A stretch of DNA of 64,000 bases, taken from positions 62,001 to 126,000 of the forward strand of contig WGMJ01000018.1 in the NCBI GenBank assembly GCA_016125135.1, in the 5' to 3' direction. This document shows positions 1 through 64,000 of the stretch, piece by piece (the first letter of the stretch is position 1; each line of letters starts with the position of its first letter). Under the pieces are notes generated by a model. The model had not been told where the DNA came from and ran no database searches. It saw only the letters and a list, made by a program, of their open reading frames with translations. The position numbers were made by a program, and so were the translations under genes. This DNA is from Alphaproteobacteria bacterium (GTDB lineage: Bacteria; Pseudomonadota; Alphaproteobacteria; Micavibrionales; Micavibrionaceae).

Positions 1-7
1 TTACGCT

Positions 8-99
8 GGAGACGTGGCCGAGTGGCTGAAGGCGGCGGTTTGCTAAACCGTTATACGGGTAACACTGTATCGGAGGTTCGAATCCTCTCGTCTCCGCCA
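8..99 (+). tRNA. tRNA-Ser (anticodon GCU)
   Basis: The 7-bp acceptor stem pairs GGAGACG (8-14) with CGTCTCC (89-95), followed by discriminator G96 and an encoded CCA (97-99). The anticodon loop TTGCTAA (40-46) sits on a 5-bp stem (35-39/47-51) and gives anticodon GCU, which reads AGC/AGU. A long variable arm and the TTCGAAT T-loop fit a class II serine tRNA. The adjacent integrase gene makes its 3' end the likely attachment site of the integrated element that follows. Confidence 0.97.
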
Positions 100-139
100 T
101 TATTCTTCCTAGAAAATCCAAAGAAGTTCTTATGCACAA

Positions 140-170
140 AAAAGCGTCAATAAACATTGACGCTTTTATT
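140..170 (+). terminator. Rho-independent terminator after tRNA-Ser
   Basis: A perfect 12-bp stem (140-151 with 156-167) encloses an AAAC loop and is A-rich before and T-rich after, so it could end transcription in either direction. It separates the tRNA from the integrase leader. Confidence 0.85.
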
Positions 171-211
171 CCATGCCTGCTAGTGAGGTTCTATAGAAGC
201 CAGAGAAAGCG

Positions 212-230
212 TGCGTATAAACGTGCGTAT
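212..230 (+). repeat. Left TGCGTAT direct repeat pair (candidate integrase arm site)
   Basis: TGCGTAT occurs at 212-218 and 224-230, a 12-bp period, just upstream of the integrase start. The same pair with the same period and orientation recurs at 6551-6569. Arm-type integrase binding sites commonly look like this, but the binding role here is inferred. Confidence 0.6.
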
Positions 231-250
231 ATTTTTTTACTGGAGGAAAT

Positions 251-1471
251 ATGACACTTACACATAAACAAATAGAAAGCCTGCAACCTAAAGCGAAGCC
301 CTATCGCAAAACAGATAGCGGTGGGTTATGTATCGAGGTAAGCCCTACAGGAGGAAAGCTATGGCGGTGGCGTTATAAATTTAATGGTAAATCGCAACTA
401 GCATCTTTAGGAAAATTCCCTCTAATTTCCTTACAGAAGGCACGAGAACTAAGAGATGAAGTCAAACTCATAAAAGAGAGCGGAAAGCACCCTACCCGCT
501 TCAAAAAGGCACAGAAGCTAAAACAAGCGACTGAAGGCGGAAACACTTTCAAAGTAATTGCAGAGCGGTGGTTAGAAGAAAAAGGAAAAAGGCTTAACCA
601 AAAATACCATACACAAACAATCGCCCGTATGCGCCAGCACGTATTTCCAGCCATAGGCAACCTTCCACTTACGGAAATAACAGTTCCTGACATTGTTAAA
701 GTGGTAGACCGAATAGCGGATCGCGGCACTCTCGAAACTGCTAAGCGTATGGGGCAAATGATTGGACAGGTTTTTCGGTATGCTACCAGGCGTGGCTTGT
801 GCCTTCATAATCCTGCCGCCGATATGAGAGGTTTAGTTGCAACACCACAAGAAAAACACCACCCTTGCATATCACCAGTAGAAGCACCTGCCTTATTACA
901 AGCCATAGACAATTATGGCGGTGGTGATTTTAGCAAAGCTGCCATGAAACTAATGGCCTTAACTTTTGTACGCACTCAAGAATTGATTGGTGCAAAATGG
1001 GACGAAATAGATTGGCAGCGACAGGAATGGCATATTCCAGCAAGTCGCATGAAAATGAAACGCCCTCACTGCGTACCATTATCAAAACAAGCGGTGATGA
1101 TCCTAAAGGAAATACAAGAATTAACAGGCGATAAAGAATTTATCTTCTTTAGTGCAGCAAGCAAGTTAAAGCACATGAGTAATGGTTCAATACTTATGGC
1201 TTTACGCCGCATGGGTTATCAGGGGCGCATGACAGGACACGGTTTTAGAACACTTGCTTCTACGATACTAAACGAAAAAGGCTATTCGCGTGACGCTATT
1301 GAAAGACAGTTATCACATGAAGACAGCGATAAAATTCGTAGTGCCTATAACCGCGCCGAATATATGACTGAACGCAAAAAGCTAATGCAGGATTACGCAG
1401 ATATTTTAGACCGCCTCAAAGAGGGAATAGATTTTGACAATGTCATTCAATTTGGTAGGCAAAATGTATAA
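251..1471 (+). CDS. Tyrosine recombinase/integrase, P4-type, tRNA-targeting
   Basis: Site-specific recombinase of 406 residues that would integrate and excise the element at the tRNA-Ser gene. The N-terminus (about 1-85) is an arm-DNA-binding domain of the DUF4102 type (K-x-DSGGLCIEV, then WRWRYKFNGK). A core-binding domain follows (about 100-190) and the catalytic domain runs from about 205 to 390. The catalytic set is visible: R241 in FVRTQEL, H330 and R333 in HGFR, H356 in LSHE and nucleophile Y366 in SAYNR. The start is set by GGAGG about 5 nt before ATG. The gene looks intact, so the element could still be mobile. Confidence 0.95.
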   Translation: MTLTHKQIESLQPKAKPYRKTDSGGLCIEVSPTGGKLWRWRYKFNGKSQLASLGKFPLISLQKARELRDEVKLIKESGKHPTRFKKAQKLKQATEGGNTFKVIAERWLEEKGKRLNQKYHTQTIARMRQHVFPAIGNLPLTEITVPDIVKVVDRIADRGTLETAKRMGQMIGQVFRYATRRGLCLHNPAADMRGLVATPQEKHHPCISPVEAPALLQAIDNYGGGDFSKAAMKLMALTFVRTQELIGAKWDEIDWQRQEWHIPASRMKMKRPHCVPLSKQAVMILKEIQELTGDKEFIFFSAASKLKHMSNGSILMALRRMGYQGRMTGHGFRTLASTILNEKGYSRDAIERQLSHEDSDKIRSAYNRAEYMTERKKLMQDYADILDRLKEGIDFDNVIQFGRQNV

Positions 1472-2078
1472 ATATAATCCCATAAAATACATTATGGATG
1501 AATTTGGTGTAATTCAAACAGAAGCCATGCTTCTCCAAGAAGGCTTAGACCAAGCAAAGGCTGAATACGATAGCCTCGAAGACTATCGAAAAACTTTACT
1601 GCCTATCAAAGAGTATGGAAGGGAGATAGAGATTGCTAATAATGCCCTTAAGCGGCTCAACAAAGCCCTTAAAAGATTAGGCCATAATCATTTACACACA
1701 CTAGATACAATTTACTTCGCAGCAAATAATAAAGATCAATTTATGACAGTAACGGTGTTTGAAAAATACCCCGATGAGAGACATAAATCTGGCATTCAAG
1801 TAATTTGTGAAAAATTAGAGAACACAATGGAGTTTTCTTTAGAAGAAGTGGCAACACCTGGTAGAGGAAATGCACGTAAAGAAGGAAAGAAATATATTCC
1901 AGCTATTAAAGTACTAGAAAGATATTTCAGATCAGCTTTACCAATGAATAAAATATCATCAAGCCAAACAAGTAAATTTTATAAATATGTTGAGATATGG
2001 TTTGCTAACTATGTTCCAGAGGCGGAGATTGAAGATTATCGAAGGCACATTCAAAACGCTATCTCTAAAGAATTTTAG
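1464..2078 (+). CDS. Hypothetical protein of the integrated element
   Basis: I do not recognise this 204-residue protein. The start at 1464 is preferred because GGTAGG lies just before it; ATG codons at 1434 and 1440 lack such a site. It overlaps the last 8 nt of the integrase gene, which suggests translational coupling. The sequence is soluble, Lys/Glu-rich and helical (about 25-80 looks coiled-coil prone), with no membrane segment. It is visibly more A+T-rich than the core genes and meets the convergent gene that ends at 2075 with a 4-nt overlap. Confidence 0.75.
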   Translation: MYKYNPIKYIMDEFGVIQTEAMLLQEGLDQAKAEYDSLEDYRKTLLPIKEYGREIEIANNALKRLNKALKRLGHNHLHTLDTIYFAANNKDQFMTVTVFEKYPDERHKSGIQVICEKLENTMEFSLEEVATPGRGNARKEGKKYIPAIKVLERYFRSALPMNKISSSQTSKFYKYVEIWFANYVPEAEIEDYRRHIQNAISKEF

Positions 2079-2944
2079 CTATTCTTCCCAATTTTAGAGA
2101 CTAATTGGATATAATTCTCACCCATTAGAAAAGCTATGAGGGGTATATCACGCCCCTTATCTTCCAAATCCATTCTGCACGCAGTTTCAATACATTCTTG
2201 TATCAATTCCTTTACACGGTTTGTTGCAAAAGTAATTACATTTTCTGGCATAACACCTTCTGATAATGTTTTTAACATTTCTTGGGTTGTAGTATCTTCA
2301 AAGTCCTTCGGATTGAATGTGATACAATGAAACAAATGCCCTCTTTTATAGGAGGGTATTTTTAAGAAAGTATATAAGATGCTGACTCTAAAGTTTGCAA
2401 AACAGTGGTCTACATAACTAAAAAAGCTGTCCTCCTCTAATTCTATCTTCCTGTCAGGTCTACTAACTAATACAAAATAACAAAGATTGTATTTATGTGG
2501 ATCAAAGTCAGGCAGTGATATTACAATGTCACCTTCATCTTCCTGAACATCATAATGAGCGCCAAATAATTCTGTTGTCCTGCGCGCATACACAAACGCA
2601 AATCGGTCATGTGTTTTTATTGCCTCGGTGAAATGCGCTCCTTCAAATATTTTTCCATTTTCTAATTCTAAAGTATGTTTAATAAGATTCCCTGTTTTGC
2701 TATTCATACTGCTATGAATAGAATATCTCTGTTGTTTAGAAGGAGTTTCTTGATATGCGTCTTCTGGAAAAATTACAGGCGGCTTATCATCGAATACAAG
2801 CATAGAAGTAGCACCTGTATAGTTTTCTGCTTTCTTAAGATAAAGAAAAACACCTAAGCCATCACCTGCCTCTGCCCTTTCCTCTGCCGTAAGAAGCCCC
2901 CTTTTATCACCGTTTATTCCTGTAACAAATTTTACAGTTACCAT
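2075..2944 (-). CDS. Hypothetical protein of the integrated element
   Basis: Unrecognised soluble protein of 289 residues. The start at 2944 (MVTVKFVTG) is preferred over an upstream start at 3112, because 2944 has GGAAA about 8 nt upstream and leaves a free divergent promoter region before the AlpA-like gene. It has no signal peptide, membrane segment or motif I can name; charged stretches alternate with beta-rich segments such as YNLCYFVLVS. It is A+T-rich like its neighbour and may be cargo of the element. Confidence 0.7.
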   Translation of the reverse strand: MVTVKFVTGINGDKRGLLTAEERAEAGDGLGVFLYLKKAENYTGATSMLVFDDKPPVIFPEDAYQETPSKQQRYSIHSSMNSKTGNLIKHTLELENGKIFEGAHFTEAIKTHDRFAFVYARRTTELFGAHYDVQEDEGDIVISLPDFDPHKYNLCYFVLVSRPDRKIELEEDSFFSYVDHCFANFRVSILYTFLKIPSYKRGHLFHCITFNPKDFEDTTTQEMLKTLSEGVMPENVITFATNRVKELIQECIETACRMDLEDKGRDIPLIAFLMGENYIQLVSKIGKNS

Positions 2945-3047
2945 CGCTATTTCCAGTTTAGATATAAAAAATGTCTTTAACGTGCCTGCCCCTACCAAAT
3001 AAACACTATTAAATTCCTTTGATACAAACAAATACAAAGGAAACCAC

Positions 3048-3239
3048 ATGAATAACTCAATTTTAAGACTGCCTGAAGTTACAAAAATGACTGGATTAAG
3101 CCGCTCCAGCATTTATCTTATGGCTAATAACGGCTCTTTTCCTAAACAAGTATCATTAGGCGAACGTGCCGTAGGATGGGTGGAAAAGGAAATTCTAACC
3201 TGGCTGCAGCAAAAAGCAGATGCAAGAGCCGTGAAATGA
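3048..3239 (+). CDS. AlpA-family DNA-binding regulator / excisionase-like
   Basis: A 63-residue helix-turn-helix protein with the AlpA/MerR-like winged-helix pattern: LRLPEVTKMTGLSRSSIYLM, then GSFPKQVSLGERAVGWVEKEILTWL. Members of this family activate integrase genes or act as excisionases in P4-like prophages and islands. AAAGGAA precedes the ATG at good spacing. Its stop overlaps the next start (ATGA), so the two are probably co-transcribed, divergent from the gene at 2075-2944. Confidence 0.9.
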   Translation: MNNSILRLPEVTKMTGLSRSSIYLMANNGSFPKQVSLGERAVGWVEKEILTWLQQKADARAVK

Positions 3240-3631
3240 CCACCACTTTGAAAAGGTCGTATGCAGGAGGATTGTATGGCGCAAATGCAGCCCTTTGCTT
3301 ATTGCAGATAGCCATGTGCACAGAATATGGGCGTAAAAGAAATTTTGATATTCGCGTTTTAGCTTTTATATGCGGCTGTATAAGAACCAAAAGTAACTCC
3401 GCAAGTTGTTCACTGACTTGGATAGCTAAAACACTAAACGTGGCACGATCACAAGTTTCCCGCGCTTCGCATAGGCTTATTGCAAACGGCTTTATAACAG
3501 CACAGGAAGATTATTCCACCCTAGCTAGAAGAAAAGCCAATATATACACCCTTAATACTTACCTTATTGAAACCTATAAAAACAACCCAGACCAATATGC
3601 AAAGGATCTAACATCTGACCTAACTCCATAA
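3236..3631 (+). CDS. Winged-helix protein, possible element replication or regulatory factor
   Basis: 131 residues. The start at 3236 overlaps the AlpA-like stop by 4 nt; an earlier in-frame ATG at 3176 would lie deep inside that gene. Residues about 45-100 read as a helix-turn-helix (SLTWIAKTLNVARSQVSRA, then HRLIANGFITAQE), the arrangement of MarR/replication-initiator-type winged helices where an L-x-x-x-G-x-I wing follows the recognition helix. A role in replication or control of the element is inferred from its place beside the AlpA gene and from the origin-like DNA at 5640-5800. Confidence 0.7.
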   Translation: MTTTLKRSYAGGLYGANAALCLLQIAMCTEYGRKRNFDIRVLAFICGCIRTKSNSASCSLTWIAKTLNVARSQVSRASHRLIANGFITAQEDYSTLARRKANIYTLNTYLIETYKNNPDQYAKDLTSDLTP

Positions 3632-3756
3632 AATATATTCATATTCACTGACGCATTTGTAGCTATACAGCGCGAGAATGTCTGCCTTTATCTTTATGAA
3701 GCTTATAGGCGCAGTTTGATCAACAATCTTTATTAAATGGCTTTGGATTAAATAAA

Positions 3757-4143
3757 TTACTTCTCTAACACCAGTGGCGCAATAAAAGCAAAAAATACCC
3801 CTGTCCCAAATATCAGCACAGATACCCAATAAATCACCCAACTAATAATTCTGAGTCTTGTGCATGATTTTGCCTGAACTGGATCAACCGGACAAGGCAG
3901 AGAACGCGCACGCCATAACATTCCTCCTGCCAACAATAAAAGAACTGCTGCCAACCCAAATACTGCAATTTTATGTTTAGATAGCCAAACTAGTTGGGGA
4001 AATTCGCTGACCAGTCCCGCTAGCACCGCACCCATCCCTAGGGAAACCATCAAAGCGGGAAGAGCGCAGCAAACAAGCGTAGCAGAAGATGTAAAAAGGC
4101 TTATAGCAGGTGTTAAAAGTTGACCCCTTAAATTATTAGTCAT
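3757..4143 (-). CDS. MerT-like inner-membrane metal transport protein
   Basis: 128 residues with three or four hydrophobic segments. The first contains LVCCALPALMVSLG, the paired-cysteine pattern of MerT-type mercuric transporters; a second Cys site (SLPCPVDPVQAKSC) lies in the loop, as in MerT-like proteins. It overlaps the start of the MerP-like gene by 8 nt, so the two are coupled. In Mer systems MerP hands metal to MerT for import. No mercuric reductase or MerR is present, so the metal could be mercury, copper or another soft metal; the substrate is not decided by the sequence. Confidence 0.8.
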   Translation of the reverse strand: MTNNLRGQLLTPAISLFTSSATLVCCALPALMVSLGMGAVLAGLVSEFPQLVWLSKHKIAVFGLAAVLLLLAGGMLWRARSLPCPVDPVQAKSCTRLRIISWVIYWVSVLIFGTGVFFAFIAPLVLEK

Positions 4144-4444
4144 GTTTCACCTCTGCCTGATGATGAATGTTTTGAACTTCATAACCAGCTTCTGTGATTT
4201 TAGTTTTAATAAACTCATCATCAAGGATCTGTCCATCTTTCATGTTAATTGTGACCAAAGCATTATCAAGATCAACATTCGTAGACTCGACTTTGCCTGT
4301 GTCGAGGAATACTTTTTCTATGGCTTTGGAACAAAAATCACAGACAAGACCGAGTGTTTTCACGTGCACCACTTCTCCAGCAAAAGCAAGGGGCACAGTC
4401 AGAGTTACAAAAGTTAATACAGTTAGAAATGATAGTTTTTTCAT
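4136..4444 (-). CDS. MerP-like periplasmic heavy-metal-binding (HMA) protein
   Basis: 102 residues: a signal peptide (MKKLSFLTVL...PLAFA) followed by one HMA ferredoxin-like domain. The metal loop reads LGLVCDFCSKAIEKVF, a CxxC variant of the GMTCxxC consensus that lacks the usual Met. It ends in a His-rich tail (NIHHQAEVKHD) that could add metal ligands. AGGAGAA lies before the start. It sits between the outer-membrane-like gene and the MerT-like gene in one minus-strand operon and is likely the periplasmic metal carrier. Confidence 0.88.
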   Translation of the reverse strand: MKKLSFLTVLTFVTLTVPLAFAGEVVHVKTLGLVCDFCSKAIEKVFLDTGKVESTNVDLDNALVTINMKDGQILDDEFIKTKITEAGYEVQNIHHQAEVKHD

Positions 4445-4455
4445 GGTAGTTCTCC

Positions 4456-5085
4456 TTAAAATGTTTTCATGAGGTGAAAGTAAACGCCGCCATCGAGATT
4501 AACGCCGACCTCTCCAAGGGTTGTTCCCTTGAAAAGGCGTACAAGTGGCGTAACAGAAAATTCATTGTCCCGATAATGGTCATAGTCAGCCTGCAGCATG
4601 AGCCATGTGTGCAAATCACCGCTATCACCTTTGTACGGGGCAATACCAACACGTGCTGTATGAGAAGCTTTTTTATAGATGTCCCCCGCAGTAAGAAACT
4701 CATTGCTATAGGAAACGTAATAGCGACGATCTTCCCAATCTGCGGCAACACCAGCATAAACGGCAGCTTGGCTTTCTCCATCTTCATATGCAAAGCCTGC
4801 ACCTGATTTTAGGTAAAGGTTGCCTTGCGAACCCGGGTTATTCCAACGCTTGAGCAGATAATTAAGCTGCGCTGCGTCCATATTGGCTTTTGGATCACGC
4901 CAATAATCGTGACGCCAGCCAATCGAATAATTGGGGTCAGGAGTGTAGTAAACCTCGGCACTGTTCACATCCATGTCATTCATGGTCATGAGACTCCAGC
5001 CACCTGGATAAGTTATAGGCCGTGCCTGTGCTGCCAAGGGCAACATCAGCAAACCTAGGCATAAAGCCTGATGTACAATTTTCAT
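4456..5085 (-). CDS. Predicted secreted/outer-membrane beta-barrel-like protein of the metal cassette
   Basis: 209 residues with a clear signal peptide (MKIVHQALCLGLLMLPLAAQA). The start at 5085 follows GAGGAAC; a TTG at 5100 is less likely. The mature part is built of alternating aromatic/hydrophobic strands (YSIGWRHDYWRD, RRYYVSYSNEF, HTWLMLQADYDHY) and ends VYFHLMKTF, a terminal Phe as in many outer-membrane barrels. I cannot name the family. Its place upstream of the MerP/MerT-like pair suggests a role in metal passage or sensing at the outer membrane. Confidence 0.75.
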   Translation of the reverse strand: MKIVHQALCLGLLMLPLAAQARPITYPGGWSLMTMNDMDVNSAEVYYTPDPNYSIGWRHDYWRDPKANMDAAQLNYLLKRWNNPGSQGNLYLKSGAGFAYEDGESQAAVYAGVAADWEDRRYYVSYSNEFLTAGDIYKKASHTARVGIAPYKGDSGDLHTWLMLQADYDHYRDNEFSVTPLVRLFKGTTLGEVGVNLDGGVYFHLMKTF

Positions 5086-5140
5086 GATAAAGTTCCTCAA
5101 TAAGTTAAATTGTCAACACGTGATTACGTTTGATGAAAAC

Positions 5141-5524
5141 TTATTGAAGTATTCTCTGCGTTATAAGGATGCGGTGAAAAGAAGCTCGTCCTTTAGGAGG
5201 TGGATCACCACCAGACAAACGTATATTTGCGAAAGCAGGAAAGTTAAAGGCTACAACAGGCAGGATAAAGGCAACCAGAACCCAAACAATGTGAGGCAAT
5301 GGCATATCAAAAGCAGAAGCCTGCCCCAGATCATTCTGCATACAATCTTCCATTAGCATGATGCCAGAAGAAGATTCTGTTTCCTTATTCATACCATGGC
5401 AAGGGGGTGCTGGATTTTCAACCGCCGCATTGGCAACTCCTGGACAAACCGCCATAAAGCACACCATTGATGGGGTAAGCATCAAAAGCATTAAGATGGT
5501 GCGTAGAAAGCGATGGAAACCCAT
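5141..5524 (-). CDS. Small secreted/membrane Cys-Met protein, first gene of the metal cassette
   Basis: 127 residues of unknown family. An N-terminal hydrophobic segment (about 8-33) is a signal or anchor; PPCHGMNKETE and MLMEDCMQNDLGQ follow, rich in Cys, His and Met that could bind a soft metal; a second membrane segment (about 75-97) and a basic tail complete it. The start at 5524 has a weak AGGT upstream. It is the promoter-proximal gene of the minus-strand run 5524-3757, so a metal-related role is inferred from position and from these residues. Confidence 0.65.
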   Translation of the reverse strand: MGFHRFLRTILMLLMLTPSMVCFMAVCPGVANAAVENPAPPCHGMNKETESSSGIMLMEDCMQNDLGQASAFDMPLPHIVWVLVAFILPVVAFNFPAFANIRLSGGDPPPKGRASFHRILITQRILQ

Positions 5525-5663
5525 AGACCTATTGTCTCATGGCAGAACATATGTTTCAAGTTTATTTGCAATAGCCTAAAAAATGTTAAATAAGCCTAGG
5601 GGTTACGAGTATTTTTTCTAGTATTCAGATTTACTTTAATAAACATAGCGACAATTTATTGTT

Positions 5664-5684
5664 AGTGGATAAGTTTGTAGATAA
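5664..5684 (-). other. Two DnaA-box-like 9-mers
   Basis: AGTGGATAA (5664-5672) and TGTAGATAA (5676-5684) each match 8 of 9 positions of the DnaA box complement TGTGGATAA, same orientation, 12 bp apart. A weaker 7/9 match, TTATACACT, lies at 5792-5800 on the other strand. The upstream 40 bp are very A+T-rich. Confidence 0.45.
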
Positions 5685-5705
5685 CTCTGTTAGTCCTTTT
5701 TACCT

Positions 5706-5770
5706 CTGCAATCTCTAGGGGTTTCACTCCCTGCAACTTGTAGAAATTACGCCCCCCTGCAACCTCTAGG
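5706..5770 (+). repeat. Three iteron-like direct repeats
   Basis: CTGCAATCTCTAGG (5706), CTGCAACTTGTAGA (5731) and CTGCAACCTCTAGG (5757) share the pattern CTGCAAYYTSTAGR with 25- and 26-bp periods, about two and a half helical turns. Spacing and closeness to DnaA-box-like sites suggest initiator or regulator binding sites. Confidence 0.55.
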
Positions 5771-5931
5771 AGGTTGTGGCTAATACACCCCTTATACACT
5801 TACTTAATACTAATTGGACTACATCTTAGATGTGGGGGGGATATTCAAAAGTGAACGACACCTACCCTGCACACCGCACTGTATCCTTCGTTAAAACGCT
5901 AACCCAGTTTTTTTAGGGAAGTTTTTTGACT

Positions 5932-5953
5932 CATGCGCGCGCACGCGCGCGTA
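5932..5953. other. 22-bp alternating pyrimidine-purine tract
   Basis: From CA at 5932 to TA at 5953 every step alternates pyrimidine and purine, mostly CG. Such tracts can adopt Z-DNA under negative supercoiling. It lies 13 bp beyond the stop of the zinc-ribbon gene (5966). Confidence 0.6.
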
Positions 5954-5965
5954 ATACTACAGACG

Positions 5966-6475
5966 TTAAAACTTATCAATATTATCAATCACCCATTTCA
6001 TGCTGTTGCCTACGTCTTCTACGCCCTCTTTCGTACAATGCTGATTCCAAGCATTAGAAGCCTTCTGTAAGCTATCTTTTACAATGACAGTGTTTTGAAC
6101 GCTTATACCGCCAAGGCCGTTCCTACCCCTGTATTTGAAGCAAATTGTAGAGCCATCCTGGTTAGCCAGAATTGTTATCCATTCGAGGGATTTTGGATCA
6201 CGCGAATTTGCCTTAATTGAATTGCCATAGAAAACCACTTTGGTGTCACGCATTTTTTCTTCAGGTGACTTTTCCTGTTTAGCTACTGGCTTGCTTTCAG
6301 GTGTAGCAGGCTTGCCAGGCGGGTTCATCATTTCACTAACAAACACTATCAAAACGAAAATGATGAATAACCATCCAAAGAAGCCAGTTCGTTTTGGCTT
6401 TGCTCCGCATTTTGGACAGGCTTTAGCCTTGCTGCTTATTTCATTATTACATTCATGACATTTTATGAGTGCCAT
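5966..6475 (-). CDS. Zinc-ribbon membrane protein of the integrated element
   Basis: 169 residues. Residues 7-24 form a zinc ribbon (CHECNNEISSKAKACPKCG); a single membrane segment follows at about 33-47 (GWLFIIFVLIVFV), then a Pro/Lys linker and a C-terminal globular domain (about 75-169) that I do not recognise, with two Cys (TICFKY and HCTKEG) that could form a disulphide outside the cytoplasm. GGGAGAAGG precedes the ATG. Zinc-ribbon plus single-TM proteins are common on prophages and islands. It is the last gene before the right-end repeat. Confidence 0.8.
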   Translation of the reverse strand: MALIKCHECNNEISSKAKACPKCGAKPKRTGFFGWLFIIFVLIVFVSEMMNPPGKPATPESKPVAKQEKSPEEKMRDTKVVFYGNSIKANSRDPKSLEWITILANQDGSTICFKYRGRNGLGGISVQNTVIVKDSLQKASNAWNQHCTKEGVEDVGNSMKWVIDNIDKF

Positions 6476-6550
6476 TAACCTTCTCCCTCTGTTGCTTTGA
6501 AACTATATCCAGCAACATCCAGTGCAGTAAGGCAGAAGCCAGTGTTTGAA

Positions 6551-6569
6551 TGCGTATATTATTGCGTAT
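6551..6569 (+). repeat. Right TGCGTAT direct repeat pair (candidate integrase arm site)
   Basis: TGCGTAT at 6551-6557 and 6563-6569 repeats the 12-bp period and orientation of the pair at 212-230. This places the right end of the integrated element close to here. Confidence 0.6.
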
Positions 6570-6630
6570 TTTCGGTGGTGATTTTATATTTACTTTTATA
6601 AATCAATGGGATAATGTGCGTTTTAGGCGG

Positions 6631-6643
6631 TTCTCGTCCCATT
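6631..6643 (+). other. Possible degraded attR
   Basis: TTCTCGTCCCATT resembles the tRNA-Ser 3' end (TCTCGTC...CC..CATT) but lacks several bases, so it would be an eroded attachment copy. An exact copy of the tRNA end was not found by eye. It lies 62 bp outside the right repeat pair. Confidence 0.25.
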
Positions 6644-6672
6644 TAATAAAATATAAAAACAGGCAGGGTTGT

Positions 6673-7143
6673 ATGACATTATCATTTACCAAAGAAGATT
6701 TTCCTCTCATCGCGATATTTGAGAGCGCACCAGGCAATGAAATGGGTGCCGCCCATTTGCGTGATGGGTTTGAGAAAGCTGTTAACGGTTCGATTGATGA
6801 CAAATTCGATTTTGCATTTGCGCTACAAACAGGCATTGCATGGCCTGAGTCCCGTGCGCAGATGCAACAAATGCTTCCCACCCTTACTGATGCAGTTGCA
6901 GAAAAAACCCTTGTGAAATGCTACGAAATTTTCGAGCTTGCCGCTGCCAATAACCTAGATGCAGCAGGCATGTACTATAATTTTACGCTTTGCGGTGTCG
7001 GTTGCGAGCAAGATATGTCTAAAGCAGAGGCAGCTCTTGGGAAACTTGACCAGTTGGCACAAGAGCACCCTGAGTATACGCGCATTATAGGCAAAGCCAG
7101 AGAAGACATGGCCTCGATTAAGCAACAGCTTGGATTGCAATAA
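6673..7143 (+). CDS. Hypothetical protein, SEL1/TPR-like helical
   Basis: 156 residues, soluble and mostly helical. The start at 6673 (MTLSFTKED) is chosen because the upstream extension to 6550 runs through the probable element end and its codons look non-coding. The C-terminal half (YEIFELAAANNLDAAGMYYNFTLCGVGCEQDMSKAEAAL) resembles a Sel1-type helical repeat, but the match is loose. It is the first gene outside the element and is followed by the promoter of the acetyltransferase gene. Confidence 0.7.
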   Translation: MTLSFTKEDFPLIAIFESAPGNEMGAAHLRDGFEKAVNGSIDDKFDFAFALQTGIAWPESRAQMQQMLPTLTDAVAEKTLVKCYEIFELAAANNLDAAGMYYNFTLCGVGCEQDMSKAEAALGKLDQLAQEHPEYTRIIGKAREDMASIKQQLGLQ

Positions 7144-7168
7144 GCAATTACAATTAATACCGAAGAAA

Positions 7169-7196
7169 TTGACTTTTTCATAATTTCGTATATACT
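7169..7196 (+). promoter_or_regulatory. Sigma70-type promoter for 7299-8302
   Basis: TTGACT (7169-7174) and TATACT (7191-7196) are separated by 16 bp. The about 95-nt leader that follows contains an inverted repeat GCGCAGC (7239-7245)/GCTGCGC (7261-7267). Confidence 0.65.
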
Positions 7197-7298
7197 CGGC
7201 CTTATGTCAGTATAAAAACTCACCTTTTCGGCATTCACGCGCAGCGTCCCTTTGCGGTTTGCTGCGCTTATTTTCATCAATACAAAAGGAACACTATT

Positions 7299-7817
7299 AT
7301 GAGTTTTTATACGCAAGATGCGTCTGCGCATTCTTCAGATTTTACTATCAGACCATTTCACTCCGACGATCTGCCAATCATACAGGATATACGGCACCAA
7401 GCCTTTGCCAATATTTTCGCTGATTGGCAAAACCAGCTTGGCCAATCGCTATACGGGCTCGTATACAAAAATGTTGATAAAGAACAAGCCGATTATCTTC
7501 AAGAAGTTGCCATGGAGGGACGTGTTTTTGTGCTCACCTGCAAGCAGGGTAATGTTGCCGGCTTTATCTCTTTCTCAATGGATTTAAATACCGGCATTGG
7601 CGAACTAGGGCTGAATGCCGTTGCCCCTGCCTATCAAGGGCAAGGATGCTCTCGCCTTATGTACGAATATGCTTTTAGTTGTATGCGGGCAAAAGGCATT
7701 ACGGCTGTAAAGGTCAGTACCGGTGCTGATAAAGCACACGAGCCCGCCAGACGCGCCTACCAGAAGGTCGGCTTCCAGCAAGGTATAGCATCAACTACAT
7801 TACTGAAACCCCTGTAA
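7299..7817 (+). CDS. GNAT-family N-acetyltransferase
   Basis: 172 residues. The acetyl-CoA-binding motif A is visible around residues 105-125 (GELGLNAVAPAYQGQGCSRLMYEYAF, the Q-G-x-G-x-S/G loop), and the C-terminal ARRAYQKVGFQ is the usual last strand-helix of GNAT enzymes. The substrate cannot be told. The start has AAAGGAA at good spacing. A kinase-like gene follows after 11 nt, so the two are probably one transcript from the promoter at 7169. Confidence 0.88.
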   Translation: MSFYTQDASAHSSDFTIRPFHSDDLPIIQDIRHQAFANIFADWQNQLGQSLYGLVYKNVDKEQADYLQEVAMEGRVFVLTCKQGNVAGFISFSMDLNTGIGELGLNAVAPAYQGQGCSRLMYEYAFSCMRAKGITAVKVSTGADKAHEPARRAYQKVGFQQGIASTTLLKPL

Positions 7818-7828
7818 GGAGACAACAC

Positions 7829-8302
7829 ATGACCAAACAAGCAAGGCTTATCATCGTTTGCGGCTTACCCGGTGCGGGCAAAACAACGCATGCAAAAAAG
7901 CTAGCGGGCGAACTTTCAGCCATCAGGTTTTGCCCCGATGAATGGATGGAAAAACTCGGCATCAATCTTTATGATGAAACAACGCGGAGTAAAATCGAAA
8001 CCTTGCAATGGGAGATAGCGCAAGCTGTTTTACAGGCAGGTGGCACTGCAATTATTGAATGGGGCACATGGGGACGAAGTGAACGTGACACGTTGCGCCT
8101 CCGTGCACGTGAGCTGGGTGCTTCCGTTGAATTGCATTACCTCACCGCCCCTATTGAGGAGCTTTACAAGCGTGTTCAACTACGCGGAAAGGAAGACCCG
8201 CCCATCCGAAAAGAAGATTTAATTGCATGGGGAAAGATTTTTCAACCCCCGGATGCCACGGAAATAAAGCTGTATGACAACCCGAATTCGCTGACTTTGT
8301 AA
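7829..8302 (+). CDS. P-loop (AAA/zeta-like) small-molecule kinase
   Basis: 157 residues. Walker A is GLPGAGKTTHAKK (about 13-25); an Asp-Glu (CPDEWM) and a later lid-type Arg region (RVQLRGKEDPPIRKEDL) fit the zeta-toxin/chloramphenicol-phosphotransferase-like kinases. Many short members of this family phosphorylate small molecules or tRNA. No antitoxin gene is adjacent, so a toxin role is not supported. AAGGAG precedes the start. Pairing with an acetyltransferase recalls small-molecule modification loci, but this is inference. Confidence 0.82.
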   Translation: MTKQARLIIVCGLPGAGKTTHAKKLAGELSAIRFCPDEWMEKLGINLYDETTRSKIETLQWEIAQAVLQAGGTAIIEWGTWGRSERDTLRLRARELGASVELHYLTAPIEELYKRVQLRGKEDPPIRKEDLIAWGKIFQPPDATEIKLYDNPNSLTL

Positions 8303-8311
8303 TAAGCGCAT

Positions 8312-9385
8312 TTAGAAACTTAATGTATGCCTTATAAGACCGCCAATGATATCTGTATTGGCGCCGCTTTCTTCTGTGCTGCGCCAGCCTATCTCGGCTG
8401 TTGTGCCCTGCCCAAAATCATACCCGCCTGAAGCCTGTAGCAAATAATCATTACTATCACCTGCTGGCGTATCAATGTTACGCGCAGTGTAACCCAATGT
8501 TACATTCCAGTTTTCGTTAAAACGGTTCACAAAGCTGGCTGTGTAATACTGCCTGTCATCTGCACCGCCTTCAAAATCACTGATATCCGCATATTCCAGC
8601 AGCATATCGCTTTCGATACGCTCTGATATTTTAAAGATATAGCCAAGCGTTACAGCAACCCCACGCTCACGCTCTGCGCCGATATCCACGTCTCCCGGTG
8701 CCTGATCACGCCACGCCAGCTGATAATACAGATTTTCAACGCCGCCAGCGTTTTCTCCCTCAAGCGAAACAACGTAAGAAGAAAAATCTTCAGTATTTGC
8801 TATCCCGCCATCAGACTTATCTGTGCGCCCCCTACTTGTAATAGTGGAGCCTGAAAGAAATGTTGTATCCGCAAAAAACGTGCTAGCAGTAAGCGTGTAC
8901 GTCCCTGCGTTTTGCGTATCAATGCTATAAGCCGCACCAACGCCAATACGCTCGGTTATCTCGTAATCTTCGGCAAAGTCTTCGCTCCATATGCCTCGCC
9001 CGAAATCCCATGCCATGCCAAATGCAGGATTAAATTTACCTGCCATCAGCGCCCATGCACCGCTTTCATAATTCAGTTTCAGCTCTTCAACAAAAACACC
9101 TTCATTATCAAACCAGTTATTTTCAGCAGGCCTTCTATCCTGCATCCGTTCCAGTACACCGACCCCATCAATAAAGAAATAATCATTCAACCGTACAGTC
9201 GGCGCCACCTCGGTACGAAAGAACATATCATTATAGCCATCTGTTGCTGCATCATCTGAATCAGCTGTGAACTCGTTTTGCAACTCCATAACAACCTCGC
9301 CAGATAGCACCGGCGTTTCGGCCCTTGCTGCCGCGCCGTTTAAAAATATTGCCAACAAGCTTAAGAAAAGTACTTTTCGTGCCAT
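8312..9385 (-). CDS. Outer-membrane porin-like protein, divergent from sitABCD
   Basis: 357 residues with a signal peptide (MARKVLFLSLLAIFLNGAAARA). The mature protein has many alternating beta strands and ends IGGLIRHTLSF with a terminal Phe, the outer-membrane insertion signature. It contains ALMAGKFNPAFGMAWDF, a phrase typical of porin barrels. It shares a 101-bp divergent promoter region with the Mn/Fe importer, so it may be the outer-membrane route for the same metal. I do not recognise a named family. Confidence 0.82.
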   Translation of the reverse strand: MARKVLFLSLLAIFLNGAAARAETPVLSGEVVMELQNEFTADSDDAATDGYNDMFFRTEVAPTVRLNDYFFIDGVGVLERMQDRRPAENNWFDNEGVFVEELKLNYESGAWALMAGKFNPAFGMAWDFGRGIWSEDFAEDYEITERIGVGAAYSIDTQNAGTYTLTASTFFADTTFLSGSTITSRGRTDKSDGGIANTEDFSSYVVSLEGENAGGVENLYYQLAWRDQAPGDVDIGAERERGVAVTLGYIFKISERIESDMLLEYADISDFEGGADDRQYYTASFVNRFNENWNVTLGYTARNIDTPAGDSNDYLLQASGGYDFGQGTTAEIGWRSTEESGANTDIIGGLIRHTLSF

Positions 9386-9417
9386 AAAGAAGCTCTATTT
9401 AAGTTAATGCATATTAT

Positions 9418-9455
9418 TTTAGCCATTGCTAAATATTAACTGTCAAGCTAAATAT
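9418..9455. promoter_or_regulatory. Candidate metal-regulator operator between porin and sitA
   Basis: An inverted repeat TTTAGC-CATT-GCTAAA (9418-9433) is followed by a second GCTAAATAT copy (9447-9455) 19 bp after the first (9428-9436). The second copy overlaps a TATAAT hexamer at 9453-9458. Repeated half-sites over a promoter between a metal importer and a porin fit a Fur/Mur or MntR-type metal repressor; which one is not decided. Confidence 0.55.
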
Positions 9456-9486
9456 AATTGTCCAATCTAATATGAAGAGGTATGAT

Positions 9487-10416
9487 ATGATGAGAATGAA
9501 AAATAAACTTATTAAAAACAGCATGTTAGCTGTTTCAGCGGTATTAATAACTTTCATTGGTAGCGGGCAGGCCTTAGCGGCTGAAAAATTTAAAGCCGCC
9601 ACCAGCTTCACCGTTATTGCCGATATTGCCCGCAATGTGGCCGGTGATGCAGCAATTGTTGAATCGATTACAAAGCCCGGCGCCGAGATTCATGACTACC
9701 AGCCAACGCCGCAAGATATTGTCCGTGCGCAGGGGGCTGATATTATTTTCTGGAACGGCATGAACCTTGAGCGCTGGTTCGAACGTTTCCTTGCTGATGT
9801 TAAGGACGTGCCTGATGTGATTGTGTCAGAAGGTGTAAAACCTATGTCGATTTACGAAGGCCCCTACACCGGCAAACCAAACCCGCACGCCTGGATGTCG
9901 ACTGAAAACGCGCTTATCTATGTTGAAAATATCCGCAAAGCGTTTGTGAAGTATGACCCAACAAACGCAGATACTTATAATAAAAACGCAGAGAGCTATA
10001 GTGAAAAAATAAAATCCATTCAGGCTGAACTTGCTGAAAGCCTTAAAAATATTCCTGCTGATAAACGCTACCTTGTCAGCAGTGAAGGCGCTTTTAGTTA
10101 CCTGGCAAAAGATTTAGGTATGAAGGAGGTTTATTTATGGCCGATTAATGCCGACCAGCAAGGCACGCCGCAACAGGTCAAAAATGTTATTGATACCGTG
10201 CGTAAGAAAAATATTCCGGTTGTGTTCAGTGAAAGTACAATTTCCGATAAACCAGCCAAACAAGTAGCAAAGGAAACCGGTGCGTTGTATGGTGGCGTTC
10301 TATATGTAGATTCTTTAAGCGAAAAAAGCGGAAAAGTCCCCACTTATCTTGACCTGCTGAAGGTTACAACCAGCACAATCGCTAACGGCTTCAGCAAAGC
10401 ATTGGAGAAAAAGTGA
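9487..10416 (+). CDS. sitA: Mn/Fe ABC transporter periplasmic binding protein, SitA-like
   Basis: Periplasmic binding protein of about 309 residues of the cluster A-I metal family. The signal peptide ends QALA-AEKF. The four usual ligands are visible: His in [13 protein letters not shown], His in NPHAWMS, Glu in [16 protein letters not shown] and Asp in YVDSLS. Glu as third ligand points to manganese/iron (SitA/YfeA/PsaA) rather than zinc. The stretch [20 protein letters not shown] is also typical of SitA/YfeA. The start at 9487 sits 6 nt after AGAGG. Its stop overlaps the GTG start of sitB. Confidence 0.92.
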
Positions 10417-11279
10417 GTAAAAATTCTATCCAGCTGGAAAATATCAGCGTTACCTACCCCAATGGCCATCACGCGCTCACAGGCGTAACAGCCTCAATTG
10501 AAGCTGGCTCTATCTGCGGGCTCGTCGGTGTGAATGGCGCTGGTAAATCTACGCTCTTCAAAGCGATTATGGGGTTTGTAAAACCCTCTACAGGGCGCGT
10601 TACAATTTCTGGTATGGCTGTAAAGCAGGCGCTGAAGCAAAACCTTGTTTGCTATGTACCCCAAACCGAGGAAGTAGACTGGAACTTCCCTGTATTAGTG
10701 GAAGACGTTGTGATGATGGGCCGCTATGGCCATATGGGCTTCTTGCGCCACCCGTCAAAGGCTGACCACGAAGCTGTTACCGCCGCCCTTGAACGCACAA
10801 ATATGACGGAATTCAGAAAACGCCAGATTGGTGAACTCAGTGGCGGGCAGAAAAAACGTGTGTTTGTCGCGCGCGCGCTCGCACAAGGCGGACAAATTAT
10901 ACTGCTCGACGAACCTTTCACCGGCATTGATATTAAAACCGAAGATGCGCTTATTATATTGTTCCGCTCGCTTGCGGCCGAAGGCAGATTAATCCTTGTC
11001 TCCACGCATAATCTGGGGAGCGTCCCTAGCTTCTGTGACGATGTAATGTTGATAAACCGCACATTACTCGCACATGGACCGGTTGAAACTGTGTTCACGC
11101 AAGAAAACCTTGTGAAAGCGTTTGGCGGCATGTTGCGTCATCACCAGCTTGTGGGCGCTGACCTGCATGATGATGAAGATAAACGCAGCATTACCGTTTT
11201 GTCCGATGATGAGCGCCCGTTGGTTTTCTACGGCGAAACAGGCGGCCAAAAAATCACAAAGCACGGAAACAAGGAATAA
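10413..11279 (+). CDS. sitB: Mn/Fe ABC transporter ATP-binding protein
   Basis: 288-residue ATPase: Walker [11 protein letters not shown]-loop [10 protein letters not shown], signature [10 protein letters not shown], Walker [11 protein letters not shown], switch His in VSTHN. The tail beyond about residue 235 is family-typical. GTG start overlapping the sitA stop (GTGA); stop overlaps the sitC start (TAATG), so the four genes are translationally coupled. Confidence 0.95.
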
Positions 11280-12142
11280 TGGAATTTCTGCTCGAGCCAT
11301 TTACCTATAGCTACATGGTTAAAGCCATATGGGTTTCGGCTTTGGTGGGTGCCACCTGCGCGTTTCTTTCATCCTACCTTATGCTCAAAGGCTGGTCACT
11401 GATGGGGGATGCTTTGGCCCATGCTATTATCCCGGGCGTTGCGCTTGCTTATCTCCTCGGCCTGCCTTACGCCGCTGGCGCTTTTTTTGCCGGTATTCTT
11501 GCTGCACTCAGTATGAATATTGTTAAACGCAAAACCCGCCTGCGCGAAGACACAGTCATTGGCCTTGTTTTTACCACCTTCTTTGCTATCGGGCTGCTGC
11601 TGGTTTCCATCAACCCGACATCGGTGAATATTCAAGGCATTATTCTTGGTAATATACTCGCCATCTCGAATGAAGACGCGCTGCAAGTTGTTATCATCTC
11701 GTTTATCTGCTTGCTTGTTCTTGTTCTGAAATGGCGGGACCTGATGGCTGTATTCTTTGATGAAAACCACGCCCGTGCTTTGGGCTTGTCTGTGCAACCT
11801 TTGCAAATTCTATTCTTTACGTTGCTGAGCGCGGCAACAGTTGCAGCCCTGCAAACTGTAGGCGCTTGCCTTGTTATCGCTATGGTTGTCACCCCCGGTG
11901 CAACGGCTTATATACTCACCGACAGATTCAACAGGCTTATTGTTATCGCTGTATTGCTGGGCAGTATTACAAGTGCTGTCGGGGCGTATACCAGCTTTTT
12001 CCTGAACGCCAACCCCGGCGGGCTTATTGTAACATTGCAAACACTTTTGTTTATTGCCGCCTTCTTCTTTGCGCCGCGCCACGGGCTGTGGGCCAAGCAC
12101 CGCGCTACAAAAATGATATTAAAGGGCAACTCCCATGGATAG
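11279..12142 (+). CDS. sitC: Mn/Fe ABC transporter permease 1
   Basis: 287 residues, about eight membrane segments, ABC-3 permease family (LKGWSLMGDALAHAIIPGVALAYLLG; VVTPGATAYILTDRF). It pairs with the homologous downstream gene to form a heterodimeric channel. It overlaps sitD by 8 nt. Confidence 0.94.
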   Translation: MEFLLEPFTYSYMVKAIWVSALVGATCAFLSSYLMLKGWSLMGDALAHAIIPGVALAYLLGLPYAAGAFFAGILAALSMNIVKRKTRLREDTVIGLVFTTFFAIGLLLVSINPTSVNIQGIILGNILAISNEDALQVVIISFICLLVLVLKWRDLMAVFFDENHARALGLSVQPLQILFFTLLSAATVAALQTVGACLVIAMVVTPGATAYILTDRFNRLIVIAVLLGSITSAVGAYTSFFLNANPGGLIVTLQTLLFIAAFFFAPRHGLWAKHRATKMILKGNSHG

Positions 12143-12980
12143 CCTGCTTGCATTTTTTACCGAACCACTTGCGCACGAGTTTATGCAGCGCGCCTTACTC
12201 ATGTCAGTTATCATCGCATCCGTTTGCTCGATATTCTCGTGCTTTCTTGTGCTTAAAGGCTGGTCGCTGATGGGCGATGCCGTCTCCCACGCTGTTTTGC
12301 CGGGCCTTGCACTGGCTTTTGTTGCCGGTATACCGTTGGCCATTGGCGCTTTTATAGCAGGGCTTTTCTGTGCACTTGCCACCGGCTATTTAAAAGAAAA
12401 CAGCCGCGTGAAAGAAGACGCCGTTATGGGCATTGTTTTTTCGGGCATGTTTGCACTGGGGCTTGTGCTAATCACAAAAATCGAAACAGATGTTCACCTG
12501 CTTCATGTTCTTTTTGGCAATATATTAGGCATCACACAGCGTGACCTTATAGAAGCTGGTATCATTGCCCTTCTCTGCGCGGTGATTATGCTGGTGAAGC
12601 GTAAAGACCTCATGCTTTACTGCTTTGACCCCGTACATGCAGGAACTATAGGGTTGCCTGTGCGCTTGTTACATTTTGGTTTACTTATTCTGCTGGCGCT
12701 TACAATTGTTTCCGCGCTGAAAGCCGCCGGTATCATTCTGGTTGTTGCCATGCTTATAGCGCCGGGGGCAATCGGGTTCTTACTTGCCCGCTCGTTCGAC
12801 CATATGTTGGCTATTGCACTGGCAGCTTCCCTCTTTTCTTGCATAAGCGGTACTATTCTTAGCTATCACTTCGATACAGCCACAGCCCCGCTTATTGTGG
12901 TTATACAGGCCTTTCTGTTTCTTCTGGCCTTGCTGGGCACAAGCCTTGGCACTGCCACCCGAACAATCATTAAAGCATAA
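12135..12980 (+). CDS. sitD: Mn/Fe ABC transporter permease 2
   Basis: 281 residues, same ABC-3 family as its neighbour and clearly a paralogue of it (LKGWSLMGDAVSHAVLPGLALAFVAG; LIAPGAIGFLLARSF). Completes the four-gene sitABCD operon. No clear hairpin terminator follows before the SET-domain gene. Confidence 0.94.
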   Translation: MDSLLAFFTEPLAHEFMQRALLMSVIIASVCSIFSCFLVLKGWSLMGDAVSHAVLPGLALAFVAGIPLAIGAFIAGLFCALATGYLKENSRVKEDAVMGIVFSGMFALGLVLITKIETDVHLLHVLFGNILGITQRDLIEAGIIALLCAVIMLVKRKDLMLYCFDPVHAGTIGLPVRLLHFGLLILLALTIVSALKAAGIILVVAMLIAPGAIGFLLARSFDHMLAIALAASLFSCISGTILSYHFDTATAPLIVVIQAFLFLLALLGTSLGTATRTIIKA

Positions 12981-13088
12981 CTCCAAATATCTGTGGAAAG
13001 TCCCGCCACGGCAGATGACTTCACGCCACTTTCCATGCATAAGCTTTTCCGCCCGTCTAGCGGGGAACAACAAACAATTCGAGTAACA

Positions 13089-13532
13089 ATGTCAGGTATT
13101 ATTCTTAACCGTAAAGCAAATCTGTATTTAGGTGATGCAGGCCACAAAGGCCGCGGTGTTTTTTGTAAAACAAACATTAAAAAGGGCGAAGTACTGGAAA
13201 CCGCCCCCGCTTTGTTGCTAAACGAACGCGATACACAACATACCGACAAAACCATGTTGATGAACTATGTTTTTGTCATGGGTGATCTATCAAAAAAGAT
13301 GCGACAGAGCGCAGGCATTAAAAAGCTTGACCACGCAAGCGCGGTTATCATGGGTCTCATGGCATTTTGTAACCATGATGAAAAAAATAACGCTGAAATC
13401 CACTGGGAAGAACATGAAGGCACACTGTATTACGTGCTTACAGCTTTAAAAGACATCCCTAAGGGCAAGGAAATCTGCACAAGCTACGGCCCTACATGGT
13501 TTGCCGACCGCACAGATATCAAGAAGAAGTAA
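13089..13532 (+). CDS. SET-domain protein (putative lysine methyltransferase)
   Basis: 147 residues, essentially one SET domain: GRGVFCKTNIKKGEVLE near the N-terminus, AFCNHDEKNNAEI for the Asn-His SAM-binding/catalytic motif, and ICTSYG for the C-terminal Tyr-containing pseudoknot strand. The start at 13089 (MSGIILNRK) begins right at the domain edge; an upstream in-frame start at 12993 would add about 32 residues that do not look conserved. Bacterial SET proteins methylate lysines on target proteins; the target here is unknown. There is no pre/post-SET Cys cluster. Confidence 0.85.
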   Translation: MSGIILNRKANLYLGDAGHKGRGVFCKTNIKKGEVLETAPALLLNERDTQHTDKTMLMNYVFVMGDLSKKMRQSAGIKKLDHASAVIMGLMAFCNHDEKNNAEIHWEEHEGTLYYVLTALKDIPKGKEICTSYGPTWFADRTDIKKK

Positions 13533-13537
13533 GAAAC

Positions 13538-13720
13538 CTATTCGCGCTCTGATAAAAATGCGCTTTCATAGCCTGAATCGAATGTATTAAAAGATGAGGG
13601 CTTATAAAAAACGGCCAGCGCTGCAACAAAGGCCAGCACCATAAAAACCGCTGCAAAGCGTGCAAGCTGCCGTAGCTCATGATGATCACCATCATTCAGT
13701 TTAGACATTTTTCTACTCAT
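13538..13720 (-). CDS. Small single-pass membrane protein
   Basis: 60 residues, start at 13720 with GGGAGC about 8 nt before. A cytoplasmic charged N-terminus (MSRKMSKLNDGDHHELRQLAR) precedes one membrane helix (FAAVFMVLAFVAALAVFY) and a short Ser/Glu-rich tail. Not recognised. It lies 20 nt downstream of another small membrane protein gene in the same direction, so the two are likely co-expressed. Confidence 0.6.
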   Translation of the reverse strand: MSRKMSKLNDGDHHELRQLARFAAVFMVLAFVAALAVFYKPSSFNTFDSGYESAFLSERE

Positions 13721-13740
13721 AAATAATGCTCCCTTTTTAT

Positions 13741-13950
13741 TTACGACGAACAAAACCTCACAATACCTGCCTGACAAAATGAAGCATTGCCACTTTGTGT
13801 ATCTGTTATGACTGTATAGATGGGAAGGCCATAGAGAACCAATATGGCCAGAACGCTGATCGATAAAACCATTCCACGATGCGCTAACACAATATCTGCC
13901 AGCTGCCTCTCGTGCCCTGATTCAAGAAAAATCTTTACCTTTTTAAACAT
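13741..13950 (-). CDS. Small single-pass membrane protein
   Basis: 69 residues, start ATG at 13950 with AGAGG at good distance. One membrane helix (MVLSISVLAILVLYGLPIYTVI) and a C-terminal tail with two Cys (FCQAGIVRFC). Not recognised. First of a two-gene minus-strand unit with 13538-13720. Confidence 0.6.
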   Translation of the reverse strand: MFKKVKIFLESGHERQLADIVLAHRGMVLSISVLAILVLYGLPIYTVITDTQSGNASFCQAGIVRFCSS

Positions 13951-14112
13951 AGGCAACCTCTATCCTGTTGTAACGCATACGTTTTTACAAACAGTGCAGT
14001 TCCTTAAACAAGATAGGCGCGTTAAAGTCGTGGAAGAGGATGTTCCCCCATTTTATTCTTCATACTTTACTTAAGTTATTGATTATAAATGATATTTTTA
14101 ATTACATAATAA

Positions 14113-14141
14113 TTGACATCACCATTTGTTTTCTCTATTAT
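14113..14141 (+). promoter_or_regulatory. Near-consensus sigma70 promoter
   Basis: TTGACA (14113-14118), 17-bp spacer, TATTAT (14136-14141); predicted start of transcription about 10 nt before the Shine-Dalgarno of the gene at 14159. Confidence 0.75.
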
Positions 14142-14158
14142 CTCAGTGCGAGGGATTT

Positions 14159-15058
14159 ATGGAACCAAGAAGAGAATTACTTGAAGCACTTAAAACATTC
14201 ATGAAAAAGCATGGTGGATGGAGTGATGATTATCCAGGCCTGCCTTTTGTTATATCTGAAAATGAATTTGGACTTACATGCTCATACGCCAAAGGTAGCC
14301 TGTATGCGATAAATTTTCTAACCGAAGCGTTGGAACATGCCGAAGTACTAACAGGGCAGCGTGAGGACAGGACTGACCTTGACACGCTCATGTTTGAATT
14401 ACGACCTGGCATAACAAAGCTTTATGACGGCGTTGAAATTGAAGCCTCTGATAAATTTATTATCCTTACAATTAAAACGGATTATCCCGTAAAAGATCTT
14501 ATCGGGGCGCTTGAAATTGAAACCGATAGAGCGCAAAGATCCCTTGATCGCGCAGCAGAAGAAAAAAAGGCTTATGCCTTAACTATAGCAAAACAATTTG
14601 AAAGAGAAGCTACCAAACCTGTTTTTGGCTATGAAGATGATATGGTTTTTGTGAAAGAGTATCTCGCCACTAAACTTATCCGTGCATTTGCCGAGAGAGG
14701 CGGTGTTTCAGTTAGCGGGCCACAACCTGGCGACATACATCTTGCTGGTATTTTTGCTGAATACGGCATTATTGACCAACGGCCTGTTTTCAAAGCACTC
14801 TTCAACTACAACAATAATGACCATACCGACTTTAATAACTTTAAAATTAACGTCCTTCAGAAAATCTTTACGGGCCCTCAGGCTGTTCAGGCTGACGGAA
14901 AAGGGAACCGTGGTTTATCTTCGTTTGAAATCCGTGGCAACCCGTCTCGTCTTGCACTTGACATCATAGAGAATGATTATCAAACAGCATTACAGGTTGC
15001 ACAAGGGTTAGGCCTAACACCAACCAAGCGTTTTGAATCACATTTTAGAATGGCCTAA
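14159..15058 (+). CDS. Hypothetical cytoplasmic protein
   Basis: 299 residues, unrecognised. The start at 14159 follows GAGGGA and a strong promoter (14113-14141). No signal peptide or membrane segment. A Lys/Glu-rich helical linker lies about 120-165 (LEIETDRAQRSLDRAAEEKKAY), separating an N-terminal alpha/beta part from a C-terminal part rich in Asn (YNNNDHTDFNNFKIN). The gene ends 4 nt inside the convergent oxidoreductase gene. The near-consensus promoter suggests high expression. Confidence 0.75.
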   Translation: MEPRRELLEALKTFMKKHGGWSDDYPGLPFVISENEFGLTCSYAKGSLYAINFLTEALEHAEVLTGQREDRTDLDTLMFELRPGITKLYDGVEIEASDKFIILTIKTDYPVKDLIGALEIETDRAQRSLDRAAEEKKAYALTIAKQFEREATKPVFGYEDDMVFVKEYLATKLIRAFAERGGVSVSGPQPGDIHLAGIFAEYGIIDQRPVFKALFNYNNNDHTDFNNFKINVLQKIFTGPQAVQADGKGNRGLSSFEIRGNPSRLALDIIENDYQTALQVAQGLGLTPTKRFESHFRMA

Positions 15059-16143
15059 CCGTGGCAGGCGCATTTCTCGCCGCAGCCTTTGCGCTCCATA
15101 AACGGGTAGTCGGTATAGCCTTTTTCTGTGCCGCCATAGAAGCTTGATGCATCAGGCTCATTCAGGGCCGCACCAGTGGCAAAACGCTCCGGCAGGTCAG
15201 GGTTTGCGATAAAGAGTTTTCCAAAGGCAACCGCATCGGCATCGCCACGCGCCAATATCGCCTCTGCTTTTTCCTGCGTCATTTTTTCGTTGGCAATCAG
15301 TACACCGCCAAATTCTTTTTTCAACAGAGGGAATATATTGTCATCACCTTCATATTCGCGTGTGCAAATAAAGGCAATTTTGCGCTTGCCTAGTTCGCGC
15401 GCAACATGCGCGAATGTTTCAAGGCGCGTGCTGTCACCCATATCATGGCTATCCATGCGCGGGGCCAAATGCACCCCTACACGGCCTTTACCCCATACAT
15501 CAATCGCAGCATCTGTTACTTCCAGCAACAGCCGCGCACGGTTTTCAATCGAGCCGCCATAAGCATCTGTGCGTTTATTGGTGCTATCCTGCAAAAACTG
15601 GTCAAGCAAATACCCGTTTGCGCCGTGTATTTCAACGCCGTCAAAACCGGCCTTCTTCGCGTTTTCCGCGCCTTTTTTATAGGCCGCAATAATGGCCGGT
15701 ATTTCATTCAGTTCCAGCGCGCGCGGTGTTTCATAATCTGTAATCGGCCTTACAAGGCTTACATGGCCTTTGGCCTGTATCGCGCTTGGTGCAATTGGCA
15801 ATTCACCATTCAAGTATAATGAATGTGATATACGCCCCACATGCCAGAGCTGTAAAAATATACGCCCGCCCTGGTCATGCACGGCCTCGGTTACCTTCTT
15901 CCAGCCTTCTACTTGTTCGTCCGACCATATACCGGGTGTATCGGGGTAGCCCACGCCCATCGGGTCAACACTCGTTGCCTCGGTAATAATAAGCCCTGCG
16001 CTCGCGCGCTGTGCGTAATATTCAACCATCATGTCATTCGGCACACGGCCAGCGCTAGCGCGGCAACGCGTCAGCGGCGCCATAATAATACGGTTATCAA
16101 TACGCACATCGCCTATCGTTAACGGCTCGAATAGTTTTTCCAT
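15055..16143 (-). CDS. Old Yellow Enzyme family NADH:flavin oxidoreductase (ene-reductase)
   Basis: 362-residue FMN enzyme of the NemA/OYE group that reduces activated C=C bonds or nitro/nitrate esters. Visible: N-terminal LFEPLTIGDVRIDNRIIMAPLTRCRA, TEATSVDPMGVGYPDTPGIW, QLWHVGRISH (active-site His), DGVEIHGANGYLLDQFL and the FMN phosphate region AFGKLFIANPDLPERF. The C-terminus ends CGEKCACHG, a small Cys cluster that most OYEs lack and that could bind a metal or form disulphides. Confidence 0.93.
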   Translation of the reverse strand: MEKLFEPLTIGDVRIDNRIIMAPLTRCRASAGRVPNDMMVEYYAQRASAGLIITEATSVDPMGVGYPDTPGIWSDEQVEGWKKVTEAVHDQGGRIFLQLWHVGRISHSLYLNGELPIAPSAIQAKGHVSLVRPITDYETPRALELNEIPAIIAAYKKGAENAKKAGFDGVEIHGANGYLLDQFLQDSTNKRTDAYGGSIENRARLLLEVTDAAIDVWGKGRVGVHLAPRMDSHDMGDSTRLETFAHVARELGKRKIAFICTREYEGDDNIFPLLKKEFGGVLIANEKMTQEKAEAILARGDADAVAFGKLFIANPDLPERFATGAALNEPDASSFYGGTEKGYTDYPFMERKGCGEKCACHG

Positions 16144-16230
16144 GGGGGTCCCTCGTAAATATAATCCTATCGTGAAACTTATATATAAGCCCGCCCTTTT
16201 TATTCAAGTACCAAAATGGTAGGCTCGCTT

Positions 16231-17178
16231 ATGACATTCCGCCTTGCCCTGTTGCTTCTGCTTTTCGCCCTGCCCGTACAGGCCGCCGAATACACAAACC
16301 CGCAGCAAATATACAGTTTTACCTACCCTGACGACTGGCAAAAGCAAATGCAGGGCACCATGGTGCTAGTAACCCCGAATACGGGCGACGACACAGCCGT
16401 TTGTTTTTCACGGGCCGAAAGCACCCCGCCTGCCAAAGACGATGATATCGTCAAACTGATGGATGTAGTGGTTGAAAAAGATATTTTTGCAAAAGCAATA
16501 CAGGCTGCTGATAAAAACATTACCAATTTACAAAAAGAAAAAATAACACTTGGCAATACAATTGCGCAGCGCCTTGTGTATGACAGCGTAAAGGATGGCC
16601 GCGCCACAAAAAACGCAGCGCTTTTCACCTACAGCACAGTTTCAGGCCATACGATTGATATTACTTGTCTTGCTTATGCTGAAAACTGGCCTGCTTATAC
16701 GCAAGCAATAGATGCCATGCAGAAAAGCCTTGCTATAGCGGCAAACCCGCTACCCTTTGCTATTAAAGATGGGCCTGACCTAGTGCGCGACAAACCGGAA
16801 GTTGTTACAAAATATATCGAGATGCTCCGGCCCAACATTTCAAAACTACGTTTGCCTGATGGTTCCTTTGTGTCGCCTGAAACACCGCAAGAGTTAGCAC
16901 AGCCCATCCTTCCGCTCGAAGATGCACGGCGCACGGTTAGCCGCGGCATATTAAGCGGCATGGCCATGCATTGCGGGCTTGATTGGCAAAACGCAAGCTT
17001 CACGCCGTTTATGGCGCAAGAACGCGCACGCAGTAAATGGTCTGAAAAACAACTGGCTTTTATGGGCGCACTCCATGGCATTGCCCAGCAAAACACCGCA
17101 CAGGGCGCGCTACAGCTTGGCCCCTGTGATGCCGATTTTCAGGCAAAAACACAGCAAATACTGCAAGGCCTTCAATAA
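16231..17178 (+). CDS. Hypothetical secreted protein
   Basis: 315 residues with a clear Sec signal peptide (MTFRLALLLLLFALPVQA). The N-terminal half (YTNPQQIYSFTYPDDW...) resembles lipoprotein-like PsbP/DcrB-type folds that start with an F-x-Y-P-x-x-W phrase; the C-terminal half from about residue 195 is helical with Cys residues (MHCGLDW, LGPCDAD). The start at 16231 is preferred to the ATG at 16216. Function unknown. Confidence 0.75.
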   Translation: MTFRLALLLLLFALPVQAAEYTNPQQIYSFTYPDDWQKQMQGTMVLVTPNTGDDTAVCFSRAESTPPAKDDDIVKLMDVVVEKDIFAKAIQAADKNITNLQKEKITLGNTIAQRLVYDSVKDGRATKNAALFTYSTVSGHTIDITCLAYAENWPAYTQAIDAMQKSLAIAANPLPFAIKDGPDLVRDKPEVVTKYIEMLRPNISKLRLPDGSFVSPETPQELAQPILPLEDARRTVSRGILSGMAMHCGLDWQNASFTPFMAQERARSKWSEKQLAFMGALHGIAQQNTAQGALQLGPCDADFQAKTQQILQGLQ

Positions 17179-17216
17179 TATTTGACATATAGTTATAGTA
17201 TTGCTAGGTATAATTT

Positions 17217-18032
17217 GTGTCACGCTTATACAACAATCCTTCCTACCCTGCTGTAGATGATCCTGCAGAAATTGCACCCGCCTTAAACGATGCACATACA
17301 CGCGCTGTCTTTTACACAGACCCACGCATGCCTAAAACCATCCGCGAGCTTGCACCGGCAATTACTGCAAGCAATAACGCTACGCTGGCATCGGCGTATC
17401 AACGTATAAGTGATGACGGTACGCGGGAAAAAAGCGCAGGCCGTGTTCATTATATGGATGCAGTTACGATGGATCAGGTACAGGCTGAAGCAGATTCTGC
17501 CGGCATTCAAATTGCAAATGACCATAATTCTCTAGCGCTACTCACACGCCGTATCAACCAGATGCGCAATGTGTTTACGCAAGCCTATCGCGAATACTCT
17601 GGCGATACTGATAGCGCTATTGTAACTCATTTACTCTTTACACCGAAAGGCGGGATAGGCCGCTCGCCCATGTTGCATGTCGATAACCTGCCTCTTACAG
17701 GGCACTGGTCTGCGGCACTTTCAAGCCTTGAAATAATGATAGAAGAACCGCCCGCGTTTTTGTGGGAAATGTTAGATAAAAGAAAAACCAATAAGCTACC
17801 TAAAGGCGCGAACCTTCCCCTGCAGGCCAGCCTTTCTGCCTTTGTAAAACACAACCCGCAGGATTTTGAAAGAGCCGCCCTTGGTGATCTTCTCATATTA
17901 AAAGGCCAGAAACTGCGTGATCTATCAAATCCATTAGACCGCGCATGTGTTTGCGTGCATACTTCCGATCGGCACATTGCCGAAGAAGGGCAAGCCGCCG
18001 CAATGTTTTACCCGAAAAGACAAATAAAATAA
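17217..18032 (+). CDS. Hypothetical protein, possible metal-dependent beta-barrel
   Basis: 271 residues. The GTG start at 17217 lies only 3 nt after a TATAAT hexamer (17209-17214), so either transcription starts elsewhere (TTGACA is at 17182-17187) or translation starts further in; the first few residues are uncertain. The C-terminal half contains HVDN, then GDLLILKG and CVCVHTSDRH, loosely like the H-x-D...H layout of cupin-type proteins; I do not claim a family. It is coupled to the HAD phosphatase by a TAATG overlap. Confidence 0.7.
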   Translation: MSRLYNNPSYPAVDDPAEIAPALNDAHTRAVFYTDPRMPKTIRELAPAITASNNATLASAYQRISDDGTREKSAGRVHYMDAVTMDQVQAEADSAGIQIANDHNSLALLTRRINQMRNVFTQAYREYSGDTDSAIVTHLLFTPKGGIGRSPMLHVDNLPLTGHWSAALSSLEIMIEEPPAFLWEMLDKRKTNKLPKGANLPLQASLSAFVKHNPQDFERAALGDLLILKGQKLRDLSNPLDRACVCVHTSDRHIAEEGQAAAMFYPKRQIK

Positions 18033-18709
18033 TGACTACCGTAACTTTTCCGAAGCTTGCCCTGTTTGACTGGGACGGAACAATTGTGCATAGCGCAATG
18101 TCGATCCTGAATGCGCACAATCATGTCAGGCAAATTCTAGGGCTAGAGCCATGGGATATGCTGGCCCTTATACAAAAAGCCGCACGCATAGGCACCGCAA
18201 GGGAAACATTTACAGTTCTCTACCCTGACCATGTCGACATTGCACATGATACCTATTATGAGCACATAAATGCCAATCGTTTTTCAACACTCGAGATTAT
18301 TGAAGGCGTTATAAATCTGCTCTCACTTTTAAAAGAGCATAATATTACGCTCGGCATTGTCAGCAATATGAAGCACAATTCACTGGTTGAAGAAGTCGAG
18401 AAAATGGGGCTGAAGGATTATTTTAGCGTTATCGTCGGCGCGGGCGAAGCCCCGCGCGGCAAGCCCTACCCGGATGCGATTTACCTTGCGCTCGAAAGAC
18501 TGGGGCTACCGAAGGAAATTCTTGCCCATACATGGTTCTTCGGCGATATGGAGACAGACGAGAAGGCATCAAAAGCTGCCGGCTGCCAGTTCTGGTATTA
18601 TATGGGTGGTATTAGCGATGCTGATGAACAAGCCAATATGCAAGCCCATGTCAAGTTTGATCACTACGACCGCGCTATTGAAATTTTCACGTCCCTCACA
18701 CCACAATAA
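18032..18709 (+). CDS. HAD-superfamily phosphatase (Gph-like)
   Basis: 225 residues with all four HAD motifs: FDWDGTIVHS (nucleophile and acid Asp), GIVSNMKHN, KPYPDA (Lys) and FGDMETD. The alpha-helical cap between motifs I and II fits phosphoglycolate-phosphatase-like subfamily I. The start at 18032 overlaps the previous stop (TAATG). Confidence 0.9.
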   Translation: MTTVTFPKLALFDWDGTIVHSAMSILNAHNHVRQILGLEPWDMLALIQKAARIGTARETFTVLYPDHVDIAHDTYYEHINANRFSTLEIIEGVINLLSLLKEHNITLGIVSNMKHNSLVEEVEKMGLKDYFSVIVGAGEAPRGKPYPDAIYLALERLGLPKEILAHTWFFGDMETDEKASKAAGCQFWYYMGGISDADEQANMQAHVKFDHYDRAIEIFTSLTPQ

Positions 18710-18711
18710 CA

Positions 18712-19500
18712 TTATACCGCGTTTACATCTATCGACGGGCACTTGCCGTAAAATTCATCGAGCCGCTCTTTGTTAAAGGGCTTGGCCAGAAAGCCTTTCG
18801 CACCTGATTTTTTAGCGCCCAGTACATTCTCTTTTACGCTGTCGGCGCTCATAATAACAACATAAGCCGACGGGTCAAAACTCAATATCTCCTGCAGTAA
18901 ATTCATGCCCGAATTACTGGGTAAGTGAATATCCAGAAAAACAATATCCGGCAAATGCTCCAGATAGGTTTCTACAACACCATCTGCATGCGGAAACTCG
19001 TAAACCTTGCCGCGTGGCTCGAAGTTCTTGGTTACAATCGAACGCATAAACATATCATCTTCGGCCACCATGAATATTTTTTCTTTCCGTTCTTTACGCG
19101 TCTGGAACAGGGGCGAAGAAAGCACAGGGTCATTTGCAACATCCTTGACGATATCCCCCAAGCGTAATTGCATTTTCGAAAGCCCTTCTGTCGTTGCTTC
19201 AGAAATATTGGCAGCGCAACTATATTTTGGCATTTTTCCGTGCAGGTCGTGCGAAAGCGTGTCAGAGCACACTTCATTTCCCAAATGGGCAAATACAAGG
19301 ATGTTCTTGCGGTTACAAATAAAAATAGCGCCGTCGCGCCCTTTGAAAAACTCTTTTAGTTTTAAGGTAATATACCCAACATTGTGTGCGGTCTCGCCTG
19401 TCAACGCGACATCCACAACCCACCATTCGCTCATATTGGTTTTAATTTTCGGCACCAACCCCAGAAAACGGGTCGGATTATAATATGACAACACTTCCAT
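18712..19500 (-). CDS. Receiver-domain protein with unusual N-terminal region
   Basis: 262 residues. The C-terminal receiver (about 141-258) has acidic pocket EDD (147-149), phospho-acceptor D190 in IVFLDIHLP, Ser in VIMSAD and the KPF lysine. Residues 1-135 form an unfamiliar domain with several Cys (FICNRKN, EVCSDTL, YSCAANI). There is no DNA-binding output. It lies head-to-head with the hybrid kinase gene (start 19618), so the two may share regulation. The start at 19500 follows AGGGGAAG. Confidence 0.85.
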   Translation of the reverse strand: MEVLSYYNPTRFLGLVPKIKTNMSEWWVVDVALTGETAHNVGYITLKLKEFFKGRDGAIFICNRKNILVFAHLGNEVCSDTLSHDLHGKMPKYSCAANISEATTEGLSKMQLRLGDIVKDVANDPVLSSPLFQTRKERKEKIFMVAEDDMFMRSIVTKNFEPRGKVYEFPHADGVVETYLEHLPDIVFLDIHLPSNSGMNLLQEILSFDPSAYVVIMSADSVKENVLGAKKSGAKGFLAKPFNKERLDEFYGKCPSIDVNAV

Positions 19501-19617
19501 ATGACTTCCCCTCCATATCTTCAAGCTTTACCATTTTAGTTGTATATTCATCAAAACACAACAATGAATTGATTACCAATGGTTGTAACTAACACATTTA
19601 TTCAGGGAAAAGGGGAA

Positions 19618-22053
19618 ATGGCTTCTTTCCCGTTTTCACGTCTTCTGGCCTTTTTCGTGATGGCCATTACGGCGGGAGTTATTGCTGGCTGGGTTTATGA
19701 TATCGACGGGCTGAAAAGCGTTTTGCCGGGCCTTACGGCCATGAACCCGGGCGGAACAGCACTTGCTCTTTTTCTATGTGCAGCCTCTTTATGCTTGCAG
19801 ACTTTTATGCGGCGAAGCCGCTTTCATATCATGGGCCGCGTACTTGCATTTCTAACCCTGATAATTCCGCTCCTCTATTTTCTGGATAATTTTACAGGTG
19901 GAAATATCAGCCCCGATAAACTCCTTTTCAGCGATAAGCTGCAGGCCGAGTCGCTCACAAAAGAACATATCAACCGCATGGCTCCTAATACTGCCATTGC
20001 CCTCCTTTTCACATCACTTTCCCTTCTCTTGTTAAGAGCCGAAAAGTTCATCCCTACCTCGCAGGCTCTTGCCGTCCTGGGGTTTCTTGTGGGGCTTTTT
20101 ACCGTGATCGGCTATAGCTACACCTCCCTGCCCCTCATGAAGTTTACAAATGCATTACCTATGGCACTCAATACGGCCCTGTGCCTGCTATTTCTCAATC
20201 TCGGCATTTTAACTGCTCTGGGTAAAGAAGGTTTTTTTGGCATTTTCGGCCGCGCTGGCCCCGGTGCATTACTACTACGTCGCCTTATTCCCATCATCTT
20301 CCTGCTGCCTATCGCATTTGGCTCTATCTACGCCGTTATAAAAGCAAACGGCGTACTGGACGACCGTATGGCACTGGCATTGTTTGCTTTGCTCAACATT
20401 GTATTCCTTACTTTTGTTACGTGGCGTATTGCCGGCAAGCTGGATACGCTTGAAGAAGAAAGATGTAATATCGAAGAAGAAGTGCAGCGCGCCCGCGATC
20501 AGGCCGAACATGCCAATCATGCAAAGTCTGATTTTCTTGCAAATATGTCGCATGAGTTGCGTACACCCCTCAATAGTATTATCGGCATGACACGTATGAT
20601 GCATGAAGATAAAACACTCGGCCCCGAACACCATGAAATGGCCGGCGTAGCTTATCGCTCGGCCGATAATCTACTCGATATTGTGAATGATATTCTTGAT
20701 CTCTCGAAGGTTGAAACAGGAAATCTCATTCTTGAGAACATAACCTTCTCGCTTCAAGAGGTCGTCGATAACGCGGTTGATACAATCCTTCCGCTTACAA
20801 GCCAGAAGAACCTGTCTTTCACTTGTAATTTCAATGCCGACAACCTCCCCTATTTCGTTGGTGACCCGCTGCGTCTCAGCCGCGTTATTATGAACCTGCT
20901 CAGCAATGCCGTAAAATATACCGACCAGGGGTTTGTAGCGCTCACAGTTAAATATAATAGTGAAAAAGGCGGCATTTATATCAGCGTTGAAGATTCCGGC
21001 ATCGGCATACCCGCCAGCATGCTGGATAAAATATTCGATAAATTCATTCAGGCCGACAGTTCAACAACGCGCCGCTATGGCGGTACAGGCCTGGGCCTCT
21101 CTATTACAAAAGAAATTGTTGAAAAAATGGGCGGGACTATCCAGACCCAAAGCACAGAAGGTATGGGATCACGCTTTACCGTAGAGATTCCTTTTGAAAC
21201 CGCCGATGTAAGACCTGCCGATCGCACATCCTACCGCACACCTACAAGCGCCCGCACACCTAAAGAACACCGCATCGAAGCGGCCAAGGCACATGTCCTT
21301 ATGGCAGAAGATCACTTACTCAATCAGGCCTTTATGAAGAAGCTGTTCAGCTATTGTGGCCTTCATAACATTGATATTGTTGATAATGGTGAAGCCGCCG
21401 TAAATGCTGCCAGTACACGCCATTACGATATCATCCTGATGGATTGCCACATGCCCGTTCTCAGCGGCTATGACGCAACAGAAGAAATACGCCGTCGGGA
21501 AGAAGAAACTGGTAAGCATGCGGCCATTATTGCCATGACGGCCGATGCCATGGTGGGAACGCGTGAGCGTTGTCTGAAATCCGGCATGGATGATTATCTC
21601 AGCAAACCCATCAGTCAGGATGAGTTTTTAAACATTCTCTCACAATGGATTATTTTCCCCGATGCACAGACCGAAACGAATGTAAGAGAAAGTGAAGATA
21701 CAGAAACGACAGCCTTCGATGCAGCGGGTCTAAAGGAATTTGCACAGGACGATGGTGAGTTGCGCGATTTTATAAATACTTTTATCGAGCAATCAGAAGA
21801 AGTCCTCGGCATCTTGCGCGTTTCCTGCAGCGGAAATAATCCTGCATGGGTGAGCGCTGCGCACAAGCTGAAGGGCGGGGCTGCCATGGTAAAAGCCCAT
21901 AGACTTTATGAACTATGTGACAAGGCGCAGGGTATGGCCCGCGCGACGGAAAGTGAAAGAAAGAAGCTTTTGCAAGATATCGAAGACGCCTATCGCGAAA
22001 CTTATAAAGCGATCCTAGCCTACTTGTCCGGTAGCGGAAGCGGCAATATTTAA
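19618..22053 (+). CDS. Hybrid sensor histidine kinase with receiver and Hpt domains
   Basis: About 811 residues. The N-terminus (about 1-270) carries six to eight membrane helices with no large periplasmic domain; a short coiled coil leads to HisKA with phospho-His H312 (SHELRTPLN), the HATPase (N box [11 protein letters not shown]1 DSGIGI, G2 GGTGLGLSI), a receiver with phospho-acceptor D609 (ILMDCHMP) and a C-terminal Hpt with H749 (AHKLKGGA). A full phosphorelay in one protein; the missing piece is an output, likely one of the adjacent stand-alone receivers. An upstream start at 19579 is possible. Confidence 0.93.
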
Positions 22054-22404
22054 ACCATCGATTTTTTCTATCAGATCCTCAGGCCCGAAAGGCTTCTGTA
22101 ATGTTGCATCGGCACCAAATGCTTTTGCCATCCGCAGGAAATACGAGTGGCGCAATTGTCCGCCTGACGACATGGCAATAATTTTCATGTCCTTATTTAC
22201 CGCTTTTACTTCCTGTATAATTTCGATACCTTCTTTATTCGGCATAAACAGGTCTGTAATCATCAGATCGAATTTATCTTGCTGAAGCCGTACAAGCGCT
22301 TCATTGCCGTCGCGCGCGCAAGTTACTTCATATTTTTTTCTGGCTAAAGCCTTTGAGATAAGATCACAGAAGAGCCTGTCATCCTCAACAAGTAGAATTT
22401 TCAT
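22015..22404 (-). CDS. Stand-alone receiver (CheY-like) response regulator
   Basis: 129 residues, one receiver: acidic pair EDD (7-9), D51 in MITDLFMP, Ser in AMSSGG and Lys in LQKPFG. The start at 22404 follows GGGGGATG. Its 3' end overlaps the convergent histidine kinase gene by 39 nt. A likely phospho-partner of the Hpt domain of that kinase. Confidence 0.9.
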
Positions 22405-22457
22405 GGCTGCATCCCCCGCATGCCGTCCCCAATTCCCGAACGAGTTGTGTTTATGGT

Positions 22458-22474
22458 GTATAATATTCTTATAC
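22458..22474. promoter_or_regulatory. Inverted repeat upstream of the receiver gene
   Basis: GTATAA-TATTC-TTATAC forms a perfect 6-bp inverted repeat about 55 bp upstream of the receiver start; it also contains -10-like sequence on both strands. Confidence 0.35.
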
Positions 22475-22639
22475 CATACGCCAATTCCACCAGTTTTAAA
22501 GCTAAAAATGCTGTTTTTGTGGTCAACCTTTACGTGCACTTGCGCAGCCATGGGTTTAACTCCTTGTTTTAAAAGGATTACGGTCTAATGCCGTTATGCG
22601 CCATTACACATACGCTTGAATACCCGCTTTTGTTCCCGC

Positions 22640-24619
22640 TTATGCGGCGTTGCCATAAATTATGTAAGACAGTTTTTTGTCTTTTTTGGCGCTGTACATA
22701 GCAGCATCCGCATGGGCCACTAATGTTTCGGCGTCCTGTCCGTTATCGGGGTAAAATGAAATACCAATACTCGCCCCTATCGGGAAGTTCTCCCCTGCAA
22801 CTTCAAAGGGGGCCTCAAGTCGCTTCAACAAACGCTCAACGAGCAAAAGGGCATCCTCCTGCTTCTGGATCGTATCAACAAGCACTGCAAATTCATCGCC
22901 ACCCAGCCGTGCAGGCACATCTGTTTCGCGTACAACTTCACGCAAAATCGCGCCGAAGTCACATAAAATCTTGTCGCCAGCTGCATGGCCCAGTGTATCG
23001 TTTACAGGTTTAAATCCGTTCAGATCCATATAAAGAACTGCAATCATGGTTTTATTGCGCTCGGCCCGTGCCAAAGCGTTTTTCAGATGCTCGTTAAAAA
23101 GTATGCGGTTCGCAAGGCCCGTAAGCTGGTCATGCCGCGCCATCTGCTCAAGCTGCTTTTCCATCTCCAGTTGTTTTGTAATGTCACGGAAAATAACAAC
23201 AGCGCCCGCAATATCACCGCCTTCAAAAATCGGGGATCCTGTATATTCCACCTGTACCTGCGTGCCGTCCTTACGCCAGAAAACTTCGTCCCGCACCTTG
23301 CAGGGTGTCCCGTATTCCAGCACATGCTGAATAGGACTATCCTCAACCATGTAAGCGGTACCATCTGCGCGTTTGCCATGCAGCAAGTTATGGTGGCTTT
23401 GCCCTAGCAACTCCTTTTTGCTGTAGCCTAAAATCTGGCTGGCCGTCGGGTTGCAGAATACAATTTCTCCCTGCTGGTTTATACCCGTTACGCCTTCTTG
23501 CGTTGAAAGCAAAATCATTTCAGTCTCGCGCTTTGCTTTGGCAAGCTCTTTTGTTCGCGTTTCCACTTCCTTGGCTATGCGCTCGTTTTCCTTGATATGG
23601 CTATACATGTAGAAAACAAGAAGAAGCGTAAACCCAATGCCGCCTATTAGAATAAGATAAACAGCCGGCGTTACATTCATTGTAAAAAAGCCGCGCGCCG
23701 GCAAAATTGTAATTTGCAGCTTACGACCCGCCACATCAATTATAGCTTGCTCGAAAAGAGTTTCACGAACGCGGTAATCTTCCAGAATTTCCTCTGATGG
23801 TATTTTCTTAAGCCGTGTTGAGCGGACAAATAGCACTCTGTCCTCATCTTTATCTGCCATCAGATCATGAATAATAATATTAACGCCCGAATAGTTAAGC
23901 GGCTTTATAGCAGCTTCAATCAAATCGCTCATCGGTACGGCCGAACCTATAAACCCATCCATTTGCTCAAGCTCATGCCCGTCTGCATTATGGCCCGCAT
24001 GTTTGTACACCGGCTCGTAAAAAACAATACCTGGTACATATTCATTGCTGACCTGCAGCAAGTTCACACGGCCAGTGGCGGTTGTCTGGCGGCCATTCAT
24101 GCCTTTTGTAATGGCCAGTTTTCGCATCTCGTCAGAAAGAATATTAAAGCCCAGAATACGCTTATTGTTTGTTTCCGGCTCGGCATAGGTAACAGGGAAA
24201 TAACTTTCCTGATTACCTGCACGTCCAAACAAGCCGCCGCTTAGTTCGGTAATGTGTAGTCCGTGGGCTTGCTCGAACGCTGTACGCTCGGTGTTCATTA
24301 CGCGCGGAATCCACTCCAATGCCTTAATGTACGAGTAATCCTGCAGAAGCTGCATCGTGTAAATACGGAACTCTTCACGGCTCACATGTTCGGACGCGCG
24401 GAAAAAGGCACTCAAGGACCGTAAGACAATATCGTTATGGTCAAATTTGTCTGTAATAAGCTCAATACGGTCCTGCGCCGCTATACGAAAACCACGTACC
24501 GTTGCTTCCTGCGCACTCTGCTGCTGTACCCACGCAAAAAATCCGCTAGTTGTAAGCCCCAGCATGAGAACAACCAGTACGAATACATATTCGGCATATA
24601 GTTTTTTTAATAGACGCAT
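22640..24619 (-). CDS. CHASE-PAS-GGDEF diguanylate cyclase
   Basis: 659 residues. One membrane helix (about 8-30), a periplasmic CHASE sensor (about 60-290; DYSYIKALEWIPRV and YVPGIVFYEPVY), a second helix (about 318-338), a coiled coil, a PAS domain (about 360-480) and a GGDEF domain. The active site is intact (GGDEF at 573-577) and an inhibitory I-site RETD lies five residues before it (564-567), so it should make c-di-GMP with product inhibition. No EAL domain. Its closeness to the kinase and receivers suggests one signalling module. Confidence 0.93.
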   Translation of the reverse strand: MRLLKKLYAEYVFVLVVLMLGLTTSGFFAWVQQQSAQEATVRGFRIAAQDRIELITDKFDHNDIVLRSLSAFFRASEHVSREEFRIYTMQLLQDYSYIKALEWIPRVMNTERTAFEQAHGLHITELSGGLFGRAGNQESYFPVTYAEPETNNKRILGFNILSDEMRKLAITKGMNGRQTTATGRVNLLQVSNEYVPGIVFYEPVYKHAGHNADGHELEQMDGFIGSAVPMSDLIEAAIKPLNYSGVNIIIHDLMADKDEDRVLFVRSTRLKKIPSEEILEDYRVRETLFEQAIIDVAGRKLQITILPARGFFTMNVTPAVYLILIGGIGFTLLLVFYMYSHIKENERIAKEVETRTKELAKAKRETEMILLSTQEGVTGINQQGEIVFCNPTASQILGYSKKELLGQSHHNLLHGKRADGTAYMVEDSPIQHVLEYGTPCKVRDEVFWRKDGTQVQVEYTGSPIFEGGDIAGAVVIFRDITKQLEMEKQLEQMARHDQLTGLANRILFNEHLKNALARAERNKTMIAVLYMDLNGFKPVNDTLGHAAGDKILCDFGAILREVVRETDVPARLGGDEFAVLVDTIQKQEDALLLVERLLKRLEAPFEVAGENFPIGASIGISFYPDNGQDAETLVAHADAAMYSAKKDKKLSYIIYGNAA

Positions 24620-24695
24620 GACTCTTTAAATGCTAATGAATTCCGCAGCAAGCTTACCTTAAAATAAAGCCAATTTTAATAGGAAAAATATAATT

Positions 24696-25289
24696 ATGAC
24701 ACTCATGCATAAGGGGCGCCTTGAAGCTTTTAGTGATGGCGTACTTGCTATTATCATCACAATTATGGTTCTGGAAATAAAAGTGCCTCATAACGAGAGC
24801 TGGCAAGCCCTTCTCCCTTTATGGCCAATATTTTTTAGCTATCTGCTGAGCTTTATTTATCTAGCAATCTACTGGAATAACCATCACCACATGCTGCAAG
24901 CTACACACAAGGTTAATGGCAAAATTCTCTGGGCTAATTTACACCTGCTTTTCTGGCTTTCGCTAATTCCTTTTACTACAGGCTGGATGGGCGAGAACCA
25001 TTTTGCAGCAAATCCTGCGGCTTTGTACGGAGTAGTTTTATTTATGGCTGCAATAGCTTACTGGATATTACAAAAAGCTATCTTGGCAGAACATGGTCCG
25101 GAATCGCTTTTAGCCGATGCTCTAGGGCGCGATATAAAGGGAAAGATTTCCCCTATACTATATGCCCTTGCAATTGCAGCAAGTTTTTATAATCAGTGGG
25201 TGGCTATTGGGCTTTATATACTTGTTGCGCTGCTATGGTTGGTTCCTGACCGCAGAATTGAAAAAAAGCTGACAGATATGCCAGCCTGA
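24696..25289 (+). CDS. TMEM175-family (DUF1211) potassium channel-like protein
   Basis: 197 residues, about six membrane helices, with the family signature RLEAFSDGVLAIIITIMVLEI at the N-terminus (R-x-x-x-FSDG). Bacterial members form tetrameric potassium-permeable channels. The length is normal for a single-repeat bacterial protein. HHHML in the second loop is also typical. Confidence 0.88.
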   Translation: MTLMHKGRLEAFSDGVLAIIITIMVLEIKVPHNESWQALLPLWPIFFSYLLSFIYLAIYWNNHHHMLQATHKVNGKILWANLHLLFWLSLIPFTTGWMGENHFAANPAALYGVVLFMAAIAYWILQKAILAEHGPESLLADALGRDIKGKISPILYALAIAASFYNQWVAIGLYILVALLWLVPDRRIEKKLTDMPA

Positions 25290-25295
25290 TATGCG

Positions 25296-25745
25296 TTAAC
25301 GCATATACTTGTCTTCCCACTCTTTAACAATCTGCAATACTTCGGGGCCGTACTCAGGGTATAATACAAACTCTATCTTCTCGTTAAACCTTGTATAGAT
25401 ATCCTGTAAGTCACTGTGGCTCTCGTAATAGTCACCGCTTAAATTATTCTTGGCAAGCGCATAAACAACACGTCGCACACCTGCCCAGTATAACATACTG
25501 ATACACATGATGCAGGGTTCCATCCCTACATAAAGTGTAACACCATCTAGTGGGCCGTGCTCGGCATAGGCAGCTGAAAGCGCTTTACCATCGGCATGTA
25601 ATAAATTGGGATAAGGCGATGAAACCGCTTCGGCAAGCACCACGCCATCTTTTACAAGAACAGCCCCTGCCGGAAAATTACCTTCTTCGTATGATTTACG
25701 GGAAAGTGCAATTGCTTTTTCTATATAGGTAGTATCGTCCATCAT
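25296..25745 (-). CDS. Cytidine/guanine-deaminase-fold protein with altered catalytic motif
   Basis: 149 residues of the CMP/dCMP-deaminase fold. The PCIMC half of the zinc site is intact (EPCIMCISM), but the partner motif reads LLHADGKALSAA, with Asp where the family has the proton-shuttling Glu of HAE. It is the last gene of the paralogue operon: the ATG at 25745 overlaps the stop of the upstream metallopeptidase-like gene (ATGATGG). The substrate is unknown; the change may shift or abolish activity. Confidence 0.85.
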   Translation of the reverse strand: MMDDTTYIEKAIALSRKSYEEGNFPAGAVLVKDGVVLAEAVSSPYPNLLHADGKALSAAYAEHGPLDGVTLYVGMEPCIMCISMLYWAGVRRVVYALAKNNLSGDYYESHSDLQDIYTRFNEKIEFVLYPEYGPEVLQIVKEWEDKYMR

Positions 25746-27112
25746 TTTGGCACACTGACCTCAGGCGCAGGCTCCAGACATATCCTATTGGTATTTATTC
25801 TGTGTTCGAAGATAGATTTAATCGTCGCGAAAGCAGGTGCAGGTAAATCTCTTACATATTTCATCATACGCTCATAAGGAACAAGCATGTCATCTTTTAA
25901 TGCAGGAAACGAAATATTCACAGCATCTACATACAGACGGGCAGCGTCCCCTGCAAGCGGCATATTTTCAAAGCCGTCGCGCTCTATTATCCCTTGGGCA
26001 ATTGCTGCAAAAGTTGCTTTATCCAGTCCGCGATTATTTGCATTCGGCATGCGGGTTATACCTAATTTCGGATCAACGCCTTCGGGAGCCAAATCTTCAA
26101 TCATCCTTGCAACAGGCAGGGCAAACGCAACCTCCCTTATAAAATCAGAGGCAATGATATTGGCAATAACATGCTCTTGCGAGCTTACAGCCGTGGACGC
26201 TCTTTCCGGATCTATTGCCAAAGCCGTTGAATGCCAAACGAATTTAGCCTCATCACCATTTACGAGATTTTGATAGGTCGCCTCATCAAACAATGATAAC
26301 GCCCGCGTATAAAGCCACTTGCGCTGGATTGCCTCAGAGTCAACAGGGTTTTCCGCCACAAAATGTTGTTGCATAAATCTGTCTCCGTAACGTTCATGGT
26401 TAACGCCATGAAAAGCGTTATGGCACACATCGCGAACGCCACTGAAATCGGCACGTGGAACATCTTCAAAATCACCATGGCCGCATTCATGCAATACCAC
26501 AAGCCGGGCCCAATCCACTTGCGTGCCGGATATATCACCAACATTACTTTTCGCAATGCCGGCAATATCACTGATGAGGTCATCGGGGAAAAAATCATCT
26601 GTTGGCGCAATTATAATCGAGATATTCGATCTGGCATCACGTCTGTGTGCATGGAAGTTAGCAGTAGCCATAGCATGCATATTTCCACAAAGCTGGACAA
26701 GCCTGTTCGCATTGCGAACAAGCTCCGCCTCACCACCAAGCATCTGGTTTTGCAGATACTCTCTTAAAACGGGCCTGTCTTCGGTCTCGGCAAAAAAACG
26801 CGTAATAGTATCACGGGCAAATGTCTGCTTATTTTCGTCCGTTGCAGTTAAAGATAAAAGCGGATTCGCTACATTTGAAAGATAGCGCAGCGTAGGGCTG
26901 AATATTTTTTTGTCGATATAAACAAACCTGACATCCGGTATCAGTTGTGCAATATTTTCAAGAAATCCACGTCCCAGAAATTCCTCATGGCCCGCATCAA
27001 TGTCAATTCTATCGCCCGCATATGCATTAGCAGTTCCTGCAAATGGCAGACCGGTGCTGGCAGCAACACCGCCTAGTCCTGTCAATATTCCTCGGCGGCT
27101 GAAACTGCGCAT
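25742..27112 (-). CDS. Tat-exported HExGH putative metallopeptidase, paralogue 4
   Basis: 456 residues. N-terminal twin-arginine signal (SRRGILTG...TANAYA). Zinc site HECGH at 208-212, then a conserved Cys at 230, and E240 in ERYGD as probable third ligand, the gluzincin layout. WARLVVLHECGH matches the other three paralogues, as do the EEFL...F-x-P phrase near residues 43-73, MPLAGDAARLYV and the C-terminal NRICLEP. Its active-site helix has Cys inside the HExxH. Family unnamed; proteolysis is inferred from the motif only. Confidence 0.8.
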   Translation of the reverse strand: MRSFSRRGILTGLGGVAASTGLPFAGTANAYAGDRIDIDAGHEEFLGRGFLENIAQLIPDVRFVYIDKKIFSPTLRYLSNVANPLLSLTATDENKQTFARDTITRFFAETEDRPVLREYLQNQMLGGEAELVRNANRLVQLCGNMHAMATANFHAHRRDARSNISIIIAPTDDFFPDDLISDIAGIAKSNVGDISGTQVDWARLVVLHECGHGDFEDVPRADFSGVRDVCHNAFHGVNHERYGDRFMQQHFVAENPVDSEAIQRKWLYTRALSLFDEATYQNLVNGDEAKFVWHSTALAIDPERASTAVSSQEHVIANIIASDFIREVAFALPVARMIEDLAPEGVDPKLGITRMPNANNRGLDKATFAAIAQGIIERDGFENMPLAGDAARLYVDAVNISFPALKDDMLVPYERMMKYVRDLPAPAFATIKSIFEHRINTNRICLEPAPEVSVPK

Positions 27113-27120
27113 ATATCACC

Positions 27121-28530
27121 CTACTTGTGCGCAAGCGAAGGCGCAACCTCGACCCTGCAAAAATTCTCGGCACGCGACGCCTCACGCACGTAAGCAGCAA
27201 CCGCTTCAATTGTTTGCTGCGGTAAAGCCAACACCTGGGTTTTTATAGTATTGTAGTCAAGTGTATCAACCATATCCGGCTTGAAGTGCCGTACAGCTTC
27301 TACATAAAGAGCTGCAGCATCACGTGCAAGCGTCATCTCGCCAAAGGCATTTCGCTCCAGTAACGCTTCCGCAATAGCCGCAAAAACACTGCGGGGTATG
27401 GTATCCTCACGGCTATGCGCAATTGTTTCACGCGGGTCATCAGGATTAATAGGTACGGGCGGTGGCGGAATCATGATTGTGTCAGGTGTCGTAAATATAA
27501 AATGTCCCGGCCGTCTGAAATCCGGCAGCGGTATGGGCGCATGCGGACCAAACAAACCATTATGATCAAGCACACCATACGCATAGCGGATCATAGAAGA
27601 TGCCGCAGCATTGGCTCCCAGCATCTGGACATTCGTAATCGATTCATCGCCGTGCAATAATTCAAGTGCGGTTGCGTGCAATGTTAATATACCGCCCTCG
27701 CTATATATATTTGTATCCAGATCGCGATTCAGTGAAAGCGCCCGCACAAGCTTCCATGTATAATTAATCGTTTCTGTATTAGCAGGGTCCTCGGCAAAAA
27801 AATTCCGGCGGTCAAAACGGTCTGCTATACGTTCAAATGACAATGCGCCAAGTCTTTCCTCACAAGTTTCCAACCGTGACGCCCCTCCATTAATAGAACC
27901 ACCTTCCAGACTATGCCCAATTTCATGTGTAATAACCTTGCGTGCCCAGTCCCGCGAAGTACCAGGGAACATAAAATCCTGTTGCCCACGCCGCAAACCT
28001 GTTGCACTTGTGAGCACGGCTTGATGATTAAAATCAGCCCCTGGTACATTCAAAATTGTCATTAAGGGTGTATGTGTGGGTTTCCGCATATGGTGATACA
28101 TACCCTGCATCGCGCACATATGCTGCTCCATACAAAACACAATCACCTCCGTTGTATTGGCAAAACCGCGCAAATACTCCCGCAAGCGGGGCCTGTCAGC
28201 CAACTCACGGTCAATCATCCGCCATAATTGCCTGTCAAAATTTCTCTGTTGTGCCGCTGTAGCGCCGGATGAAAGATAAGGGTTCGTTGTCCGCCCCAAA
28301 AACCGCATAACAGGTGCAAAAGTTTGCTTGTCAATAAAAAGAAATTCATTTTGCGGTGTCTGCGCAAGAATTCGGCGTAGATATTCCTCCCCGACGAGCG
28401 CTAGTTGTGAAGGTGAAATTTCGGCAAACCCTTCTTGTGGTAAAGCTATTTGTGCAAAGGCATCATTAGCACCCGCAACAATTGCAGTGGCAGTACTTCC
28501 AAATACAAAAGAACGACGGTCAAGCTTCAT
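27121..28530 (-). CDS. Tat-exported HExGH putative metallopeptidase, paralogue 3
   Basis: 469 residues from the start at 28530 (MKLDRRSFVFG), which overlaps the upstream stop as ATGA; an earlier in-frame ATG at 28581 would bury the twin-arginine motif. Zinc site HEIGH 202-206, conserved Cys 223, E233 and D237 in ERIADRF. It shares FPGTSRDWAR with paralogue 2, so these two are the closest pair. C-terminus ENFCRVEVAP. The stop is 8 nt before paralogue 4. Confidence 0.8.
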   Translation of the reverse strand: MKLDRRSFVFGSTATAIVAGANDAFAQIALPQEGFAEISPSQLALVGEEYLRRILAQTPQNEFLFIDKQTFAPVMRFLGRTTNPYLSSGATAAQQRNFDRQLWRMIDRELADRPRLREYLRGFANTTEVIVFCMEQHMCAMQGMYHHMRKPTHTPLMTILNVPGADFNHQAVLTSATGLRRGQQDFMFPGTSRDWARKVITHEIGHSLEGGSINGGASRLETCEERLGALSFERIADRFDRRNFFAEDPANTETINYTWKLVRALSLNRDLDTNIYSEGGILTLHATALELLHGDESITNVQMLGANAAASSMIRYAYGVLDHNGLFGPHAPIPLPDFRRPGHFIFTTPDTIMIPPPPVPINPDDPRETIAHSREDTIPRSVFAAIAEALLERNAFGEMTLARDAAALYVEAVRHFKPDMVDTLDYNTIKTQVLALPQQTIEAVAAYVREASRAENFCRVEVAPSLAHK

Positions 28531-29990
28531 GATTTTACCGGCATTGGCGGACGTGGCGGCGGCGGCGGCAGAACCGAACAATAGTTTTCCGGTGCAGCAT
28601 CGCGTGCTATCGCCCGCGCCATTTGTTGTATCGTTTCATCCGGCAACCCTCTTGTTTGGGTCCATACTCTACCAAATTCATCATTTATAGCATCTGGCAA
28701 CAGGGTTGTAACCGCGCGCAAGAAACCTAAAACGGCATCACGCGCAACCGGCATCTCATTAAAGGCCCCTTTTTGTACCAATGCCAAAGCAATACCGGCA
28801 AATTCATCAACCGTAATATTGGCCGTCCTTGCGTGTGTAATCATATGTTGTGGCGATTGCGGATTCATTTCCACATGCTCTCGTGGTGGCGGAGGTTGGG
28901 GGATAGGTATATCGAGCGCCCTGAATATTGCTTCCAGAGAGGGGTGCAAAGGTGTGAACACAGGCTCGGGCATTACCCCCATAGTCTCCAAAAGCGAGTG
29001 CGTAGCCCTTACCATTGAAACAGCAGCGGCATTTGCACCATGGCTCAAAACATTGCTGATAAGCTCTTGCTCGCGACGCGCGGGAGCCCAGTCAATCCCT
29101 GTCATATGCGGGTCCCCCAGCCTGCCTTCAAGATACGCATTCGTATCAATGCCGTAATAAAGCCCGAGCGCACGGTATGAAGCCCATGTGTCGTTTACCT
29201 TCTGTGTATTTGTCGGGGTTTCAGCACGGAAGTGAAGGCGCGCAACCCTGTCTCCAATCCTCTCATAGCCAATCTGCTCGAGCCGCCCTTCGCAGTTGGC
29301 AGGAGCACCACGATTTGTTTCTGCCGAACCATTCTCAGTGCTATGCCCTACTTCATGCAAGGCAACAAACCTTGCCCAGTCACGGCTTGTTCCGGGGAAT
29401 ATGATTTCTCGCTGGTTATATGGATACCCCAGTGAATAAGAAAAAAATTCCTGATGGTTAAAACTCGGCGCAGGCAAATTTAGAATCGTCGCATCTATGG
29501 GGTGCTCATGGTCATGCCAATGATGATAACCGCGCATCCTCGCATAAGCACCCTGGGTAATACAAAATTCCAGCAACTGGTTGATATCGGTAAAGGCGTA
29601 TAAATATTCCCGTAACCGCGGCCGGTCTTCCGTTATTTCATTTACAGCTCTCATAACACCCGCAGTAAAAAATTCTTTTTCATACGGTGTAGAGGTTGGG
29701 TTAAGAAAAGGATTATCTCTGCCTCGGAGGAACCTCTCCAAAGGAACAAAAGTGGTATCATCAACAAATATAAAGCCTTTATCTGGCGATATATCTCTTA
29801 AGCCGGCGAGAAATTCTTCACCGTAAAAAGCTTCCTGTATTTTTGAAACATCAACAAAGCTGTTAGGACGATCCGCAGATGGCGCTTCGCGCGGAACAGG
29901 CGTCACCGCCGCTGCCGTTGTGCTTAGTCCAAATGCTGTTGTTGCCAATGCAGCGGTTCCGCCGCCTAAAAGTTGTCGCCTGTTCATCAT
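28527..29990 (-). CDS. Tat-exported HExGH putative metallopeptidase, paralogue 2
   Basis: 487 residues. Twin-arginine signal NRRQLLGGG...TTAAAV. Zinc site HEVGH 212-216, Cys 233, E243 and D247 in ERIGDRV. C-terminus ENYCSVLPPPPPRPP, a proline-rich tail not seen in the others. It has its own likely promoter at 30019-30048 and is followed by paralogue 3 with a 4-nt overlap. The start may be either of two adjacent ATGs (29990 or 29987). Confidence 0.8.
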   Translation of the reverse strand: MMNRRQLLGGGTAALATTAFGLSTTAAAVTPVPREAPSADRPNSFVDVSKIQEAFYGEEFLAGLRDISPDKGFIFVDDTTFVPLERFLRGRDNPFLNPTSTPYEKEFFTAGVMRAVNEITEDRPRLREYLYAFTDINQLLEFCITQGAYARMRGYHHWHDHEHPIDATILNLPAPSFNHQEFFSYSLGYPYNQREIIFPGTSRDWARFVALHEVGHSTENGSAETNRGAPANCEGRLEQIGYERIGDRVARLHFRAETPTNTQKVNDTWASYRALGLYYGIDTNAYLEGRLGDPHMTGIDWAPARREQELISNVLSHGANAAAVSMVRATHSLLETMGVMPEPVFTPLHPSLEAIFRALDIPIPQPPPPREHVEMNPQSPQHMITHARTANITVDEFAGIALALVQKGAFNEMPVARDAVLGFLRAVTTLLPDAINDEFGRVWTQTRGLPDETIQQMARAIARDAAPENYCSVLPPPPPRPPMPVKS

Positions 29991-30018
29991 TTACTCTTTT
30001 TGTTATTTAATTGGCTTT

Positions 30019-30048
30019 ATAGTAGTAAAAAGAGTAAAAAAAGGTCAA
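30019..30048 (-). promoter_or_regulatory. Promoter for paralogues 2-4 and the deaminase gene
   Basis: On the minus strand TTGACC (30048-30043), 18-bp spacer, TACTAT (30024-30019), leaving about 22 nt of leader before the ATG. The T-rich spacer and the preceding GAATT-x-x-CTTGAC resemble the promoter of paralogue 1, as if the promoter was duplicated together with the gene. Confidence 0.55.
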
Positions 30049-30114
30049 GACAATTCATAATTTTAAAATAAAATTACTCATATTGGTAATTTTTAGCTTC
30101 GCATTGCAGTTGAT

Positions 30115-31569
30115 TTAAGGGGTAAAAAAGTCGGAAACCACAACAGGCTCCACTCTACAAAAGTTTCTTTCCGTGGCAGAAGAAGTTATAGCCCTTTTCA
30201 GCGCAATAATTTGATCCTCAGGCAGGTTTCTAGCAGCCTCCTTTATATCGATATAACCCTGCCCCATCTTTGCAATAGCATCAGGTATAAATCTATGTGC
30301 ACCTCTTACAAAAAGTGTAACCAGATCTTTAGCAACAGGCATGTCTGCAAAAGCATTAGAATCTCTCTCAAGTAGCCCCTCAGCAACTGCACAAAAAGTT
30401 TCTATATCCGATATAAGTAAACCACCCGCCGCAATCATTGATTCAGGATTACCGGCTGCATAATCAAAACCAGCAGGAAGAGAGGCGTTTACACCAGCTG
30501 CAGTGGCTAGCCTGTCCTCTGGCGTAAGCATGTTATACTCCGCATAAGCAAAAGCGCCTCTTATCATTGAGGTCGCCATCACATTAAACGCTAAATATTC
30601 CTCGGAAGAAACAGACGTTGCGCTTCTCTCAGGCATCAAAGCCAAAGCTGTTGCATGGGAATGAAAGCGCGAACTCATCCCGCTTGTATAGTCCTCTAAA
30701 TTGGCCTCCCTGTAGAGACTACCTGCACGCGCCATAAGCCAGACGTCCAATACGGCAGCTTGATCAGAAGCCGCAACGAGGTCAAAATTATCGAGCATAA
30801 ACTCATCAGCAAAAATTTCCTGCTCTATAGTCTTAAGCGCATTATTACAGTGCATTTGCAGGGTGGTTTGCTCCAAAACGGGCCCTCCGGATTCCGCATG
30901 GCCAACCTCATGCAGGGTCATAAGTCTGGCATAATCCTTATCACCTCCAGGAATATCCATCATGGCTGCCCTATTCTCAGTATAGGCCCCGCCAAACATT
31001 CTGACTATAAAACGCTTACGATCAAATCCATTCGCCGGCGCTAGAATAATTGATACCCCCCCTCCAAATGAGGTCGCCGCAAAGTTGCCCTCCTCTGCCA
31101 GATCCTGTATATCAAGACATGACTGCATAGTAGATTTTATACCCTCGACCCAATCACTACCTGCTTCAACCAGTTTATTATTAAAGGCTTCAGCCAGTAA
31201 CGGCCGTCCCTGTACAATTTTTTCCAGCTCTGCAATTACCAGCTCTGCTGCTGCCTCTTTTTGCCCATGGGAAGCATCATTGCTTCTAAGGATTTCCATC
31301 ACACCACTATCAGCAAGCGCTTTTAATGGGGCAAAGGTTTTGGGTGTTATAAAAGCAAGGCGTGACCGTGATAACCTGCTACTGATGCCTTGAATAAAGC
31401 CAGCGCCTAAATATTCTTTTTGGTCTTCCGCAATGTCGAGATTGGGCAAGTATGGCTCCTTGCCAATCTTGAACCGCACAGCGCTCACTTCCGCGGCATG
31501 CGCATGCCCAGCATTTGCACCAAACACCGTAGCAGCAGCAGCGCCCAAGAATAGACGTCTATCAATCAT
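30115..31569 (-). CDS. Tat-exported HExGH putative metallopeptidase, paralogue 1
   Basis: 484 residues, the most diverged and promoter-proximal copy. Twin-arginine signal IDRRLFLGAA...GHAHAAEV. Zinc site HEVGH 220-224, Cys 241, E251 and D255 in EIFADEF. The C-terminus ERNFCRVEP keeps the shared end motif. The promoter at 31577-31605 puts transcription start at about the A of the ATG, so this mRNA may be leaderless; no Shine-Dalgarno is visible. Confidence 0.8.
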   Translation of the reverse strand: MIDRRLFLGAAAATVFGANAGHAHAAEVSAVRFKIGKEPYLPNLDIAEDQKEYLGAGFIQGISSRLSRSRLAFITPKTFAPLKALADSGVMEILRSNDASHGQKEAAAELVIAELEKIVQGRPLLAEAFNNKLVEAGSDWVEGIKSTMQSCLDIQDLAEEGNFAATSFGGGVSIILAPANGFDRKRFIVRMFGGAYTENRAAMMDIPGGDKDYARLMTLHEVGHAESGGPVLEQTTLQMHCNNALKTIEQEIFADEFMLDNFDLVAASDQAAVLDVWLMARAGSLYREANLEDYTSGMSSRFHSHATALALMPERSATSVSSEEYLAFNVMATSMIRGAFAYAEYNMLTPEDRLATAAGVNASLPAGFDYAAGNPESMIAAGGLLISDIETFCAVAEGLLERDSNAFADMPVAKDLVTLFVRGAHRFIPDAIAKMGQGYIDIKEAARNLPEDQIIALKRAITSSATERNFCRVEPVVVSDFFTP

Positions 31570-31576
31570 GAGTAAA

Positions 31577-31605
31577 ATATTATGTTAAATATAGAGGAAA
31601 GTCAA
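31577..31605 (-). promoter_or_regulatory. Promoter of the paralogue operon, apparently leaderless
   Basis: Minus strand TTGACT (31605-31600), 17-bp spacer, TAATAT (31582-31577). The ATG of paralogue 1 begins 7 nt after the -10 hexamer. Confidence 0.65.
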
Positions 31606-31618
31606 GAAATTCAATAGC

Positions 31619-32281
31619 TTACCAGCCTATTGGCTGTTTGCCGTTTTCGCTAAGGTATTGATTTGCCTTCACAAAATGCCCGCAGCCCAAAAAACCGCGA
31701 TGCGCCGAGAGGGGTGACGGGTGTGGCGCTGTTAAAACAAGGTGCTTTTTACGGTCAATAAAAGCCCCCTTCTTTTGTGCATAGGCACCCCATAGCATAA
31801 AGACGATATTGCTGTGTTTTTCATTTACCGCACGAATAACTGCATCCGTAAATTCTTCCCATCCTTTGTTCTGGTGCGAGCCTGCTTCGGCACGGCGCAC
31901 GGTGAGTGTTGCATTCAAAAGCAAAACACCTTGCGCGGCCCAATGGGTTAAATCACCACTCTTTGGTCGCTGCTTGCCGCATGAGGCTTCAATTTCTTTG
32001 TAAATATTGACAAGGCTCGGCGGCACATCAACGCCCTCGCGCACCGAGAAACAAAGCCCGTGCGCTTGCCCCTCCCCGTGATATGGGTCCTGTCCGATAA
32101 TAACAACTTTCACATTGTCAAAACCTGTTGTATCAAGCGCGTTAAAAATTTCAACGCCCTTCGGGTATATCACCTTGCCGGCATCTTTTTCAGCCTGCAG
32201 AAATTCTTTCAGGCGCTTCATATAAGGTTTTTCAAATTCGTCCCCTATTTCGTTCAGCCAGCTTTGCTCTAGTTTTATCAT
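31619..32281 (-). CDS. ung: Uracil-DNA glycosylase
   Basis: 220 residues, family 1 UDG that removes uracil from DNA. Catalytic water-activating motif [17 protein letters not shown] and the leucine-intercalation motif [13 protein letters not shown] are both intact. Normal length. A REP-like repeat lies just upstream of its start. Confidence 0.97.
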
Positions 32282-32301
32282 TTTTTCCTTCTATCATCCG
32301 C

Positions 32302-32366
32302 GTCATTCCCGCGAAAGCGGGAATCTCATGAAATTAACAAAAGATCCTCGCTTCCGCGAGGATAAC
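32302..32366. repeat. REP-like paired palindrome, copy 1
   Basis: Two different palindromes in tandem: ATTCCCGCGAAAGCGGGAAT, then ATCCTCGCTTCCGCGAGGAT after a short spacer, flanked by GTCA. The same pair recurs at 58423-58489, and in reverse order at 45915-45981. Confidence 0.85.
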
Positions 32367-32386
32367 AAATAAGGTAAACATATCGC

Positions 32387-33274
32387 ATGGATAAAAGAGC
32401 GCTTCTATATAACCTTCTCGGTGATTTACCGCCGCGTGACCGCCCCATGCAGGTACGCGTTCTAAGCGTAGAAGACCACGGCACCTACACACTTGAAAAA
32501 CTTGAGATGGATGTAAACGGGCTTGAGCTTGTCCCCGCGGTTTTTATCAAGCCTAAAAATGTAACAGGCAAAATACCTGCCATTCTTTATAACCATCCAC
32601 ACGGCAATAAATATGACCACGGCAAGAAAGAATTTTTTATTGCGCGTAATGACAACCTCTCATGGGCCGACCAGATTATTGGCATGGGCTACGCAGCACT
32701 CTGTATGGACATGTGGTGTTTCGGCGAACGCAACACACGCACCGAACTTGAAACCTTCAAGGAAATGCTATGGAAGGGCCAAAGCCTCTGGGGCATGATG
32801 GTATACGATACGCTGCGCGGTTTTGATTATCTGCTTTCGTGTGATGATATTGATACTAGCCGCATCGGCACACTTGGGCTTTCCATGGGTAGTACAATGG
32901 CATGGTGGGTTGCAGCGCTTGAAACACGTATCAAACTTTGCGCCGATATTTGCTGCCTCAGTGACTTTGAAGAACTGATAAAAACCGATGCCCTGAAATA
33001 TCACGGTATTTATTACTATGTGCCTTCACTTATCAAACATTTTTCAAGCGCGCACATTAATGCCCTTATTGCCCCGCGCGCGCATATTAGTGTGGCGGGG
33101 GACCTTGACCCTCTCACCCCGCCTGCAGGACTCGAGCGGATTGATGAAGCCCTCAAATATGCCTATGCCGATAAGCCCGAACACTGGAAGCTCCTCCGCT
33201 GGGCCGATGTCGGGCACAAGGAAATCCCTGCCATGCGACAAGAAATCATCAGCTTTTTAAAAGAATTCCTATAA
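32387..33274 (+). CDS. Alpha/beta hydrolase (acetyl-xylan esterase/dienelactone hydrolase-like)
   Basis: 295 residues. Nucleophile elbow GLSMGS (Ser), oxyanion-region YNHPHGNKYDHG, late Asp in VAGDLDPLTPP and His in DVGHKEIP complete the triad. The N-terminal small beta domain (about 15-60) precedes the hydrolase core, as in the Xpp/AXE1-like esterases. No signal peptide. Substrate unknown. Confidence 0.87.
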   Translation: MDKRALLYNLLGDLPPRDRPMQVRVLSVEDHGTYTLEKLEMDVNGLELVPAVFIKPKNVTGKIPAILYNHPHGNKYDHGKKEFFIARNDNLSWADQIIGMGYAALCMDMWCFGERNTRTELETFKEMLWKGQSLWGMMVYDTLRGFDYLLSCDDIDTSRIGTLGLSMGSTMAWWVAALETRIKLCADICCLSDFEELIKTDALKYHGIYYYVPSLIKHFSSAHINALIAPRAHISVAGDLDPLTPPAGLERIDEALKYAYADKPEHWKLLRWADVGHKEIPAMRQEIISFLKEFL

Positions 33275-33339
33275 AGCGCTTTCCTTCGCCCTCGAATATT
33301 TGCTAACCTGCAAAAAAATAATTACAGGGACGCATAAAT

Positions 33340-33777
33340 ATGACAGCCACACAAAACGCAAATCAGTTATTTGTTGAATTCGCCACTCTTGGGCCCGAGC
33401 ACGAATATGAGTCTGTTGAAAATTCAGACATTCAGGACCTGAAAATTCCTGATAACGTTGCCTATTTCTGCTTTTGCCAGTTTGTAGACGGCATACCTGT
33501 TCGTGTATCTCCCACTTATTTCTTAACATCTGATCACGGCACACTCACAGAGCTTAAAGAGAGTTTTCCCAGCCTTGTACCGCAAATTGAAGAAAAACAA
33601 GAAGCGGACTCCGATGAAGAAGTAAAATTCATGGTCGTACATTTTCCTGACTCCCCGACCTCCGATATGGTCTGGCCAGTATTTCCGGGGGTCGTGCTTA
33701 TTGACCGCGAAACACGTGATGTTGTTTATTCGTCAATATCCCCCACGGCAACAGCACAGCCTGCTCCCCAGCCCTGA
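33340..33777 (+). CDS. Hypothetical protein
   Basis: 145 residues, acidic, unrecognised, no signal peptide or membrane segment. Contains an aromatic-Cys phrase (VAYFCFCQF) and a Pro/Ala/Gln C-terminal tail. AGGGA lies about 8 nt before the start. Codon use matches its neighbours, so it is likely a real gene. Confidence 0.6.
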   Translation: MTATQNANQLFVEFATLGPEHEYESVENSDIQDLKIPDNVAYFCFCQFVDGIPVRVSPTYFLTSDHGTLTELKESFPSLVPQIEEKQEADSDEEVKFMVVHFPDSPTSDMVWPVFPGVVLIDRETRDVVYSSISPTATAQPAPQP

Positions 33778-33901
33778 ACAAAGCCCGCAATTTTATTTCG
33801 TTTTCATGAAGCCTGTAATTCTTGATTGAATTCAGAGCATTGCAGGCGTATAGGTTGTTATATCAAATGGCGGTTAACGGCCATAGGCGGAGGTTGTAGC
33901 G

Positions 33902-34690
33902 GTGACGGGTGCAAATACCCCTAAACGATTGGTCCCTTTTACGGTCGGCGAATTAATTGCCCAGGCCGAAAGTTTTATTGCCGAAAAAGAAGAAGAGTTA
34001 GGCTATCTTGAGGCAGATCAGCAGCAAGAGGATACTGCGCGCATACAAGAACCTCTGCAAGCAGCATTAGATTACATTGAAGATACCTACGGCAACAAGA
34101 GCGCAAAGCGCGTACAAGAAGGCACATTAAAATTCCTCCGTGAGAAAAAAGATCAAGAAAAGAATCCACTTTCACGTCTCTGGCTGACCCTTATCATTGC
34201 TGATATCTCCAGTTCTACTCCCGCAAGTGAGCGTGCCGAGTGGCTGCGCTGGGAAGAAACACATTCGCACTTCCAAGAAAGATATAATAGAGAAATGGCA
34301 GAGTTTGATCAGGCTTATCTGCATGAAAAAAACCCGTTGCGCAAAATATGGCTGATGGAAGTTCACCTTTTCCGCGGCATCGGCTTTGCCATACTAGGAA
34401 ATCGTGCGCAAGGCTATGCCGGTGAATATGACAGGTTTTGTGGCGGCCTTGGCGGCGGCGATAACCCGCAAAGAGTATATTTCTCCTTTGTTGGCAATAC
34501 ACAAGCCCACATACAAACCCTTGCCGAAAAGCGAGTAGATGATTTAGCTTCATCACGTGGTACTGCACTCTGGCAGCTTGAAACTGCAAAACTTGTCCAC
34601 GCAAAATTATCACGCTTTAATGACCACGCCCGTGAGGTACGCATGCCACTGAAGCTAGAACCGCACGAGTGGATGCCGCATCTTATTTGA
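33902..34690 (+). CDS. Hypothetical helical protein
   Basis: 262 residues, unrecognised. The GTG start at 33902 has GGAGG about 9 nt upstream. Almost entirely helical with an internal similarity: KNPLSRLWLTLIIADI (about 93-108) and KNPLRKIWLMEVHLF (about 149-163), which suggests a duplicated helical unit. No export signal. It ends 8 nt inside the convergent inositol-phosphatase-like gene. Confidence 0.68.
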   Translation: MTGANTPKRLVPFTVGELIAQAESFIAEKEEELGYLEADQQQEDTARIQEPLQAALDYIEDTYGNKSAKRVQEGTLKFLREKKDQEKNPLSRLWLTLIIADISSSTPASERAEWLRWEETHSHFQERYNREMAEFDQAYLHEKNPLRKIWLMEVHLFRGIGFAILGNRAQGYAGEYDRFCGGLGGGDNPQRVYFSFVGNTQAHIQTLAEKRVDDLASSRGTALWQLETAKLVHAKLSRFNDHAREVRMPLKLEPHEWMPHLI

Positions 34691-35630
34691 CAAGATTATG
34701 CTGCGTAAAATTATAGATTTGTCCGGCCAACGCTTTTGATGTCACAACAACCAACTGCGGCTGCGTTACATGATGATCATAACGAACATCAAACCCGTGT
34801 TGCGGCAGGTAATCATAACCACCTGCCCAGCGGGTAAGCGCAACACCAGCCCCCACATCCCATGGCGGTGAACTGCCTTCATCAAAAATAATAAAGCTTG
34901 TTTCAAGCTCTCTCGGCTGTTCTACATTCTCGGCATGACTGCGCAAAAGCTGGAAGAAATCCCAGCCGCTATAACGGTGCCCCACAGCTTGGGTGAATGT
35001 ATTTCGCAAGCTCGCAAGGTTGCCTGGGTTTTTTGCAGGCCTTACAACAATACCACTGGCATCAATTTTATGCGTGCTGGTTATTGATGCTGCTTCAGCG
35101 CCCTCAAATGAAACCTTCGTTACAAAGTCCGGCACACTATTAAAATCATCATCTGCAAAGCGCATGTAATTTACACCGCCCTCTTTTGTGCCATAAATCA
35201 TTTCACGGGTCATCGGGCGGTAGATTGCAGCTTCTACAACTTCATTTCTTAAAGTCCGGAAACAGATAATTGTAAATTCATCAGTGCCGTTCACGAAAGC
35301 TGTTGTACCGTCAATACCATCAACACACAGAATTTGGTCCTGCCCCTCAAGGCGTTGTGCAACATCCTTGTAAACATCTGCAACGCTTTCTTCACCCAGA
35401 AATACCGAGCCGCCGGGTGCCAATTCTTGCATCCTTGCTGCAAAGAAATGTTCAATTTCTCTATCAGCTTGTGTAACAAGATTTTTCTTGTCTTTCATAT
35501 AGTCTACATCGGGGCGCTTCTCTTCTACACCAAGCGCCGCCATGTCACCTGCCCGCGCCCGCTCATATAATGGAATGGCAATCTCGGATGCAGCCTGCCG
35601 AAGCGCTTTTGCAAGAGGTGATATTTTCAT
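34683..35630 (-). CDS. Inositol-monophosphatase-family phosphatase
   Basis: 315 residues of the Mg-dependent IMPase/FBPase fold: VTQADREIE, FLGEES, metal-binding VDGIDGTTAFVNG (Asp-Gly-Ile-Asp-Gly-Thr instead of the common DPLDGT) and PPWDVGAGVALTRWAGG. Longer than SuhB (a true SuhB-like protein is encoded at 52381) with an insertion before the last motif. Could be a CysQ/HisN-type phosphatase; the substrate is not set by the sequence. Confidence 0.88.
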   Translation of the reverse strand: MKISPLAKALRQAASEIAIPLYERARAGDMAALGVEEKRPDVDYMKDKKNLVTQADREIEHFFAARMQELAPGGSVFLGEESVADVYKDVAQRLEGQDQILCVDGIDGTTAFVNGTDEFTIICFRTLRNEVVEAAIYRPMTREMIYGTKEGGVNYMRFADDDFNSVPDFVTKVSFEGAEAASITSTHKIDASGIVVRPAKNPGNLASLRNTFTQAVGHRYSGWDFFQLLRSHAENVEQPRELETSFIIFDEGSSPPWDVGAGVALTRWAGGYDYLPQHGFDVRYDHHVTQPQLVVVTSKALAGQIYNFTQHNLVK

Positions 35631-35671
35631 GGCGTGACCATACCCCTATTTATACGTTATGTCAATATATA

Positions 35672-37465
35672 TTAGCGGCTATAGGCGCGGCGCTTTTGCT
35701 GCGGCTTATCGCCATTACCTGCAAAGCGAGGCTTACCATCCGGCTTCTTACCGAATTTTTTGCCAAACTTATTACCGCCTGACGGTTTACCTGAAGGCTT
35801 GCCAGATCCTGATGGCTTCCCTCCTTTAGGCCCTGCAAAACGCTTTTTGGCCGGGCGTGAATCGCTACGAAACTCACCTGCGTCATCACGGTCGAAACGC
35901 TTCTTCGCAAACGGCCTGTCGTTCCGCCTGTCATCGCGGCGCGCTTCATCACGTCTGCCATAATTGCGGTTGCCGCGGTTGTCATCCCGCCTATCTTCGC
36001 GTGGCCTTCTGTTCCCATCGGCTTCAAAGCGCTCGCGCGGCTTTCTGTTGCCGTCGTTATCACGATCATTTCTTTCACGGCCCGCTCTATCACCAAATGA
36101 ACGGCGTGATTGCTGCGGCTTCTCGTTTCTGAAACGGTCATCACCCCAGCGTTTTGGCTTACGCTCGTCACTTCTTCTATCGGAACGTCTATCTTCATCG
36201 TCTCTCTCATCACGAGCATCACGTGATTTCGGCTTATCGCCAAAACGCTTTTTCTTGTCCCATGATTTCTGATCGCGCTGCTTGCCCCATGATTGTTTCT
36301 TTTTGCCAAAAGGCTTCTTGCCGCGCTTGTCTTGCCTGTCTTCCGCGTTATCGTTGCGCGCTCTTTCAACTTTCACTTCAGGGTTCAGCAAACGTTGTAT
36401 CGCACGCCATTTCTCGCCGTCTTGTGGTGAAAGGAAGCTCAGCGCATTCCCCTCAGCGCCCGCACGGGCTGTACGGCCGATACGGTGAATAAAATCTTCA
36501 GGTGATTGCGGCAAGTCATAGTTAATCACGTGCTCAATGTGCGGAATATCAAGCCCGCGTGCGGCCACATCTGTTGCAACCAGAATACGGATTTTCTGAT
36601 CACGGAAATTCCTGATCACAGCATCGCGCTTGCGCTGTTGCAGATCACCATGGATCGCATCAGCCGCATGGCCTTCATGGAACAGGCGTTTTGCCATTTT
36701 CGCAGCACCGAATTTCGTTTTCACGAAAATAATAATCGAACCTTCACGTACTTCCAGCTCGGCTTGCAAATGCTTGTATTTATCGGCATCCCCCGTTTGG
36801 CGTGTTTCCTGCTTTATTTTCGCGGCTGGCTTGTTCGCCGTATCAACAGCAATGCGCACAGGGTCTTGCTGGTATTTACTGGCAATCTTGATAATCGCTG
36901 GTGGCAACGTGGCCGAGAAAAGCAGCGTCTGGCGCTGCTTTGGCATATAACGCATGACTTCTTCAATCTGTGTACCAAAGCCCATATCAAGCATACGATC
37001 GGTTTCATCAAGCACCATAAAGCTGGCGCGGTTCAACATCAGGCTGCCACGCTTCAAATGGTCGTTAATACGCCCCGGCGTGCCCACAATTATGCGTGGT
37101 GGAATTGGCTGTTGCAGCTGCTTGAATTGTTTTGGCATCGGCTCGCCGCCAATCAGCAGCGCGGTTTTAATATTGCGCTCCATCAGCAAAAGCGGCTGCA
37201 TGGTTGAAAGCACCTGCGCGGCCAATTCACGTGTTGGTGTAAGCACAAGCCCCATGGCTTTCGGGTTATTGATTAAATGCACAATCATCGGCAGGGCAAA
37301 AGCAGCTGTCTTCCCTGTACCTGTTGCAGCCGAGCCCAATATATCGCGGCCATCAAGTGCTGGTGGAATAGCCTGCACCTGAATAGGCGTAGGTGTGTTA
37401 AAGCCATTCTTTTCAATAGCTTTTAATAGGCTCTCGGGTAGACCGAGCGCGTCAAACGTCGTCAT
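35672..37465 (-). CDS. DEAD-box RNA helicase with long Arg/Asp/Gly-rich tail (RhlE-like)
   Basis: 597 residues from MTTFDALGL at 37465. Q motif (GFNTPTPIQVQAIP), motif I ATGTGKT 47-53, PTRELA, TPGR, motif II DETD 153-156 instead of DEAD, SAT 184-186, RGLDIP and HRIGRTARAG are present. From about residue 375 the protein is a 220-residue low-complexity tail of RDD/RRxD/GKP repeats that should bind RNA or drive condensates. A similar tail is found in the protein at 43956. Long leader (about 100 nt) upstream, as often in cold-inducible helicases. Confidence 0.93.
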   Translation of the reverse strand: MTTFDALGLPESLLKAIEKNGFNTPTPIQVQAIPPALDGRDILGSAATGTGKTAAFALPMIVHLINNPKAMGLVLTPTRELAAQVLSTMQPLLLMERNIKTALLIGGEPMPKQFKQLQQPIPPRIIVGTPGRINDHLKRGSLMLNRASFMVLDETDRMLDMGFGTQIEEVMRYMPKQRQTLLFSATLPPAIIKIASKYQQDPVRIAVDTANKPAAKIKQETRQTGDADKYKHLQAELEVREGSIIIFVKTKFGAAKMAKRLFHEGHAADAIHGDLQQRKRDAVIRNFRDQKIRILVATDVAARGLDIPHIEHVINYDLPQSPEDFIHRIGRTARAGAEGNALSFLSPQDGEKWRAIQRLLNPEVKVERARNDNAEDRQDKRGKKPFGKKKQSWGKQRDQKSWDKKKRFGDKPKSRDARDERDDEDRRSDRRSDERKPKRWGDDRFRNEKPQQSRRSFGDRAGRERNDRDNDGNRKPRERFEADGNRRPREDRRDDNRGNRNYGRRDEARRDDRRNDRPFAKKRFDRDDAGEFRSDSRPAKKRFAGPKGGKPSGSGKPSGKPSGGNKFGKKFGKKPDGKPRFAGNGDKPQQKRRAYSR

Positions 37466-37624
37466 GTGACATGTCTTTCTGTTATACGTTCGCGTTTCAA
37501 AACTCTTACGGATAGGGCCTTCTTGCCCCCCAGCCAACGCGTATAAACAAAGACACGAAAGAAGAGTTACTCAAAACTTGAGCCGGTTATATATGAAGCA
37601 ATATGCAAAAAGCAAGGAAAATCG

Positions 37625-38401
37625 CTATAAATTGGCCCTACGGGTCAAATGATAGAATAAACGCTGCCTTTCGCCCTCGTTTGCCACGAGTTCTGCATGT
37701 ATAGCGCCGATATGCGGGTTGGTTTTATCAAGCGTAGCCACAGGCATTTCAATATGGATACCGCTTGCAATTGCCAGCCCCTGCCCGTGTTTAATCTCTA
37801 CAATCGCAGCACGGTTTGATTGTTCATACCGTGCAATCACTTCTGCATTGCTGTCCAAATCAACAAACGCACAACCGCCATTGAAGAAAGCTGAAAGCTT
37901 GCCCTTCTCCCACCCGACTGGTGATGCACACGCCCCCGCCATCGAGTATGAATCATACCCCGGATGTTCGGGGCCAACAGCACGGCCTCCGCATAAATTT
38001 ATTCCGTTTCCAATCTTTTCTTCCGGCGTGCCAAGAGCGAATTCAGTAAGCGGGAAAAGTGGCGTACCACCAGCACACCATCCTGTATACACACCACCAT
38101 TGAAAATAAAATCGTCAATCTGCTGCAGCCCGTCTGCGCCCCAATCAGCAAGATAGAAACGGCTGCCAATCCCGCCCGAAACATTCAGCACGGCACCGTC
38201 TTGTTTAAAGTCACCGCGCTTGATGCCAGCCGCGTCAATAAACTCTTGCTTCAGCCACGGAACAGCAGCCGCAAAAGACTGCTTGCTTCCATCAATATAG
38301 TTCTGTGAGGCGCCCCTGCCCTGATATGTATATATTTTTCTACGTTTCAAAGGTTTAACCCTTATTGACGGGCTTTTTGCCCGCAGGTAGATTTCTAGCA
38401 C
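37625..38401 (-). CDS. BPL_N-type glutamine-amidotransferase-like protein
   Basis: About 258 residues with the type 1 amidotransferase fold seen in the N-terminal domain of eukaryotic biotin-protein ligases: IYTYQGRGAS near the start and nucleophile elbow GVYTGWCAGGTP. The GTG at 38401 has no clear Shine-Dalgarno; a TTG at 38347, 8 nt after AGGG and just before the first conserved strand, is an alternative start. Function of the stand-alone bacterial form is not known. Confidence 0.8.
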   Translation of the reverse strand: MLEIYLRAKSPSIRVKPLKRRKIYTYQGRGASQNYIDGSKQSFAAAVPWLKQEFIDAAGIKRGDFKQDGAVLNVSGGIGSRFYLADWGADGLQQIDDFIFNGGVYTGWCAGGTPLFPLTEFALGTPEEKIGNGINLCGGRAVGPEHPGYDSYSMAGACASPVGWEKGKLSAFFNGGCAFVDLDSNAEVIARYEQSNRAAIVEIKHGQGLAIASGIHIEMPVATLDKTNPHIGAIHAELVANEGERQRLFYHLTRRANL

Positions 38402-38422
38402 AAATATGAGGATTCGAAACCC

Positions 38423-38554
38423 ATGAAAAAAATAGCAGCTTTACTTGTTCTATCTGTTTTAAGCCTCAGCGCATGCAATACGGTTGAAGGTTTCGGCCGC
38501 GATATGCAACAAGGCGGCAAAAGCCTTGAGCGCAGCGCCCAAGATTCCAAGTAA
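38423..38554 (+). CDS. Entericidin-like mini lipoprotein
   Basis: 43 residues: a lipoprotein signal with lipobox LSAC (Cys at 18) then NTVEGFGRDMQQGGKSLERSA, the pattern of entericidin A/B family proteins (NT-x-x-G-x-GxD-x-x-x-x-G). GAGGA lies about 11 nt before the ATG. In E. coli these membrane lipoproteins are linked to stress-induced lysis; the role here is not known. Divergent from the amidotransferase-like gene. Confidence 0.85.
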   Translation: MKKIAALLVLSVLSLSACNTVEGFGRDMQQGGKSLERSAQDSK

Positions 38555-38566
38555 TAATTAGGATTT

Positions 38567-40204
38567 CTAGAAGTTTTCCGGCTTCATTGCCTGCGCGTCT
38601 TTAAGAAGCGGGTAGGCAATTGTTGTAATCAGGCTATTCACACGGCGTAAATCACGCACAATATCCATGTGTATATCACTTGTCGCAATCGTTTCAGGCA
38701 CGCCTTGCTGCAGACGCGTCATGTGGGTTATCTGGTTTTGCGTTTCTACCTTTTTAATGCGCAGTTTCTCGTCAATCAGTTTTTGGGCCAGCGCCACATC
38801 GTTCGTCATGAAAACAGTTTGCGCCAAACGCATCGATTCAAGAACACAGCGCGCAAATTCATCAAGCTCCGCTTCACCGTCTTTCGAGAAGCTTAAGTTA
38901 TATTTTATCTTCTTTTCGGCAATCGCCAGCAAGCTCTTATCAATAATATCGCCGATATGCTCGAGGTTCGTGGCAAAGGTCAAAATTTGGAAATGCTGGC
39001 GCGCCTCCGCTTCGGTTAAAGACTCCTGCCCGAGGATCACCAGATATTTTTTCAGTTCCTTATAAAGATTATCAATCGTGACATCGAGGGCCTTGGCCTT
39101 TTCAACAGACGAGCGGTTGTTCTTTTGGAAAGCCTCCCATGCTGTTTGCATCATCTGCACAGTGAAATCGGCAATCCGCAAGGCCTCGCGTGAAGCGTTC
39201 GTTAGCGCAACGGTGGGCGTATGCAGTACGCGCATATCCAGATATTTCGGTGTCGAAGGGTCGTTCTGCATATCACGGTCAGGGCATATTTTCTTTACAA
39301 ACGATGCCACCATACTCAGGAACGGCAGGAAGATAATACCAACCGCGATATTGAAGAACATATGCGCGTTTACAATCAGGCGCGACGGATCTTCCGAAAC
39401 CATTTTGAAATAAGGCACGGCCTCATCAATAAGGAAGACCGCTGCAATAACGCCCACAAGCCGCATAAGAATATTCGCAAGCGGTATACGCAGCGCTGCG
39501 CGGCTGTCACGCAAATTGGCGGTCAGGGGGGCCATCACACCGCCCAGGTTCGCACCTAATACAAGCAATATGCCCAGATGCACCGGCACCACACCGGTTG
39601 CCGTCAAGCTTGCTGTTAAAAGTACAAAAGCAAGTGACGAGTGGAAAATCCATGTTAGAAGCCCGCCCACCAGAATGGCAAAGAATGTATCTTCTGCCAG
39701 CGGTTCCAGCACAATCGGCAGAATTTCAGATTGGCGCAACGGTATGGCCGCCTCCTTGATAAGCCCGAGCGAAAGCAACATAAGCCCCAGCCCCATAAAC
39801 ACGCTGCCAAGCTGGCGTATGGTTGCTTCCTTGTCATGGCGGTACATCAGGTAACCGATAATCACCATCACGTAAGAAAGCCCTGAAAGATCAATCGTCA
39901 GAACTTGTGCAACAAGTGTTGTTCCCACATCCGCACCCAGCACCACAGCAATGGCTGCTGATGTTTTTATAAGGCCTTGGCCGGCGAAAGAAGAAATTAT
40001 CAGCGTAGTCGCCATCGAGCTTTGCAGAAAAGCCGTTACAGCGATCCCTGAGAAAAAAGCAGCGAAGCGGTTTTTCGTACCGTGCTCGATCGCTTTGCGA
40101 ATGTAATAACCAAAAGCATGCGTAATGCCGTTACGCACTTGCGAAAGCCCGAAAAGTAAAAGGAAGACACTTCCTAATATATGTAAGAGTATTATGCTCG
40201 GCAT
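38567..40204 (-). CDS. Na/phosphate cotransporter-PhoU fusion (NptA/YjbB-like)
   Basis: 545 residues. N-terminal Na/Pi-cotransporter with two inverted repeats: AFLQSSMATTLII (QSS motif) and WIFHSSLAFVLL, where the second repeat has His for Gln. About eight to nine membrane helices to residue 310. The C-terminal part (about 335-540) is a PhoU-like helical domain. Probably exports or imports phosphate with Na+; the HSS change may affect the ion site. Confidence 0.9.
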   Translation of the reverse strand: MPSIILLHILGSVFLLLFGLSQVRNGITHAFGYYIRKAIEHGTKNRFAAFFSGIAVTAFLQSSMATTLIISSFAGQGLIKTSAAIAVVLGADVGTTLVAQVLTIDLSGLSYVMVIIGYLMYRHDKEATIRQLGSVFMGLGLMLLSLGLIKEAAIPLRQSEILPIVLEPLAEDTFFAILVGGLLTWIFHSSLAFVLLTASLTATGVVPVHLGILLVLGANLGGVMAPLTANLRDSRAALRIPLANILMRLVGVIAAVFLIDEAVPYFKMVSEDPSRLIVNAHMFFNIAVGIIFLPFLSMVASFVKKICPDRDMQNDPSTPKYLDMRVLHTPTVALTNASREALRIADFTVQMMQTAWEAFQKNNRSSVEKAKALDVTIDNLYKELKKYLVILGQESLTEAEARQHFQILTFATNLEHIGDIIDKSLLAIAEKKIKYNLSFSKDGEAELDEFARCVLESMRLAQTVFMTNDVALAQKLIDEKLRIKKVETQNQITHMTRLQQGVPETIATSDIHMDIVRDLRRVNSLITTIAYPLLKDAQAMKPENF

Positions 40205-40295
40205 GAATTAACGTGAAATATTTTAATCAAGCCGTTGATACTACACGAGTCTCTCTTAATATTTGATAAGCGATGCAATATTTGCGTTATGGCAA

Positions 40296-41000
40296 TTATT
40301 CAAGCTCGAAAACCATTTGCACACTGGCTGTCATGTTCAACTCGCCTATGGCAACAGGCGTTGATGCTGCCCGCATATCCATTTTTGCCATAGCCATTTC
40401 CATCATCGGGCGCGGCGGCTCCATATAGCCTCCTGCTTCTGAAATGCTCAGAATTTTCTTCACTTTCATGCCCGCGGCTTTAGCGTAAAGCTCGGCTTTC
40501 TTGCGTGCCTTAGCTACAGCATCGCTGCGCGCATTATCCAGTAGCGGGTCAGGGTTTTCTATTGAAAAACTCGGGCCATTAATCTGGTTTGCCCCTTGCG
40601 CAACAAGCGCATCTAGCGTTTTGCCTATCTTCTTCAGATCGCGGATCTTAATGCTCACACTATTGCTCACCTGATAACCGGAAATTTTCGGCGGCACATT
40701 TTCGCCATACACATATTGCGGATTGATATTGATGCCCGATGTCTGGATATCCTTTTCTTCGATGCCGGCTTTTTTGATCGCTTCAAAAACAGCATTCATT
40801 TTGGTTGAATTTTCAGCCAGCGCTGCATCCGCTGCAATATTCTGCGTTACAATCCCTGCCGAGATAAGCGCGAGGTCTGGTTTGCCCGTCACTTCGCTCT
40901 GCGCCGAGATATGAAGCTTCGTTCTTGTATCCAGCGCCTCTTGCGCTGAAACTGGGCCTGAAATTGCCAGAAATGCTATGACTAATAAAAACCTCAACAT
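40296..41000 (-). CDS. Periplasmic SIMPL-domain (DUF541) protein
   Basis: 234 residues, start at 41000 (MLRFLLVIAF) with GAGGT 6 nt upstream and a signal peptide ending VSAQ. The SIMPL pattern is plain: ISAQSEVTGKPDLALISAGI, IQTSGININPQYVY, GYQVSNSVSIKIRDL and the C-terminal ARKKAELYAKAAGMKVKKILSISE. Family members are periplasmic or outer-membrane-associated multimers; a precise role is not established. Confidence 0.92.
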   Translation of the reverse strand: MLRFLLVIAFLAISGPVSAQEALDTRTKLHISAQSEVTGKPDLALISAGIVTQNIAADAALAENSTKMNAVFEAIKKAGIEEKDIQTSGININPQYVYGENVPPKISGYQVSNSVSIKIRDLKKIGKTLDALVAQGANQINGPSFSIENPDPLLDNARSDAVAKARKKAELYAKAAGMKVKKILSISEAGGYMEPPRPMMEMAMAKMDMRAASTPVAIGELNMTASVQMVFELE

Positions 41001-41046
41001 TGAATACCTCGCATCATTTGATTTGTAAAAAATATATGCTAGGAAC

Positions 41047-41703
41047 ATGCCTATGTCACCTGCTGAAAATGTTCCCTCGGAAAAACCGTTACCGCTCTCG
41101 GAAGTTCTCCGGAATATGGCATATGACGAAAAAAAGTTTACCATATCCATTCAAGACATCACGACCGAGATCAAAGACCGTACCTACGGGGCAATGCTGT
41201 TGTTTTTTGCTTTGCCGAACCTTATCCCGCTTCCTCTGCCGGGCCTGTCTTCGCTTATGGGCATTCCGCTTATTTTTATTTCGTGGCAATTGTTGCTTGG
41301 CTATGTGCACCCGTGGCTGCCAAAAGTGATCTTAAACCGCGCCTTTACCCGCACAGATTTTGCAAATGTGATTAACCGCACCTACCCCTATTTATCCAAA
41401 GTCGAGAAACTGTTGAAGCCACGCTTACCTATTTTTACGCGGCTGGGCTTTGAAAGATTTGTCGGCCTGCTGTGCTTGGTGCTGGCCTTTTTCGTTATGC
41501 TGCCTATTCCGCTTACAAATTTCATACCGGCGATTGTTATCGCCATTTTTGCTCTGGCGCTGCTGGCAAAAGACGGCCTTGTGTTGTTACTGGGTATTGC
41601 TGCGTCATCAGTCACGCTTGTGTTCATGTACAGCATCATGATCGTCGCGCTTAAAACAGCCGTATTCTTCTTCCAGAATATTATATCGCGCGATCTGCTT
41701 TAA
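41047..41703 (+). CDS. ExoD-family membrane protein
   Basis: 218 residues of the ExoD (exopolysaccharide synthesis) family: N-terminal cytoplasmic helix bundle, then LLFFALPNLIPLPLPGLSSLMGIPLIF and a matching second half, about four to five membrane helices. First seen in rhizobial alkaline tolerance and exopolysaccharide mutants. The start at 41047 lies within a short divergent region from the SIMPL gene. Confidence 0.9.
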   Translation: MPMSPAENVPSEKPLPLSEVLRNMAYDEKKFTISIQDITTEIKDRTYGAMLLFFALPNLIPLPLPGLSSLMGIPLIFISWQLLLGYVHPWLPKVILNRAFTRTDFANVINRTYPYLSKVEKLLKPRLPIFTRLGFERFVGLLCLVLAFFVMLPIPLTNFIPAIVIAIFALALLAKDGLVLLLGIAASSVTLVFMYSIMIVALKTAVFFFQNIISRDLL

Positions 41704-41706
41704 AAG

Positions 41707-43539
41707 TTAAGCAGCTGCGTCTTCTGCTGCGCGGGCTTTTTCTTCGCGCTTGCGTGTATTCGGGTCAAGGTGACGCTTACGCAGGCGGATATTCTTCGGC
41801 GTTACTTCCACAAGCTCGTCATCGGCAATATAGGCAATCGCTTTTTCGAGTGTGAATTTCAATGGTGGTGTCAGCCTCACAGCTTCGTCCTTACCTGAGG
41901 CACGAACGTTTGTCAGTTTTTTCCCTTCAAGGATATTCACTTCCAGATCGTTGCTCTTGTTGTGTTCGCCTACAATCATACCTTGGTACACTTTTGCACC
42001 TGGCTCGATCATCATCGGGCCACGATCTTCAAGCTTGAACATCGCATAAGCAACCGCTTCACCATTACCGTTCGACAAAATAACACCTGTACGACGGGCC
42101 TGAATGTTGCCTTTGAAAGGTGCATATTCATGGAATATACGGTTCATCAAACCTGTACCGCGTGTTTCGGAGAGGAACTGACCGTGATAACCAATAAGAC
42201 CACGTGATGGCGCAAGGAATGTAATACGCACCTTGCCACCGCCTGACGGGCGCATGCCAATCATCTCGGCTTTACGCTCGGACATGCTTTGCACAACAGT
42301 GCCGGAGTGCTGTTCGTCCACATCAATCTGCACTTCTTCGATTGGTTCCAGTTTTTGGCCTGCCTCATCTGTCTGGAACAGAACACGCGGGCGTGAAATT
42401 GAAAGTTCGAAACCTTCACGGCGCATTGTTTCAATAAGAACACCAAGCTGGAGTTCACCACGACCTGCAACTTCGAATGCATCAGAACCCGCTGTCTCTT
42501 TAATTTTAATGGCAACGTTACCTTCGGCTTCGCGCAGCAGACGGTCACGGATCACACGGCTTGTAACCTTGTCCCCTTCAGTCCCCGCTAATGGAGAGTC
42601 ATTCACCGAGAATGTCATCGCAATTGTTGGCGGGTCAACCGGTAGCGACGGAATGGGCGCTTCAACAGCAGGGTCACAAATTGTATCGGCAACTGTTGCT
42701 TTTGTTAGGCCTGCAACCGCAATAATATCGCCGGCTTGCGCTTCGTTTGTTTCAACGCGCTCAAGACCACGGAACACCATAATTTTTGTGACACGGCCCG
42801 CTTCAATTTGCTGGCCTTCGCGTGTCAGCGCTTTAACAGCCATATTCACTTTAATTTTGCCTGACTCTAAACGGCCCGTCAGAACACGACCCAGGAAAGA
42901 GTTCGCTTCAATAATGCTCACCAGCATCGAGAACGGCGCATCAGCATTTACTTTTGGTGCCGGTACATGCTTTACGATCAAATCAAAAAGCGGTTTCAAA
43001 TCTTTTTCTTCACCATCAAGGCTTTCTTTTGCCCAGCCGCTACGGCCAGAAGCATAAAGTGTTGGGAAGTCGAGCTGCTCGTCGCTTGCGTCCAGAGCGG
43101 CGAATAAATCAAAAATTTCGTTATGCACTTCATCAGGGCGCGCGTCCGAACGGTCAATCTTGTTAATAACAACCATCGGCTTCAGGCCAAGCGCCAAAGC
43201 TTTGCCTAGTACGAATTTGGTTTGGGGCAGCGGCCCTTCAGCAGCATCCACCAGCAATACAACTCCGTCCACCATACTTAAAATACGCTCAACCTCGCCG
43301 CCAAAGTCAGCGTGGCCCGGTGTATCAACAATATTGATTTTATAGTCGCCCCACTGCACGCCTGTGCATTTGGCAAGAATGGTAATACCGCGCTCGCGCT
43401 CAAGGTCGTTACTGTCCATGGCACGTTCGGCCACTTGCTGGTTGGCGCGGAAAGCACCCCCCTGTTTCAACATGGCATCCACAAGGGTAGTTTTCCCGTG
43501 GTCAACGTGGGCAACAATGGCAATATTCCGTAAATTCAT
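41707..43539 (-). CDS. typA: Ribosome-associated GTPase TypA/BipA
   Basis: 610 residues, translational GTPase. G1 AHVDHGKTT, switch [29 protein letters not shown] and the C-terminal BipA-specific domain ([19 protein letters not shown], then [15 protein letters not shown]) are intact. Acts in ribosome assembly and stress or cold adaptation, matching the cold-shock gene beside it. Ends in an Ala/Glu/Arg-rich tail. Confidence 0.97.
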
Positions 43540-43744
43540 AAGTTTGACTCATACGCTTTAAAATGGTTTGCCCGTTCTTACTCTATTGCGGCGCGAAAAA
43601 GCAAGCTTATTATGCAAGTAACCGCTTGACGAATCCCCGTTTTTAGGGCTTTTTAGCACCTAGGGGAGTTTTTAACTGCCTCTCGTGCTCCGTAGACGTT
43701 ACTCCGGTACTAACTTTAACTTGATTGATTTGGAGTAATTGATA

Positions 43745-43951
43745 ATGGCTACCGGTACAGTGAAATGGTTCAACAGCAAAAAAGGTTACGGCTTCATCCA
43801 GCCTGATGATGGCGGCGCCGATGTGTTCGTTCACATTTCAGCAGTCGAGAAAGCAGGTCTTCGCTTTCTGAAAGACGGACAAAAAGTAACATACGAATTG
43901 CTAAACGAGCGCGGCAAAACAGCTGCCGGCGACTTGCAAGTTTCCGAGTAA
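43745..43951 (+). CDS. Cold-shock domain protein
   Basis: 68-residue Csp: RNP1 KGYGFIQP and RNP2 DVFVHIS, start ATG at 43745 after TTGGAG. A 205-bp untranslated region lies upstream, with small inverted repeats, the usual setting for a structured cold-shock leader. The next gene starts 4 nt after its stop, so both are on one transcript. Confidence 0.95.
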   Translation: MATGTVKWFNSKKGYGFIQPDDGGADVFVHISAVEKAGLRFLKDGQKVTYELLNERGKTAAGDLQVSE

Positions 43952-43955
43952 TTTC

Positions 43956-44450
43956 ATGACAAAAGAGACAACAGATGCCGCTGATCTTGAAAGTTCAGCG
44001 GCTTTGGTGCTGGAAAAGATCGGCCTAACAACTGAAGAGGCCGTAAAGCTTTTCTACCGCCAGATCGTCATTCATAACGGCTTGCCTTTTGGTTTGCGTG
44101 CCTCAAGCGAACGCCCTGCGCGTGGTGATAGAGATGACAGACCGCCGCGCAAGTTCGACCGCGACTCTCGTCCACCCCGCCGTGATGGTCCGCCTTCACG
44201 TGGTGGCCCACGTAAGAGCTTTGGTGATAGAGACGAGCGCCCCCGCAGATTTGACCGTGATGATGGCGAGCGCAGACCACGTGGTGATAAGCCTGACTTC
44301 AAGAAGAAGCGCGACTTTGACCGCGATGATGACGGCCCACGCAGCTTCAAGCAGAAAAAATCAACCGGCAGCCAGTATCATGGTTGGCGCAAGGATGATT
44401 CCAAACCCTCCCGCGGCGCACCAAAAAAACGGTTTAATAAGGGCAAATAG
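43956..44450 (+). CDS. RelB/DinJ-like ribbon-helix-helix segment fused to an Arg/Asp-rich tail
   Basis: 164 residues. Residues about 15-48 (ALVLEKIGLTTEEAVKLFYRQIVIHNGLPF) match the helical half of RelB/DinJ antitoxins; no toxin gene is next to it. From about 50 to the end the chain is low complexity: repeats of RDDRPPRKFDRD type, Lys-rich at the very end. This composition is close to the tail of the DEAD-box helicase at 35672. Co-transcription with the cold-shock gene (4-nt gap) suggests an RNA-chaperone role; inferred. Confidence 0.72.
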   Translation: MTKETTDAADLESSAALVLEKIGLTTEEAVKLFYRQIVIHNGLPFGLRASSERPARGDRDDRPPRKFDRDSRPPRRDGPPSRGGPRKSFGDRDERPRRFDRDDGERRPRGDKPDFKKKRDFDRDDDGPRSFKQKKSTGSQYHGWRKDDSKPSRGAPKKRFNKGK

Positions 44451-44489
44451 CCTCTTGCTTTTTGTTATGCAAACATCTTCTATAAGGGC

Positions 44490-45914
44490 ATGACCCTTAC
44501 AGACATACCATCGCTTTCCTGCTTTGCGAACAAAGCCGAAAATACTTTTCCAATCGAAGTGCTGACTGAAAGCAACTTCCCTGCATGGCTGGAAAAACAG
44601 CCCAAGCACGTGAAGGCTTATATCAAGCGACAAGAAATAAAAGGTAAAGCAAAAGAATGCTTCAACCTTTATTCACGCGATATGGCGCCCGAGAAAGTCG
44701 TCTATATCCGCCGCGATGGTGTAACGTCTCCTTACGACTTCGCAGCCGTGTTTGACTATATCGTCAAAAACATTCCTGCAAGCGTTCTGAAAGATGCCGT
44801 CTTCAGTATTGAAGATGAGCATTACATTCACGATGACGCCGCACTGGGCTGGGGCCTTGCTAGCTACCGCTTCGATAAATTCAAAAGCAGGAAGGCGCCA
44901 GCAACGCCCAAACTTGTCTGGCAAGAAGGCGTTGACAAGAAGCGCGTAAAAGCAATCCTCGAAGGCATTTACCTTGCGCGTAACCTTATTAACATGCCGC
45001 CAAACGAGCTTGGCCCCGACCAGATGATCGCTGCTGCAAAAGCCGTAGCTGAACAGCACGATATCAAAGCAAAAGTTGTTCAGGGTGATGCATTACTCCA
45101 GAAAAACTTCCCGCTTGTGCATGCTGTTGGTAAAGCAGGCGCGCAAGATCCCGCCATCATCGAAATGAAATGGGGCAACCCCGACCATCCAAAAATCGCC
45201 ATCGTCGGTAAAGGCGTTACGTATGATACAGGCGGCTATAACCTGAAGCCTGGTGCATCCATGCGCAACATGAAGAAAGATATGGGCGGTGCCGCACACG
45301 CACTTGGCCTTGCACATATCATCATGTCGCTGAAATTACCTGTCCAGTTGCATGTTGTAACACCGGTCGTGCAAAACAATATTTCCGATGAGGCCATGGT
45401 CCCGGGCGATATTTACCCGTCACGCAAAGGCCTCACGGTCGAGATCGACAACACAGATGCCGAAGGCCGCTTGATATTGGCCGATGCCCTCACACTCGCT
45501 TGTGAAGGCAAGCCTGATTTGCTGATCGACTTTGCAACGCTCACAGGCGCTGCCCGCGTAGCACTGGGGACAGAGGTACCTCCTGTCTTCAGTAACGATG
45601 ATGACGTTGCAACTAAATTGCAAAACATCAGCTGGCAGGTTGAAGATCCGCTCTGGCGCCTTCCGCTTGTCCCTGCCTACCGCAAGGATGTTGATGGTGG
45701 TCAATCCGATATCGTGAACTCATCAAGCAATCTGGCCGGTGCAATTATGGCAGCTCTGTTCCTCGAGCGCTTTATCGAAGACGGCGTGAAGTGGGCGCAT
45801 ATCGATACATTCGCATGGCAAAATGGCGACCGCCCGGGCAGACAAAAAGGCGGGAGTGATTTGGGCCTCCGCTCTACGCTTGCCTTTATCGAACAGGAAT
45901 ATGCTAAAAAGTGA
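44490..45914 (+). CDS. Leucyl aminopeptidase family protein (M17)
   Basis: 474 residues. The two-zinc M17 core is intact: GKGVTYDTGGYNLKP, MKKDMGGAAHALG and NTDAEGRLILADAL. The N-terminal domain is shorter and more diverged than in PepA, typical of the alphaproteobacterial M17 variant. No export signal; cytoplasmic peptide turnover is expected. A REP-like repeat follows the stop. Confidence 0.93.
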   Translation: MTLTDIPSLSCFANKAENTFPIEVLTESNFPAWLEKQPKHVKAYIKRQEIKGKAKECFNLYSRDMAPEKVVYIRRDGVTSPYDFAAVFDYIVKNIPASVLKDAVFSIEDEHYIHDDAALGWGLASYRFDKFKSRKAPATPKLVWQEGVDKKRVKAILEGIYLARNLINMPPNELGPDQMIAAAKAVAEQHDIKAKVVQGDALLQKNFPLVHAVGKAGAQDPAIIEMKWGNPDHPKIAIVGKGVTYDTGGYNLKPGASMRNMKKDMGGAAHALGLAHIIMSLKLPVQLHVVTPVVQNNISDEAMVPGDIYPSRKGLTVEIDNTDAEGRLILADALTLACEGKPDLLIDFATLTGAARVALGTEVPPVFSNDDDVATKLQNISWQVEDPLWRLPLVPAYRKDVDGGQSDIVNSSSNLAGAIMAALFLERFIEDGVKWAHIDTFAWQNGDRPGRQKGGSDLGLRSTLAFIEQEYAKK

Positions 45915-45981
45915 TGTCATCCTCGCGGAAGCGAGGATCTCGTTGAACAAAACACAAGATTCCCGCTTTCGCGGGAATGAC
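45915..45981. repeat. REP-like paired palindrome, copy 2 (reverse order)
   Basis: ATCCTCGCGGAAGCGAGGAT followed by ATTCCCGCTTTCGCGGGAAT, the reverse complement order of copies 1 and 3. It lies between the M17 gene and rnhB and ends about 11 nt before the rnhB start. Confidence 0.85.
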
Positions 45982-45992
45982 AAAAGGGAGCC

Positions 45993-46592
45993 ATGTCAGA
46001 GAATTATATCTGCGGCATTGATGAAGCAGGGCGCGGCCCCTTGGCCGGCCCCGTTTTCTCGGCTTGTGTTTACATTCCTGAAAACAAAAAGAACCTCGAT
46101 TTCTGGCGTGCTGTTACCGACAGCAAAAAACTAAGCGCTGCCAAACGCGAAAAGCTTTTTCCGCTTATCGTTGAACATGCGCATTTCGGTATCGCGCAAT
46201 GCGCCAACGAAGAGATTGACCATATCAACATCTTACAAGCGACGCTTCTTTCCATGAAGCGTGCTTACGAACAAATGATTGACCGTTTCAAGAACGAGCC
46301 TGTCAAAGCAATGATTGATGGTAACAAATGCCCTGCCTTGCCAATTGCGTGCGAAGCCGTGGTAGGTGGTGATGCGTCCGTGCTCGAAATTGGCGCTGCA
46401 TCCATACTGGCGAAAGTTTCACGTGACCGCTTTATGGCGCATATCCATGAGGAATACCCGATGTATGGCTGGGTGAAGAATGCGGGCTACGGCACTAAGG
46501 ACCATCTGGCGGCTATCGAGGCCTACGGCCCCTCGCCTTATCACCGCCTTAGTTTTGCCCCCTTGAAGCAGCAAAACCTCTTCGCAGCATAA
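45993..46592 (+). CDS. rnhB: Ribonuclease HII
   Basis: 199 residues. Catalytic motif GIDEAGRGPLAGPV, second acid pocket in MIDGNKCP and SILAKVSRDRFM are intact. Cuts RNA at RNA-DNA junctions. Its neighbourhood with ccrM is typical of Alphaproteobacteria, here interrupted by the minus-strand gene at 46622-48055. GGGAGCC lies before the ATG. Confidence 0.97.
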   Translation: MSENYICGIDEAGRGPLAGPVFSACVYIPENKKNLDFWRAVTDSKKLSAAKREKLFPLIVEHAHFGIAQCANEEIDHINILQATLLSMKRAYEQMIDRFKNEPVKAMIDGNKCPALPIACEAVVGGDASVLEIGAASILAKVSRDRFMAHIHEEYPMYGWVKNAGYGTKDHLAAIEAYGPSPYHRLSFAPLKQQNLFAA

Positions 46593-46621
46593 CAAAGCGC
46601 CGCGCTCAAATATAAGAATTT

Positions 46622-48055
46622 TTAAATCCTATGCTGTGTAAAAATTGTTTTTTTAACCGCTTCAAATGCAGGAGATTCTGATAAACGGCCTATCAAACTG
46701 GGGTCTCCGCCTTTCATCGCTTCGAATATTCCCGTTAGCCACATCGTCCTGTAAACACCACTCGGCTCAAGAAGGTCCATCCGTTTTAAGATTTTGCCGC
46801 ATAAATCTTGTTGCTGTTCGTCACCATATCTACGCCCATAAGAAGTCTCTATCAGGTAAGGCAAATATATAGGGTTTTCAGTCATGAACTGTGTAATCTC
46901 TTTTTCAAGCCTTTGCAGAATGCCCGCACGCTGTAATCCACCACCCTCATATATACTTTGGTCACCATGCTGGTGCGCTTCAAACGCACAATAAAGTGCT
47001 TCAAATCCTTTTCCGGGGCAGCCCGATTGCAACCCCGCCTTAAGAATTTCATCAGCGCTATGGCTTTGCAAATAGTCACAAAGGCCTGAAAGCCCTGAAA
47101 CAAGCGCTTCATTAATCCTGTTGGCTGTTTCTACGTCTTGAAGTGGCGCAAAGGTTGTCAGGCCTTCAATGTCTTTGCCCGTTTGTGAAATATAGGCATC
47201 ACGCCCCTCTTCAATTGTCGAAGCTCTGAAAGCCAACGCTTCATCGGGCGTATTAAATCTTGTTTTGGGCACCTTGTAATAGCCGCCGCCAACAATCGGC
47301 TCTCCGTTTACTAATGTCATTTCACCATGAATAAAAAAGTAAGTATCTCCGCGCCTGTGAAGAACGCCCGGAACATCCTTTGTAAATGCAGCAATTTCTT
47401 CTTCTGTAATCAGGTGCACTGGTATAACCGATACAACACTCCGCCCTGCTGGCAGGCCATACTTGCCACCAAATTCTACCGGCCTTGCCTTTACAACAGG
47501 CTGCACAGCAAAACTAAGGTTCTGAGGCATATTATTATGATTAAAATATAACCGGCATACGGCAGCACCATTACGGCCGGTATATTCGCGTTCGATGACC
47601 GGATTATTCGGTATATCCTCGGTGCGAACAGCAATCTTCCCTTCACCCCTCTGTAATCGTGATTTGAAAATTACTTCAGAAAATCCCTGCGCACGACATT
47701 GCTCATAGATTGCACGCGCGGCAGATGGCTTCGCAGGGTCAAAACCGAAAAACATTGTTGTTGGCAAATAATCGCCAAGACTTATAGCCGCTAACGCATA
47801 TAACGAATGTTTGTCATTGAGGATAAGATTACCAAGGCCTTTTTCATCTTCTATGCCTTTATCTCTTAAGCGCTCATATAATCTGGCAGCAGCTTTTAGA
47901 CTCTCTTCGCCATAACACGCATCATAACCATCTGTTTCTGAAGCATAGAGATCCTGCGTCTCAAGGAACTTCACACCGTCACCAGTGTCTATCCAGTCCA
48001 CGATGATCTGCTTAAACCCCGCTAAAGCCGGATGCTTGATGTCCGCTGTGGCCAT
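46622..48055 (-). CDS. Hypothetical cytoplasmic protein
   Basis: 477 residues, unrecognised. No signal peptide or membrane segment. It begins with a helical part (about 1-115), followed by a mixed alpha/beta region (RLYFNHNNMPQNLSFAVQPVV; GDTYFFIHGEMTLVNGEP) and a helical C-terminal half with several Cys. It separates rnhB from ccrM, which are usually adjacent, so it may be an insertion in this lineage. Its promoter must share the region that carries the CtrA box and GANTC cluster. Confidence 0.75.
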   Translation of the reverse strand: MATADIKHPALAGFKQIIVDWIDTGDGVKFLETQDLYASETDGYDACYGEESLKAAARLYERLRDKGIEDEKGLGNLILNDKHSLYALAAISLGDYLPTTMFFGFDPAKPSAARAIYEQCRAQGFSEVIFKSRLQRGEGKIAVRTEDIPNNPVIEREYTGRNGAAVCRLYFNHNNMPQNLSFAVQPVVKARPVEFGGKYGLPAGRSVVSVIPVHLITEEEIAAFTKDVPGVLHRRGDTYFFIHGEMTLVNGEPIVGGGYYKVPKTRFNTPDEALAFRASTIEEGRDAYISQTGKDIEGLTTFAPLQDVETANRINEALVSGLSGLCDYLQSHSADEILKAGLQSGCPGKGFEALYCAFEAHQHGDQSIYEGGGLQRAGILQRLEKEITQFMTENPIYLPYLIETSYGRRYGDEQQQDLCGKILKRMDLLEPSGVYRTMWLTGIFEAMKGGDPSLIGRLSESPAFEAVKKTIFTQHRI

Positions 48056-48163
48056 GCCTTTTCCCTCAGGCAGATTTTACAGAAGGCCGGTTAATCCTTG
48101 GTAAAGCTTCATAAAACGGCAAGATTTTAAAAATTCCTATATTCGCGACCTAGATTATAATCG

Positions 48164-48178
48164 TTAACAAATCCTTAA
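48164..48178 (+). promoter_or_regulatory. CtrA binding box
   Basis: TTAA (48164-48167), 7-bp spacer, TTAA (48175-48178): the full CtrA consensus TTAA-N7-TTAA, about 150 bp before the ccrM start. A weaker site, TTAA-N7-TAAA, lies at 48091-48105. Confidence 0.7.
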
Positions 48179-48208
48179 TTTTTCCTTCAAAAAATCAAAT
48201 AACCCATT

Positions 48209-48270
48209 GATTCAAATATGTGAATCAAAATTCTGTTTGACGCGGAATCGCGAATGATTCATGATGATTC
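48209..48270. promoter_or_regulatory. Cluster of five GANTC methylation sites at the ccrM promoter
   Basis: GANTC at 48209, 48222, 48245, 48256 and 48266, five in 62 bp where chance would give roughly one per 256 bp. They surround a TTGACG (48237-48242) and CATGAT (48260-48265) promoter-like pair with 17-bp spacing. This fits methylation feedback of CcrM on its own gene, as known in Caulobacter. Confidence 0.8.
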
Positions 48271-48275
48271 GGTAA

Positions 48276-49493
<1,218 letters not shown>

Positions 49494-49508
49494 ATCAATT
49501 TTACGTTA

Positions 49509-50351
49509 TTAATTTCCCGTCAGCGGGTTTTCAGGCTTGTCCGGCAAATCGGCTGGCGGAAGCCCATAGTCGGGCGCGGGCTGCCCTGTAAACTTATGCA
49601 ACTCGTATGTCTGCTCGTAATCCGCAAAGAAGGTAATTTCTTTTATCATGCCTTCAAACTGCATGAATCTCTCGCCCGACCCCATTGCTTCCTCGCCTAA
49701 ATAATCAACCAGCTCTACGCGGAACCGCGCGTACACTTTTCTGTTCTCGCGGTCATCTTTGCTTTTGCGCACAGCAATCGATTTAATATAAGGGTCGGCT
49801 TTTTCTTGTGCTATTGGCACAAAGCGTAAATCCAGCGGCGCTTTTAATACCATCAAGGCATTCCCGGGGATACCCTTGGCTGCAAAAAGCTCTAGTGGCT
49901 CGGCGCAAGGCTCGGCACGCAGGCTATTCCCTGATATTTGCAGCTTTGTATTGCTACGAAACGCGGTGTCTGGTGAAAGCGGGAAGCCCTGTCTCTTGAA
50001 ATCATAGGTTTCAAAAATCACAGGCTGTAAATATTCAAAAGTCCGCGGAAATTTACTTCCGTTAATCTGCAGGTAAGAGCGCGTAATATCGCGTATGCTC
50101 TTCCATTCAAAATCATCGCTATAGTAATCTTTGAAGATCTTGCATTCTGCAAGCGCCAGATAATTATCGATCTTCGTATTATCGTTCATCTCGTATGCAC
50201 CAAGCGCAAAAGCAGCCTTGGCTAAATTCAACGCACTCGTTTGCAGGAATTTATCTTGCGCGTTTGCGGCCTGTGGAATTAGCAGTGGCAGCAGCAGCGC
50301 CAAGAGTGTAAGGCAAAACTTTTTTGAACAAGGTAGGAAGGCCGGCATCAT
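49509..50351 (-). CDS. Hypothetical secreted protein overlapping mutY
   Basis: About 280 residues. The start at 50351 (MMPAFLPCSKKF) gives a clean signal peptide ending QAANAQ; it overlaps the 3' end of mutY by about 101 nt in another frame. The mature protein has beta-rich parts (YARFRVELVDYL, EITFFADYEQTYEL) and Pro-rich ends; I do not recognise the family. Start uncertain because of the overlap, but a later start would lose the signal peptide. Confidence 0.75.
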   Translation of the reverse strand: MMPAFLPCSKKFCLTLLALLLPLLIPQAANAQDKFLQTSALNLAKAAFALGAYEMNDNTKIDNYLALAECKIFKDYYSDDFEWKSIRDITRSYLQINGSKFPRTFEYLQPVIFETYDFKRQGFPLSPDTAFRSNTKLQISGNSLRAEPCAEPLELFAAKGIPGNALMVLKAPLDLRFVPIAQEKADPYIKSIAVRKSKDDRENRKVYARFRVELVDYLGEEAMGSGERFMQFEGMIKEITFFADYEQTYELHKFTGQPAPDYGLPPADLPDKPENPLTGN

Positions 50352-51315
50352 AGATATCTTTCTTCTGGATCCAGAAATAGCTTTCTTTGATTTTATCATA
50401 TTTCTCGGCACTAGCGTGCCATATCTGTAATGTTAAATCAAAATGGGTAAAACTATGCTTTATCAGCCCCGATTTTTTCCATAGCGCTTTTACGGGCGGC
50501 TTGGTTTTGCCCTGCTTTAGCTCCCAAGTTGACGTTGGCAGACCTACCATCCCTGCAAACAATCCTTTTTCTGCGCGGCGCTCGCATAAAACACCGTCCT
50601 TTCCCATCAGCCAGTAAACATGGCCGTATTTTTGCGGCACAGCTTTTTTGGCTTCGCGTTGCGGATATTTCTCGGGCGCGTCCTCTGCGTAGGCTTTACA
50701 AAATTTCTGTACAGGGCATTTATCGCATTGCGGGTTATCTGGTGTGCAAATGGTGGCACCCAAATCCATCAGCGCTTGCGCGTAATCCCCTGCCCTCTCT
50801 CGCGGCACTAATTTTCCAGCAAGCGTATATAACTTTTCTTTTGCTGCTGGCATTTTTTCTTTCACGGCATAGATACGCGCCATCACACGCTCAACATTGC
50901 CATCAACCACGTTTGCAGGTTTCTGGAATGCAATTGCCCGCACAGAAGCAGCCGTATAGCGGCCAATACCGGGCAGCTTGCGTAATTCTTCCTCTTGATC
51001 GGGGAAAGCGCCGTTATAGTCCCGCACAACAGCTTGGGCGCATTTCAGCAAATTACGCGCACGGGCGTAATAGCCAAGCCCCGCCCATTCGCGTAAGACA
51101 TCTTCTTCCTTCGCTTTCGCAAGGTTTTCAACCGTCGGCCATTTCTTCAAGAATTTCAGGTAATACGGAATTACCGTTTTAACGACTGTTTGCTGCAGCA
51201 TAATCTCGGCCAGCCATGCTTTATAGGCATCTTGCCGTAATCCGCCTTTTACGCGCCAAGGCAGCTCGCGGCCTTCGCGGTCATACCATTTCATGATTGC
51301 CTTTTGAAACGTCAT
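50251..51315 (-). CDS. mutY: A/G-specific adenine glycosylase
   Basis: 354 residues. HhH motif LPGIGRYTAASVRAIAF with catalytic Asp in NVVDGNVER, 4Fe-4S loop CTPDNPQCDKCPVQKFC and a C-terminal NUDIX-like 8-oxoG recognition domain. Removes A opposite 8-oxoguanine. The last about 17 residues beyond LPTLFKKVL are read through the start of the next gene and do not look conserved. Divergent from the dciA-like gene by 17 nt. Confidence 0.96.
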   Translation of the reverse strand: MTFQKAIMKWYDREGRELPWRVKGGLRQDAYKAWLAEIMLQQTVVKTVIPYYLKFLKKWPTVENLAKAKEEDVLREWAGLGYYARARNLLKCAQAVVRDYNGAFPDQEEELRKLPGIGRYTAASVRAIAFQKPANVVDGNVERVMARIYAVKEKMPAAKEKLYTLAGKLVPRERAGDYAQALMDLGATICTPDNPQCDKCPVQKFCKAYAEDAPEKYPQREAKKAVPQKYGHVYWLMGKDGVLCERRAEKGLFAGMVGLPTSTWELKQGKTKPPVKALWKKSGLIKHSFTHFDLTLQIWHASAEKYDKIKESYFWIQKKDIYDAGLPTLFKKVLPYTLGAAAATANSTGRKRAR

Positions 51316-51332
51316 TCAGCTAAAACCTTATC

Positions 51333-51803
51333 ATGTCCCTTAAGCTTATAGGCAATATGGTTGGTTCACTTACGCGCAACACTTTTCGCAAAAAGTTTGT
51401 TGTGCTTGGCCGCCTGCTCTCTGACTGGCCCACAATCGCCGGTGCCAACTTTGCTTCTATCACCACGCCCTCACAATTAAAATATACCAAAAGCGGCAAA
51501 GACAAGCACATGGCCGCAACATTGGTGCTGGAAGCACCAAATGCGCAAATCCCGCTCCTTCATCACCAGATGCCCATTCTTATTCAGCGTATCAATCAGG
51601 TTTTCGGGCAAAACATCATCGAAAATATAAAACTTGTGCCGGAAACTTCGAAAAAACAGAGTGTTGAAGCCCCGAAACGCCGAAAAACCTTGACGGAATC
51701 CGAGAAACAGGGTGTATCTTCCCTTGTCGAAAATATAGAAGACCCCACCTTACGGGAAAAACTTCAAACTCTCGGCGAAGCAGTATTACAGGAAAAGAGA
51801 TAG
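51333..51803 (+). CDS. DUF721 protein, DciA-like
   Basis: 156 residues. N-terminal KH-like DUF721 domain: FVVLGRLLSDWPTIAGANFASITTPSQLKY and the hydrophobic strands of ATLVLEA...LIQRINQVFGQNIIENIKLV. DciA proteins help load replicative helicase; the role of alphaproteobacterial DUF721 proteins is inferred from that. Position beside mutY and upstream of efp in one direction; stop is 4 nt from efp. Confidence 0.85.
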   Translation: MSLKLIGNMVGSLTRNTFRKKFVVLGRLLSDWPTIAGANFASITTPSQLKYTKSGKDKHMAATLVLEAPNAQIPLLHHQMPILIQRINQVFGQNIIENIKLVPETSKKQSVEAPKRRKTLTESEKQGVSSLVENIEDPTLREKLQTLGEAVLQEKR

Positions 51804-51807
51804 TCAA

Positions 51808-52377
51808 ATGGCAAAAGTAAGTGCGATCACCCTGCGTAAAGGGCACGTAATTGATCATAACGGCAAATTATGGGTCGTGGCCCACAGCGAAATCATGCAG
51901 CCAGGTAAAGGCGCATCGGTCATCAACGTTGAAATGCGTGATGTCCGCTCCGGCACAAAAGACAATGTCCGCTTCCGCACACAAGAGACTGTCGAGCGCG
52001 TCCGCCTCGAGCAAGATGATTGCACATACCTATACACAGACGGGGAAATTTATACATTCATGAACCAAGTGAATTTCGAACAGGTTGAAGTGAAAGCCGA
52101 AATTATCGGTGACGCAGCAGCGTTCCTGCAAGAAGGCATGAAAGTAAATATTGAATCGTTCGAAGGCACACCACTCAGCGTTGAACTGCCAGACACAGTG
52201 ATCATGCAAATCGTTGAAGCCGACCCTGTTGTAAAAGGTCAAACAGCGTCATCGTCATACAAACCAGCAATCCTTGAAAACGGCGTTAAAGTAATGGTGC
52301 CTCCGTTCATTGAAAGCGGCACACGCATTGTTGTAAAAACAGAAGATTCTTCATACGTTGAACGCGCTAAAGACTAA
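51808..52377 (+). CDS. efp: Elongation factor P
   Basis: 189 residues, three-domain EF-P. The modification loop has Lys34 in MQPGKGASVIN. KOW-like domain I, OB-fold domains II-III (VELPDTVIMQIVEADPVVKGQTAS; VMVPPFIESGTRIVVKTEDSSYVERA) are complete. Relieves ribosome stalling at polyproline; proline runs occur in this window, e.g. in paralogue 2 at 28527. Confidence 0.97.
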   Translation: MAKVSAITLRKGHVIDHNGKLWVVAHSEIMQPGKGASVINVEMRDVRSGTKDNVRFRTQETVERVRLEQDDCTYLYTDGEIYTFMNQVNFEQVEVKAEIIGDAAAFLQEGMKVNIESFEGTPLSVELPDTVIMQIVEADPVVKGQTASSSYKPAILENGVKVMVPPFIESGTRIVVKTEDSSYVERAKD

Positions 52378-52380
52378 CCA

Positions 52381-53175
52381 ATGGCTATATCCGCTAATCT
52401 AAACATCATGATGCAGGCCGCTGAAAAAGCGGCCCGTTCGTTACTGCGTGACTTCGGCGAAATCGAGCAATTGCAAGTCTCTGTCAAAGGCCCGGGCGAT
52501 TTCGTGACGGCTGCTGACAAACGCTCCGAAGAAATCATTTACAAAGAACTCAGCAAAGCACGCCCGTCTTTTGGCTTCTTGATGGAAGAAACAGGTGATG
52601 TAAAAGGCGCTGATGGGGAGCACCGCTTTATTATTGACCCGCTCGACGGCACGCATAACTTCATGCACGGTATTCCGCACTGGAATATTTCAATCGGCCT
52701 TGAGAGAAACAATGAAGTCATCGCTGGCGTTATTTACGACCCGACACGCAATGAGATGTTCTGGGCCGAAAAAGGCTATGGCGCCTTTATGCAGAAGAAA
52801 CGCCTCCGCGTTTCAGGCCGTGCCGAACCAACCATGGTTGGCTCATGTATGTTCTATTCTTCACGTGCACAGAATGACTGGGAAGAAGGCACAAAAGATA
52901 TTCTAAAACTGCAGCAGCTGCCTCTTGGCGTGCGCCAGTTCGGTGCTTTTGCGCTTGATCTCGCATATGTCGCTGCAGGCCGCCTTGATGCTTGTTTCGA
53001 GAAAAACGGCCCCAAAGAATGGGATATTGCAGCAGGCTCCATTATCGTTAAGGAAGCTGGCGGTTATATCAGCAGCCTCGACCCCAAACAGCCAAACCCT
53101 GTTTACAGCCGTTCGGTGCTGGCGTCTAACGCACTTGTTCACCAGAATATGCTCAAGCTTGTTAAATCGGCTTAA
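52381..53175 (+). CDS. suhB: Inositol-1-monophosphatase, SuhB-like
   Basis: 264 residues. Metal site FVTAADKRSEE, MEETG, IDPLDGTHNFMHGIPHW and KEWDIAAGSIIVKEAGG, the canonical IMPase set. It starts 3 nt after the efp stop; the efp-suhB pair is common in Alphaproteobacteria. SuhB proteins also take part in rRNA antitermination in some bacteria. Confidence 0.92.
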   Translation: MAISANLNIMMQAAEKAARSLLRDFGEIEQLQVSVKGPGDFVTAADKRSEEIIYKELSKARPSFGFLMEETGDVKGADGEHRFIIDPLDGTHNFMHGIPHWNISIGLERNNEVIAGVIYDPTRNEMFWAEKGYGAFMQKKRLRVSGRAEPTMVGSCMFYSSRAQNDWEEGTKDILKLQQLPLGVRQFGAFALDLAYVAAGRLDACFEKNGPKEWDIAAGSIIVKEAGGYISSLDPKQPNPVYSRSVLASNALVHQNMLKLVKSA

Positions 53176-53193
53176 CCGCCCTATCTTTTCGCT

Positions 53194-53937
53194 ATGCTGC
53201 GTTACTTAACGTTTCTACTCTGCTTCTCTTTGCCCCTCGCGGCTTCTGCCCAAGGGCTTGAGAATTATGCACCGCCACCCATGTTTGGCGGCAGCAGTTC
53301 AGAAACTGTAGCCGCACCCGCTACGTCCCCTTCATCAAAATCAACTTCAAGCAGCGTGAAGTCGGCCCCTGTGCTTTCGCCTGAAGATTACCGCGATGCA
53401 GGCGTAAAACCAACTACCAAGCCATCACAAAAAACCTTCAAACCTGAAAAGCCCAATACCAAACCGCAAAAGGCCGCCAGCACGCAAGCCGCCATGCCTG
53501 CTGTAAAACCAAAACCAGTCGAGCGTGAAGTGTTGCCGCCTCCCGCAGCTGAAAAGCCTGCCATTGTCGATATTACTGCGCCGCTACAGCCTGAAGCAGC
53601 AAGCATCTCCCCTCCACCAGAAGGCACAAGCCTGCTGCAGTACAAACCGGAAACAACTGACCTTACTGAAAGCCAGAAGCTTGAAATTCTCTCTGCCATA
53701 CTGGCAAAGCTGAAAAGTGACCCCGCCGCACGCGTTACCATCCTCGCCTATGCCAGCCCCGACGATACCCTCCAAAGCGGGGCGCGGCGCATAGCCCTTG
53801 CCCGTGGCGTCGCCATTCGTGAATATATTATGTCTAACAAAATCGGGGCGGACCGTATCGATTTAAAGGCATTAGGCGACACAATCGAAGGAAAAGGCGA
53901 TATTGTAGAGCTAATTCTCAATGATTGCTGTGGATAG
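53194..53937 (+). CDS. OmpA-like domain protein with Pro/Lys-rich linker
   Basis: 247 residues. Sec signal (MLRYLTFLLCFSLPLAASA), a long low-complexity Pro/Lys/Ser linker (about 40-140) long enough to span the periplasm, and a C-terminal OmpA-like domain (about 150-245: VTILAYASPDDTLQSGARRIALARGVAIREYIMSNKI...) for peptidoglycan binding. No beta-barrel, so it is a periplasmic or envelope-linked protein. Confidence 0.83.
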   Translation: MLRYLTFLLCFSLPLAASAQGLENYAPPPMFGGSSSETVAAPATSPSSKSTSSSVKSAPVLSPEDYRDAGVKPTTKPSQKTFKPEKPNTKPQKAASTQAAMPAVKPKPVEREVLPPPAAEKPAIVDITAPLQPEAASISPPPEGTSLLQYKPETTDLTESQKLEILSAILAKLKSDPAARVTILAYASPDDTLQSGARRIALARGVAIREYIMSNKIGADRIDLKALGDTIEGKGDIVELILNDCCG

Positions 53938-54051
53938 GCTTCCGCAGATACTTCCGCATAAGTAGCCAAAAAGGCTAGAAAAACTTTGACGTGCGCAAGC
54001 AGTTTGCGCTATGAAAAATGTACTTCCTAGGACGAATCGGAGACTTGCGTT

Positions 54052-54924
54052 ATGAGATCAAACAATGTGCTCACTATTGTTATTTTGCTGCTAATCATCG
54101 GCGTAGCCGGTGCAGGGTATTATTTATACACCCAGCAAACAGCAGAACCTGTTGCCGAAGAGACTGCAGAAGCTGAAGCACCAGTACAAGACCTGACCGA
54201 AGCCGCACCTGAAGCAACACCCGCCCGTACTGTTGAAGACATGATGGGTGTGCGTAGCCTGGGTGATGAAAGCGCCCCCGTCACAGTGATCGAGTACAGC
54301 TCGCTTACATGCAGCCACTGCGCTGACTTCCATAAAAATTCACTTCCTGCCATCAAGCAACAATATGTTGATACAGGGAAAGTCCGTTTTATCTTCAAGG
54401 AATTTCCTTTAAACGCTGCCGCGCTTGATGCAAGCAAACTTCTGCGCTGTATGCCTGAAGATAAATACCTCGCCTTCCAAGACGTGCTGTTTACCAATCA
54501 GGAGAACTGGGCCTACGAAGAAAATTACCGTGACCTGCTTTTGCAGAACGCACAACTCGCCGGCCTTTCAGCTGAAGATGCACAAGCCTGTCTTGACAAC
54601 GAAGAACTAGGCAAGCGCATCACCAAAGACATGCAGGAAGGTGGCAAAGCATGGAAAGTATCTGCCACACCAACGTTCGTGATTAACAACGGCGTAAAAA
54701 TTATCAGCGGCGACCACACACCCGAGACCTTCGGCGCCGCTGTAGACGAAGCGCTAGCAGCTGCAGGCACAGCACCTGAAGCAGCACCTGCTGCCGATGC
54801 AGAAGCACCTTCAACCGATACACTCCAGCCGGCAGAAGAACCAGCCGCAACTGAAGAAGCGCCTGCAGATACACCGGCAACAACTGAAGAAACAACAACA
54901 GAAGAACCAGCAAAAACAGAGTAA
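54052..54924 (+). CDS. DsbA-family thiol-disulfide protein, membrane-anchored
   Basis: 290 residues. An N-terminal membrane anchor (about 7-26), acidic linker, then a DsbA/thioredoxin fold with active site CSHC (87-90; SSLTCSHCADFH) and cis-Pro loop SATPTFVINN. The tail from about 245 is Glu/Ala/Pro/Thr-rich and disordered. Stop lies 7 nt before smc, an arrangement seen in many Alphaproteobacteria. Confidence 0.92.
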   Translation: MRSNNVLTIVILLLIIGVAGAGYYLYTQQTAEPVAEETAEAEAPVQDLTEAAPEATPARTVEDMMGVRSLGDESAPVTVIEYSSLTCSHCADFHKNSLPAIKQQYVDTGKVRFIFKEFPLNAAALDASKLLRCMPEDKYLAFQDVLFTNQENWAYEENYRDLLLQNAQLAGLSAEDAQACLDNEELGKRITKDMQEGGKAWKVSATPTFVINNGVKIISGDHTPETFGAAVDEALAAAGTAPEAAPAADAEAPSTDTLQPAEEPAATEEAPADTPATTEETTTEEPAKTE

Positions 54925-54931
54925 CAATTAA

Positions 54932-57900
54932 ATGGTCCAGTTTTCCAAACTACGTTTACAGGGTTTCAAATCATTCGTTGAAAAAACGGAACTTGAAATC
55001 ATGCCCGGCCTCACAGGTATTGTCGGGCCAAACGGTTGTGGAAAATCAAACCTGCTCGAAGCATTGCGCTGGCTTATGGCTTCAAACTCTGCCAAGAGCA
55101 TGCGCTCCAGCAGCATGGATGATGTTATCTTCAGCGGTACAGCAAACCGCCCTGCCCGCAACATGGCAGAGGTCAGCCTGCTTCTTGAAAACCGCGCACA
55201 TAATGCGCCAGCGCCCTATGGCAATGTTGAAGAGCTCGAAGTTGTTCGCCGCATCGAACGTGATTACGGCTCCAGCTACCTGATCAACGGCAAGCCTGTG
55301 CGTCAGCGTGATACACAAATCTTCTTTGCCGACCTTGCAAGTGGCGCAAACTCGCCCGCACTTGTTTCACAAGGTAAAGTGGCTGCTATCATCAACGCCA
55401 AACCAATCGAGCGTCGTTCAATTCTCGAAGATTCAGCCGGTGTTGCAGGCCTTTATGCCCGCCGCCACGAAGCCGAGCTGAAGCTCCGCGCAACAGAAAC
55501 AAACCTCGCCCGCGTTGGCGATATCATGCTCAACCTCGAAGAGCAGATCAAATCACTCTCGAAGCAATCACGCCAAGTACAGCAATATAAAAAGCTGAGC
55601 GATTCAATTCAGGAACTTGAAATCGCCCTCGCAATTGTCGAATGGCAAACCGCGCAAGAACAAGTACAGGTTGCCATGAGCAACTTCACCGAGGCCGAGC
55701 GCAACGTTGCCGATAAAATGCTTGCCGTAACCCAGCTCTCACGCACACTTTCAACACAGGAAGAAGATCTGCCAGCCCTGCGTCAGGCGGAAGCCGAAGC
55801 ATCAGCCGCATGGCAAACCCGCAATATTGCACTCCAGCGCCTTGCTGACGAAGAACGTAGCCTTGAAGATGCAATCAACGAAGCTTCACAACTTCTCGAA
55901 CAGATCGAGCGTGACCGCGCTTACGAAACTTCAAGCCTTGCCGATTTCTCGGCCATGCTCGCCCGCATGGAAGAAGAAGAAAAAGGCCTGACCTCGCAAG
56001 AAAGCCACGAGGAAGAGCTGAATAATCTGACAGAAAAACAGAATACGCTTGATGAAGCCGTGCGTAGCGCCGAGCAAACATACCGCGAGTCTTTCCAGCA
56101 ATTCGAGCAATCAAAAGCACAGAAAAATTCATACGAGAATAAACTCCGTCAGGATGAAGCACGCCTTGCGTCAATCCGTGAGCGCGTAGAACGCTTACAA
56201 AACGAACTCGCCGAGAAAAAAGCGAACATCCCCGGCAATGCCGAGCTTGATGAAACACGCACAAGCGTTGACACGCTCGATGCACAAATCACAGCCAAGC
56301 GTACACGCTACGCCGAACTACAAAGCTCTGTTGCTTCAGTGCGTGAAACGCTTTCAACATGGCAAAACAAACAGCTTGAAGCCAAGCGCGCCTATGACCG
56401 CAACAAGGCCGAGCAACAAGCACTCGAGCGCGTCACAAGCTTTAATACTGATAATTCTTTCACACCTGTGCTCAACGAAATCAACGTTGAAGCCGGCTTT
56501 GAAAAGGCATTCGCACAAAGCTTTGGTGAAGGTTTGCAAGCATCACTTGATGTTGAAGCGCTGGCCTGCTGGCTTGAAGCCCCCGCTTCTGTTTCAACAC
56601 CATCTGCTCCTTCAGGCACAAAACAACTCTCCGATGTTGTAAAAGTACCAGCCCGTTTACAAAAAGCGGTTGCCGGTATTGGTTTTGTTGAAACCGCCGA
56701 AGAAGCACAGCAAGTCTATGCACGCCTGCAAACAGGCCAATCAGTTGTGGCACGTGACGGCTCCTTCTGGCGTTGGGACGGCTACCACCTGAAAGCTTCC
56801 GCCAACATGCAGCAAAGTGGTCAAGCCGCTATCCTCGAGCAGAAAAACAAACTCGAGCAATTAAGAAACGAAGAACCAGCGCTCGAGCAAGCCGTTAACG
56901 AAGCGCAAGCCGGTTATGATACTGCCAAAGCAGAAGAAGCAACTTTTATTTCTGAAATCCAGTCTATCAATCAGGAAATTTCATCTGCCGAGCGCGAATT
57001 GCAGCAAGCGCGCCAATCATACGCACGCATTCTTGAAGCACGTAGCGCCGCTGAAACACAGCTTGCCAAGCTCGAAGAAAATATCCGCGTTTCACAAGAA
57101 GATTTCGAACGTATTGAAAACGATGTCGCAACAGTCAAGCACTCACTGTCTGATGTCAGCGATGAAGCCCTGCAAGACATGGAGACCCGCGTTTATAACC
57201 AGCGCAGCGCCCTTGATGACAAACGTCAGGAACTGCAAAATGTAATGGTTACAGTCTCCCGCCTGCAGCAAGAACGTGACCGCCGCAATGCCCGTCTGCA
57301 CGCTATTGCCGACGAGCGCATCAGCATTCAAAACCGTACAATCCGCGCGAACGAACACCTGCAGCAACTGCAAGTACGCGAAGAAGCCACACGCGAAAAA
57401 CTAACTACATTGCAAGACAAGCCAAGCTCTATAAAAACACGCCGCGAGGAACTGCTTTCGCTGCTTCAAGAGTCAGAAGCGAAGAAATCAGAAGCGTCTG
57501 ACAGACTACAAGAAGTTGAAAGCGCCGTTACAGAAACACGCAAAGCCTTGCGCGATGCCGAAGCCGCCCTTTCAGAAGTGAAAGAAGGCCGCGGCCGCAC
57601 CGAAGCCATGGTTGAGAACGCGCGCACGCAAGTCACACAAATCGAAACAAGCATTTTCGAGAATTTCGAGAAACAGGCTGAAGAATTACGCGAAACAAAC
57701 GCTGAAATCACCGCGAAATTCGAAGGTGCAAACCGTGACGAACTCCGCGCCAAGCGCGAGCAGCAAATCAGAACCCGTGATAATATCGGCCCTGTAAACC
57801 TGCGCGCCGATGTTGAATTGCAGGAAATCAGCGAGCGCATCGAGAAAGTCAATGTTGAAAAAGCCGAGCTTGAAACAGCGATTGATGAACTCCGCAGCGC

Positions 57901-58411
57901 CATCCAGAAATTGAACAAGGAAGCAAAAGAACGCCTGACAGCCGCGTTCGATCAGGTAAACACATACTTCCAAAGCCTCTTCACACGCCTCTTTGGTGGC
58001 GGTAAAGCGCATCTTGAAATGATCGAAGGTGATGACCCATCAGTGGCTGGTCTTGAAATTTACGCCCAGCCCCCTGGCAAAAACCTGACATCACTCTCGC
58101 TCCTATCAGGTGGTGAGCAGGCTTTAACAGCGCTCTCGCTCATACTTGCAATGTTCTTAACAAACCCAGCACCCGTTTGCGTACTCGACGAGGTTGACGC
58201 ACCACTTGATGATGCAAACGTTGACCGTATCTGTGACGTGCTGCGTGAAATTGCCGAGAAAAGCCAAACACGCTTCCTCGTGGTCACGCACCATCGCCTC
58301 ACAATGGCGCGCATGGACAGGCTCTTCGGTGTCACCATGGCCGAGCGCGGCGTATCGCAGCTTGTCTCCGTTAATATGGAACAGCTTGATATGTTCGCTG
58401 AAGCTGCCTAA
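54932..58411 (+). CDS. smc: Chromosome segregation ATPase SMC
   Basis: 1159 residues. Walker A GPNGCGKSN (32-40), two long coiled coils (about 170-500 and 640-1000) around a hinge (about 505-630), signature LSGGEQALTALSLILAMF and Walker B VCVLDEVDAPLDDANV. The hinge region carries a short low-complexity insert (APASVSTPSAPSG). Forms ring complexes that organise the chromosome with ScpAB. A REP-like repeat follows its stop. Confidence 0.97.
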   Translation: MVQFSKLRLQGFKSFVEKTELEIMPGLTGIVGPNGCGKSNLLEALRWLMASNSAKSMRSSSMDDVIFSGTANRPARNMAEVSLLLENRAHNAPAPYGNVEELEVVRRIERDYGSSYLINGKPVRQRDTQIFFADLASGANSPALVSQGKVAAIINAKPIERRSILEDSAGVAGLYARRHEAELKLRATETNLARVGDIMLNLEEQIKSLSKQSRQVQQYKKLSDSIQELEIALAIVEWQTAQEQVQVAMSNFTEAERNVADKMLAVTQLSRTLSTQEEDLPALRQAEAEASAAWQTRNIALQRLADEERSLEDAINEASQLLEQIERDRAYETSSLADFSAMLARMEEEEKGLTSQESHEEELNNLTEKQNTLDEAVRSAEQTYRESFQQFEQSKAQKNSYENKLRQDEARLASIRERVERLQNELAEKKANIPGNAELDETRTSVDTLDAQITAKRTRYAELQSSVASVRETLSTWQNKQLEAKRAYDRNKAEQQALERVTSFNTDNSFTPVLNEINVEAGFEKAFAQSFGEGLQASLDVEALACWLEAPASVSTPSAPSGTKQLSDVVKVPARLQKAVAGIGFVETAEEAQQVYARLQTGQSVVARDGSFWRWDGYHLKASANMQQSGQAAILEQKNKLEQLRNEEPALEQAVNEAQAGYDTAKAEEATFISEIQSINQEISSAERELQQARQSYARILEARSAAETQLAKLEENIRVSQEDFERIENDVATVKHSLSDVSDEALQDMETRVYNQRSALDDKRQELQNVMVTVSRLQQERDRRNARLHAIADERISIQNRTIRANEHLQQLQVREEATREKLTTLQDKPSSIKTRREELLSLLQESEAKKSEASDRLQEVESAVTETRKALRDAEAALSEVKEGRGRTEAMVENARTQVTQIETSIFENFEKQAEELRETNAEITAKFEGANRDELRAKREQQIRTRDNIGPVNLRADVELQEISERIEKVNVEKAELETAIDELRSAIQKLNKEAKERLTAAFDQVNTYFQSLFTRLFGGGKAHLEMIEGDDPSVAGLEIYAQPPGKNLTSLSLLSGGEQALTALSLILAMFLTNPAPVCVLDEVDAPLDDANVDRICDVLREIAEKSQTRFLVVTHHRLTMARMDRLFGVTMAERGVSQLVSVNMEQLDMFAEAA

Positions 58412-58422
58412 TTTCCCTTTTT

Positions 58423-58489
58423 GTCATTCCCGCGAAAGCGGGAATCTCGGGCAACAATCATAAGATCCTCGCTTTCGCGAGGATGACAT
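58423..58489. repeat. REP-like paired palindrome, copy 3
   Basis: ATTCCCGCGAAAGCGGGAAT then ATCCTCGCTTTCGCGAGGAT flanked by GTCA/TGAC, same order as copy 1. It ends 12 nt before the atpI start and may also act as a terminator between smc and the Fo operon. Confidence 0.85.
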
Positions 58490-58500
58490 CGGAAAGCAAA

Positions 58501-58842
58501 ATGACTGACGAAATCGATGCACTGGGCGCAAAAATAGACGCGCTAAAACCAAAACCACAAAAGGCGGATAAAAGCGGCTTTTATGAATCGGTCGGCATCC
58601 GCGCTGGCACCGAGCTGGTAGTGGGCCCGCTTGTGGGTGGGTTTCTGGGCTTCGGGCTTGATAAATGGCTCGATATCTCCCCTATCGGCCTTATAGCGGG
58701 AGTTTTTCTGGGGGTTACAACGGCCTTTTTCAATATCTACAAATTAACCATCTACGGAGACACAAAACCTGTGGCAAAACACTTGAAAACCGCCAATAAT
58801 TCCGCTAGTAATACGCCCGTAAAACCACAAGATTCAGAGTAA
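58501..58842 (+). CDS. atpI: F-type ATP synthase assembly protein AtpI
   Basis: 113 residues, start at 58501 after GGAAAG; an ATG at 58483 lies inside the REP repeat. Two membrane helices (GTELVVGPLVGGFLGFGLDKWL; GLIAGVFLGVTTAFFNIYKL) with the AtpI/Ncl G-rich pattern. First gene of the Fo operon. Confidence 0.9.
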   Translation: MTDEIDALGAKIDALKPKPQKADKSGFYESVGIRAGTELVVGPLVGGFLGFGLDKWLDISPIGLIAGVFLGVTTAFFNIYKLTIYGDTKPVAKHLKTANNSASNTPVKPQDSE

Positions 58843-58848
58843 AAACGA

Positions 58849-59595
58849 ATGGCATCACCAACCCACCAGTTCGAAATCAAGCCCCTGATCCCCCTTGAAA
58901 TTGCAGGCGTTGATATTTCCTTCACAAATTCATCCTTGTGGATGATGATTGCCCTTGGCGTTTCAATATGCCTCATGTCACTCGCAACCCGCAAAATGGC
59001 AATGGTTCCGGGCCGCATGCAGGCTTTTGGCGAAGGCATGTACGATTTTATCGATGGCATGATCCGCGATAATCTAGGCGAGCATGGTAAACAATATTTC
59101 ACGCTTATCTTTACACTGTTCTTCATTGTGTTCTTCGGCAACGCACTGGGCCTTGTTCCATACTCGTTCACCTACACAAGCCACCTTGCTGTTACAGCCG
59201 CATTGGCATTTCTTGTATTCTTCATGGTGATCGGCCTTGGCATTGCGCGCCACGGCTTACACTTCTTCAGCATCTTCCTGCCACCAGGTGTTCCTGCATG
59301 GCTTGTTCCGCTCGTGTTTTTGCTTGAGCTTATTTCGTTCCTTATCCGCCCTGTTACGCTCTCGGTTCGTTTGTTCGCAAACATGGTTGCGGGCCACATC
59401 ATGATGAAAGTTTTCGCCGGTTTCAGCGTCGGCCTTCTCAGCCTTGGCGCACTTGGCTTTGGCCTTGGCTTGCTGCCTATGGGCATGAATATCGTGATGA
59501 TCGGTTTCGAGCTGCTAATTGCTTATTTGCAAGCTTATGTTTTTACTGTTTTATGCTGTATTTACCTCAAAGATACGCTTGATTTACACCACTAA
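58849..59595 (+). CDS. atpB: F-type ATP synthase subunit a
   Basis: 248 residues, proton-channel subunit. The essential Arg is in PVTLSVRLFANMVAGH; the last helix reads ELLIAYLQAYVFTVLCCIYL. N-terminal QFEIKPLIPLEI is the usual alphaproteobacterial beginning. 6 nt after atpI. Confidence 0.97.
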   Translation: MASPTHQFEIKPLIPLEIAGVDISFTNSSLWMMIALGVSICLMSLATRKMAMVPGRMQAFGEGMYDFIDGMIRDNLGEHGKQYFTLIFTLFFIVFFGNALGLVPYSFTYTSHLAVTAALAFLVFFMVIGLGIARHGLHFFSIFLPPGVPAWLVPLVFLLELISFLIRPVTLSVRLFANMVAGHIMMKVFAGFSVGLLSLGALGFGLGLLPMGMNIVMIGFELLIAYLQAYVFTVLCCIYLKDTLDLHH

Positions 59596-59653
59596 ATCCG
59601 TATAGTGCGGGCATAAACAAAATTAACGCGAGTAACTCTAACTAAAGGAAAAA

Positions 59654-59881
59654 ATGATGGAATTAGAAGTCGCAAAACTCATCGCTGGTTCACTGGCTCT
59701 CCTGCCACTGATCGGTGTTGCTATCGCTCTGGGTATGATCTTCGCATCATATAACACAGCTGTTGGCCGCAACCCTGGTGCAGCCGAACTGCTCGATAAA
59801 AAATTCTTCCTTCTTTTCGCGCTGACAGAAGCTCTGGCGATTTTCGCCCTTCTCATCGCGATGTACCTCGTGTTCGTGTAA
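59654..59881 (+). CDS. atpE: F-type ATP synthase subunit c
   Basis: 75 residues, two helices; proton-binding carboxylate is the Glu of ALTEALAIFALLIAM; polar loop GRNPGAAE. AAGGA precedes the ATG. The site shows no Na-type signature (no Q/ES pair), so a proton c-ring is expected. Confidence 0.97.
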   Translation: MMELEVAKLIAGSLALLPLIGVAIALGMIFASYNTAVGRNPGAAELLDKKFFLLFALTEALAIFALLIAMYLVFV

Positions 59882-59890
59882 GGATTGAAC

Positions 59891-60505
59891 TTGAAAAGCG
59901 TGAACGCATATTCTGCCATTACCGCAGGGACCATTTCATTCATGGCCCCTGTTTTGGCGTTTGCAGCTGATGTCGCCCACGGTGAAGAACATGCTTCATC
60001 CGGCGGCCTGCCGCAGTTTGACCCGACATGGTTCCCGAGCCAGATCTTCTGGCTGGCAATCACGTTTGCGGCCATGTATGCGTTCTTCCATTTCGTTATC
60101 CTGCCTGACCTGTTCGCGATCAAAAGCCAGCGTCAAAACAAAATCGACGGCGACCTGAAACGCGCCGAAGAAATGCAGGAAGAAGCAGCAACGCTCCGCG
60201 ATGCTTGCGAAAACGAACTGCAAAGCGCCCGCACACAGGCTGAAGGCCTTATTCAAGGGCAGGAAACAACTGCCAAGAAAAAACTTGAAGAATCTCTTGC
60301 TTCTTTCCGTGCAAAAGCTGAAAAGCAAATCACTGATACAGAGGCCCGCGTAAAACAGAACCAGACCAAAGTCATGGCCGATGTCGAACAAATCGCTGCC
60401 GATATCGCGAACGAAGCTGCACAAAAAATTATCGGCCAGCCAACTGACCGTCAAAAAGCACACTCGATTGTCCAGCAACTCCGCCAAAATCAGGAGGCCG
60501 CATGA
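59891..60505 (+). CDS. F-type ATP synthase subunit b' (AtpF')
   Basis: 204 residues from a TTG at 59891, 6 nt after AAGGA; a TTG at 59885 is too close to that site. A signal-like N-terminus (SAITAGTISFMAPVLAFA) precedes the usual membrane helix (FWLAITFAAMYAFFHFVILP) and the long stator coiled coil. Two different b-type genes side by side (b and b') are typical of Alphaproteobacteria. It overlaps atpF by 4 nt. Confidence 0.92.
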   Translation: MKSVNAYSAITAGTISFMAPVLAFAADVAHGEEHASSGGLPQFDPTWFPSQIFWLAITFAAMYAFFHFVILPDLFAIKSQRQNKIDGDLKRAEEMQEEAATLRDACENELQSARTQAEGLIQGQETTAKKKLEESLASFRAKAEKQITDTEARVKQNQTKVMADVEQIAADIANEAAQKIIGQPTDRQKAHSIVQQLRQNQEAA

Positions 60506-60996
60506 GCGAACTTCTCCACGATGCAAACTTCTGGGTTGCTATTTCATTCGTTATTTTCGCTGTCTTTGGTTATGCCGTAGGCCGTGGCAAAGCTGCAGAA
60601 GCGCTGGACCGCAAAATCGAAGCCATCAAGGAAAAGCTCTTTGTTTCCGAGCAACTCCATGCCGAAGCACAAAAACTTCTTGGCGAATTCCAAACCAAAA
60701 AAGCTGCCATTTCTTCACAAGCCTCTACCATCGTAAAAGATGCCGAAGCACAAGCCGAAGAAGTCCGCAAAGCAGCAGAAACCGCGCTTAACGATACAAT
60801 CGCCCGTAAAGAGCAGCAATTGCAGGAACGCCTGCAGCGTATCGAAGAAGCCGCACTTGATGAAGTGCGCCGTAAGGCTGCAAAAATCGCACTTGATGCC
60901 GCAGCCGAAATCCTGCGCCAGAACATGAATGAAAGTGCGCACCAGCGTATGGTCGATAGTACCATCGAAACGCTGAAGCAAAATCGTGCCGCTTAA
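60502..60996 (+). CDS. atpF: F-type ATP synthase subunit b
   Basis: 164 residues. Membrane helix FWVAISFVIFAVFGYAVGRG then a right-handed coiled coil to the end. Start overlaps the b' stop (ATGA). Fo genes end here; F1 genes are not in the window, so the split Fo/F1 layout of Alphaproteobacteria applies. Confidence 0.95.
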   Translation: MSELLHDANFWVAISFVIFAVFGYAVGRGKAAEALDRKIEAIKEKLFVSEQLHAEAQKLLGEFQTKKAAISSQASTIVKDAEAQAEEVRKAAETALNDTIARKEQQLQERLQRIEEAALDEVRRKAAKIALDAAAEILRQNMNESAHQRMVDSTIETLKQNRAA

Positions 60997-61669
60997 TCCA
61001 GCCCGTCCAAACCGTCTTAATTCACGTCTCTATAAAGGCCTGCGCATTGGCTTATTCGGCGGCTCGTTTAACCCGCCGCACGAGGGCCATTTACACGCTG
61101 CAAAAACGGCCATGCGTGCGTTGGGTCTGCATCAAGTCTGGTGGCTTGTCTCTCCGGGCAACCCTTTCAAGGCCAATCAGAAAACACTTCCCTACGCCGA
61201 GCGCCTTGCCGCGTGCGATGCCCTTATTGGCAAAAATAACCCGTCCATGCGCATCAGCGATCTCGAGCAACAGCTTGGCGTAAGCCTCACAGCCGACACA
61301 ATTGCAGCCCTGCGTGAGCATTACCCCGATACTGAATTCGTCTTTATCGCAGGGGCCGACATCGTCCATGAACTGCCAAAATGGCATAAATGGCAAAAAC
61401 TGGTGGAATCCATCTCGTTTTGCTTTATTGCCCGCCCGCCTGCCACTTCTATTGCCCGCCGCGCGCTCTGGGCGCATAAGAATGGCGTCAAAATAAACGT
61501 GCTAAATCAAGGCGTTGGAACAAAAGCGCCCCTTCGCCCGTTGGAGATTTACTATATCTGGGAGATGGAAATGAAGCCCGTTTCCTCCTCCTTGATAAGG
61601 CACGAAGAAGCAGCGCAAAAAGGCTTTTTCTTGCATAAACTGGCCCGAAACCTTAAAATGAAAGTATGA
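60986..61669 (+). CDS. nadD: Nicotinate-nucleotide adenylyltransferase
   Basis: 227 residues. Nucleotidyltransferase motif GLFGGSFNPPHEGHLH and the C-terminal ISSTxxR-like VSSSLIRHEEA. Adds AMP to nicotinate mononucleotide in NAD synthesis. The GTG start at 60986 overlaps the atpF end by 11 nt; a later start is possible but would leave no ribosome site. Confidence 0.94.
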   Translation: MPLNPARPNRLNSRLYKGLRIGLFGGSFNPPHEGHLHAAKTAMRALGLHQVWWLVSPGNPFKANQKTLPYAERLAACDALIGKNNPSMRISDLEQQLGVSLTADTIAALREHYPDTEFVFIAGADIVHELPKWHKWQKLVESISFCFIARPPATSIARRALWAHKNGVKINVLNQGVGTKAPLRPLEIYYIWEMEMKPVSSSLIRHEEAAQKGFFLHKLARNLKMKV

Positions 61670-61802
61670 TATTGAACTCTATGCAGAGTCGCCATTATCG
61701 TTATTTAACCCCCCGCACAAGCGAAGAGAGAGACTTGCATGCAAATTGCATGGCGTACGCACGTGCGGTAACAACGCACACTGAAAGGAGCGTCGCCTCA
61801 TT

Positions 61803-62201
61803 TTGACAAAACCCGTAAAGACTGAAAAAGAAGTCGAGACAATTAAAAAACTGATTGAAACCACACTGGATGCCAACAAGGCCCAGGATATTGAAACAAT
61901 AGATCTACGTGATCAAAGCATCATTGCAGATTTCATGATTATCGCGACAGGCCAATCAAGCCGTCAGGTCGTCGCCCTCTCCCAGAAAATTGAAGAAGCC
62001 ATGTCAAAGGCTGGTCACAGCGGCGCCATTCGTATTGAAGGCACACAAAAAGGTGACTGGGTTGTTGTTGATACAGGCGATATTATTATCCATCTGTTCC
62101 GCCCCGAAGTGCGGGAGTTTTACGCCATCGAGAAAATGTGGGGCGCACCGGCTCACATTATGCTGGCGCAACCACCCGAAGCTTCGCGCCTCGCCACTTA
62201 A
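61803..62201 (+). CDS. rsfS: Ribosomal silencing factor RsfS
   Basis: 132 residues, start TTG at 61803 (AAGGAG upstream, spacing about 12 nt). Family core KAQDIETIDLRDQSIIADFMIIATGQSSRQVVA and GDWVVVDTGDIIIHLFRPEVREFYAIEKMW. Binds L14 and blocks subunit joining under starvation. Next gene is rlmH, the standard order. Confidence 0.95.
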   Translation: MTKPVKTEKEVETIKKLIETTLDANKAQDIETIDLRDQSIIADFMIIATGQSSRQVVALSQKIEEAMSKAGHSGAIRIEGTQKGDWVVVDTGDIIIHLFRPEVREFYAIEKMWGAPAHIMLAQPPEASRLAT

Positions 62202-62219
62202 ACCTATTCCAAAGGCCGC

Positions 62220-62657
62220 ATGAAAATTACCCTCCTCGCCGTGGGCAAAATGAAACAGGGCGCACATAACGACCTGTGTCAGGAATATATCAAGCGCCTT
62301 ACAGGAACCGTAAAAATTATCGAATGCACAGGCCACACACAGGCCGAGGAAAACGAAGCGCTGCTGGCCAAAATCGACAGCAATGCCTGCCTCATTGTCC
62401 TTGATGAACGCGGCGATAGCCTCAAAAGCGTAGAATTCGCCTCTTTTATCGAACGACAACAAAATAACGGGCAAAGCCATTTCCAGTGCGTTATTGGCGG
62501 GGCCGATGGCCTGCTTCCCGAAATACGTGAAAAGGCCCATTTGCGCCTCGCTTTAGGTAAGCTCACATGGCCCCACATGCTGGTACGCGTAATGTTGTTA
62601 GAACAACTGTATAGAGCGCAGCAAATACTTGGCAAACATCCCTATCATCGTGAATAA
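62220..62657 (+). CDS. rlmH: 23S rRNA pseudouridine-1915 N3-methyltransferase RlmH
   Basis: 145 residues, SPOUT methyltransferase: LIVLDERGDSLKSVEFA, FVIGGADG-like CVIGGADGLLPEI and the C-terminal LGKLTWPHMLVRVMLLEQLYRAQQILGKHPYHRE are complete. Confidence 0.96.
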   Translation: MKITLLAVGKMKQGAHNDLCQEYIKRLTGTVKIIECTGHTQAEENEALLAKIDSNACLIVLDERGDSLKSVEFASFIERQQNNGQSHFQCVIGGADGLLPEIREKAHLRLALGKLTWPHMLVRVMLLEQLYRAQQILGKHPYHRE

Positions 62658-62670
62658 TACATCCTCAACT

Positions 62671-62737
62671 TGTCACCCCAGCGAAGGCTGGGGTCCAGCC
62701 CTGTAGCTCTGGATGCCAGCTTCCGCTGGCATGACAT
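62671..62737. repeat. REP-like paired palindrome, variant copy
   Basis: ACCCCAGCGAAGGCTGGGGT and ATGCCAGCTTCCGCTGGCAT flanked by TGTCA and TGACA. Same two-palindrome plan as the other three copies but a different sequence class; between rlmH and envC. Confidence 0.8.
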
Positions 62738-62750
62738 CTGGAGATGATGG

Positions 62751-63899
62751 ATGCATAAAGCCTTACTACTTTCTATCTTCCTGCTTTCTATCGGCGCAGC
62801 CTATGCTGAAACGCCGCCAGCACCCCCTGCTGCCAAACCGCTTGATAATCTGAAAAAAGAAGAAAAAGATTTATCGCAGAAAAAAGAAAAACTAGAAGGC
62901 GAAGCGGAAAAGCAGGAGAAAGAAATTGCCTCGCTGCAAAAAAAAGCAACCTCCCTTGCCGACAATATCCGCAAGCAAGAGAAAGAACTTGAAAATCTTT
63001 CGGTCAAAGTTGCAACACTCCAAAAAACAAAAAACGACCTTGAAACATCCCTCTACGACAAGCGCGGCCAGCTCACAGCGCTTACAGGTGTTTTTTACCA
63101 GCTTCGCATGAACCCGCCTGAAATATACTTGCTCAACCCCCAGGCGATGAAAGATAACACAGTTAAATATGCTGCGCTTCATAGCGTTATGCCGGTTATC
63201 CAGAACGAGGCTGAAACCACCCGCCGCCAGATCGCCGAACTGCAGCAGGTCGAACTCGCCATGGCGCAAGCCATCAAGGAAGCCAAAGACCGCCAGAATA
63301 CGCTTGGCAAAGACCAGAAAGAACTTGGCAAGATCGTGGATGAACGGCAGCAATCACTGAAATCGACCAAGAAGTCCCTCGGCCAGTATTCTGAAAAATT
63401 ATCGGCGATTGCCCGTGAAGCCAAAAACCTTGAAGATCTGATCGCCAAAATCGATGCCGAAAATCGTAAAAAACAGGCACAAGCCGCGTCATCCAAGGTC
63501 AAAAAGGCTGTTTTAAGCGGTCCAGCGCCTAAAAACCTCCGTTTACCCGTCTCCGGCCAGATCACAACGGGTTTTGGCCAGCAAGATTCCATCGGCGCAA
63601 AAAGCGAAGGCATCCGTATTCGCGCTGCCGCAGGCGCTCTCGTAACCGCCCCCCTCAAGGGCACCGTCAAATATACCGGCAATTTCCGCAGCTATGGCAA
63701 AATTATCCTTATAGAACATGCGGGTGGTTACCATAGTCTTGTTGCAGGTTTGGGAAAAATTGATACAGTAGCAGGACAGCAAGTTACCGCCGGAGAACCT
63801 GTTGGAACGCTTGGTACAGGGCAGGATGGAAGCCCTCCTTCCCTTTACTACGAGCTACGACAGCAAGGTGAGCCGGTAAACCCTGCAAAACTTCTTTAA
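62751..63899 (+). CDS. envC: Murein hydrolase activator EnvC (degenerate LytM)
   Basis: 382 residues. Signal peptide (LLLSIFLLSIGAAYA), long coiled coil (about 30-240) and C-terminal M23/LytM domain (about 260-382). The zinc ligands are missing: the first H-x-x-x-D site reads SEGIRIR and the last site YYELRQQ, so it is a non-catalytic activator of amidases, as EnvC is in cell division. GGAG lies before the ATG. Confidence 0.9.
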   Translation: MHKALLLSIFLLSIGAAYAETPPAPPAAKPLDNLKKEEKDLSQKKEKLEGEAEKQEKEIASLQKKATSLADNIRKQEKELENLSVKVATLQKTKNDLETSLYDKRGQLTALTGVFYQLRMNPPEIYLLNPQAMKDNTVKYAALHSVMPVIQNEAETTRRQIAELQQVELAMAQAIKEAKDRQNTLGKDQKELGKIVDERQQSLKSTKKSLGQYSEKLSAIAREAKNLEDLIAKIDAENRKKQAQAASSKVKKAVLSGPAPKNLRLPVSGQITTGFGQQDSIGAKSEGIRIRAAAGALVTAPLKGTVKYTGNFRSYGKIILIEHAGGYHSLVAGLGKIDTVAGQQVTAGEPVGTLGTGQDGSPPSLYYELRQQGEPVNPAKLL

Positions 63900-63918
63900 T
63901 CAGCACACGGATCTTCCA

Positions 63919-64000
63919 ATGAAGCGTACTATTTTTGCCATTTTATTTTTTCTTGTCGGCTTCACACTGGCAGTTGGCCTCTCGTCAGTCACGGCGCAAG
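63919..64000 (+). CDS. Start of a probable S41 carboxyl-terminal protease (truncated by window end)
   Basis: Only the first 27 codons are present and they form a signal peptide (MKRTIFAILFFLVGFTLAVG...). The usual alphaproteobacterial gene after envC is ctpA, a periplasmic PDZ-S41 protease; this rests on gene order only. Confidence 0.5.
   Translation, partial: MKRTIFAILFFLVGFTLAVGLSSVTAQ

What the first reader, a model, noticed from the sequence alone, without database searches (positions are those of the whole stretch)
25296..31569. Operon of four Tat-exported HExGH protein paralogues ending in a deaminase-fold gene
Seen: four consecutive minus-strand genes, each with a twin-arginine signal, an HExGH site preceded by (D/R)-x-(W/Y)-A-R, a Cys 17-18 residues after it, a Glu at 27-28 with D four further on, and a C-terminal N-x-C-x-V/L-like end. 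All other residues have diverged, so these are old duplicates kept active. Three keep HE(V/I)GH and one has HECGH. Known: HExxH with a downstream E-x-x-(A/G)-D is the gluzincin layout; Tat export implies folding or cofactor loading in the cytoplasm. Inferred: a secreted metalloenzyme family used in nutrition, predation or competition. I do not recognise the family.
Basis: partly seen in the sequence, partly recalled or inferred. Interest (0 to 1): 0.85.

Follow-up and report, generated by a model that had tools for sequence, protein, structure and literature searches.

The report
Exported zinc-peptidase family in Micavibrio relatives
Four neighbouring genes encode exported proteins that look like zinc-dependent peptidases of a family missing from the searched reference libraries, and relatives of predatory Micavibrio bacteria carry many highly diverged copies of it.

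Summary
Four minus-strand genes (25742-31569) encode paralogues with Tat-type signals and HE[VIC]GH, a Cys 17-18 residues later, a Glu at +27/28 and an Asp four further on; a deaminase-fold gene follows. Further invariant residues were missed, among them an Arg and a His-x-Thr downstream. None of 56 aligned members matches Pfam-A or NCBIfam at E<=0.01. A profile finds a second four-gene array in the same genome and 117 matches in 56 of 104 genomes of its GTDB family, which is Micavibrionaceae: one genome has exactly the published length of M. aeruginosavorus ARL-13. AlphaFold models (pLDDT 80.5, 81.4) resemble gluzincins; dipeptidyl peptidase III (M49) heads both Foldseek lists, but no match is statistically strong. 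Best reading: a new DPP III-like gluzincin family, duplicated and diversified in predator relatives and exported by several routes. Members lie between pheS and pheT in six genomes. Peptidase activity and a role in predation are inferred; zinc geometry could not be measured without coordinates.

The parts
30115..31569 (-). paralogue 1 (P0001, 484 aa), Tat-type signal MIDRRLFLG
28527..29990 (-). paralogue 2 (P0002, 487 aa), Tat-type signal MMNRRQLLGG
27121..28530 (-). paralogue 3 (P0003, 469 aa from ATG), Tat-type signal MKLDRRSFVFG; start overlaps the stop of paralogue 2
25742..27112 (-). paralogue 4 (P0004, 456 aa), Tat-type signal SRRGILTG; AlphaFold model
25296..25745 (-). deaminase-fold protein (P0005, 149 aa); PCxxC kept, HAE replaced by HAD
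30898..30912 (-). HEVGH of paralogue 1
29343..29357 (-). HEVGH of paralogue 2
27913..27927 (-). HEIGH of paralogue 3
26477..26491 (-). HECGH of paralogue 4
30805..30819 (-). ExxxD (EIFAD), proposed third zinc ligand plus Asp, paralogue 1
29250..29264 (-). ExxxD (ERIGD), paralogue 2
27820..27834 (-). ExxxD (ERIAD), paralogue 3
26381..26395 (-). ExxxD (ERYGD), paralogue 4
30649..30657 (-). HAT, proposed transition-state His, paralogue 1 (conserved Arg at 30727-30729)
29100..29108 (-). HMT, paralogue 2 (Arg at 29172-29174)
27670..27678 (-). HAT, paralogue 3 (Arg at 27742-27744)
26225..26233 (-). HST, paralogue 4 (Arg at 26303-26305)
31576..31605 (-). sigma-70-like site TTGACT upstream of paralogue 1 (consensus match only; number of such sites in the region not above shuffles)
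30019..30048 (-). sigma-70-like site TTGACC upstream of paralogue 2 (consensus match only)

Best explanation
The four proteins are exported zinc metallopeptidases of a family not in the searched libraries. Its catalytic layout is that of gluzincins, and its nearest known kin is probably the upper (zinc) domain of dipeptidyl peptidase III (M49). Proposed mechanism: HExxH gives two zinc ligands and the general base; the Glu of ExxxD is the third ligand; its Asp orients a ligand His; the downstream Arg and His (HxT) stabilise the transition state. The four fold, and probably load metal, in the cytoplasm and cross the inner membrane by Tat. They arose by duplication within this lineage; a Sec- or lipoprotein-type set of four arose separately in the same genome. 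Shown: sequences, paralogy, conservation, family spread, fold-level resemblance. Inferred: metal, peptidase activity, roles of Arg and His, periplasmic location, and use on prey-derived or envelope peptides. The confidence below is for 'exported gluzincin-type peptidase'; for 'M49 is the nearest kin' it is about 0.5.
For: Seven residues (H, E, H, E, D, R, H) invariant in 19 sequences at 20% mean column identity; all seven in 64 of 72 domain matches inside the family, 7 more with the last His in a gap, 1 with Glu for Asp; 78 of 91 when 19 weak matches from other families of the order are added. The 19-row profile hits M49 5zum in the PDB sequences (E 0.0049, the only gluzincin of 3 hits). Foldseek's first row is DPP III 6eom for both models (E 0.76 and 0.13). 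VIA-align: first model DPP III 5zum Z 7.8 (rmsd 4.4, 198 aligned), 5yfd Z 7.2 (rmsd 3.9, 189 aligned), aminopeptidase N 4xmz Z 5.8 (rmsd 3.6, 169 aligned), thermolysin 4tnl Z 4.5 (rmsd 7.7, 182 aligned); second model aminopeptidase N 4f5c Z 6.0 (rmsd 5.8, 192 aligned), DPP III 6eom Z 5.0 (rmsd 4.3, 194 aligned), BepA Z 4.6 (rmsd 5.3, 139 aligned). hhalign, 19-row profile: M49 38.2 (E 8.8e-5) with HExxH and E..AD in register, M1 17.6, best of 148 neighbour clusters 25.0 and next 22.7. His-to-Glu spacing is 26-30 in 25 of the 26 M49 sequences (one had no EExxAD to measure) and 27-28 in the window. Two members have HExxGH, the classical M49 form, while some studied DPP III have HExxH. Ortholog pairs between G021 and G076 show dN/dS 0.16, 0.20 and 0.32, the last with saturated dS. 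TatC present. Tree: the window four form one clade (100/99), the second array another (100/100).
Against: No structural match is significant: Foldseek E above 0.1, VIA Z under 8, and the second model's best row is M1, with DPP III 1.0 Z unit below it. With a 70-row profile the PDB hit to DPP III vanished; the 9 rows returned were chance matches. With that profile hhalign gave M49 28.6 (12% probability) or 24.9 in a rerun with other settings, against 27.5 for a neighbour cluster with HELGH that resembles a weak family match, and 21.1 for the next. His-to-Glu spacing varies from 12 to 39 across the family. No coordinates were available to measure zinc geometry or Cys distances. No activity data. 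The window organism is not known to be a predator.
Confidence: 0.72

Rival explanations
1. Gluzincin peptidases with no special kinship to M49; the DPP III resemblance is only the shared gluzincin core.
For: Aminopeptidase N (M1), thermolysin, BepA and other gluzincins score within about 3 Z units, and M1 heads one list; the larger profile loses the M49 hit; E-xxx-D plus Arg and His also occur in thermolysin (recalled).
Against: DPP III is Foldseek's first row for both models and outscored M1 in profile-profile tests; spacing matches M49 in the window members; HExxGH variants occur.
Confidence: 0.4
2. Catalytically dead or non-peptidase zinc proteins (binding, scaffolding, immunity).
For: Very fast divergence outside the motif; long branches throughout the tree.
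Against: The seven catalytic-type residues are kept in 64 of 72 domain matches inside the family; dN/dS 0.16-0.32 in three pairs.
Confidence: 0.12
3. Effectors delivered into or onto prey or competitors rather than nutritional enzymes.
For: Diversity, tandem arrays and a recurrent genomic site; the host family contains obligate epibiotic predators; many signal-less members share a conserved C-terminal module.
Against: No delivery assay; the window four have ordinary Tat-type signals, which lead to the periplasm; the module is almost confined to this family in the 104 genomes.
Confidence: 0.3
4. Relatives of DUF6782 / Peptidase_M91 (putative metallopeptidase and effector families).
For: The family profile weakly picks up a DUF6782 protein in the same order (L123: E 4.3e-5; Pfam DUF6782 6.2e-32, M91 8.3e-4).
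Against: One of 19 members gives a weak DUF6782 match (E 0.045) and none of 56 at E<=0.01.
Confidence: 0.15

Closest known systems
Peptidase family M49 (dipeptidyl peptidase III), short bacterial type (Caldithrix abyssi 6eom, Corallococcus 5zum)
   Same: Order HExx(G)H ... E-x-x-[AG]-D ... R ... H; His-to-Glu spacing of the window members; helical zinc domain; both penta- and hexapeptide zinc motifs occur.
   Different: No Pfam M49 match; no conserved EE and R/K in the second motif; few predicted strands; exported; tandemly duplicated; M49 itself not found in this genome.
Gluzincins M1 (aminopeptidase N) and M4 (thermolysin)
   Same: HExxH plus downstream Glu; resemblance seen by VIA-align (Z up to 6.0 and 4.5).
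   Different: Shorter His-Glu spacing in M1 and M4 (recalled); M1 profile scores at background; M4 profiles not tested.
DUF6782 / Peptidase_M91
   Same: HExxH putative metallopeptidases, one of them in the same order, weakly found by the family profile.
   Different: None of 56 members matches at E<=0.01.
Hydrolytic enzymes described for M. aeruginosavorus ARL-13 (PMC3189940)
   Same: Same family of bacteria; the ARL-13-length genome has three members.
   Different: The passages that I saw name no such family; the supplementary enzyme list was not read, so these genes may be listed there.

Membership tests
Peptidase M49 (DPP III) | match to Pfam PF03571 | tested here: not met
   no M49 row for the four at E<=1 nor for 56 members at E<=0.01; PF03571 search of the own genome: no match
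Peptidase M49 (DPP III) | HEXXGH or HEXXH zinc motif | tested here: met
   HExGH in four of four; HExxGH in L075 and L098
Peptidase M49 (DPP III) | second motif EExR(K)A(E/D) | tested here: not met
   E-x-x-[AG]-D kept, but the preceding Glu and the R/K are not conserved
Peptidase M49 (DPP III) | two domains, with a five-stranded beta structure | tested here: inconclusive
   listed strands of three or more residues: two in one model, three in the other; no coordinates to inspect
Peptidase M49 (DPP III) | shared fold of the zinc domain | tested here: inconclusive
   Z 7.8 (rmsd 4.4, 198 aligned) and 5.0 (rmsd 4.3, 194 aligned); Foldseek E 0.76 and 0.13
Gluzincins (clan MA(E)) | HExxH plus downstream Glu with an Asp at +4 | tested here: met
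   71 of 72 domain matches inside the family have H, E, H, E, D
Gluzincins (clan MA(E)) | zinc-site geometry and zinc bound | not testable with these tools
   models given without coordinates
Tat substrates | twin-arginine signal and a Tat translocase in the genome | tested here: met
   RR motifs in four of four by eye; Pfam TAT_signal below cut-off in two; TatC E 2.2e-69; export itself not tested

The most novel reading that the evidence does not exclude
A previously uncatalogued zinc-peptidase family is the diversifying contact arsenal of Micavibrio-type predators: members turn over at fixed genomic sites (between pheS and pheT), use several export routes, and the signal-less ones carry a conserved C-terminal module that acts as a new delivery signal and can sit on other cargo.
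Probability: 0.2. Interest if true: 0.8.

Novelty: new variant of a known kind. Interest (0 to 1): 0.62.

Why it matters
Micavibrio relatives include epibiotic predators whose killing and feeding enzymes are little characterised. A large, fast-diverging peptidase family with intact catalytic residues that the searched libraries miss gives concrete candidates to test in a cultured predator, and may be a compact relative of DPP III.

Tried and rejected
Profile A1 in genome contigs found no relative. The 70-row profile lost the DPP III hit, so the sequence link to M49 is fragile. BFVD gave no match at E<=0.001. PADLOC, PHROGs and NCBIfam gave nothing for the peptidases. The C-terminal module as a general signal: 12 of 104 genomes match at E<=0.01, 24 rows. 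The 21 strongest rows lie in family members (19 by coordinates, two by frame length and position); 19 of the 21 are the seeds themselves, so only two are new. One weaker row (E 2.0e-5) lies in a 307-aa frame without HExxH between pheS-like and pheT-like frames of G070; the two weakest rows were not examined. Matches outside the family in the order (20 of 38 genomes) are weak and include a DUF6782 protein, so I do not count them as members. In the class sample eight genomes outside the family match, one well (G241, E 4.2e-13); it was not examined. The ninth match of the own genome (E 0.016) was dropped. The signal-peptide script (68 of 90 frames none, 19 Sec-like, 3 Tat) was too crude: it missed three of the four window signals. 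Rows left out: the tree has 72 of 91 domain matches, the 19 others being those of other families; alignment A5 has 70 of 91; fold alignments have 56 and 57 of the 71 family frames. Nine of the 56 genomes counted had supplied seed sequences. Neighbour clusters used as a null are open frames, antisense ones included.
Full report
OBSERVATION. Four minus-strand genes between 25742 and 31569 and a deaminase-fold gene at 25296-25745 are present as described. Motif positions were recomputed: HExGH, Cys at +17/+17/+17/+18, Glu at +27/+27/+27/+28, Asp at Glu+4. The proteins are 26-30% identical to the first and share 52 invariant columns, among them D-[WY]-A-R, an Arg and a His-x-Thr. Genes 2-5 are tightly packed; gene 1 ends 124 bp before gene 2, so the array may be two transcription units. 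Promoter-like and terminator-like sites are no more common than in shuffles.

NOT IN THE SEARCHED LIBRARIES. The four match no Pfam-A family except weak noise and sub-threshold TAT_signal, and none in NCBIfam or PADLOC. None of 56 aligned members matches Pfam-A or NCBIfam at E<=0.01, and none of 19 matches PHROGs.

FAMILY. A profile of the four matched 10 of 58 genomes, the own one included. A core profile of 19 sequences (A3) found eight members in the own genome, four in the window and four in a second array at G000:C17:165.2-170.4 kb, plus a ninth weak match that I do not count. In the GTDB family 56 of 104 genomes match at E<=0.001, with 117 matches in all; nine of these genomes had supplied seeds. 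In the order 74 of 142 match; outside the family that is 20 of 38, weak, one of them a DUF6782 protein. In a class sample 10 of 385 match, two of them inside the family. The family is Micavibrionaceae: G076 is one contig of 2,481,983 bases, the length printed for M. aeruginosavorus ARL-13 (PMC3189940, passages seen); that this GTDB family bears that name is recalled. The best named match to the neighbouring uracil-DNA glycosylase is Micavibrio sp. UBA6212, 74%; in the 1 kb fetched behind it there is no peptidase of this kind.

CATALYTIC RESIDUES. Of 72 domain matches inside the family, 64 keep H-E-H-E-D-R-H, 7 have the last His in a gap and 1 has Glu for Asp; of 19 weak matches from other families of the order, 14 keep all seven. 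Two members have HExxGH. His-Glu spacing is 12-39, median 20, in the family; 27-28 in the window. Three ortholog pairs between G021 and G076 have dN/dS 0.16, 0.20 and 0.32, the last with saturated dS.

STRUCTURE. AlphaFold2 models: P0004 with 56 sequences, pLDDT 80.5, pTM 0.82; a member of the ARL-13-length genome with 57 sequences, 81.4 and 0.80. HExxH lies in one helix and the Glu in the next in both, as expected for gluzincins (recalled). Foldseek ranks DPP III 6eom first for both, without significance. All are under 8 and could reflect a common arrangement.

LINK TO M49. The 19-row profile hit 5zum at E 0.0049; the 70-row profile did not. hhalign to 26 M49 sequences scored 38.2 with the 19-row profile and 28.6 or 24.9 (other settings) with the 70-row one. 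M1 scored 17.6 and 18.3. Of 148 neighbour clusters the best (25.0 and 27.5) contains HELGH and resembles a weak family match; the next scored 22.7 and 21.1. Studied DPP III have both HEXXGH and HEXXH, and a second motif EExR(K)AE(D) (PMC5805324 and PMC9820243, passages seen). M49 is not found in the own genome nor in 142 sampled genomes of the class; a phylum sample has it in 26 of 398, six of them of the same class. I therefore call the family DPP III-like, not a member of M49.

EVOLUTION AND PLACE. In a 72-row tree the window four form one clade (100/99) and the second array another (100/100). The other two clear Tat-type rows (L025, L077) sit on a separate supported branch of an unresolved backbone; one origin of the Tat type is not ruled out. 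Members lie between pheS and pheT in 6 of the 52 family loci scanned, each from a different genome, and next to pheS in two more; these loci are a chosen part of the matches. The third gene of the second array is shortened by a frame change near its end.

EXPORT. By the printed N-termini, the window four, L025 and L077 have clear Tat-type starts; the second array has Sec-like starts, one with a lipobox by eye; most of the 90 frames have no recognisable signal by a crude script. Nineteen aligned tails of signal-less members share a C-terminal module of about 50 residues. In 104 genomes it has 24 matches: 21 strong ones in family members, 19 of these being the seeds, one weak one in a 307-aa frame without HExxH at the pheS-pheT site of G070, and two marginal ones.

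LITERATURE. PMC3189940 reports Tat and Sec systems, many hydrolases and up-regulated secretion in the attachment phase of ARL-13 (passages seen). Searches: Micavibrio with HExxH, no paper; Micavibrionaceae with peptidase, two papers (listing); Micavibrio with metalloprotease and predat, ten (listing), one of them on prey metalloproteases. None was read for this family, so I say only that these searches did not show it.

JUDGEMENT. Zinc gluzincin: likely. Nearest to DPP III: about even odds against a looser gluzincin kinship. Use in predation: plausible and untested.

Noticed in passing
G000:C17:165200-170440 (L018:3205-8441): Second array of four paralogues with Sec-like or lipoprotein signals; the third gene is shortened by a frame change near its 3' end.
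   Followed up: partly
L079, L083, L084, L128, L023, L073 and others: Signal-less family members share a conserved C-terminal module of about 50 residues (GGxPxVxLxDGDxA...IGGVxAxxFFAxxADPxLAxQR), perhaps a targeting signal.
   Followed up: yes
L219 (G070:C33:26956-27060): A 307-aa frame without HExxH, between pheS-like and pheT-like frames, ends in a weak match to the same module.
   Followed up: partly
L022, L027, L029, L069, L071, L090: Highly diverged family members sit between pheS and pheT on the same strand.
   Followed up: yes
25296-25745: Deaminase-fold protein keeps PCxxC but has HAD where the two solved homologues shown have HAE.
   Followed up: partly
L083:8535-10850: One open frame of 772 aa holds two copies of the peptidase domain.
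   Followed up: no
L075 and L098: Two family members carry HExxGH in place of HExxH.
   Followed up: partly
L020:2125-3309 (G000:C17, near 134835): Weak ninth match (E 0.016) in the own genome, an HEAAH protein, not counted.
   Followed up: no
L129 (G241:C6:81764-82192): The best match outside the family (E 4.2e-13) in a genome of another family of the class.
   Followed up: no
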